Origin: Roseibacillus sp.
GTDB lineage: Bacteria > Verrucomicrobiota > Verrucomicrobiia > Verrucomicrobiales > Akkermansiaceae
Reading direction: 5' to 3'
Assembly: GCA_014240355.1 (NCBI GenBank)
Contig: JAAZXD010000003.1
Location: 1-33,530 of the forward strand
Length of the DNA: 33,530 bases
The translations under genes were made by a program, and so were the position numbers. Below the pieces are notes generated by a model. That model made no database searches. It was not told the DNA's origin and saw only the letters and a list, made by a program, of their open reading frames with translations. Positions 1-33,530 of this stretch are shown piece after piece. The number at the start of each line of letters is the position of its first letter. Position 1 is the first letter of the stretch.

Positions 1-657
1 GCAGTGATCCAGATGCCGCCCATGGGACACGTGGGCGACGCAAACCTCAAGCTGATCCATGCACATATCGTTGAGGCCTCCAAGGGACTGAAGGAAGTCA
101 GGGTAAAGGGGCTCGACCCCTTCTACGCCTCCCCGAGCATGCGTAAGCGTCCACAGGTGCAGCGCATCTTCATGCCGGAAGCCGGGCCCGCTGCGATCGC
201 AGTCGCCGTCACCGATGACCTGCACTACTGCTGGGATGCGGGCGAGTGCCGCCTGCGCTACATCTGGCAGGGTGATTTCATCGATGGCTGGGCGGTCTGG
301 CGCGGAAACGGAAACGGACTCTCCAAGATCCAGGGCGAGATCCTCCTCCGCGAGGAACAAAACCCTGTTCCCCTGCTGCCCGATCCAGGCAACTCCGCCC
401 CGTCCCCTCCCAAGTTCCTCGGATATTCGCTTGTGGACGGCCTGCCCACCTTCCGCTGGCGGGTGGGGGAAATGGAGGTGGCGGAGACTATCCGGCCAAC
501 GGCCGACGGAACGGCCCTTGCACGCAGCTTCGAGCTGAAGGGCAGGGTCCCGCCGGCCCTGAAGTTCAAGTCCTCCGACAAGATGTCGATCTCCACCGAA
601 TCCGCGGTCCTCGACGGGAACGGCCGCCTTACCATCACGCTGACCCCAAGACCCTGA
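1..657 (+). CDS. C-terminal part of a cytochrome c-type/PVC secreted protein (5' end outside window)
   Basis: The frame is open from the first base, so the true start lies upstream; the GTG at 4 is only the first possible start inside the window. Near the visible N-terminus is the run MPPMGHVGD, which looks like the region after a c-type haem site that supplies the axial Met; no CxxCH is visible because that part is missing. After it comes a segment (about residues 50-115) with MPEAGPAAIAVAV, YCWDAGECRLRYIWQG and FIDGWAVWRG, a style I associate with secreted cytochrome proteins of Planctomycetes and Verrucomicrobia. Its TGA overlaps the ATG of the next gene by one base (TGATG), so the two are probably translated together. 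A haem-dependent electron-transfer role next to the propeller protein is inference. Confidence 0.6.
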   Translation, partial: AVIQMPPMGHVGDANLKLIHAHIVEASKGLKEVRVKGLDPFYASPSMRKRPQVQRIFMPEAGPAAIAVAVTDDLHYCWDAGECRLRYIWQGDFIDGWAVWRGNGNGLSKIQGEILLREEQNPVPLLPDPGNSAPSPPKFLGYSLVDGLPTFRWRVGEMEVAETIRPTADGTALARSFELKGRVPPALKFKSSDKMSISTESAVLDGNGRLTITLTPRP

Positions 658-2159
658 TGCGTCCTGTTTTCATCCTGGCCCTCGCCTCCTGCCTCGCCTC
701 CGCCGACGTCTGGACGGACACCTTCAGCATCGACAGAATCGCCCTCCCGCCCGGGATCGATCCGCAGATCGGCGGCATCGACACCACTCCCGGCGGCAAC
801 CTCGCCATGTGCTTTCACCGCGGCGAGGTTCTCCTCCACGACCCGGAGGCGGGTACCTGGCAGCGATTCGCGGAAGGTCTGCACGAACCACTCGGGCTTC
901 TCGCTGAAAGCGAATCCAGTTTCCTCGTCATGCAGCGTCCCGAACTCACCCGCGTCTCCGATACCGACGGTGACGGGATGGCCGATCTCTACGAAACCGT
1001 CTTTGACAGCTTCGGAATGACGGGCAACTACCATGAGTTTGCCTTCGGCCCCACCCGCGACCGGGAGGGCAACCTCTATCTCTCCCTCGGCACCGCCTCC
1101 AATGGGGCGGGCATCCGGAAGGAAGTCCGCGGACGCTGGAGCGAAATCGGCCTGGCCCGCGAGCACATGCTGAATGGCCCCGGCTGGGGAAAGTTCAAGG
1201 GGCGCGCAGGCCGCATGTATGCCCGCGTACCCTACCGCGGATGGGTCCTGAAGGTCTCCCCCGATGGCAGGAAGTGGTGGCCCTTTGCCAGCGGGTTCCG
1301 GTCCCCGGAAGGACTCGGCTTCGACAAGGACGGCCGCCTCTACGTCACCGACAATCAGGGAGACTGGCTTGGAACCAGCAAGGTGTTCCATGTCCGCGAG
1401 GGACAATTCCACGGCCACCCGGCTTCCCTGGTCTGGACGGAGGGCTGGACCCGCGAACCGCTCAAGGTGCCGGTGGCTGAACTCGACAGGATGCGCAGCC
1501 CCGCCATGGGATTGTTCCCGCATGGCGAACTGGCCAATTCGCCCACCGAACCGCACATGATCCCAAAGGGTGTCTTCGGTCCTCTCGGGGAGCAGATGCT
1601 CATCGGCGAGATGAACCAGTCGAATCTCGTCCGCTTCCTGCCCGACCCAGTGGGCAAGGTTTCCCAGGGCGCGGCCATTCCCTTCCTGCGCACGGGAGCG
1701 CTCGGCCGGGGGAACCATCGCATGACCTTTACCCCGGATGGATCACTCTGGATCGCCAAGACCCATCTCTTATGGGCCGGCGCAAACGGTCTGGTCAGGG
1801 TCCGCCTGAAGAAAGACGCCGGGGACTTCCTGGCCATTGACCGCGTCAAACTGCTCGACCGGGGCTTCGCCCTCGGCTTCACCCAACCGGTCGATGCGGC
1901 CGTCCTGCAAGGCGTGAAAGTCCGCCGCCATACCTATAAGTATCACCAGGGCTACGGATCACCAAAGGTCGACGACAAGGACGTTCCCTGCGCGGTCACC
2001 GAGGTTTCACTGACCACCCGCACCTGCGTGGTGAAGGTCGGTGATCTGAGAGAAGGATATCTTTATACCATCAGCCTGCCGGGCGTCACCTCGACCGGGG
2101 GCAAACCCCTCCTCGGGGAGAAGGTTTATTACACTCTCGTGAAGAAACGCGGCTCGTGA
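657..2159 (+). CDS. Secreted beta-propeller protein of the PVC 'membrane-bound dehydrogenase' type
   Basis: A 500-aa protein with a short signal peptide (MRPVFILALASCLASA) followed by a propeller-like region rich in repeated strands such as EPLGLLAESESSFLVMQRPEL, FGPTRDREGNLYLSLGT, GFRSPEGLGFDKDGRLYVTD and HRMTFTPDGSLWIAKTHLL. DTDGDGMADLYE (about residues 102-113) resembles a calcium-binding loop. This matches the sorbosone-dehydrogenase-like/NHL propellers abundant in Planctomycetes and Verrucomicrobia (TIGR02604-like). Start chosen at the ATG overlapping the previous stop codon, which places the signal peptide at the N-terminus. The usual pairing of such proteins with haem-binding PVC proteins agrees with its upstream neighbour. 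The substrate cannot be read from the sequence; oxidation of a sugar or alcohol is a guess from the family name. Confidence 0.7.
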   Translation: MRPVFILALASCLASADVWTDTFSIDRIALPPGIDPQIGGIDTTPGGNLAMCFHRGEVLLHDPEAGTWQRFAEGLHEPLGLLAESESSFLVMQRPELTRVSDTDGDGMADLYETVFDSFGMTGNYHEFAFGPTRDREGNLYLSLGTASNGAGIRKEVRGRWSEIGLAREHMLNGPGWGKFKGRAGRMYARVPYRGWVLKVSPDGRKWWPFASGFRSPEGLGFDKDGRLYVTDNQGDWLGTSKVFHVREGQFHGHPASLVWTEGWTREPLKVPVAELDRMRSPAMGLFPHGELANSPTEPHMIPKGVFGPLGEQMLIGEMNQSNLVRFLPDPVGKVSQGAAIPFLRTGALGRGNHRMTFTPDGSLWIAKTHLLWAGANGLVRVRLKKDAGDFLAIDRVKLLDRGFALGFTQPVDAAVLQGVKVRRHTYKYHQGYGSPKVDDKDVPCAVTEVSLTTRTCVVKVGDLREGYLYTISLPGVTSTGGKPLLGEKVYYTLVKKRGS

Positions 2160-2472
2160 GGAAACTCGACGGGGAAATCTCCAAATAAGACCAATCTCCA
2201 AGTTCCCAAAACTCAGGACGCGGGAGGATTGCTCTTTGGATCCTGAGATTTACCTGGAAATTGGCCTGTCGAGCCTGCGCCTTGAGATTAGGACTGAGAA
2301 TCAGGCTGTCGCGCCGATATCGGCCCGCCGCAAATTCTCCTGAATCCCCGCTTCCTCTCGCTATGGATTACCCATGAAAGCTCCAGTTCCTGAATCGTCC
2401 CCATCCCCAAAAAAACTCGCCTCGCGGATCTAATCCATCTAAAATCGAGGTCCCCCATCTCCTCTTCTTGTC
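2160..2472. other. 313-nt intergenic region with a long imperfect inverted repeat and a 12-nt palindrome
   Basis: No gene is visible. The left part holds the inverted repeat described separately (2165-2273). A perfect palindrome GCCGATATCGGC lies at 2313-2324. A possible -10 box TAAAAT lies at 2440-2445, 27 nt before the ATG at 2473, but I see no good -35 box and no Shine-Dalgarno sequence before that ATG, so the promoter of the 1232-aa protein is not defined. Confidence 0.5.
2165..2273. repeat. Imperfect long inverted repeat (MITE-like or terminator-like hairpin)
   Basis: CTCGAC at 2165-2170 faces GTCGAG at 2268-2273. Inside it, 2191-2218 (starts CCAATCTCCAAG, ends CTCAGGA) pairs imperfectly with 2241-2264 (starts TCCTGAG, ends GGAAATTGG), leaving a loop of about 22 nt. 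It starts a few bases after the stop codon at 2159. A transcript would fold into a long hairpin, so it may end transcription of the upstream pair. No T-run follows and no transposase is near. Whether it is a dispersed element needs a genome search. Confidence 0.45.
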
Positions 2473-5400
2473 ATGACCTCTCCCTCTCTTCTGGCCCTGG
2501 TCGCGCTGGTTCTGGCGGCTACTTTTCTAGCGCCCCCGCTGCGGGCCGAAGATGACACCTTTCAGCCCATCGAGGCCCAGATGACCAATCGGGCAGTGGT
2601 CATGAAATTGACCGGCGGCGTGCGGCGTGTCCGCCTGCGCGTGCGCACTGAAGAGGGCGCTTGGAAGACGGTCACCATCGCCCACCTCGAGGGCAGTGAG
2701 GGTTTCCTTAAACTCCGCCTGCCCGACGACGTGGCCGAGGAAGACTGCGAGATCTCCATCAGCAAATACGATCCCTTTCCCTACCGCGTTTACCAGGGGG
2801 CCACCAAATTCGACCCCACCGATTCGGACGGCAATCAAGCCGCCCTGGCCGGGGGTGAGCGCTTCGCGGCTGTGGACGCAGCGAGCCCGGAAGGCGAGGA
2901 AGTGGTGGAAGAGTCCGACATCTGGAAATGGCGCGACGAGACTCTCTACTTTTTCAACCAGTACAAGGGTCTCCAGGCCATCGATGTCTCCGATCCCGCC
3001 GCGCCCAGGCGACTCGCCACCTACCCCGTCGATGGCTACGGCGAGCAGATGTACATCCACCCGCAGGCCAATCTCGTCATGCTTCTCAATTACGATCGCA
3101 ATACGGGCGACGGCAGGGTCGACCTGGTGGCCCACGACTCGCCCACCGAACTCACCCTGCGGGACACCTTCCGCGTCCCGGGTGCCATCCTGGAATCCCG
3201 CCTCATCGGCAACATCCTCTACGTGATCTCCCGCGACTCGTGGCGGGTTGAGACCACGGACCAGGACGGTGTCGTGCACGTTTTGAACCGATCCGGCCTG
3301 GCCATCACCAAGATAGACCTCAATGATCCCGAAAACCCGATCGTCGATTACCCCCTGAGCCTCGGCAGCGAGCTTTACAGCTACTGGGGCGCGCAGGTCC
3401 AGGCCACCTCCGAGGCCCTCCTCATTTCCACCAACGCCTACGACCAGGTGCGCGGCCAGTCGATCTCCACTGTCCACGTGGTCGACATCTCCAATCCCAA
3501 CCAACTCCCACAGGTCTCTCACCGCTTCCAGGTGGCCGGCGAGGTCCGCAACAAGTTCAACATGCGGCTCAGGGACGACGTCCTCACCGTGGTGAGCCAG
3601 ATCTGGCGCAACATCAACGGAACTCGCCGGATCAGTGCCAGCGTAGAGACCTTCGACCTCGCCACCGGACGCCGCGGAGGATCTCTCACCTTCGCCAACA
3701 ACGAGACCATCACTGCCGCCCGCTTTTCGGGGGACCTCCTCTACGTAGTGACCTTCCTGCGCATCGACCCGCTCTTTGTGATCGACCTCTCGCGGCCTCT
3801 CTCTCCCCGCATGGTGAGCGAGTTGGAGATCCCCGGCTTTTCCACCTACCTGCAGCCCTACGGCGAAGACGCCCTCCTTTCCATCGGAGTGGAAGACAGC
3901 AAGATCGCAGTCTCCTGGTTCGATGTGAGCGATCCCTCCAACACTTCCCTGGCCTCCCGCGTCTACATCGGCGCAGAAGATGGCTGGGCCTGGACCGAGG
4001 CCAACTGGGATGAAAAGGCCTTCGGCTATTATCCCGCCGACGACCTTCTCCTCGTGCCCTACCAGGGATCCGATCCGGAGAAGGGACGGCAGAGCGGGGT
4101 GCAACTGGTCGAACTGGGCGACCGGGAACTCACCAAGCGCGGATCCTTCGAGCACCAGTTCCAGGCCCGCCGCGCCAAGGTGCTAAACGATGCGGTGGTC
4201 TCCATCTCCGGCCGTGCCCTGCGTTCGCTCGACATCAGCGACCGCGACAACCCCAAGCTCCTGGCCGAACTGATGCTCGCCTGGCCCGTCGACTCCGTCT
4301 ACCGGAAGGACAACCGGCTCTACCAGCTGGAACGCGGGGACAACTCCTGGCAGTGGTGGGGAAGCAGTGCGGACTCCTCCTACCTCCACCTCAGCCCGGC
4401 GGACGATGCCGAGGAACTGATCACCACCCTCGAACTGCCCGGCGGTGAGCTGAGCGGGTCGTTTCTTCATGACAATTGCCTCTTCGTGGCGCAGACCCGG
4501 TCCCTCATCGTGGAAGGGGAACCCACCCGCGTGATCTTCACCACCAGCGTGATCGACCTCGGCGATCCGGACCGGCCCATCATCGTCGGCAGCCACGACC
4601 ATACCTCTGAAATCGAAGACCACTTCGGATGGGGCTTTGGTGCGGACTATACGGGCACCTTGCTCCCGGACGGCACGCTCCTCTGGCACCCCAGCGAACT
4701 GAGTTCTGCCTGGGGCTTCCCCCTCCGGGATCTCGACTGGGGACCGGGCCTCTGGGCTCCACCCACCCCGGGCCGGGCCTACAGCGTCGATATCTCCGAC
4801 AAGACCAACCCCCGGATCCTGGCCTCCGTCGGCCTCGAGACCGGGGAAGAAACCTGGTCGGAGGGCGCGGTCATCGTTGTCGGTTCCACCCTCTACTACG
4901 GCACCCAAAAGAGCGAGCCCATTGCAGAGCGCGACGAAACCAGCCGCTGGATCGCGCGTCACTGGCTGGGCCACGTCGACTTCAGCGACCCCGCCAATCC
5001 GGTGGAGGGCGACCCGGCGGAACTGCCCGGCACCTTCGAGCACGGCGTCCTCACTCCCTCCGGCGGCCATCTCCTCTTCAGCACACACCGGGAGTCCTAC
5101 CGCGACCAGGATGACAGCTGGCATCAGGATCTCAAGATCCAGACCCTCGCCTTCGATGGCGTGAACGCCTTTTTCATCGCAGAAGTCACGGCCCCCGATT
5201 GGGCCTGGGGCGCGAAGGCCTTCGAGGGAGCGACCATGACGCTGGGAAATGACTCCTACGCTGAAGATCTACGCACCGCTCAGATCGACATCCACCGCTG
5301 GAACTTCGATGGCACCTTCCTGGATATCCAGAAGTGGGAGTTTCCCGATCTGCGCGTCTACGACCTCCATATCGAAGACGACCTCCTCATTATCGCAGGC

Positions 5401-6171
5401 GGCGATCTCACCTTTATCGACTTCGCGGATCCTTCCGATCCCACTCCCACCTTCGTCACCTTCCGGCCCCGTAACTACTACTGGCACCGCCCCGGGGAGA
5501 TCGAGATCCATGAGCGCTCCTTCGCCTACGTGCCCCAAAATATCTATGGCGTTGAGGTCCTCGACTTCGGAGGGGCCTTCGATCCGAATCCCGACCCGGG
5601 CCCACAACCCACAGAGCGTCCCGGCGACGAGTGGGACAAGGTTTCGCTCGAGTGGCTCCCCCTCACCTACGCAGACAATTCGCTCATGCTGGCAGCCCTC
5701 CCGCCCACCGCGAACTGGTCCATCTGCATCCCCGGAGAAGGCTTCTGCATGTCCTACGAGGACTGGGCCCGCCAAGCCTTCCAGCTAGACGAAGGCGACC
5801 CCATCCCGGACTTCTCCGCCGATGACGACCGCGATGGCCGCGACAATGGCTGGGAGTACTTCACCGGAACCGATCCACAAGAGGCGCGCCACTACGCCGA
5901 CTTCGAGATTCAGCTCGTCACCGACAGGGACGGTGAGCAGTACCTGAGCGGACACGTCCTCGTGAATCCCTCTGCTCCAGTTCTCTCCAACATGATCCCG
6001 GAGCTCTCCCACGACCTCATCGAGTGGCAGAGCGACACCCGGCTCTTTGAGGTGGCCGCCCATCCCTTCGAGCTCCGGCCCGGATTGGGATGGAGAACGG
6101 CCAGCCCGGTCCGAGATCACAAGGAAGCCTTCCTGCGGGTCAAGGTGAGTCCTGCCCTGCCCGGAAACTAG
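2473..6171 (+). CDS. Large secreted beta-propeller domain protein with Ca-type spacer and C-terminal verrucomicrobial domain
   Basis: A 1232-aa exported protein with a signal peptide (about residues 1-25, ending PPLRAED). The main part carries many strands of the type LQAIDVSDPAAPRRLATY, VHVVDISNPNQLP, FVIDLSRPLSPRMVSELEIPG, SLDISDRDNPKLLAEL, SVDISDKTNPRILASV and TFIDFADPSDPTPTF, that is 'ID(I/V)SdPxxP' repeats. These are the mark of the secreted C-terminal beta-propeller domain (Beta_propel, PF09826) and LVIvD-type repeats. Near 1100 is PDFSADDDRDGRDNGWEYFTG, a thrombospondin-type-3-like Asp-rich spacer, then a C-terminal beta domain with ELSHDLIEWQSD, a style frequent in verrucomicrobial exported proteins. 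It stands alone between gaps. The cellular role is unknown; cell-surface binding or assembly is a guess. There are no catalytic residues I can name. Confidence 0.7.
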   Translation: MTSPSLLALVALVLAATFLAPPLRAEDDTFQPIEAQMTNRAVVMKLTGGVRRVRLRVRTEEGAWKTVTIAHLEGSEGFLKLRLPDDVAEEDCEISISKYDPFPYRVYQGATKFDPTDSDGNQAALAGGERFAAVDAASPEGEEVVEESDIWKWRDETLYFFNQYKGLQAIDVSDPAAPRRLATYPVDGYGEQMYIHPQANLVMLLNYDRNTGDGRVDLVAHDSPTELTLRDTFRVPGAILESRLIGNILYVISRDSWRVETTDQDGVVHVLNRSGLAITKIDLNDPENPIVDYPLSLGSELYSYWGAQVQATSEALLISTNAYDQVRGQSISTVHVVDISNPNQLPQVSHRFQVAGEVRNKFNMRLRDDVLTVVSQIWRNINGTRRISASVETFDLATGRRGGSLTFANNETITAARFSGDLLYVVTFLRIDPLFVIDLSRPLSPRMVSELEIPGFSTYLQPYGEDALLSIGVEDSKIAVSWFDVSDPSNTSLASRVYIGAEDGWAWTEANWDEKAFGYYPADDLLLVPYQGSDPEKGRQSGVQLVELGDRELTKRGSFEHQFQARRAKVLNDAVVSISGRALRSLDISDRDNPKLLAELMLAWPVDSVYRKDNRLYQLERGDNSWQWWGSSADSSYLHLSPADDAEELITTLELPGGELSGSFLHDNCLFVAQTRSLIVEGEPTRVIFTTSVIDLGDPDRPIIVGSHDHTSEIEDHFGWGFGADYTGTLLPDGTLLWHPSELSSAWGFPLRDLDWGPGLWAPPTPGRAYSVDISDKTNPRILASVGLETGEETWSEGAVIVVGSTLYYGTQKSEPIAERDETSRWIARHWLGHVDFSDPANPVEGDPAELPGTFEHGVLTPSGGHLLFSTHRESYRDQDDSWHQDLKIQTLAFDGVNAFFIAEVTAPDWAWGAKAFEGATMTLGNDSYAEDLRTAQIDIHRWNFDGTFLDIQKWEFPDLRVYDLHIEDDLLIIAGGDLTFIDFADPSDPTPTFVTFRPRNYYWHRPGEIEIHERSFAYVPQNIYGVEVLDFGGAFDPNPDPGPQPTERPGDEWDKVSLEWLPLTYADNSLMLAALPPTANWSICIPGEGFCMSYEDWARQAFQLDEGDPIPDFSADDDRDGRDNGWEYFTGTDPQEARHYADFEIQLVTDRDGEQYLSGHVLVNPSAPVLSNMIPELSHDLIEWQSDTRLFEVAAHPFELRPGLGWRTASPVRDHKEAFLRVKVSPALPGN

Positions 6172-6221
6172 CGAATTGATCAGTGCTGGAATTTCCGCAC
6201 TTCCCGGGATAGGATCCCCGG

Positions 6222-6995
6222 GTGCGGAAGATCCTCATCCGGGCCACCCTCATCCTTCTGCTCGTCGGCACCTGCTTCGCTGGCTGGGTTTACCGTGCCA
6301 GGATTGTCGCTCTGGTAGAGACGGCCATCGTTTCGTCCACCGCCTCCGGCCCTGCTCCCGACCCTGAGACCTATTCCGTCCTCTCAGAGAGCCTGGAGGA
6401 ACATCGCAGGCGCCTGAGCGCCGACTACCTTCGGACCACCAGCAACACCGAGCGCACGAAAATCCTGGGACAGGCCCGCAAATTGCTGGAAATGAGCCTT
6501 CCCCGCCTGATGCGCTGCTGGTTGGGCACCCCCTGGGACTTCAATGGCATCGCACACGAACCGGGCGACGGCAAGGTGGCCTGTGGATACTTCGTTTCCT
6601 CCGTTCTCCAGGATGCGGGCTTCCGTGTTGAGTGGGCCCCTCTCGCCCAGCAGGCGTCGCAGAACATCCTGGGCACCTTTCTCTCTCCTGACGACATGAA
6701 GATCCGGGTGGGTGTTGACTACGAGCGGTTTCTCTCCGAAGTCCTGTCCTGCGGGAACGGAATCTATATCGTGGGCCTCGACAGCCACGTCGCCTTCCTG
6801 GTGGTCACCGACGGAGGCGAGATCCATTTCATCCATTCCTCTGGCGCCAGCCCCTACTGCGTGGTCGACGAATCCCGCGAGGACGCCCAGGTCCTGCGCC
6901 GTTCCAACTACCGCGTGACCGGCAACCTCACCGCCAACAGCGAGGTGATCCGCAACTGGCTCCTTGGCGCCAGATTCAAGACCAGGACCCTCTGA
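6222..6995 (+). CDS. Membrane-anchored NlpC/P60-like cysteine hydrolase
   Basis: A 257-aa protein with an N-terminal membrane segment (about residues 4-22, RATLILLLVGTCFAGWVY). A papain-like core follows: LGTPWDFNG (101-109), VACGYFVSSVLQ with the presumed nucleophile Cys121, and DSHVAFLVV with the presumed His189. The order GTPW-Cys-His and the spacing match NlpC/P60 or amidase-type cysteine peptidases, which usually cut peptidoglycan peptides; the rest is divergent, so the substrate is not certain. The start is GTG at 6222, since no ATG precedes the membrane segment. AGGA at 6211-6214 lies 7 nt before it and could be a Shine-Dalgarno; the same bases also form TAGGAT, a possible -10 box. The gene converges with recO, 36 nt away. 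Confidence 0.6.
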   Translation: MRKILIRATLILLLVGTCFAGWVYRARIVALVETAIVSSTASGPAPDPETYSVLSESLEEHRRRLSADYLRTTSNTERTKILGQARKLLEMSLPRLMRCWLGTPWDFNGIAHEPGDGKVACGYFVSSVLQDAGFRVEWAPLAQQASQNILGTFLSPDDMKIRVGVDYERFLSEVLSCGNGIYIVGLDSHVAFLVVTDGGEIHFIHSSGASPYCVVDESREDAQVLRRSNYRVTGNLTANSEVIRNWLLGARFKTRTL

Positions 6996-7031
6996 CCGGA
7001 GGCGAAGCGGCCCCGGCAGGAAGGATGCAGC

Positions 7032-7580
7032 TCAAATCTCGCCGGAATCATTGCCGAGGAGAGCCAGACAGTCCGCCCGCGACCTGGGCAATCCTCCAAA
7101 AGCCCGCTCCAGGGCCGCTCCCGCATTCAGCCCTTCATGGCCCACTCCCAGCAGTTCCGCCAGCTGCCGCTCGTAGTGCAGGAGCGTCCTACGGTCCGCC
7201 GGTGCCTTCACGAGGTAGGAAAGGGCGCGCCGCAACAGATCGAAGAGTTCCGGAACGGGGTGCTCACGCTCTACTCCCTGTTCAAGAAGCTGCCCAAAGT
7301 AGGCCGCCAGCATTGTGTGGGCATAGCTGCGACGCAACTCGGTGCGAAACTCGGCCACCTCCGCCTCCTTCAGGATGTGCAATTCGCTTTTCCGGCTGGG
7401 CACCCACACGAGGTCCGCTTCCACAAAGAGGTCGAGCTTGCCCGCAAAAGGGCTCTTTGCCCTCCGGGCACCCTTCGCCACCGTCTTCAACAAACCCGCC
7501 TCCTCGGTGCACCAGTGCACGATCAGGCTGGTGTCACCCAGCCTGGTGAGCCGGATCACAATCCCGCGCGCCTTGTCCAT
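7032..7580 (-). CDS. recO: DNA repair protein RecO (short form)
   Basis: A 182-aa protein. The N-terminal OB-fold part shows ARGIVIRLTRLGDTSLIVHWCTEEAGLLKTVAKGARR and SPFAGKLDLFVEADLVW, the typical RecO start; a helical part follows with SYAHTMLAAYFGQLLEQG and PELFDLLRRALSYL. RecO works with RecF and RecR to load RecA on gaps coated with SSB. Typical RecO proteins are about 240 aa and often have a four-Cys zinc motif in the C-terminal half. Here the protein is shorter and I see only two isolated cysteines, so the zinc finger is missing. ATG start at 7580. TAGAAC ends 7 nt before the ATG, but no good -35 box was found. Read divergently from nupC with 207 nt between. Confidence 0.85.
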   Translation of the reverse strand: MDKARGIVIRLTRLGDTSLIVHWCTEEAGLLKTVAKGARRAKSPFAGKLDLFVEADLVWVPSRKSELHILKEAEVAEFRTELRRSYAHTMLAAYFGQLLEQGVEREHPVPELFDLLRRALSYLVKAPADRRTLLHYERQLAELLGVGHEGLNAGAALERAFGGLPRSRADCLALLGNDSGEI

Positions 7581-7787
7581 CCCCCACGTTCTAGATTTCC
7601 CCGAGGGGAGCGGGCCCCCGGCCGGACACCGGCATCATGATCAGATCCTGCCCCCCTGCGCATATCATCACCCCAACCTCCCGAGCCCGCCTCCCCCTGT
7701 CAAGGCTGCGCTGAAAGAGGAAGATTGCGCTACGGTTTCGATGGCCGCGGCCCACCATCTCTGGTAGGGCATCGTTCTTCCGCCACA

Positions 7788-9008
7788 ATGTCTGCGCTCG
7801 TCTCCCTTCTCGGAATGGCCGCCCTCCTGGGCATCGCAGTGCTTGCTTCCTCCGATCGGCGCGCCATTCGCCTCCGCAGCGTCCTGGGAGCCTTTCTCGT
7901 CCAGGCGGGGCTCGGAGCCTTCGTCCTCTTCACTCCCTGGGGCCAAGCGGTCCTGGGCGCTCTCTCGGAGCTGGTCCGGGCCATCATCACGAGCGGGGAC
8001 AAGGGCATCTCCTTTCTCTTCGGCTCACTCGCCGAGCAGGACTCGATGGGCTTCATCTTCGTGGTCAGGGTTCTCCCCGTCATCATCTTTTTTGCTTCGC
8101 TGATCGCGGTCCTCTACCACCTGAAGATCATGCCTCTCATCATCCGGACCCTCGGGGGAGCCCTCCGCAAGGCCCTGGGGACGAGCCGGGCAGAATCCCT
8201 CTCGGCCACCGCCAATATCTTCGTGGGACAGACCGAGGCTCCGCTCGTGGTGCGCCCCTACATCCCCCACATGACCCAGTCCGAGCTCTTCGCCATCATG
8301 GTGGGCGGGCTTGCTTCCATCGCCGGATCGGTCCTCGCCGCCTATGCCGGCATGGGAGTGAAGCTGGAATATCTCCTCGCCGCCTCCTTCATGGCTGCCC
8401 CAGGCGGATTGCTCTTTGCAAAGATCCTTCTCCCCGAGAGTGAAGTACCCGAGGAACACCTGCCCCATGACGATGAGGAGGACAAACCCGTCAACGTCCT
8501 CGACGCCGCGGCCCAGGGAGCCTCCGCCGGCCTGAAACTCGCCCTCAATGTAGGGGCCATGCTACTTGCCTTCATCGCGCTCATCGCGCTCCTCAATCTT
8601 GGCCTGGGAACGGTGGGGGGCTGGTTCGGACACTCCGATCTCACCCTCCAGCAGATCCTGGGCGTTCTCTTCGCTCCTCTCGCCTGGATCCTCGGTGTTC
8701 CCTGGGAGGAGGCCGGGCGGGCCGGGAGCTTCATCGGCCAGAAGATTGTCCTCAACGAGTTCGTGGCTTACAAGGCGCTCCTCGACGACGGCTCCCTCTC
8801 ACCACTCTCCGAGGGCATCGTCACTTTTGCGCTCTGCGGCTTCGCGAATCTTTCCTCCATCGCCATCCTGCTCGGGGGACTGGGGGGAATGGCCCCTACC
8901 CGACGCAAGGACATCGCCCGCCTGGGCCTGAAGGCCGTCTTTGCAGCTTCCCTCGCCAACTTCATGAGCGCCGCCATCGCCGGTCTCTTTCTCGCCCTGA
9001 GCCTGTAA
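7788..9008 (+). CDS. nupC: NupC-type concentrative nucleoside transporter (CNT family)
   Basis: A 406-aa inner-membrane protein with many hydrophobic segments. [15 protein letters not shown] (about 144-158) carries the Gln-Thr-Glu (148-150) and [11 protein letters not shown] carries the Asn-Glu (323-324) that bind the nucleoside in CNT structures; [19 protein letters not shown] is also typical. It imports nucleosides with Na+ or H+. The start is the ATG at 7788; an in-frame ATG at 7725 would add 21 hydrophilic residues unlike the family. It heads an operon with XapX and deoA-deoB-deoD, which fits uptake followed by phosphorolysis. I did not find a clear promoter in the 207-nt divergent gap with recO. 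Confidence 0.9.
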
Positions 9009-9055
9009 GAAAAATCAAGCCCATGCCGGACCCGCAGCCATCTTCCAGAAAACCA

Positions 9056-9223
9056 ATGATCGAGATTTTCCTCGCCCTCGCCGTCGGCATGGTCGTCGGC
9101 TTCCTCTTCAGTGCCTGCAAGCTCCCCCTCCCTGCCCCGCCGGCCATTGCCGGGGTGGTGGGAATCGTGGGAATCTATCTCGGAGCCCAAGTCTGGCCCC
9201 TGCTCGCAAACCTGTTTTCCTGA
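9056..9223 (+). CDS. XapX-domain small membrane protein (DUF1427)
   Basis: A 55-aa protein with two hydrophobic helices: [17 protein letters not shown], then the marked [21 protein letters not shown]. The '[18 protein letters not shown]' core defines the XapX domain, a short membrane module of unknown activity. An upstream in-frame ATG at 9023 would add [12 protein letters not shown] chose 9056 because family members usually start right at the first helix, but neither start has a clear Shine-Dalgarno. It sits between the nucleoside transporter and the thymidine phosphorylase gene, so a link with nucleoside uptake or efflux is a fair inference. Confidence 0.8.
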
Positions 9224-9252
9224 ACGCCCTGCAGCCGCCAAAACCTGCCGTG

Positions 9253-10581
9253 ATGAACTACCTTCCCCAGGAAATCATTCGCCGCAAGCGGGATGGCCAT
9301 CCCCTCGGCCAGGAGGAGATCGATTTCTTCGTAGAGGGACTGACCAGCGGTGCCATCAGCGAGGGCCAGATCGCGGCCTTCGCCATGGCCATCTACTTCC
9401 AGGACCTCAGCCGGGAGGAATGCGTGGCGCTCACCCTTGCCATGCGCGATTCCGGGGATGTCATGGAGTGGCAGAACGAGAACTTCGACGGACCGGTCAT
9501 CGATAAGCACTCCACCGGCGGGGTGGGGGATCTCGTCTCCCTGGTGCTCGGTCCGCTTCTGGCTGCCTGCGGGGGATACGTTCCCATGATTTCCGGGCGC
9601 GGACTGGGCCATACCGGCGGCACCCTCGACAAACTCGAATCGATTCCCGGATACCACACGACCCCGGAAAACGCCCTCTTCCGCGAGACCGTGCGGAGCA
9701 CCGGGGTAGCCATCATCGGCCAGACCGGCCTGCTCGCTCCAGCCGATGGACGGCTCTATTCCATCCGTGACATCACTGCCACCGTGGAATCCATCGGACT
9801 CATCACGGCCTCCATCCTCTCCAAGAAACTGGCGGCCGGACTCGATGCCCTCGTCATGGACGTCAAGGTGGGCAACGGGGCGTTCATGCCCTCCACGGAG
9901 GAATCGCGGGAACTGGCCCGGAGCATCGCGGAGGTTGCCTCCGCGGCGGGCACTCCCACCACCGCCCTGCTCACCGATATGAACCAGTGCCTCGCCAACA
10001 GCGCGGGCAACGCAATCGAGGTGCGGGAAGCAATCGAGTTTCTCACCACCAGCACACGCAATGACCGCCTCGAATCCGTCATCCTGGCGCTCTGTTCGGA
10101 GGTTCTCCAGACGAGTGGCCTCTCGAACTCCGAGCAAGAAGCCCTGACGAGCCTGCGCCGGGCCCTCGACTCAGGCCAGGCCGCCGAACGGTTCGCCAGA
10201 ATGGTCTGCGCGTTGGGAGGCCCCGGAGATCTTCTCGAACGGGCGGCGTTCCACCTCCCCCTTGGCCCGGTCGTGCTGGAGGCCAGACCGGACCAAGGCG
10301 GCACCGTGACCGCAATCGATACCCGTGAACTCGGCCTGATCGTCGTCCGCCTTGGTGGCGGACGCACCGATCCCGGACAGGGAATCGATCACCGCGTGGG
10401 CCTGGGCCAGGTGGCGTCCCTCGGGGAGGAAGTAGGGAGCGAACGACCGCTCGCGGTCGTTCATGCTGCCTCGGAGGAAGACGCCCAACGGGCGGCCGCC
10501 GAAGTATGTGCCGCCTTCACGGTGGGGCCCGGGGCGCCGGAGGCATTCCCGGTCATTCACCAACGAGTCATGGCCGGATGA
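9253..10581 (+). CDS. deoA: Thymidine (pyrimidine-nucleoside) phosphorylase
   Basis: A 442-aa enzyme that splits thymidine or deoxyuridine with phosphate to the base and 2-deoxyribose 1-phosphate. The phosphate-binding KHSTGGVGD (85-93) and the family signature [17 protein letters not shown] (114-130) are intact, as are [18 protein letters not shown] and the C-terminal domain. Length matches DeoA/Pdp; sequence alone does not tell a strict thymidine enzyme from the broader pyrimidine type. ATG at 9253 chosen; a GTG directly before it at 9250 is equally possible. Its last codons overlap the deoB start in ATGA, giving translational coupling. Confidence 0.92.
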
Positions 10582-11801
10582 AACGAGTCATCCTTCTCGT
10601 CATGGACTCCCTCGGAATCGGGAGTGCCTCCGATGCGGCCCGTTTCAGAGGGGACGGCTTTACCGACGAGGGTGCCAACACCCTGGGACACATCGCCGAT
10701 ACCCTTGCTCTCGCCGGCACCCCCCTCCAGCTTCCCAATCTCGCCCGGTTGGGACTCCTGCACGCCTTCCTCGCCAAGTGCGGAAGCCCTCCCGCCGGGA
10801 TGATCCCGCCGGAGGAAGTCGCAGGCTCCTGGGCTTTCGCCCGGGAAATCAGCCCGGGCAAGGACACCCCTAGCGGACACTGGGAAATTGCCGGCGTCCC
10901 GGTTCCCTTCGACTGGTCCTACTTTCCGAAGGAGAGCCCGTGCTTTCCCGCGGAACTGCTTGCCCGGATCGCTGAGCGCAGCAGAGTGGAAGGCTCGCTC
11001 GGCAATTGCCACAGCTCGGGCACCGAAATCATCTCCCGGCTGGGTGGGGAGCACCTCACCACCGGCAGGCCCATCTGCTACACCTCGGCTGATAGTGTCT
11101 TCCAGATTGCCGCTCACGAGGAACACTTCGGCCTCGAACGACTGCTCGACCTGTGCCGCTGCGTCCGCAGCCTTCTCGACGAAAGCGACCTCATGATTGG
11201 ACGGGTCATCGCCCGGCCCTTCCTCGGATCCGGTCCCGAGGATTTCAAACGGACCGGCAACCGCCACGATTTCGCGATCCCTCCCCCTGCTCCCACCGTT
11301 CTCCAGAAAGTCTGCGAGGCGGGCGGATCCGTCATCGGGGTAGGTAAAATTGGCGACATCTACGCTCACACCGGCATCACCGAAGAGATCAGGGCCAGTG
11401 GTCACCCGGCACTCTGGCAAAACACCCTGTCCGCCCTCCAGCGGACCGGCGATCGCAGCCTCGTGATGACCAATTTTGTCGACTTTGATGCCCTCTACGG
11501 TCATCGGCGCGATGTTCCGGGCTACGGTCAGGCCCTGCAGGAATTCGATGCCGCCCTCCCCGCCCTCCTCGGAGCCCTTGAGCCGGACGATCTCCTCATC
11601 ATCACAGCGGATCATGGAAACGACCCCACCTGGCCCGGAACCGACCACACCCGCGAGGACGTCCCGGTCCTGCTGCATGGCAACGCCGTTCCAGCCGGGG
11701 CCGACCGGGGGGCGCGGGAAACCTTTGCAGACATCGGCCAGACCATCGCAGACTACTTCTCGTTACCCGCCATGGAGAGCGGCACGTCCCTCCTGGGCTA
11801 G
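10578..11801 (+). CDS. deoB: Phosphopentomutase
   Basis: A 407-aa metal-dependent mutase of the alkaline phosphatase superfamily. It moves phosphate between C1 and C5 of ribose or deoxyribose, feeding the sugar from nucleoside phosphorolysis into central metabolism. Seen: N-terminal [17 protein letters not shown] with the first metal Asp (about 10), [17 protein letters not shown] (94-110) with the Thr that is phosphorylated in known DeoB proteins, and [19 protein letters not shown] with metal-binding Asp and His. Length equals the family norm. The start is the ATG at 10578, inside the deoA stop (ATGA overlap); an earlier in-frame ATG at 10506 lies inside deoA. Confidence 0.95.
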
Positions 11802-11833
11802 TTTCTCCCCGGAAGCATCACCCCCCATCCGCC

Positions 11834-12544
11834 ATGCCCACTCCCACCCCTCATATTGAAGCCGCTCCCGGGGATTTTGCTCCCACCGTCCTCATGCCCG
11901 GCGACCCCCTGCGGGCCCGCCACATCGCGGAAAGTTTCCTCGAAGAGACCCGACAGGTCAACGGCGTGCGGGGGATGCTGGCCTTCACCGGCAGCTACCA
12001 GGGAAGCGCGATCTCGGTTATGGGGAGTGGGATGGGTATTCCTTCCATCTCCATCTACGCGAGGGAACTGTGGACCGAGTACGGGGTGGAGAACATCATC
12101 CGGGTGGGGAGCTGTGGCACTTCGCACCAGGGGGTCAAGCTCCGCGACATCCTGATCGGAACCGGAGCGTGTACAGACTCCAAGGTCAACCGCAGCCGCT
12201 TCCGGGACCACGACTTCGCGGCCATCGCGGACTTTGAATTGGCCCGTCGAGCGGTGACGGCCGCCGAGCAACTCGAAATCCCGGTCCGCATCGGCAACCT
12301 CTTCTCCGCCGACCTCTTTTACACCCCGGACCCCGACATGTTCGACGTCATGGAGAGAATGGGCGTGCTGGGCATTGAGATGGAAGCAGCGGGGCTTTAC
12401 GGCTGTGCCGCCGAGTGCGGAAAGCGGGCCCTTGCCATCTGCACGGTTTCCGACCACATCCGGACCGGCGAAGCCACCACTTCCGAGGAACGCCAGACGA
12501 GCTTCAACGACATGATCCGGGTTGCTCTGGCATCGGTGTCCTGA
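11834..12544 (+). CDS. deoD: Purine-nucleoside phosphorylase, DeoD type
   Basis: A 236-aa hexameric-type PNP that cleaves purine (deoxy)nucleosides with phosphate. Motifs: [12 protein letters not shown] near the N-terminus, [41 protein letters not shown] and [18 protein letters not shown] with the catalytic Asp. Start ATG at 11834, 32 nt after deoB. It is the last gene of the operon. Together with DeoA and DeoB, it gives salvage of both pyrimidine and purine nucleosides; deoC (deoxyribose-phosphate aldolase), which completes the route in enterobacteria, is not in this cluster. Confidence 0.95.
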
Positions 12545-12665
12545 TCCGCGACGAGAGAACCATCCCGGGGCTTTTCAAACGGTGCTCCGCGTGATCAATG
12601 CTGCGCTTCGAAAAGGTGAAGGCAGGCTGAAACAATCCAACCCCCGAATCATCGCAACAGCCCGA

Positions 12666-13124
12666 TCAAAGCACGTCGGTCAGTTGCTTCACCCGCTTGA
12701 GCAGGACCTTGCCTCGGCGGTCTCCCTGCGAGGTCGGAATAAACCCGTCGCCCCGATCCGCCAGCAGGGCGCAACGCACCCGGTGGGTTCCGAACTCAAC
12801 CTCGGTCACGTCCACCTCGGCACGAAGGAAGACCCCCGGACCAAACCACTCGCCGAATCTCTCCTGACCGACGCCGCCTCCCTTCCGCAGGAAGGCGAAT
12901 TTGCCTCCCACACCACTCCCCGGTAACGGCTGAAAGCCGTCCCCTTGAAAGACGAACATGACCGCTTTCTCGATATTGTAGCGCGGGGCGAACTCGATCT
13001 TCCGGGAGAGAACGCTTCCCGACACGGATCCGCCTCCCCCTCCGGTGGGTCCGCAAGCCGCAAGGAACAGGACCAGCGTCAGGCCAAAGCAGGAAAAAGG
13101 GAAGAACCGGACAAACCTATTCAT
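12666..13124 (-). CDS. Small predicted lipoprotein, unknown function
   Basis: A 152-aa protein. N-terminus MNRFVRFF, then a hydrophobic stretch ending LFLAAC, a good lipobox with Cys27 or so as the lipidated residue, then a Gly-rich linker (GPTGGGGGSVSG). The mature part (IEFAPRYNIEKAVMFVFQGDGFQPL and a basic C-terminal end GKVLLKRVKQL) has no domain I recognise. The frame is open further upstream to 13202, but those 26 residues do not look like part of a signal peptide, so ATG 13124 is chosen. No Shine-Dalgarno is seen. Convergent with deoD, 121 nt away, and divergent from prfB. Confidence 0.65.
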   Translation of the reverse strand: MNRFVRFFPFSCFGLTLVLFLAACGPTGGGGGSVSGSVLSRKIEFAPRYNIEKAVMFVFQGDGFQPLPGSGVGGKFAFLRKGGGVGQERFGEWFGPGVFLRAEVDVTEVEFGTHRVRCALLADRGDGFIPTSQGDRRGKVLLKRVKQLTDVL

Positions 13125-13131
13125 GGCCGGC

Positions 13132-13159
13132 AGTGTGCCCACCCTGTCCCCGGAATCAA
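13132..13159 (-). promoter_or_regulatory. Predicted promoter of the 13124 lipoprotein gene
   Basis: On the minus strand TTGATT (13159-13154), 16-nt spacer, CACACT (13137-13132), then 7 nt to the ATG. The -10 box is weak. If used, the mRNA would start at or next to the start codon. Confidence 0.4.
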
Positions 13160-13225
13160 GAAGCCCCTGCCACCCCTGCCGTGGCACCCCGGAATGATCC
13201 AATGGCTCCGGAACTCAAGAGCTCC

Positions 13226-13254
13226 TTGACTCAGAGCGTGCAGTGTCCTACCTC
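13226..13254 (+). promoter_or_regulatory. Predicted promoter of prfB
   Basis: TTGACT (13226-13231), 17-nt spacer, TACCTC (13249-13254), then 8 nt to the ATG at 13263. There is no Shine-Dalgarno before this ATG, consistent with a leaderless or near-leaderless mRNA. The -10 box is weak. Confidence 0.45.
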
Positions 13255-13262
13255 CGCTCCCC

Positions 13263-14382
13263 ATGCCAGAACCTTCATTCAGCGACGACCTCCAGGCGCT
13301 CGACACCACGGCCCTCAAGGGCCGCTTGTCGGAACTCCGGAGGTATCTTTGACGTCCCTGAACTGGAGAAGAACATCGCTACCATCGAAAAGAAGATGGA
13401 GTCCCCGGACTTCTGGAACGACCAGAACGCCGCCCAGTCGACGGTCAGGGAGGCCAGCCGGCTCAAGGGCAAACTCCACCCCTTCCTCAGGCTCGAGGAA
13501 CGCCTCCAGAACGTGGAGGCCGGGATCGAACTGGCGCGCGAATTCAATGACGCCGACTCGGCCCAGGAGGCCTCCGACGAATTCAAGACCCTCACCCGCG
13601 ACATCGATTCCTTTGAGCTGGTAACCCTCCTCGACAAGCCGACCGATCTCAACAATGCCTACCTGTCCATCCAGGCGGGGGCCGGCGGCACGGAGGCTTT
13701 CGACTGGGCCCAGATGCTTCAGCGCATGTACATGCGCTGGGCGGAGAGCAGGGGATTCAAGGTGTCCGTCACGGACGAGCAGGAGGGGGAAGGTGCGGGC
13801 ATCTCCAGCGCCTCCCTCAAGATTGAGGGAGAGTATGCCTACGGCTACCTGAAGAACGAACGCGGGGTGCATCGCCTGGTGCGCATTTCTCCCTTCGATG
13901 CAGCCGGCAAGCGTCACACTTCATTCGTCGCAATCGACTGCACACCGGAGATCTCCAAGGACATCAATATCGAGATTCCCGAGGGCGACGTCGAAGTGCA
14001 AACCACCCGCTCCGGCGGAAAAGGCGGCCAGAATGTCAACAAGGTGGAAACGGCGGTCATCCTGAAACACAGTCCCTCCGGCATCCTCATCCGTTGCACG
14101 CAGGAGCGCTCCCAGCTGCGCAACCGCGAACTGGCCTGGGAACTTCTCAAGGCCAAGCTCTACCAGATTGAGGAGGACAAGCAGAAGGCAGAGGCGGACC
14201 GAACCTACGGCGAGAAGGGCGAAATCGGATTCGGCAGCCAGATCCGCTCCTACGTCTTCCAGCCCTATCAGATGGTCAAGGATCTCCGTACGGGCCATGA
14301 AACAGGGAACATCCAGGCCGTCATGGACGGGGACCTCGATGGCTTCATCGAGGCCAAGCTGCGCGGTCAGGAGAGATCCTGA
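13263..14382 (+). CDS. prfB: Peptide chain release factor 2, with programmed +1 frameshift
   Basis: RF2 ends translation at UGA and UAA. The gene is in two frames: ATG 13263 to CTT 13347-13349, then TGA (13350-13352); skipping one base (T13350) continues from GAC 13351 to the stop at 14382, giving 372 aa (E. coli RF2 has 365). The first 29 codons encode [20 protein letters not shown] and SELRRYL, and the second part begins [20 protein letters not shown]. The stop-recognition tripeptide SPF is in [15 protein letters not shown], and the catalytic GGQ is in [16 protein letters not shown]. An annotation that starts at another ATG or GTG in the second frame would lose the true N-terminus. Confidence 0.96.
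13339..13352 (+). promoter_or_regulatory. prfB autoregulatory frameshift site
   Basis: GGAGG (13339-13343), TAT, CTT and the in-frame TGA followed by C: the order GGAGG-TAT-CTT-TGA-C is the classic RF2 recoding site. The internal Shine-Dalgarno pairs with 16S rRNA and pushes the ribosome +1 when RF2 is low and UGA is read slowly, so RF2 controls its own level. That mechanism is established for E. coli; here it is inferred from the exact layout. Confidence 0.93.
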
Positions 14383-14393
14383 TTTCGAGGCCA

Positions 14394-14420
14394 TTGAAGG
14401 TTGGCTCCCTCAAAATTTTT
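14394..14420 (+). terminator. Weak terminator candidate after prfB
   Basis: TTGAAGG (14394-14400) pairs with CCCTCAA (14407-14413) with one mismatch around a 6-nt loop, followed after two bases by TTTTT (14416-14420). The stem is short, and the same bases are part of a promoter candidate for the next gene. Confidence 0.3.
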
Positions 14421-14428
14421 GTTAGGGT
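14401..14428 (+). promoter_or_regulatory. Predicted promoter of the SHD1 protein gene
   Basis: TTGGCT (14401-14406), 16-nt spacer, TAGGGT (14423-14428), then 9 nt to the ATG at 14438. No Shine-Dalgarno precedes this ATG. Confidence 0.4.
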
Positions 14429-14437
14429 CGGACTCCG

Positions 14438-15019
14438 ATGAAACGATTCTGGTGCTTCCTGCTGGCCCTCGTCTGCCCCGCCCTTGCAGACGTGGAATGG
14501 CGCAGCTTTGAAAACGCGGACAAGACCAGGTCCTTCCAGGGGCGTCTGGTCGGCTACGATCCCGCCCGGAAAAAGGTCACCGTGCAGAAGAAATCAACCC
14601 TGCGCCCGGTCACCTTCAGCGTGGCCCTGCTTTCCGAGGAGCACCGCAAGTTCGTGGAAAAGCGCGCCGTAGAACTGGAAGCAGCTGGCGGCCTGCGCAT
14701 GATGTTTTACCAGACGATCGAGAAAACCGGGAGCAACCGCAGCGGTGACACCCGCACCAGCAGTTACAACGGTGGCTATAAGATCGAAATCCGGAACTTC
14801 CTTCGTCGTGCCATCCAGGATGTCTCGGTCGACTATATCGTGATTTACCGCAAGGACTCGACCAAGGGTAATGGGACAAGGAGCGTTAAGAGAGGATCTA
14901 GGGACCTCACCGCCCTGGTGCCCAACTACGACGAGAACATCGTCATCGATGGCATCCCACTCACCAGCTACTACAAAGCTGGCTCGGTCTCGGTAACGGG
15001 GGCGGCGGGATCGACATGA
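14438..15019 (+). CDS. Exported SHD1-domain protein, reading frame interrupted by an in-frame TGA
   Basis: The uninterrupted part is 193 aa: a signal peptide (MKRFWCFLLALVCPALA), then WRSFENADKTRSFQGRLVGY and KKVTVQKKSTLRPVTFSVALLSEE, which is the SLA1 homology domain 1 (SHD1) fold often found in exported PVC proteins. A beta-rich part follows with FYQTIEKTGSNRS, YKIEIRNFLRRAIQDVSVDY and IVIDGIPLTSYYKAGSVSV. The TGA at 15017-15019 stops the frame just as a Gly/Ser-rich linker begins, and the same frame continues with clearly protein-like sequence to TAA at 15193 (separate entry). So this is a truncated or mutated gene, an assembly error, or a rare readthrough case. Its function is not known; such proteins may bind peptides or ligands outside the cell. 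Confidence 0.7.
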   Translation: MKRFWCFLLALVCPALADVEWRSFENADKTRSFQGRLVGYDPARKKVTVQKKSTLRPVTFSVALLSEEHRKFVEKRAVELEAAGGLRMMFYQTIEKTGSNRSGDTRTSSYNGGYKIEIRNFLRRAIQDVSVDYIVIYRKDSTKGNGTRSVKRGSRDLTALVPNYDENIVIDGIPLTSYYKAGSVSVTGAAGST

Positions 15020-15193
15020 TGTCGCGGTGGTGGTGGCGCGGTCAGCGCCACGAGGTCACAGCGAAGCCGCGACTCCCTGGTCGGTTGCATTGCCCAGATT
15101 AAAGTGGGTGGCAAGGTGGTGAAGACCGAGGCGTCGAGCGCTGATGTGCTCCGCCAGTACAGCGGCGCCTTTGGATCATCTGACGCCCGGTAA
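15020..15193 (+). pseudogene. In-frame C-terminal continuation of the SHD1 protein beyond TGA 15017
   Basis: This segment has the same frame as 14438-15019. It begins with a Gly-rich linker (CRGGGGAVSA) followed by SRDSLVGCIAQIKVGGKV and VKTEASSADVLRQYSGAF, ending with TAA at 15191-15193. The part after the linker has a normal beta-strand and helix pattern and no stop, and fits the C-terminal domain expected after a linker in this family. It has no start codon or ribosome site of its own that I can see. Confidence 0.6.
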
Positions 15194-15271
15194 GCCGGTA
15201 GCCACTCAGGCTCTCCGGTTCCTGTGCGAACCTCCGGGGCAACCCCTCTCCGGGCTCCAGGCAGCTTCAAC

Positions 15272-16651
15272 CTAGCGAAAGGAAACGTCCTGGCCGACGG
15301 CAACCAGCTTGCCCCAGAGTTGCTGGGGAGATTCGCCCGGAGCGGTCATGACGAAATGGGGGGCATATTCCCGTCCCAACCCCAATTCCTCGACGAAATC
15401 GCGAAAAAGGTCCCGGAGCGCATCGCGCACAACAGGATCGGAGTTGGCCGGCAGAAGAAAGAGCACAGATCGGCGACCTTCCTCGTGGGAGTTGCTGAGA
15501 AGCGTCCTGTGAGGGAGTAGCTCCAAGAGGTCGCGGAATGACTCGGCGGGAGCCATGACGTCGTCAAAGTCGAAGGGAACGCGCACCAGGGTGGAGGGAG
15601 CCGCGTACTTGGTGTGGGTTGTCACCGCCGCTTCCATGGCAGCATAGAATTCATACTGGTCGATGGAGCGGTGGCGGGCCTTGTCATGAAGCGGCGGGGC
15701 TGGGGACCCGATCCTTCGATCGCAGACTGACTTCATCATCTCAAAGGCCCCCGGCTGGAGGTTGTTGAAAGGCACATCCTGCACGATCAGCACGTGGGTT
15801 GTTGCCCTGTCGGCACCGTTGGTGATGGGATACGCTGCAAGATACCCGGACCTGCGTGAAGGGGGATTTTGCAGAAGGGTCTTCTGGACCAGAAAGCAGT
15901 TCCGGGCCAGGGCCTCCGCCACGATCTGGTGATCATCCCGCAGCAGGTGCTCCGGGAAGTGCGCGGAGTCCCCCAGGGAGGCTACCCGCACAAGAGCTGC
16001 AGCCCGGGACTCCAGAGGCACCTCGTAAAGTGCCGCACTGCCTGCGTGAGTGATCCGGGCCAGAGCCGCGAGAAGATCTGACGGGACGAAATCGCTACAG
16101 GTTTCCACCGCCTCCCCCAGTTCCTCCTCCAGTTGTTCCTCCAGAGAATCCGCCTCGGCGCCATGGAATTCGAGCCTTTGCTGGAGATCCTGCCGGGAAA
16201 GCACGAGCAACTCCTTCTCGGCGTGCACCCGGCGGTTCTCTCTCCTGAGCTCTTCACCCTCTTTTCCCAACTGCAATCCGCCCCGCTGCAGGCCCTCTGA
16301 AACCTGGCCCAGGAGAACCCCGAGGAGAGGGAAGGAGATCAGAGTGTAGCGATGCTCCGTGAGAGTGATCCCCTGGCCTGCCACATACCTTCCCGCCACC
16401 AGGAGCAGAACAGTGAGTAGCCCGGCACCGAGCCCGGCGCTGAATCCGTAACGAACACCGAGGAGCACAGGGATGAGAAGAAAGGGAGTCGGATTGACGC
16501 CAAACCACCCGGCATCTCCGGGAACGATCACGTAGTTCACCAAGGCCAGCAGCGCGAAGAACGCAACGAAGCGGAGAAGAAAGAACCGAACAGGATATGG
16601 CCCGGGACAAGACACGGAGCCATGGACAAAGGGCAGGGTCTGGGCAGACAT
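15272..16651 (-). CDS. PelD-like membrane protein: TM helices, coiled coil, GAF-like and degenerate GGDEF-like domains
   Basis: About 459 aa. Three or four membrane segments at the N-terminus (FFLLRFVAFFALLALVNYVI; PFLLIPVLLGVRYGFSAG with GLLTVLLLVAG; YTLISFPLLGVLLGQV), then a charged coiled coil (about 130-185), a GAF-like region with ESRAAALVRVASLGDSAHFP and YPITNGADRATTHVLIVQDV, and a C-terminal part (QYEFYAAMEAAVTTHTKY, TLVRVPFDFDDV, RRSVLFLLPANSDPVVRDAL) that follows a GGDEF-fold outline without the GGDEF motif. This order is that of PelD, the c-di-GMP receptor of Pel polysaccharide export, but I see no RxxD inhibitory-site motif at the expected place and no other pel genes nearby. The start is uncertain: ATG 16651 or TTG 16669; no Shine-Dalgarno is seen for either. 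Confidence 0.5.
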   Translation of the reverse strand: MSAQTLPFVHGSVSCPGPYPVRFFLLRFVAFFALLALVNYVIVPGDAGWFGVNPTPFLLIPVLLGVRYGFSAGLGAGLLTVLLLVAGRYVAGQGITLTEHRYTLISFPLLGVLLGQVSEGLQRGGLQLGKEGEELRRENRRVHAEKELLVLSRQDLQQRLEFHGAEADSLEEQLEEELGEAVETCSDFVPSDLLAALARITHAGSAALYEVPLESRAAALVRVASLGDSAHFPEHLLRDDHQIVAEALARNCFLVQKTLLQNPPSRRSGYLAAYPITNGADRATTHVLIVQDVPFNNLQPGAFEMMKSVCDRRIGSPAPPLHDKARHRSIDQYEFYAAMEAAVTTHTKYAAPSTLVRVPFDFDDVMAPAESFRDLLELLPHRTLLSNSHEEGRRSVLFLLPANSDPVVRDALRDLFRDFVEELGLGREYAPHFVMTAPGESPQQLWGKLVAVGQDVSFR

Positions 16652-16747
16652 GGGGGAGGCAGAGGGCAAGGGTGTGGCAGCGCAATGCTTGCAGTGGCAC
16701 TGCGGACAAGGTCCTTCAGATAACCGGACTACCTCAGTGTCGCCAAA

Positions 16748-16800
16748 AGGAAATTTAGAAATGAATTTAAGCGATGATGATATTCATGGTAATTCTTCCT
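16748..16800. repeat. Imperfect 53-nt palindrome in the A+T-rich gap
   Basis: AGGAA (16748-16752) and ATGAAT (16761-16766) on the left face ATTCAT (16782-16787) and TTCCT (16796-16800) on the right at symmetric distances; 13 of the 19 arm positions pair. It could be an operator for the PelD-like gene downstream on the minus strand or an RNA hairpin in its leader. Confidence 0.35.
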
Positions 16801-16851
16801 GTCTCAGTTAAACGAAATTCTCCTGATATCTAATCATCTCAAATTAAATAC

Positions 16852-16871
16852 GGGATCCCTAGTAGGATCCC
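16852..16871. repeat. 20-nt inverted repeat with BamHI-type arms
   Basis: GGGATCC (16852-16858), six-base centre CTAGTA, GGATCCC (16865-16871). A perfect 7-bp dyad at the end of the A+T-rich block; it may be a protein site or a small hairpin. No T-run follows. Confidence 0.4.
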
Positions 16872-17057
16872 TTTATCAGCGAAAACAGGGAGAATGGGGC
16901 CCAGTTGTTGATCTCATCCATCCTGCGGATCAAAACTTCAGGACAGCTCTTGGCTTCTCCTGAAAGAACGGGAAAACCCCTTAGTCGTGTAGCTGCGAAA
17001 ATAAGGAAAACTTGGATCCGGGCCTTGGCCTGGAATTTCAGTTCTCTTTATCTAACA

Positions 17058-20045
17058 TCACTGCCGCGAACCCGGAACCACTTCCAGGATGACCTTCTTC
17101 CCTTTGCGCAGCACGGTGATTTTCACTTTCTCTCCCACCTTGAGGGACTCCAGCAGGTAGGTGTAGTCGTAGATATTCTTCACTTCCTTGCCCGACACGT
17201 TGACCACCACGTCACCGGCTTCGATGCCGGCCTTGTCGGCCGGACCGCCCTTGGTGGCACCCGAGAGTTTGACCCCCACAATATCACCCTGGGAATGGTC
17301 GGGAACGGTTCCCAGATAGGCCCGCAAGTTGGCCCGTCGCCCCTGCCCTTCAGGGCGTTCCACCTTGACGTAATCGGGCTCCTCACCAGCGGCGGCCAGG
17401 CCGCGGGCCACCAGAGCCATGAAACGCGTGACGCGCTCGGTCCCGGGGTAATTGATCTTGTCGGCAGTATCTCTGGGCGTGTGGTAATCATCGTGAGCAC
17501 CAGTGAAGGCGTTCAGAATCGGCACTTCGCGCAGGTAGAAGGATGTCGCATCCGTGGGCAGATAGGCATCGCTCTGCGTCTTGATGGACAATCCGACAGG
17601 GACGTTGCGCTGTTCGATGATCCCAGGCCAGATTGAACTGGATCCCGTCCCCTGGAGGACGAGGGATTTGTCGAGACGACCCACCATATCCATATTGAGA
17701 TTGGCCGCAAAAATCCCATTGAGCTTGGCGTCTTCATCGCCCTTCAACTTCCGGGCAACCTCCTTGACGAAATGGGAAGAACCGATCAATCCGATTTCCT
17801 CCCCGGACCAGGCCGCAAAGAGGACATCTCGCTTGAGCTTGAGTTTCCCGGCCTTCTGCTGAGAAGAGAGATACTGGGCGATCTCCAGCAAACCCGCCAC
17901 CCCCGAGGCGTTATCATCCGCACCAAAATGAATTTCCTGCGCCTCTTTTCCGGTGGCCCGCGAGCCCCCGCCATGGGTCCCCAGATGATCGACATGTGCC
18001 CCGAGAATAAGCGCCGGCCGCCTCTGGGCTTCCGGGTCCGCGGCGACCAGCCGTCCCACCACATTGCGGCCGGTTCGCTTCTGTTGGACAATGTCAATCC
18101 GGGCCCCGAGAGCGGCCTTGGGAATCTTCAGGCCCATCATCATCTCTCCCTTGTCGAGAATGGTCTGGATCTCCTTGAGATTCTTGCCGGTTGCCGCAAC
18201 CAATTTCTCGCCGATCTCCTTGCGCACCGAGAGTGCCGCGATACCGGAGTCCGCCATTGATGCATCATAGCTCAGTCTCACCAACTCCTCCCGCACCTTC
18301 GAATTCGGGCCGGCCACGAAGATGATTCCCCTGGCGCCCTTCTGGCGGGCCGTCATGGCCTTGTAGCGCATACTTGAGTAACGGGCAAACTGGCGGCGGC
18401 GCTCTGCGCTCACGTTTTCAGGTATGAAGCGGAGAGCCAGCACCCACTTGTCCTTTACCGCCAGATGGTAATAGCTGGAGTACATCTTCGTCTTGGAGCC
18501 ATCGGCATCCACCTGCCCTTCTGGGATCTCAATCCCGTATCCGGCGAAAACGATTTCCTCGGCCTTGATCTCTCCCAGCTGGGAAAAGGAAAGCGGACGC
18601 CAGTCCTCGTCTACCTTGAGGTCCAGTTCTTCATCCCCCGTCTTCAGGACGAGCGTGTTCCCCTTGCCGAGATCCATCCCCGCCGTGAACTCGAAGGGGT
18701 GAAAGTAGTTGTCGCCCAGAAAGGGTTTCAACCCGAACTCTTCGAAGGCTCGTGCCACGTAGGCGGTCGCCTTGCGCTCCCCCGGCGTGCCCGTCATCCG
18801 GCCCTCCAGTTCAGGGCCCGCCAGGTACTCGATATGGTGACGAAGGTCCCCCTGGTCAACCTTGGAAGTCGTGGCCGCCAACCCCGCAAGAGCCTTGGTG
18901 GAAAGTTCCACCTTGGGGTCCTCCTTGCCTTGAGGGGGCGTTCCCCGGACAGGCGCGGCGGCAAGAAGTTCGAGGGCAGCGCTGTGATTCCAGTCCGCCA
19001 GAAAAATCTGTGAACCCTTCTTGCCCGTCCGTTTGCTGGTCCAGGACAGGCGCTTCCCATCAGGGGAAAATGCAGGCAACCCGTCGAATCCGTCCGTCCA
19101 GGTCACCCGCACCGGTTCCCTGGCCCCAGCCGCGTCAACCAGGTAGAGCTCAAAGTTGGCGAAACCGTTCAGATTCGTTGCGAAGATGAGATACTCACCA
19201 CTCGAGTGGAAGTAGGGCGCCCACGACATCGCGTCCAGGGCAGTGAGCTGTTTCTCGTTACTCCCGTCGACATTCATGGTCCAGATCTCGGCCTGATCCC
19301 CTTCCCGGTTGAAACGCCGCCAACAGATCTTCGATCCATCCGCATTGAAGAACGCCCCGCCATCGTAACCGGGCTCCGACGTCAGCTGTTTCACATTGGA
19401 GCCATCCGCATCCATGATGAAGAGGTCCATCAGGAAGGAAGGATTGAGCTTGAACCACTCCCGGTCCTTTGCGCTGAGCCTGTCGGCATCGGAGTAGCCG
19501 AGACGGTTGGATCCAAAGACCACCTTACGCCCATCCGGTGAGTAGGCCCCCTCCGCATCGTAGCCTGGCGTCCTGGTCAGGTTACGGGATTTCTTCGTCT
19601 CCAGATCATACTCGTAGATGTCGAAGAAGGCATCGTAGTCCCAGGAATAACGCTTCTCCTTGCCCTCCGCCCGACGCTTCAACGCTTCCTCCTGTTTTTT
19701 CCTCGCATCGGGATCGCTGTGAGTGGAGGCGAACATGACCTTCTTCCCCCCGGGGTGAATCCAGGCACACGTCGTCTTGCCATGGCCGGGAGAGATGCGC
19801 TCGGTATCGCCGGTCTCCAGATCAATCAGGTAGATCTGGAAAAACGGATTATCCTTCTCCCGTTCACTCTGGAAAATCATCTTGCTCCCATCCGCACTGA
19901 AATAGCCCTCTCCGGCCCGCTTGCCCGCGAAGGTGAGCTGCCGGGTGGAGGAGAGAAGGCGCGCTTCGTTTTCTGCCGCCTCGTCCGCAAGGGCGGCCAC
20001 AGGCACACTCAAGGCGAGGGAAATCAGGAGATAAACAGTTCTCAT
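17058..20045 (-). CDS. Exported TolB-propeller / M28 metallopeptidase / PDZ protein
   Basis: A 995-aa protein with a signal peptide (MRTVYLLISLALSVPVAALA). Residues about 30-355 form a TolB-like propeller (repeats such as YFSADGSKMIFQSER, AYSPDGRKVVFGSNR, AFFNADGSKICW, AFSPDGKRLSWTSKR). About 400-890 is a Zn peptidase of family M28 with an inserted PA-type region: ligand candidates are His684 (LGAHVDHLG), Asp710 or 711 (GADDNASG), Glu749-Glu750 (WSGEEIGLIG), Asp786 (NMDMVGR) and His855 (HDDYHTPRDT). About 915-990 is a PDZ domain (GGPADKAGIEAGDVVVNVSG). It probably trims peptides in the periplasm. The start is ATG 20045; an ATG further up at 20114 adds 23 residues before the signal peptide. 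AGGA lies 8 nt before the ATG but overlaps the predicted -10 box. Confidence 0.88.
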   Translation of the reverse strand: MRTVYLLISLALSVPVAALADEAAENEARLLSSTRQLTFAGKRAGEGYFSADGSKMIFQSEREKDNPFFQIYLIDLETGDTERISPGHGKTTCAWIHPGGKKVMFASTHSDPDARKKQEEALKRRAEGKEKRYSWDYDAFFDIYEYDLETKKSRNLTRTPGYDAEGAYSPDGRKVVFGSNRLGYSDADRLSAKDREWFKLNPSFLMDLFIMDADGSNVKQLTSEPGYDGGAFFNADGSKICWRRFNREGDQAEIWTMNVDGSNEKQLTALDAMSWAPYFHSSGEYLIFATNLNGFANFELYLVDAAGAREPVRVTWTDGFDGLPAFSPDGKRLSWTSKRTGKKGSQIFLADWNHSAALELLAAAPVRGTPPQGKEDPKVELSTKALAGLAATTSKVDQGDLRHHIEYLAGPELEGRMTGTPGERKATAYVARAFEEFGLKPFLGDNYFHPFEFTAGMDLGKGNTLVLKTGDEELDLKVDEDWRPLSFSQLGEIKAEEIVFAGYGIEIPEGQVDADGSKTKMYSSYYHLAVKDKWVLALRFIPENVSAERRRQFARYSSMRYKAMTARQKGARGIIFVAGPNSKVREELVRLSYDASMADSGIAALSVRKEIGEKLVAATGKNLKEIQTILDKGEMMMGLKIPKAALGARIDIVQQKRTGRNVVGRLVAADPEAQRRPALILGAHVDHLGTHGGGSRATGKEAQEIHFGADDNASGVAGLLEIAQYLSSQQKAGKLKLKRDVLFAAWSGEEIGLIGSSHFVKEVARKLKGDEDAKLNGIFAANLNMDMVGRLDKSLVLQGTGSSSIWPGIIEQRNVPVGLSIKTQSDAYLPTDATSFYLREVPILNAFTGAHDDYHTPRDTADKINYPGTERVTRFMALVARGLAAAGEEPDYVKVERPEGQGRRANLRAYLGTVPDHSQGDIVGVKLSGATKGGPADKAGIEAGDVVVNVSGKEVKNIYDYTYLLESLKVGEKVKITVLRKGKKVILEVVPGSRQ

Positions 20046-20055
20046 GTGTGAAATC

Positions 20056-20084
20056 CTAATAGAATCAGGCCTCCTATACGTCAA
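20056..20084 (-). promoter_or_regulatory. Predicted promoter of the M28 peptidase gene
   Basis: Minus strand TTGACG (20084-20079), 17-nt spacer, TATTAG (20061-20056), then 10 nt to the ATG at 20045. The start of transcription would fall only a few bases before the ATG. The AGGA within TATTAGGA could instead act as a Shine-Dalgarno if transcription starts further upstream. Confidence 0.5.
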
Positions 20085-20139
20085 TCGTATGCTCGGAATT
20101 GCTTTTCGTTTCAAAATTCCTCACTGAGAGGCGCTCACC

Positions 20140-20835
20140 ATGCGCATCGACATCGTCACGCTCTTCCCCGAAATCGCCCTCGCGCCCCTGAACGAGAGTA
20201 TCATCAAACGGGCACAGGAGGCCGGGATCGTGGAGATTCACGCTCACGATCTGCGGTCCTGGGCGAAGGACAAACACCGCAAGACCGACGACTATCTCTG
20301 CGGGGGAGGCCAGGGCATGCTGCTCAAGCCGGAGCCTCTCTTCGCGGCGGTCGAAGACCTGCGCCAGGAATCAACCGTGGTGATCCTGGCAACCCCCCAG
20401 GGAAGGCCCTTCATGCAGAACGATGCCCACCGGCTCGCCACCTGTGATCATCTCCTCTTTCTCTGTGGCCATTACGAGGGTGTGGATCACCGGGTGATTG
20501 AGGAACTGGTCGACGAAGAAATCAGCATTGGTGACTACGTGCTGACAAATGGAGCTCTTGCCAGTGCGGTCATCTGCGATGCAGTAATCCGCCTCCTGCC
20601 CGGAGCCCTCGGCGACGAGCGGTCCCCCGAAGAGGAGTCCTTCTCGGATCCAAACCTGTTAGAAGCTCCCGCCTACACAAAGCCTGTCGATTTTCGAGGA
20701 CTCAAGGTTCCGGAGGTTCTCCTTTCGGGCCACCACGGCGAGATTGAAAGATGGAAACAGGCGCGCGCTCTGGAGCGCACCCGCAGAAATCGTTCCGATC
20801 TGCTCGATTCGCCACCTGAAGCGGAGGAGCAGTAA
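20140..20835 (+). CDS. trmD: tRNA (guanine-N1)-methyltransferase
   Basis: A 231-aa SPOUT-class enzyme that methylates G37 next to the anticodon with S-adenosylmethionine, preventing +1 frameshifts. Seen: MRIDIVTLFPEIALAPLNESI, DDYLCGGGQGMLLKPEPLF, LCGHYEGVDHRVIEELVDEE and the knot region SIGDYVLTNGALASAVICDA, plus the C-terminal KVPEVLLSGHHGEIERWK. GAGAGG 8 nt before the ATG is a fair ribosome site. In most bacteria trmD lies between rimM and rplS; here it stands apart from them, next to yicC and opposite the M28 gene. Confidence 0.95.
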   Translation: MRIDIVTLFPEIALAPLNESIIKRAQEAGIVEIHAHDLRSWAKDKHRKTDDYLCGGGQGMLLKPEPLFAAVEDLRQESTVVILATPQGRPFMQNDAHRLATCDHLLFLCGHYEGVDHRVIEELVDEEISIGDYVLTNGALASAVICDAVIRLLPGALGDERSPEEESFSDPNLLEAPAYTKPVDFRGLKVPEVLLSGHHGEIERWKQARALERTRRNRSDLLDSPPEAEEQ

Positions 20836-20919
20836 CCGTGGCACGATCCCCTTGCCCCTGACATTGCAGACCGGCGTTTCTCTCTCGCCACTGCTCACCG
20901 GCCGCTGATAGAAACGAGC

Positions 20920-21792
20920 ATGCACAGCATGACCGGATTTGGCCGCGGAACCCATGCCACTGAACGCGTTGTGATCCGCGTGGAGGCCTCCTCGGTCAAC
21001 CGCAAGCAGGGCGAGGTCCACTTTTTCATGCCCCGCGATCTCGCTGAACTGGAACCCCGCCTGCGCAAGCACGTCCTGGGCCGGATCACCCGCGGACGGA
21101 TCAACATCAACGTCAATCTCGAACACCCCAGCGGGGCGGGGGGCGGCATCCGGGTGGACATGGGGAAGGCCCGTGCCCTGAAAGCAGCCTTCACCACGCT
21201 GTCCGATGGCCTCGAACAGGAGCTCACCCCCGGGAGTAGCGACTACCTCCGCGCTCCCGATATCTTTGTCTTCGAAGAAGACTACCAAGTGGAAGAGATC
21301 TGGACCGCCCTGCAACCGGCTCTGGATGAGGCTCTTGACAGCCTGATCGAGATGCGCGCCGAGGAGGGTGCCGACCTCCAGGTCGAACTCGAACGTATCC
21401 TTGCCGCGCTTGAGGCCCTCACCCATGAGATTGAGGAGCATGCCCCCTCAGTTGTCACCGCACATCGCGAGAACCTCCTGCGCCGCCTCCGTGATGCGGA
21501 TCTGGATCTCGCTTCTGATGACGAGCGGATCCTCAAGGAGATCGCGCTCTTCGCCGACCGCTGCGAGATAACGGAAGAACTCGCCCGGTTGCGCTCACAC
21601 CTCCGGAAGTTCCACAACTATATCGAAAACTCCGGGGTAGTGGGGCGATCGATGGATTTCCTCTGCCAGGAGATCAATCGTGAGTTTAACACCATCGGAT
21701 CCAAAGCCAACGATGCCTCCCTTGCCCAGCTGGTCGTCACCGCCAAGACGGAACTCGAAAAGATCCGCGAACAGGTGCAGAATATCGAATAA
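20920..21792 (+). CDS. yicC: YicC/YloC-family endoribonuclease
   Basis: A 290-aa protein. The N-terminus MHSMTGFGRGTHATERVVIR, with VEASSVNRKQGEVHFFMPRD after it, is the hallmark of the family. The C-terminal part has DERILKEIALFADRCEITEE, RLRSHLRKFHNYIENSGVVG, SMDFLCQEINREFNTIGSKA and an end rich in KTELEKIREQVQNIE, all typical. Known members are single-strand RNA endonucleases linked to stationary phase and small-RNA turnover. In many genomes yicC lies next to gmk and rpoZ; here it follows trmD by 84 nt. No strong Shine-Dalgarno precedes the ATG. Confidence 0.93.
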   Translation: MHSMTGFGRGTHATERVVIRVEASSVNRKQGEVHFFMPRDLAELEPRLRKHVLGRITRGRININVNLEHPSGAGGGIRVDMGKARALKAAFTTLSDGLEQELTPGSSDYLRAPDIFVFEEDYQVEEIWTALQPALDEALDSLIEMRAEEGADLQVELERILAALEALTHEIEEHAPSVVTAHRENLLRRLRDADLDLASDDERILKEIALFADRCEITEELARLRSHLRKFHNYIENSGVVGRSMDFLCQEINREFNTIGSKANDASLAQLVVTAKTELEKIREQVQNIE

Positions 21793-21938
21793 GCTGGCCT
21801 CGGGTCAGAAACCACACCCACCTCTGCAGGACAATGACCGCCGGGGGAGACCGTGGCGATCGTCCCTCGACGAAGCGGAGCCCTGCCATCCCGGCTGCCA
21901 GTTCTCCACTCCGGACAACCGGCTTTCCCATTCACGGC

Positions 21939-21968
21939 TTGCCATCTGCGGCCGGGAAAGCGTATTCC
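21939..21968 (+). promoter_or_regulatory. Promoter candidate before the ROK-type gene
   Basis: TTGCCA (21939-21944, 5 of 6 to consensus), 18-nt spacer, TATTCC (21963-21968). Transcription would begin about 18 nt before the ATG at 21994. No Shine-Dalgarno follows. Confidence 0.35.
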
Positions 21969-21993
21969 GAACACGCGCCTCTTCCTTTCCACG

Positions 21994-23388
21994 ATGCAGC
22001 TTCCCTCCCCCCGGCATCTTCCTCCCCTCGATGAGCGCTTCCTGCCCGCTGCACTCTGGAACAGAGCATACCGGAAACTGGTGGACGCCGAGCCGGAGAG
22101 CCGCAACCTGCATCTCGCCCTTGCCCGCAAGGACGGCACAACCTTTCACCACCGCCTGCAAATCCTGCCCCATGAGGGCGGGAATGTGGAGCTCACCCGA
22201 AAATATGTTGAACGCACGGTCAAATTCCTCTTCTGGATGAAAGGTGGAAGCCGCCTCTACGTGGCGGGCAACGACGCAGTGGCGACCTTTCTGTCCGGAA
22301 TCTACTCGCCGGATGGCGCCCGCTCCTTCGACCGGGACATCGTGGGACATGGGATCTTCGGCGAACCCATTTCCGTTACCCCCTGCCAGCGGGAGGAGTT
22401 GCCCCCCGCCTCGGAGGAAAACATGGAGCTCGGCCGCAATCTTGACGGCTGCCGAATCGGATTTGATCTCGGTGGATCCGACCGCAAGGCCGCCGCCCTC
22501 ATCGACGGGGAGGTTGTTTTTTCCGAAGAAATCCCATGGGACCCCTACTTCCAGTCCGATCCACACTACCATCTCGAAGGAATCCGCGACAGCCTGCAAC
22601 GCGCCGCGGCCCACCTGCCACGGGTCGATGCCATCGGCGGATCGGCAGCTGGAGATTACATCAACAACGAAGTCCGGGTGGCTTCTCTCTTTCGGGGGAT
22701 CAAGGATCCTGCTGTTTTTGAGACGGAAGTGCGTCCGATCTTCCTCAAGCTGCAGGAGGAGTGGGAGGGAATCCCCTTCGTGGTCATCAACGACGGAGAG
22801 GTGACCGCCCTCGCCGGCTCCTTGAGCATGAATGCCAACGCCGTGCTCGGCATCTCGATGGGCACCTCCCTGGCGTCCGGCTACTGCACTCCCGGAGGCC
22901 GTATCACACCTTGGATCAACGAGCTGGCCTTTGCACCCATCGACTATCGCGACGACGCCCCCGAGGATGAATGGTCGGGCGACATCGGATGCGGAGTGCA
23001 GTACTTCTCCCAGCAGGGAGTTGCGCGGTTGGCTCCCGCCGCAGGTTTCGCGTTCGGGAAAATGGCCTTCCCCGAGCAACTGGCGGAGATCCAGAAGGCG
23101 ATGACCCGGGGCCATGAGGGAGCCCGCCGGATCTACGAAACGATCGGGGTGTGCTTCGGTTACACCATCGCGCACTACGCCGAGTTCTACGAGATCCAGA
23201 ACCTTCTCATCCTGGGCCGGGTGACCTCCGGAGAGGGTGGCGAACTCATCCTCGAAAAAGCTGCGGAAGTGCTGCAGGATGAGTTCCCGCAACTGGGCGA
23301 ACAGATCAACATGACCACTCCGGACGAACAGATGAAACGGCACGGACAGGCGGTGGCCGCTGCCAGCCTGCCGACCCTTGCTCCCTAG
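21994..23388 (+). CDS. ROK-family-like sugar kinase or regulator, with N-terminal extension
   Basis: A 464-aa protein. About 150 N-terminal residues (from MQLPSPRHLPPLDERF; VELTRKYVERTVKFLFWMKG; SFDRDIVGHGIFGEPISV) precede a sugar-kinase fold: GCRIGFDLGGSDRKAAALID (phosphate-1 type), VDAIGGSAAGDYINNEVRVA, VVINDGEVTALAGSL and VLGISMGTSLASGY. It lacks the usual ROK zinc motif CxCGxxGC. The frame is open to 21853, but the 47 extra residues there do not look like the family, so ATG 21994 is chosen. It is followed 16 nt later by a deacetylase gene, so both are likely co-transcribed. Phosphorylation of an amino sugar is inference from that pairing. Confidence 0.7.
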   Translation: MQLPSPRHLPPLDERFLPAALWNRAYRKLVDAEPESRNLHLALARKDGTTFHHRLQILPHEGGNVELTRKYVERTVKFLFWMKGGSRLYVAGNDAVATFLSGIYSPDGARSFDRDIVGHGIFGEPISVTPCQREELPPASEENMELGRNLDGCRIGFDLGGSDRKAAALIDGEVVFSEEIPWDPYFQSDPHYHLEGIRDSLQRAAAHLPRVDAIGGSAAGDYINNEVRVASLFRGIKDPAVFETEVRPIFLKLQEEWEGIPFVVINDGEVTALAGSLSMNANAVLGISMGTSLASGYCTPGGRITPWINELAFAPIDYRDDAPEDEWSGDIGCGVQYFSQQGVARLAPAAGFAFGKMAFPEQLAEIQKAMTRGHEGARRIYETIGVCFGYTIAHYAEFYEIQNLLILGRVTSGEGGELILEKAAEVLQDEFPQLGEQINMTTPDEQMKRHGQAVAAASLPTLAP

Positions 23389-23404
23389 CCTCCTTCCGTC
23401 TCCC

Positions 23405-24253
23405 ATGCATTTCTCCAGTCCCAGCGCCTCTATTTACGTCCCGCCCGGTCAAACCATCGAGGTCGCGGTTCCCCGGATCACCCACCTGGGGATCGGGGCC
23501 CACCAGGATGATCTTGAGTTCATGGCCTTTCACGGAATCGAGGCCTGTTATCGGCAGAACGACAAGTGGTTCGGGGGGGTCACCTGCACCAACGGGGCGG
23601 GGAGTTCCCGCACGGGCCTCTACAAGGACTACTCCGACGATGAGATGTGCGCCGTGCGCCGCCGCGAACAGGAGCAGGCCGCGGTGGTCGGGGAGTATGC
23701 CGCCATGGTTCAACTCGATTACCCGAGCAGCTCCATGAAGGATCCCTCCAACCCTTCACCGGTAGAGGACCTCCTCTCCATCCTGGAAGCAACCCGCCCA
23801 GAGGTGGTCTACACCCACAATCCGGCGGACAAGCACGCCACTCATGTAGCGGTCACCGCGGCCGTGCTGAAAGCGCTTCGAGCCCTCCCGCCCGAGGCAC
23901 AGCCCAGACAGGTCCTCGGTTGCGAAGTCTGGCGCGATCTTGACTGGATGCTCGATGCCGACAAGACCGTGCTCGACGTAAGCGGTCGCCCCAACCTGGC
24001 CGCCGCGATCGGTGGAATTTTCGATTCCCAGATTGCCGGCGGCAAACGCTACGATCTCGCCGTGCAGGGGCGACGTCTGGCCAATGCCACCTTCTTCGAT
24101 TCACACTCGGTCGACGATGCGGAGCAACTCTGGTTCGCCATGGACCTCACCCCGCTGGTCGACGATCCCGCCCTTGACCCTGTCGAGTTCACCGCTGCCT
24201 TCATCCGGCGTTTCGAGGAGGATGTCCGCGGCTCCCTTGGAAACTATTTCTGA
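23405..24253 (+). CDS. PIG-L/LmbE-family N-acetyl-sugar deacetylase
   Basis: A 282-aa protein. HLGIGAHQDDLEFMAFHGIE (about residues 23-42) is the zinc-site motif AHPDDxE with Gln for Pro, and YTHNPADKHATHVAV supplies the downstream His ligands, as in LmbE/MshB-type deacetylases that remove acetyl groups from N-acetylglucosamine derivatives. In between, NGAGSSRTGLYKDYSDDEM and VRRREQEQAAVVGEYA match the family layout. ATG 23405 chosen; an in-frame TTG at 23378 overlaps the upstream gene. No signal peptide is visible, so it is probably cytoplasmic and likely acts with the preceding kinase-like protein. Confidence 0.83.
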   Translation: MHFSSPSASIYVPPGQTIEVAVPRITHLGIGAHQDDLEFMAFHGIEACYRQNDKWFGGVTCTNGAGSSRTGLYKDYSDDEMCAVRRREQEQAAVVGEYAAMVQLDYPSSSMKDPSNPSPVEDLLSILEATRPEVVYTHNPADKHATHVAVTAAVLKALRALPPEAQPRQVLGCEVWRDLDWMLDADKTVLDVSGRPNLAAAIGGIFDSQIAGGKRYDLAVQGRRLANATFFDSHSVDDAEQLWFAMDLTPLVDDPALDPVEFTAAFIRRFEEDVRGSLGNYF

Positions 24254-24373
24254 CCCTTGGACCGACGCGACGGACACGCCCACAGTAACAAATCGTCGAC
24301 TCGTCAGCAGCCTGCCCCGTTTGGGTCCCTCTCTCTGCCCCTGACCCTGACCCCCCGAGAAGGCAAAGGCTCT

Positions 24374-24404
24374 TTGACACTTGCCCAAAATCCGCCATTT
24401 TAAC
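24374..24404 (+). promoter_or_regulatory. Promoter candidate of the 24436 exported-protein gene
   Basis: A perfect -35 box TTGACA at 24374-24379 is followed by TTTAAC (24399-24404), 19 nt later. The leader would be about 25 nt. No Shine-Dalgarno is seen before the ATG at 24436. Confidence 0.45.
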
Positions 24405-24435
24405 TTCTCGCTTCTCCCTCAACTCCCTGCGGTCA

Positions 24436-25740
24436 ATGCGATCACCCGCTGCTCCTCATCCTGCCTCTGTCCTGGCGATCACATGTGCCCTTGCACTGCC
24501 TGCGGGGACCCTGCTGGCAACCGGTCTTGAAAATGGCGAGATCCAGGCCAACGCACAGTTTCTCTCGGGCGGGCTGGCGATCGGAGCCGAACAGGAACTC
24601 ACCATGGAGGTGCGCTCGCCCGACCCCGGCCAGTTTCCACCGCTTCCCAATGCGGCACCAGCCCTCGCCCGGATTGATGCCGCCATGGCGGCTGTCACGC
24701 ACCTGACCACCGCAGGATCTTCCAGTGTGCTCAACCAGTTCAACTCCGCGGCCCAGTCCCTGGTCGAATACGTCGACAACCTTGTTGTCAGCGCGGAAGG
24801 GATCGCAGTGGGAACGGATTTGATTGTGACCGTGGCCTGGGAGGTCTCCGGGCGGACCGAGTTCAGTGCGCCTGATCGCATCCGCACGCGGAGCAGAGCC
24901 CTCCTTGAGGCGACCGGGATTGACCTTGATCCGGACCCTAATGCCCCTGATCCCCCCCGCCAGCAGTGGGCCCGCGACTTTTCGAACTACAACAAGAACA
25001 TCTCCGGTGAATTCGGACGGGTGAGCCTCGATTTTCTCGTCCAGGCTGGAACTCCCAATCCCGGAAACATCCGCCTCCGCACCGCCACCGGGGTGCTGGT
25101 CGGTGGGGCCGGATCGAATTTCACCGGGAATTACAACTGCCAGGCCAGAAGCGAACTGACTGTCACCCTGGTGGGCGCCATCGATGTCAGGACGACGGCG
25201 GGCCAGACTCTCTTTCGCTGGAACACCACCGCGCACTCCGGACTTGATTACGGATTCCGCGACGATGATCCGCCGGTGCCCCCTTCGCTCACGGTGGGAA
25301 ATTCCCCAGCTGGTGACGACTTCACCGCTCTGTCCTGGCAGTCCAACGAGAACCGCCACTATTTCGTGGAAATGACCACCGACGACACAAACTGGACCTT
25401 CCTCACCGAGGCAGGCGGCAGCGGGGATCTCATCGAAATCGACGTGATCGGGGATCCGCGGGTCACCGGATACCGCCTCCGGGAATTTTTCGGAAGTGAA
25501 TCACCGGATCACAATGTGCGCTCGCCCCACTTGCACGTCTTCCGGAAGGAGGGCAACGGATTGAAGGTCCGCCTGGCCTGGAACACTCATGCGCAGGAAA
25601 TCTACCAGCTCAATGAAGTGCTGCCTGACGGTATTCTCTCCCCGGTCTTCGCCGCTATCGGGGATGGCGGCGCGGTCTGGTTCGACTTCGAGCCCACCGG
25701 CTCCGGACGCGTGTTCCAGGTCACTGCCATTCAAAACTGA
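24436..25740 (+). CDS. Exported protein with verrucomicrobial C-terminal beta domain, unknown function
   Basis: A 434-aa protein with a signal peptide (hydrophobic core ASVLAITCALALPAGTLLA, residues 10-28). The middle part (about 30-280) is rich in Ala, Thr, Asn and beta strands with no domain I recognise; ALLEATGIDLDPDPNAPDPP contains a Pro/Asp linker. The C-terminal third has TALSWQSNENRHYFVEMTTD followed by DTNWTFL, which is the 'W-x-s-x-x-x-x-Y-x-V-E-x-s-x-D-x-x-N-W' pattern seen in many exported verrucomicrobial proteins, and KVRLAWNTHAQEIYQLNEVL repeats it in part. It is probably surface-exposed or secreted. No PEP-CTERM or sortase signal is seen at the end. Confidence 0.6.
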   Translation: MRSPAAPHPASVLAITCALALPAGTLLATGLENGEIQANAQFLSGGLAIGAEQELTMEVRSPDPGQFPPLPNAAPALARIDAAMAAVTHLTTAGSSSVLNQFNSAAQSLVEYVDNLVVSAEGIAVGTDLIVTVAWEVSGRTEFSAPDRIRTRSRALLEATGIDLDPDPNAPDPPRQQWARDFSNYNKNISGEFGRVSLDFLVQAGTPNPGNIRLRTATGVLVGGAGSNFTGNYNCQARSELTVTLVGAIDVRTTAGQTLFRWNTTAHSGLDYGFRDDDPPVPPSLTVGNSPAGDDFTALSWQSNENRHYFVEMTTDDTNWTFLTEAGGSGDLIEIDVIGDPRVTGYRLREFFGSESPDHNVRSPHLHVFRKEGNGLKVRLAWNTHAQEIYQLNEVLPDGILSPVFAAIGDGGAVWFDFEPTGSGRVFQVTAIQN

Positions 25741-25751
25741 ATAACTCTCCG

Positions 25752-25804
25752 GGGAACCGCAGGCCCCTTGCCATCCTTCACCATCGTGGAGCCTGACGGT
25801 TCCC
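25752..25804. terminator. Hairpin between converging genes (bidirectional terminator candidate)
   Basis: GGGAACCGCAGGC (25752-25764) pairs with GCCTGACGGTTCCC (25791-25804), 13 bp with one bulged A, around a loop of about 26 nt. It lies just after the stop at 25740 and before the hemB stop on the other strand. There is no T-run on either side, so termination would not be of the classic intrinsic type. Confidence 0.45.
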
Positions 25805-25848
25805 GCAATCCTCCGTCCCGGCTGGATCCTGGTTCATCGTGTGGATCC

Positions 25849-26835
25849 TCAACCCAGGCGCCGGGCTGCCTCTTTTGCGAAGTAACTCAGGATCACATCC
25901 GCACCGGCACGCTTGATGCCGGTGAGACTCTCCATGACCACTGCCTGTTCTTCCAGCCAGCCCGCGGCACAGGCGGACTTGATCATGAGGTACTCACCGC
26001 TCACCTGGTAGGCTGCCACCGGAAGGGTGGTCTCATCCCGCAGGGCTGCAATCACATCGAGATAGGGCCCGGCCGGCTTGACCATTACCATGTCAACCCC
26101 TTCCTCCTCATCCAGGAGGAGTTCACGGACAGCTTCCCGCACGTTGGCGGGATCCATTTGGTAGGTTTTCTTGTCACCGTCCCTGGGAGCGGAATCAAGT
26201 GCTCCACGAAAAGGTCCGTAGTAGGCCGAGGCATACTTGGCAGTATAGCTCAGGATGGAGACCCCCTCGAAGGACGCACCATCCAGGGCAGTGCGAATGG
26301 CGGCGACCCTCCCATCCATCATGTCGCTGGGTCCCACCATGTCGGCACCCGCTTGGGCATGGCAGAGAGCCTGCCGACAGAGCACTTCCACCGTCTGGTC
26401 ATTGAGGATCTCGAGGGATCCGTCCTCCCCTCGCCTCACAAGACCGTCCTGGCCGTCTGAATTGTAGGGATCAAGGGCCACGTCGGTGATAACCACCAGG
26501 GAGGGATGGGCAGCCTTGAGGGCCTGGATCGCGCGCGGCACCAAACCTTCCGGATTGGCACACTCCTCCGCTTCCGGGGTCTTCAGCCCTTCGGCCATAA
26601 CAGGAAACAGTATCACGGCCGGGATTCCCAATGCGTGAGCCTTCCCCGCCTCCTGAACGAGGCCATCCAGGGACCAGCGTCGGCAGCCCGGCATGGACGC
26701 AATCTCTGCATCCCCCTTGTCTTCATGCAGGAAGAGCGGATAAATGAAGTCGCTGGGGGTAAGCACGGTCTCTCTCACCATGGCTCGGATAGCGGAGGAC
26801 TTGCGATTGCGCCGGGGGCGATGGAACAGGTTCAT
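25849..26835 (-). CDS. hemB: Delta-aminolevulinic acid dehydratase (porphobilinogen synthase), Asp-rich metal-site type
   Basis: A 328-aa enzyme that joins two 5-aminolevulinate molecules to porphobilinogen in haem synthesis. Schiff-base lysines are Lys200 (SYTAKYASAYYGPFR) and Lys253 (MVMVKPAGPYLD). The metal segment reads DVALDPYNSDGQDG (118-131): Asp and Ala replace the three Cys of the zinc type (DVCLCxYxxxGHCG), which by family knowledge indicates a Mg2+/K+-dependent enzyme. The start ATG 26835 has AGGAG at good distance; this site overlaps the cysS stop codon nine bases away, so hemB is probably coupled to cysS. Confidence 0.95.
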   Translation of the reverse strand: MNLFHRPRRNRKSSAIRAMVRETVLTPSDFIYPLFLHEDKGDAEIASMPGCRRWSLDGLVQEAGKAHALGIPAVILFPVMAEGLKTPEAEECANPEGLVPRAIQALKAAHPSLVVITDVALDPYNSDGQDGLVRRGEDGSLEILNDQTVEVLCRQALCHAQAGADMVGPSDMMDGRVAAIRTALDGASFEGVSILSYTAKYASAYYGPFRGALDSAPRDGDKKTYQMDPANVREAVRELLLDEEEGVDMVMVKPAGPYLDVIAALRDETTLPVAAYQVSGEYLMIKSACAAGWLEEQAVVMESLTGIKRAGADVILSYFAKEAARRLG

Positions 26836-26844
26836 GGGAATCTC

Positions 26845-28251
26845 CTAGAGTGGTTTCAGTTCGTATCCATTCTGGCCGTCTTTCACGGTCCAGCCTAGTG
26901 TCTTAAGCTCGTCGCGGACCGCATCGGCCCCGGCCCAGTCCCTGGCGACCCGGGCTTCCTGCCGCTTCTCGGCCAGGGCGACCACCTCGGGGGGCGCCTC
27001 CGGATCCTCCAGATCCGGCAGCAGCAACCCCAAGGCCGCCAGAATAGCATGAAACCCCAGCCAATTCACCCTCGGATCACCTTCGGTGTCGGCCGTCCGC
27101 AACCCCGTGAAGAGCTGGCCCAGTCCTTCCGGAGTATTCAGGTCGTCATTGAGGGCCGCCAGGGCAGGGGTAAAGACCCCGTGATCCTCCAGCTTGCAGA
27201 GCTCCTTGTAGGAAGGAGCCGCTTGACCGTCCCGACCGGCTGCTTTTGCAAGGCGGGCCTCGGCCCGCACGAGCTTGCTCAGGGCTTCCCGCGCCGCATG
27301 CAACCCATCGAAGGTAAAATTGAGCTGCTTCCGATGGTGCGCACTGATGAGCACGTAACGCACCTCCATCGCGGTTGCCCCCGGGTCACTCCCCAGATCC
27401 TCCAGAGTGTAGAGGTTGTTGAGCGACTTGGACATCTTTTCCCCATCAACCATCAGGAAACGCGGGTGGAACCAGATGCGGGCGAAGTCCCCTCCACAGG
27501 CACACCGCGACTGGGCGATCTCGTTTTCGTGGTGGGGAAACTTGAGATCTTCGCCCCCACTATGAAGATCAAAACTCTCTCCGAGGTACTTGAAGCTCAT
27601 CGCGGAGCACTCCAGATGCCAACCAGGCCGCCCTTCGCCCCAGGGACTCTCCCAGTAATTATCCCCGTCATCCGGACGCCGTCCCTTCCAAAGGACGAAA
27701 TCGGATACGCTGTCCTTCTCGTACTCGTCGGCGTTAGCCCTTCGATCCTGCGTCTTCCCCAGTTCGAGTTCCTGCTGGTCAAGTCGAGCCAGCTTTCCGT
27801 AGTCCCCGAAGGAATCGATCCGGAAGTAGACTGAGCCATCCCCGGAAGGATAGGCGTGTCCCTTCTCGATCAGGGTCTCAATCATGGCGATCTGCTCCGG
27901 TATGTGCTTCACCGCTCTGGGTTCCACATGGGGCTCCAGGCAGTGAAGAGCCTCACAGTCCCCGTGAAACCGGGCCGTCCATTTTTCGGTGAATTCAGTC
28001 AGCGCCATCCCGGCAGCCTGCGAATCGCGGATGGTCTTATCGTCCACGTCCGTAATATTACGCACGTGCTTGGTCCGCATCCCGCTCACCTCCATTACCC
28101 TCCGGAGAACGTCATTCAGAACAAATGTCCGGAAATTGCCGATATGCGCCGGCCCGTAGACGGTGGGCCCACAGCAATAAAACCTGAAGGCCTTGCCGTC
28201 GGCTGGCTCTATTTCACGGATCTCACGCGTCATGGTGTCGAACAAGCGCAC
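26845..28251 (-). CDS. cysS: Cysteinyl-tRNA synthetase
   Basis: A 468-aa class I enzyme that charges tRNA-Cys. Seen: [20 protein letters not shown] with the HIGH-type site (HIGN) and a zinc Cys, [26 protein letters not shown] with a second zinc Cys, [20 protein letters not shown] with the zinc His and Glu, and [10 protein letters not shown] (KMSKS). The C-terminal helical part is normal. The start is GTG 28251 ([11 protein letters not shown]), which aligns with MLKIFNTLTRQ of E. coli; ATG 28233 is the alternative. The frame stays open to 28452 but that stretch is translated repeat sequence (see 28282-28327). It is followed by hemB. Confidence 0.93.
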
Positions 28252-28257
28252 GCCGTG

Positions 28258-28285
28258 CTCTAACGGCGGGACACGCCCTTCGCAA
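28258..28285 (-). promoter_or_regulatory. Weak promoter candidate of cysS
   Basis: Minus strand TTGCGA (28285-28280), 16-nt spacer, TTAGAG (28263-28258), then 6 nt to the GTG. It overlaps the first hairpin of the adjacent repeat, so either reading could be accidental. Confidence 0.25.
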
Positions 28286-28327
28286 GCCTCCGCTTGCCTG
28301 CCTTCGGCAGGCCCCGGCTGCGCGGGG
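28282..28327. repeat. REP-like cluster of three tandem hairpins
   Basis: GCAAGC/GCTTGC (28282-28287 and 28292-28297), then GCCTGCC-TTC-GGCAGGC (28296-28312), then CCCCG/CGGGG (28312-28316 and 28323-28327). The arms of neighbouring hairpins touch or share bases. This close packing of short GC-rich palindromes looks like a mobile REP-type element inserted in the leader of cysS. Copies elsewhere cannot be checked here. Confidence 0.5.
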
Positions 28328-28458
28328 GATTGTCCTCCTCTCCATGACCCGGTAACACAAAGAGATTCGTAACAGGTCAGGAACAGGCAGGACCCCTCAT
28401 AGACAAGAATTCGCCACCTTGCGGTGGTATCCCGCCCCATCCTGGTCCACATTCAGGA

Positions 28459-28719
28459 GTGGCCACGCAAAAGAAAGCGATGTTCACTCCCGAGCAGAAG
28501 CGGGCCCTCCTCATCGGCTTCGGGCTCATTCTGGCGGTCGCGACCATCCTTGTCCTCATCTGGTTGGGCATGTTCCTGCCTGGTTTCGCCGGGGAAGTGT
28601 TCCGGAAACTGGCGGGGATGATGTGGACGCCCCTCGTCCTCGACTTTTCCCTCTTCCTCCTTGGAATCATCCTGATCCTCTCGCTCAACATGTTCATCCG
28701 GGCCCGAAAGGGCGATTAG
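28459..28719 (+). CDS. Small membrane protein with two TM helices
   Basis: An 86-aa protein: a basic N-terminus (MATQKKAMFTPEQKRA), a first helix ALLIGFGLILAVATILVLIW, a loop, and a second helix LVLDFSLFLLGIILILSLNM, ending RARKGD. GTG 28459 directly touches an AGGAG and so has no proper spacing; ATG 28480 (MFTPEQKR) is the other start. No function can be given. Read divergently from cysS. Confidence 0.55.
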   Translation: MATQKKAMFTPEQKRALLIGFGLILAVATILVLIWLGMFLPGFAGEVFRKLAGMMWTPLVLDFSLFLLGIILILSLNMFIRARKGD

Positions 28720-28737
28720 TATGTCTATCTGGAACAG

Positions 28738-29058
28738 GTGGAGGATCCCCCGACAGATCTCCCCCTAGAGGCCCGCTCCGCCATCTTCCACGAAGCCCCC
28801 GACCCGGAGAGCCTCAGGCCCAGCCTCGCCGCCATTGAAGGGGCCCTCGAACTCAGTGACCTCTCAGAGGCCACCAGCCTTCTCTTCGAGTTGCCCTCGG
28901 ACCAACTTGAGGAGCCGGACGTGCTTGCGCTCAGGATCGCGCTTGCGCACCACAAGGGGCACCATCGGAAAGCCGGCGATCTGCTGGAACAGCTCCGGGT
29001 CAAGTCGCCTCAGCATCCCCTGTGCGAGAACTCGCGTGGGACGTCTCCCGCTGATTGA
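28738..29058 (+). CDS. Small hypothetical protein, possibly TPR-like helical
   Basis: 106 aa from GTG 28738. Helical, acidic and leucine-rich, with AAIEGALELSDLSEATSLLF and ALAHHKGHHRKAGDLLEQLR, which look like a pair of TPR-type helical hairpins. It is in the same frame as the preceding ORF, separated only by TAG at 28717 and five codons. Its last 20 codons overlap the end of the K+ channel gene on the other strand, and the final residues (CENSRGTSPAD) do not look like a helical end, so the true end may be shorter or the frame damaged. No Shine-Dalgarno is seen. Confidence 0.45.
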   Translation: MEDPPTDLPLEARSAIFHEAPDPESLRPSLAAIEGALELSDLSEATSLLFELPSDQLEEPDVLALRIALAHHKGHHRKAGDLLEQLRVKSPQHPLCENSRGTSPAD

Positions 29059-29893
29059 GCTTTTCTCCACATCGCCGACAGAACTTCGCATCGAGGAGAT
29101 GGCCATGCACCCCACAGGAGGGACATGCGTCGGTGGTCTCGTCCTGACGGTTCATGGCGGCATTGAAAGTTTCGCCAATGACGATCCCGGTCGGTACCGC
29201 AATGATACAATACCCGAGCAGCACACAGAAGGCGGCCAGCGCCTTGCCCGCTACCGTGAGCAGGGGCATATCTCCATATCCCAGGGTGGTCACCGTCACA
29301 ATGGCCCAGTAGATGCTGACAGGAATGTTCTCAAACTTGCTCCCTGGTTGTCCTGATTCAAGGAGATAGGCCACCGTCCCCATGATCGTAGCGAGGAGCA
29401 GCATGGCAAAGAAGAAGACCGTGATCTTCGTCCGACTTGCCAGCAATCCACGCATGATGACGCTCCCTCCCCGCACATGGCCAACCATCTTGAGCACCCG
29501 GAACATGCGCAGGAGCCGCAGAATCCGGATGACCAGCAGTGATTGGCTCCCTGCCACGAAAATGGCGAGGAAGGTCGGGATCCAGGAGAGAAAGTCGATA
29601 ATCCCGAAAAAGCTGAAAATGTAGCGGGCAGGGCGCCGTACAATCCAGATACGCAGGAAGTACTCACTCATGAAAAGAGCGGTAAAGAACCACTCTGCCC
29701 CCTTGAGCACGGTCCCCCAGCGGTCCGACACCGAACCGATGCTCTCCAGCATGACGGCCACCACGCTGAGGCCAATGGCCCACAACAGCACCACATCAAA
29801 GGCCTTGCCCGCCCTGGTTTCCGCCTCAAAGACAATTTTCCAGAGGCGCTCGCGGGTTGCGCTGCGCGTGGGTGGAGTCGGCTCCTCGGCCAT
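29000..29893 (-). CDS. Voltage-gated K+ channel (Kv-type, 6TM) with C-terminal zinc ribbon
   Basis: A 297-aa membrane protein. S1 starts at about residue 32 (AFDVVLLWAIGLSVVAVML), S2 has WFFTALFMSEYFLRIWIV, S3 SFFGIIDFLSWIPTFLAIF, and S4 is the arginine ladder IRILRLLRMFRVLKM (122-136). S5, the pore helix and the selectivity filter TTLGYGD (202-208) follow, then S6 (CVLLGYCIIAVPTGIVIG). Thus it is a tetrameric, probably K+-selective channel. Unusually, the C-terminus carries CPSCGVHGHLLDAKFCRRCG (257-276), a CxxC-x11-CxxC zinc-ribbon. ATG 29893 is chosen; 7 nt before it is TAGAAT. Confidence 0.88.
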   Translation of the reverse strand: MAEEPTPPTRSATRERLWKIVFEAETRAGKAFDVVLLWAIGLSVVAVMLESIGSVSDRWGTVLKGAEWFFTALFMSEYFLRIWIVRRPARYIFSFFGIIDFLSWIPTFLAIFVAGSQSLLVIRILRLLRMFRVLKMVGHVRGGSVIMRGLLASRTKITVFFFAMLLLATIMGTVAYLLESGQPGSKFENIPVSIYWAIVTVTTLGYGDMPLLTVAGKALAAFCVLLGYCIIAVPTGIVIGETFNAAMNRQDETTDACPSCGVHGHLLDAKFCRRCGEKLNQRETSHASSRTGDAEAT

Positions 29894-29900
29894 CTGGCCG

Positions 29901-29929
29901 ATTCTAGCAGGTTCCCCCTAACCTTGGAA
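29901..29929 (-). promoter_or_regulatory. Promoter candidate of the K+ channel gene
   Basis: Minus strand TAGAAT (29906-29901) is a good -10 box, 7 nt before the ATG at 29893. The -35 position 17 nt further up reads TTCCAA, a poor match. If right, the mRNA is leaderless. Confidence 0.4.
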
Positions 29930-30010
29930 CCCACATTCCGGGGAGATCCCTATCCCGCGAAAATCGGATCCTGCCAGTTGAAAAAAGGGCGAATTGACCA
30001 CTCGCAGCCC

Positions 30011-30670
30011 TCAATCGTCACGGCCCAGCACATTGCGCATCTGCTCTACCGAGCGGCGATTATACTCGTCGTCACTGATGATGAGAGGTTCGGGAAAGAC
30101 CCGGCGGCGAAAGTCTGTGTAGCCGTCACTCGGCTTGTCAACCGGCCCGGCATTACTCTCGCGGGCCCCGCCTGCCTTGTAGACGCCCGTCCCCGCCCTG
30201 CGACCATGAAAGCGTGACTTGCGGGCGGCAAGATGGGAGGGGCTCGTTACCTGAACACGCGATGGGGTCTGGAAGCGGGAGCCATCCGTCTTTCCCGGGT
30301 AGCTCCCGGTCCGAACCTGCCCAGGCCCCTTCCACTCAGGCGATTGGTAGTTTCCGGCCCGGTAGACGGCCTTTCCCACCCCGCCCCCGAAGGAAATGTC
30401 CTGCTTGCCTTCATACTGGCTGCGAACAGGTCCGGTGAAGTTGCCCTTCTTGTCCTTCTTCAACGAGCGGGAATCAAAGGCGAAGCGTTTTTCGAGGGCG
30501 TTGAGGCCTTCCGTTTCTCCAAGAGCAATAACCTGCTTGTCACGATTGCGGGTCTTCACCGTACTGGTTGTACTGGCGGCATTGACCCCACCCGTGCCCG
30601 AACACGAACTGCACACCACCGCGGTGGCGGCAAATGCTCCAAGCAAGAGAACATGGAAGATATAACGCAA
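30011..30670 (-). CDS. Small exported basic protein, unknown function
   Basis: 219 aa if translation starts at TTG 30670 (MRYIFHVLLLGAFAATAVV), which begins with a proper signal sequence followed by CSSCSGTGG; the second Cys could be a lipid attachment site but the lipobox is not canonical. The rest is hydrophilic, basic and Gly/Ser-rich (SLKKDKKGNFTGPVRSQYEG; SPSHLAARKSRFHGRRAG), ending SDDEYNRRSVEQMRNVLGRD. An ATG at 30766 also opens this frame, but it lies 15 nt from the divergent rlmN start and would add 32 residues before the hydrophobic segment. No domain recognised. Confidence 0.5.
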   Translation of the reverse strand: MRYIFHVLLLGAFAATAVVCSSCSGTGGVNAASTTSTVKTRNRDKQVIALGETEGLNALEKRFAFDSRSLKKDKKGNFTGPVRSQYEGKQDISFGGGVGKAVYRAGNYQSPEWKGPGQVRTGSYPGKTDGSRFQTPSRVQVTSPSHLAARKSRFHGRRAGTGVYKAGGARESNAGPVDKPSDGYTDFRRRVFPEPLIISDDEYNRRSVEQMRNVLGRDD

Positions 30671-30679
30671 GGGACAGGC

Positions 30680-30708
30680 AACGTGGGGGCAACGACATTT
30701 CTTGTCAA
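30680..30708 (-). promoter_or_regulatory. Promoter candidate of the 30670 exported-protein gene
   Basis: Minus strand TTGACA (30708-30703, consensus -35), 17-nt spacer, CACGTT (30685-30680, weak -10), then 9 nt to TTG 30670. Its position supports TTG 30670 as the start codon. Confidence 0.4.
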
Positions 30709-30747
30709 TGACGCAGGCGGGTGACGACCCCTTCTCGAATCCGACAT

Positions 30748-30776
30748 TTGATCTCTGGTCCTTCAATCCCTATAAA
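30748..30776 (+). promoter_or_regulatory. Strong promoter of rlmN, predicted leaderless
   Basis: TTGATC (30748-30753), 17-nt spacer, TATAAA (30771-30776), then only five bases (GGGGC) to the ATG at 30782. The expected start of transcription is at the A or T of the ATG. Confidence 0.65.
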
Positions 30777-30781
30777 GGGGC

Positions 30782-31852
30782 ATGCACCCCTCCCTTTTCA
30801 ACCAGACCCCCGTGGAGCTGGCGGCCATGCTGGAAGGTTTGGGTGAACCCTCCTACCGGGGAACGCAGATCCTGGAGTGGCTCTGGCAGAAACGCAGCAC
30901 TTCGATCGACGAGATGAGTAATCTGCCCGTCGGGTTGCGTGATCACCTGAAGGAGAGCTTCTCTCTGCGTTCGCTTACCCACGTCCGGACACAGGGATCG
31001 CACGACAGCACGCGCAAGTTCCTCTTCCGCCTGCAGGACGGGTGCCATGTGGAATGCGTCCTCATTCCTGCCTCACCGGCACTCTATGGTGAACGCGCCG
31101 ACCGCCGTACATTGTGCGTCTCATCCCAGGTCGGTTGCGCCTATGGCTGCAAGTTCTGCGCCTCGGGTCTGGATGGCTTCTCCCGCAATCTCACGGCAGA
31201 CGAAATCGCAGGGCAGGTTCTTCTCGCTGAGGAGTTGAGCGGCGAGAAGGTCAACAACATCGTCTTCATGGGCATGGGGGAACCCCTTGCCAATCTGTCC
31301 CAGCTGCTCAAGGCCCTGGAATTGATCACCGCCCCGTGGGGGCTTGGAATCGGCGCGCGTCGTCTCACCGTTTCAACCGCCGGGCTGGTCCCGCAGATCC
31401 GCAAGCTGGCAGATCACCCCCAACAGATCCGCCTGGCCATCTCCCTCCATGGTGCCAGCGACGAAGTACGCGACCGGATCATGCCGATCAATCGCAAGTG
31501 GCCCCTGTCAGAGCTGTTCAAGGCCCTGCGCTACTGGACAAAGCGCAAAAAACAGACAATCACCCTCGAATATATCCTGATCGACGACGTCAACGCCGAC
31601 CTTGCCCAGGCGACTTTGCTCGCACAGCGCGCAAAGTCGCTTCATGCCAAGGTGAATCTGATTCCCTACAACACGGTGGAAGGCCTGCCGTGGAAACGCC
31701 CGGACGATCCACAATGCCGTGCCTTCCGGGATGCCCTGGTGAAAAGCGGAGTCCCCGCCACCCTTCGCCTCGAAAAGGGGCACGACATTGATGCCGCCTG
31801 CGGACAGCTCCGACTCAAGGAGGAGAAAAAAATCAGGACGGACGTGGACTAG
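30782..31852 (+). CDS. rlmN: Dual-specificity 23S rRNA/tRNA adenine C2-methyltransferase
   Basis: A 356-aa radical-SAM enzyme that methylates A2503 of 23S rRNA and A37 of some tRNAs. The Fe-S cysteines are Cys119, Cys123 and Cys126 in VGCAYGCKFCASG; Cys112 (LCVSSQVGC) and Cys340 (DIDAACGQL) correspond to Cys118 and the methyl-carrying Cys355 of the E. coli enzyme. Other family signs: FMGMGEPLANL, RRLTVSTAGLVPQIRKLAD, ISLHGASDEVRDRIMPINRK and VNLIPYNTVEG. The ATG at 30782 is required for the N-terminal helical domain. Its stop shares the four bases CTAG with the stop of ssb. Confidence 0.96.
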   Translation: MHPSLFNQTPVELAAMLEGLGEPSYRGTQILEWLWQKRSTSIDEMSNLPVGLRDHLKESFSLRSLTHVRTQGSHDSTRKFLFRLQDGCHVECVLIPASPALYGERADRRTLCVSSQVGCAYGCKFCASGLDGFSRNLTADEIAGQVLLAEELSGEKVNNIVFMGMGEPLANLSQLLKALELITAPWGLGIGARRLTVSTAGLVPQIRKLADHPQQIRLAISLHGASDEVRDRIMPINRKWPLSELFKALRYWTKRKKQTITLEYILIDDVNADLAQATLLAQRAKSLHAKVNLIPYNTVEGLPWKRPDDPQCRAFRDALVKSGVPATLRLEKGHDIDAACGQLRLKEEKKIRTDVD

Positions 31853-32310
31853 AACGGGATATCTCCCTCGTCGTCGTCGAGGTCATCGGCCGCAGGGGAC
31901 GCTCCCTGCGACTGAGCGGGCGGTTCCGACTGTTGTTGCGGCGGGGCGGCGCTCCGGGCCTGGCCTCCGCCTCCACGGCCATCCGAAAGAAACTGCATGT
32001 TTTCACCGACTACCTTGAGTTTACTGCGTTTCTGCCCGGTATTCTTGTCTTCCCAGGTGTCCATCTGGAGACGCCCCTCGATATAAACCGGGCGCCCTTT
32101 TCCTAGATACTGCTGGGCCAGTTCCGCCTGTCGTGCCCAAAGGGTCACATCAATGAAGGTTGTTTCCTCCTGCCGCTCTCCCTGGTCGTTGGTCCGGACC
32201 CGGTTGACCGCCATCCCCAGTTCGGCAACCGCGGTTCCCTTCGGCGTGTAGCGCAGCTCAGGATCCCGGGTCAGGTTTCCAATGAGCATCACCTTGTTCA
32301 AATTTGCCAT
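31849..32310 (-). CDS. ssb: Single-stranded DNA-binding protein
   Basis: A 153-aa protein. The OB fold is seen in NKVMLIGNLTRDPELRYTPK, VAELGMAVNRV, TTFIDVTLWARQAELAQQYL and KGRPVYIEGRLQMDTWEDKN; a Gly/Gln/Pro-rich linker follows, and the tail DDLDDDEGDIPF is the standard acidic tip that recruits RecO and other repair proteins. ATG 32310 chosen; the open frame upstream to 32427 is not SSB-like. In many genomes ssb lies between rpsF and rpsR; here rpsF is upstream but a terminator lies between them, so ssb probably has its own promoter. It converges with rlmN with a 4-bp overlap. Confidence 0.95.
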   Translation of the reverse strand: MANLNKVMLIGNLTRDPELRYTPKGTAVAELGMAVNRVRTNDQGERQEETTFIDVTLWARQAELAQQYLGKGRPVYIEGRLQMDTWEDKNTGQKRSKLKVVGENMQFLSDGRGGGGQARSAAPPQQQSEPPAQSQGASPAADDLDDDEGDIPF

Positions 32311-32345
32311 GTCCCGTACCGTAGCGCGGGACAGGCCCCCACCAA
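32311..32345 (-). promoter_or_regulatory. Promoter and dyad at the ssb start
   Basis: Minus strand TTGGTG (32345-32340), 16-nt spacer, TACGGT (32323-32318), then 7 nt to the ATG at 32310. A dyad GTCCCG (32311-32316) / CGGGAC (32327-32332) spans the -10 box and could be an operator or a hairpin. Both boxes are imperfect. Confidence 0.4.
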
Positions 32346-32447
32346 GGAAAATAATAAGTGGGGAGAGCCCTTGGAAAGGCCCCCCGTCTGGCGAGCGGCA
32401 GGCCAGCAAGCCGTTCAACCGGCTCACAACAGGAGCAACGGTGACAC

Positions 32448-32472
32448 AAAAACGGCACGCCGGGGCGTGCCG
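32448..32472 (-). terminator. Rho-independent terminator after rpsF
   Basis: On the minus strand a perfect palindromic stem CGGCACGCC / GGCGTGCCG (32472-32453) with a very short centre is followed directly by TTTTT (32452-32448). It lies about 50 nt after the rpsF stop and ends the pth-rpsF transcript before ssb. Confidence 0.8.
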
Positions 32473-32523
32473 TCACTCAATCGCAGGGTTCTTTCCGAAG
32501 CGCAGATTCCGGGCCAGGTCAGC

Positions 32524-32811
32524 TTAAGCGAGGCGCTGGTAGTGCTGCAGGTGAATGAGAGTATTCAGCTTGAGCTTGCTCTGAATATTCCGGAACTGCT
32601 GGGTATCGGCTTCGAAGATGTAGTTCACATAATGCCCCCCCTCAAGGTGACGGGCGTTGTTTGCGAACTTCCGGCGGCCCATCTGCTTGATCTCATCAAG
32701 CTTGGCGCCTTCCGCTTCCATCTCCTTGGCGACGGCTCCAACGAGTTCGTCGACACTATCTTCCTGTCCCTTCGTGTTCAGAACAATCAGGCCTTCGTAT
32801 TTCCTGTTCAT
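32524..32811 (-). CDS. rpsF: 30S ribosomal protein S6
   Basis: A 95-aa protein. MNRKYEGLIVLNTKGQEDSV with a following helix, then AKLDEIKQMGRRKFANNARH and EGGHYVNYIFEADTQ are the alpha-beta ferredoxin-like fold of S6, which binds the S18/15S region of the small subunit. The start ATG 32811 lies inside the end of pth, so the two overlap by 56 nt. AGAGG directly touches the ATG and is too near to act as a normal Shine-Dalgarno, so coupling to pth translation is likely. Confidence 0.95.
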   Translation of the reverse strand: MNRKYEGLIVLNTKGQEDSVDELVGAVAKEMEAEGAKLDEIKQMGRRKFANNARHLEGGHYVNYIFEADTQQFRNIQSKLKLNTLIHLQHYQRLA

Positions 32812-33430
32812 CCTCTGGTATCTTGGGTTGCGATTTTGGATCGGGTTCTGATTCCGGCCCCTTCGGCCGGACATTAAACCGGTTGGCGGCTTTGCTGACG
32901 CCCTCCGAGACCGCAACCTGAACAGCATCAACAGCGCTGGCAAGCGCCTTTTCTGCCTCCTCACGCTCCTCCTCCCGGAAGCGGCCGAGCACATGCCCCG
33001 TGAGTCGGGAGCCTGGAACACCTCCGATCCCGATCTTGAGCCGGGGAAAATCCCGGGACCCTAACTCGGTAATGAGACTCTGGATTCCGTTATGTCCACC
33101 GGAACCTCCGGTCATGCGGAAGCGCTGCTGCCCCAGCGGAAGGGCCACATCATCATAGACCACCAGGACCTTCTCCGTGGGAATCTTGTAGAAGCGGGCT
33201 GCCCCCGCCACCGCCCGGCCGCTCAGGTTCATGTAGGTCTGTGGCTTGAGGAGAAGCAGCCCCTCAGCGGTCCGGCACACTTCGGCCTGCCATTTCTTCT
33301 CCCGCTGGAAGACAAGACCGGCAGCGGCAGCCAGACCTCCGAGCACCTCAAAGCCCACATTGTGCCTGGTCCCGGCATAGTCCTTACCAGGATTCCCCAG
33401 GCCCACCACCAGTAGCGGAACATCCGACAC
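32756..33430 (-). CDS. pth: Peptidyl-tRNA hydrolase, with extended C-terminus
   Basis: A 224-aa enzyme that frees tRNAs from dropped-off peptides. VVGLGNPGKDYAGTRHNVGF with the catalytic His23, LLKPQTYMNLSGRAV, VVYDDVALPLGQQRFR, GGSGGHNGIQSLITELG and FPRLKIGIG are all intact. The usual protein ends near ...AANRFN; here a charged tail of about 38 residues (PKGPESEPDPKSQPKIPEDE...) continues into rpsF. The start is GTG 33430 with GAAGG in a good position before it. The rest of a possible upstream partner (often rplY) is outside the window. Confidence 0.95.
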   Translation of the reverse strand: MSDVPLLVVGLGNPGKDYAGTRHNVGFEVLGGLAAAAGLVFQREKKWQAEVCRTAEGLLLLKPQTYMNLSGRAVAGAARFYKIPTEKVLVVYDDVALPLGQQRFRMTGGSGGHNGIQSLITELGSRDFPRLKIGIGGVPGSRLTGHVLGRFREEEREEAEKALASAVDAVQVAVSEGVSKAANRFNVRPKGPESEPDPKSQPKIPEDEQEIRRPDCSEHEGTGR

Positions 33431-33492
33431 GCACCCTTCATAACGATTCCAGACGGGAATTGCGCCACGAAAATTGGCTCGGGAGACGGAGA

Positions 33493-33529
33493 GGACCTCC
33501 CGCGGGTAAAAAAAACCCGGGGGAGGTCC
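33493..33529. terminator. Strong hairpin with A/T-run loop upstream of pth
   Basis: GGACCTCCCGCGGGT (33493-33507) pairs with ACCCGGGGGAGGTCC (33515-33529), 14 of 15 positions, around seven A on this strand (seven T on the minus strand). It sits 62 nt before the pth start codon at the window edge. The T-run is in the loop, not after the stem, so it is not a standard intrinsic terminator for either strand; it could be an attenuator, a processing site, or the end of an upstream gene's transcript. Confidence 0.45.
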
Positions 33530-33530
33530 C

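Follow-up and report, generated by a model that had tools for sequence, protein, structure and literature searches.

A gene in the 33,530-nucleotide stretch of Roseibacillus DNA analyzed here (the window) very probably encodes a selenoprotein of 251 residues, itself probably exported, in which the UGA at 15017–15019 would be decoded as selenocysteine (Sec) by means of SelB and a hairpin just downstream. The gene is assigned to the selenoproteins because the TGA and the tail that follows it are conserved, a SECIS-like hairpin is present, the genome carries Sec machinery, homologues have Cys at the site, and the TGA form co-occurs with SelA. Translation from the ATG at 14438 gives 193 codons, the TGA at 15017–15019, 57 more codons, and a TAA at 15191–15193. 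This confirms the frame described in an earlier sequence-only reading of the window, in which the TGA is followed by open sequence up to a TAA; the position 15193 given there is the last base of that codon. The features of the locus, all on the forward (+) strand, are as follows.

14438–15193, +: complete coding sequence of the predicted selenoprotein, 251 residues with Sec at 194 and stop TAA at 15191–15193 (translation; homologues with an in-frame TGA in 67 genomes)
15017–15019, +: UGA codon, predicted to be read as Sec194 and followed by Cys195 (TGA in 71 of 71 stop-bearing homologous loci; aligned Cys in other relatives)
15033–15051, +: SECIS-like hairpin with a 7-bp stem, GTGGCGC/GCGCCAC, and apical loop GGTCA at 15040–15044 (minimum free energy [MFE], position, rarity, compensatory changes in relatives)
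15020–15190, +: 57 C-terminal residues after Sec, with RSRDSLVGCIAQIKVGGKVVKTEASSADVLR (purifying selection; alignments)
14438–14488, +: probable signal peptide MKRFWCFLLALVCPALA (by eye; hydrophobic N termini in homologues)
14495–14692, +: SHD1/SH3-like N-terminal domain, a weak assignment (profile against PDB sequences; Pfam)
13263–14382, +: prfB, encoding RF2, with a programmed +1 frameshift at the CTT-TGA of 13347–13352 (Pfam PCRF and RF-1; frameshift site; RF motif preceding the selenoprotein gene at 14 of the 16 genus loci)

Distribution of the TGA form

The TGA and a similar tail occur at the same place in all 15 genomes of the genus examined, the window genome included. Across the order Verrucomicrobiales, 71 loci of the TGA form (a first set of 41 and a second set of 30) were found in 67 genomes, and the codon is TGA in each of the 71. 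An alignment of homologues at codon 15017, proposed as a check by the sequence-only reading, does show TGA in relatives. A protein search gave 13 named loci, all from draft genomes of Roseibacillus, Akkermansiaceae, and Verrucomicrobiales. Within the family, profile matches at an E value of 1e-6 were obtained in 77 of 260 genomes, many of them to the N-terminal part only, and the TGA form was read in 40; in the order, matches at 1e-10 were obtained in 74 of 386 genomes, with the TGA form read in 27 genomes outside the family. A search of the phylum gave matches in 25 of 387 genomes, and of 17 loci viewed, three had the frame off the gene and 14 showed neither Sec nor an aligned Cys by eye. The lowest identity to the window protein is 18%, seen in the widest alignment; G011, with the linker GGG-U-GGAPC, has 34%. 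In the homologue L050, TGA occurs both as the internal codon (Sec) and as the true stop (5739–5741).

The hairpin and the selenocysteine machinery

The hairpin begins 13 nt past the TGA and has a spacing of 20 nt from UGA to loop, a 7-bp stem, and a 5-nt loop, GGUCA; in E. coli fdhF, the loop is GGUCU. Its MFE of −13.4 kcal/mol (15033–15051) was equaled by none of 200 shuffles (z −4.3); for the longer stretch of 39 nt at 15023–15061, the advantage over shuffles was only moderate (z −2.2, equaled by 5 of 200). The published criteria for bacterial SECIS elements, as given in a figure legend, are a loop of 3–9 nt, a stem of 4–16 bp, a G in the first two loop positions, a distance of 16–37 nt from the UGA, and an MFE of −7.5 or lower (PMC13188914, Figure 2 legend). 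The window hairpin lies within every one of these limits (PMC13188914). The two strands of the window contain 970 TGA triplets (426 and 544), and the one at 15017 is the sole one with a GGTC-loop hairpin of at least 7 bp. Such a hairpin follows the TGA in 35 of the 41 first-set loci, compared with 2 of 4,100 dinucleotide shuffles; the first-set hairpins are the best within 80 nt, and hence selected, with shuffles serving as controls. When the loop is relaxed to RGUY and the stem to at least 5 bp, 68 of 71 loci have a hairpin (39 of 41 in the first set and 29 of 30 in the second), and hairpins of this kind turn up in 32 of 6,000 mononucleotide shuffles of the second set. The loop lies 17–24 nt after the UGA across the loci with an RGUY loop, except in one, where the distance is 45 nt. 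No RGUY-loop hairpin was found in L216. At the site itself, Rfam gave two weak matches only, far below cut-off.

The stems change in relatives with compensation around the RGUY loop. Two genus loci, L014 and L021, have one stem mismatch and keep six of seven pairs. The count of pairs was confined to the 14 distinct hairpins with a 4-nt loop, because a MAFFT alignment of 20 hairpins placed the gap in the stem of these members; six distinct hairpins with a 5-nt loop, and L021, which contains an N, were left out of the count. In the 14 hairpins, 92.9% of cells pair and six of the seven pairs vary on both sides, and none of 500 shuffles reached any of five pairing measures. In other families of the order (L194, L197–L215, L217, L218, L224–L226), the loop reads AGUU or GGUU at 25 of the 29 loci; three have GGUC, and one has neither. 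This difference in loop, AGUU or GGUU against GGUC, possibly tracks differences in SelB.

The window genome, a fragmented draft of 675 contigs that is 87% complete, carries SelA (G000:C266), SelB (C246), and SelD (C650), each above its curated cut-off, with SelA partial and covering model positions 54–455. In the genus, SelB, SelA, and SelD each score above cut-off in 14 of 15 genomes, compared with 2, 1, and 2 of 14 control genomes. ARAGORN detected a tRNA-Sec (anticodon TCA) in 7 of the 15 genus genomes, and none was found in the window genome (87% complete, 675 contigs); G010 has a fragment, and so does G014, where it lies at a contig end. The selD gene of the window genome (L115, G000:C650) has an in-frame TGA of its own, SSCAG-U-ASKLGQ, and a hairpin, TCGCGCA-GGTCC-TGCGCGG, whose loop lies 32 nt past that TGA. 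It is a positive control within the same genome, and its loop core, GGUC, is that of the window hairpin.

Taken together with the machinery, the hairpin suggests how decoding could proceed. SelB carrying Sec-tRNA would bind the GGUCA-loop hairpin at 15033–15051 and deliver Sec at the UGA at 15017–15019. Sec194 and Cys195 would then lie in a Gly-rich linker, between the SHD1/SH3-like N-terminal part and the conserved C-terminal stretch, where the pair could act as a selenol/thiol redox center. On this proposal, the selenoprotein family would span the order, with either of two neighboring reactive positions being Sec or Cys in many members.

Sec/Cys exchange and other readings of the TGA

Cys occupies the place of Sec in five relatives that lack a SelA match (the g8 genomes G179, G151, G124, G138, and G182). 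The motif is C-x4-C in G179, G151, and G124 and C-x2-C in G138, and G182 stops at a contig end after GGCSSG. G203 has Cys-Cys at the site despite the presence of SelA in its genome. The GGTC hairpin is absent from G203 and from those four g8 Cys homologues for which sufficient DNA is available. Neither Sec nor Cys is present in G096, G102, G105, G199, G313, G332, G405, and G385. SelA was found in 63 of the 67 TGA genomes and in 2 of 14 non-TGA genomes (G199 and G203), a difference with a Fisher p of 2e-9 when related genomes are treated as independent; the comparison excludes G223, which is truncated, and genomes matched over the N-terminal part only (such as G160, G139, G189, and G191). The four TGA genomes in which SelA was not found (G010, G198, G263, and G417) are 54%–83% complete. 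A tree built from 34 proteins contains a well-supported Sec/Cys sister pair, L194 with the TGA and L161 with Cys (98/96). Its starred branches force at least three changes of label; the Sec labels are no more clustered than shuffled labels.

The order of the two residues also varies. U-C is found in most of the genus, in g9, in most of g12, in part of g13, and in two f2 loci; C-U in f6 and L155; U-x4-C in G011, part of g13, and L158; C-x4-U in much of f2; and C-x2-U in L214. A tandem TGA TGA in L172 (G211), the first at 949–951, is interpreted as Sec-Sec, in contrast to the Sec-Cys of relatives. Two spaced Sec, with 5, 6, 7, or 9 residues between them, are predicted in G263, G269, G365, G352, and G333; the corresponding double forms L194, L197, L198, L201, and L208 have two in-frame TGA 6–10 codons apart and are apparently double-Sec. 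Both codons are TGA in the five spaced double forms as well as in the tandem L172. The double-Sec G263 (L194) has no SelA match in its incomplete genome. The Sec/Cys pair is not universal, because G010 (L011) has Ser (TCT) at 195, after Sec, where other genus members have Cys, and no Cys lies near the Sec of L219.

These exchanges bear on a rival reading, namely programmed readthrough of the UGA by a near-cognate tRNA (e.g., that for Trp) without Sec, giving a short and a long product. An in-frame UGA with a conserved tail and structured RNA behind it is what such readthrough would also present, and the gene for RF2 adjoins. Nevertheless, where relatives have no stop and the motif is present, they carry Cys at the place, the hairpin fits the SECIS model and has its loop core in common with selD of the window genome, and the TGA form, invariant in 71 of 71 loci, tracks selA; readthrough of this kind is therefore very improbable. 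The sequence-only reading had mentioned readthrough as an option, and it was right as to the kind of event, recoding; plain readthrough is disfavored since hairpin, Sec machinery, and Cys homologues point to Sec.

Its preferred reading, that the TGA arose through an error in sequencing or assembly or through a recent nonsense mutation in the window strain, does not hold. The window does come from a fragmented draft of 675 contigs, but the in-frame TGA and tail are kept in 71 loci of 67 genomes, that is, in 14 other genomes of the genus and 52 further genomes of the order, and selection acts on the sequence past the TGA, so that an accident confined to one strain is extremely unlikely. The tail in the genus is under purifying selection: mean dN is 0.077 compared with a mean dS of 1.1 (78 pairs of 13 genus sequences, dS computable in 44, with L021, L023, and L024 left out), and 1,738 of 2,291 differences fall at third positions. 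The sequence-only reading had named, as an outcome that would count against it, that every relative terminates at the TGA and is followed by dissimilar sequence; the opposite was found, the tail being conserved.

Equally improbable is a pair of separate genes, a 193-residue protein ending at the UGA and a tail with a start of its own. The 193-residue ORF before the TGA is open by itself, but the Cys homologues L157, L159, L160, and L161 contain both parts in one continuous open frame, and in the alignment conserved residues cross the site in frame. Genome-wide reassignment of UGA was rejected, because prfB is present and UGA also serves as a true stop codon, as in prfB (14380–14382) and the L050 homologue.

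The protein, its family, and the neighboring prfB

Assignment of the N-terminal part is weak. A profile compared with PDB sequences had as its best match the SHD1 of SLA1 (2hbp) at an E value of 0.21. In Pfam searches with 34 homologues, SHD1 was matched by two at E ≤ 0.1 (best 0.011) and the RimP SH3 domain DUF150_C by five; the window protein gave no match to SHD1 (PF03983). The label "SHD1" given to the gene by the sequence-only reading thus retains a faint profile similarity in the N-terminal part and lacks a Pfam match in the window protein. Compared with SHD1 proteins (PF03983), to which this likeness is slight, the Sec/Cys linker and the C-terminal stretch are extra. The AlphaFold2 model, built from 12 sequences, was unfit for a fold search because its mean pLDDT was 45.6. 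Judged by eye, the N terminus suggests that the protein is probably exported. As for function, the Sec194/Cys195 pair is somewhat more likely than not to work as a reversible selenol/thiol redox center; the main alternative is that it binds a metal or another soft electrophile.

The selenoprotein family seems to be uncatalogued. In NCBIfam, none of seven members scored over a cut-off and five had no match at all; two members matched unrelated models weakly, namely RimP, an S-layer model, and TraI (E 4e-5, but a score of 21 bits where the cut-off is 930). Models of known selenoprotein families in NCBIfam (e.g., GOS_B NF041374 and GOS_C NF045500) matched none of the seven, and in Pfam none of the seven was over cut-off. 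Among the literature matches listed, no title or abstract concerned this selenoprotein family. Table 1 of a 2026 catalogue of 119 selenoprotein families has no entry with this domain (PMC13188914). The comparison is bounded by these sources, with GOS_A (PMC2398784) and the groundwater deep-Sep study cited by PMC13188914 lying outside it. We consider it likely that this order-wide selenoprotein family has so far gone uncatalogued and that its proteins are probably exported and have a scaffold not recognized as thioredoxin-like, with U-C, C-U, U-U, C-C, and spaced swaps at two neighboring reactive positions in a Gly-rich linker, double-Sec members in which a diselenide is possible, and a SECIS loop that is GGUC or AGUU/GGUU according to bacterial family, perhaps tracking SelB.

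Mechanism and machinery are already known, and it is the selenoprotein family itself that appears to be unlisted. Analogous to formate dehydrogenase, SelD, and other selenoproteins that depend on SelB and a bacterial SECIS, the window gene has an in-frame UGA, a downstream hairpin with G in the first two loop positions, SelA, SelB, and SelD in the genome, and Cys homologues; unlike them, its protein has no sequence relation to the models of those families. Adjacent Cys and Sec are also present in mammalian thioredoxin reductase (GCUG). Adjacent selenol and thiol in Gly-rich surroundings are likewise a feature of SaoC, listed with the motif CU (PMC13188914, Table 1). In contrast to SaoC and thioredoxin reductase, the Sec/Cys pair of the window protein is internal and lies in an unrelated protein, and its relatives vary among U-C, C-U, U-U, C-C, U-x4-C, C-x4-U, C-x4-C, C-x2-C, and spaced double Sec. 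This spectrum of naturally occurring Sec/Cys exchanges at two positions, double-Sec included, could serve as a probe of what Sec adds over Cys. The family extends the use of selenoproteins in Verrucomicrobiota and places selenium on a scaffold not recognized as thioredoxin-like. Wherever it occurs, its members are likely to be annotated as truncated proteins.

The sequence-only reading had remarked on the gene for RF2, the UGA release factor that itself uses UGA recoding, in the same window, and this observation is correct: a gap of 55 nt separates the end of prfB from the ATG of the selenoprotein gene, and prfB itself contains a CTT-TGA frameshift site. In the genus, prfB is directly upstream in 14 of 16 loci (L009–L024, L151), with G013 and G011 as exceptions; it was not seen in 25 checked loci of other genera of the family, many of them with little upstream DNA. 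That the gene for the UGA release factor adjoins a UGA-Sec gene could reflect co-regulation or be due to chance. The prfB product begins MPEPS..LRRYL, followed by CTT-TGA-C at 13347–13353 with GGAGG just upstream, and given this programmed frameshift, the listed GTG ORF from 13243 is wrong-framed at its start.
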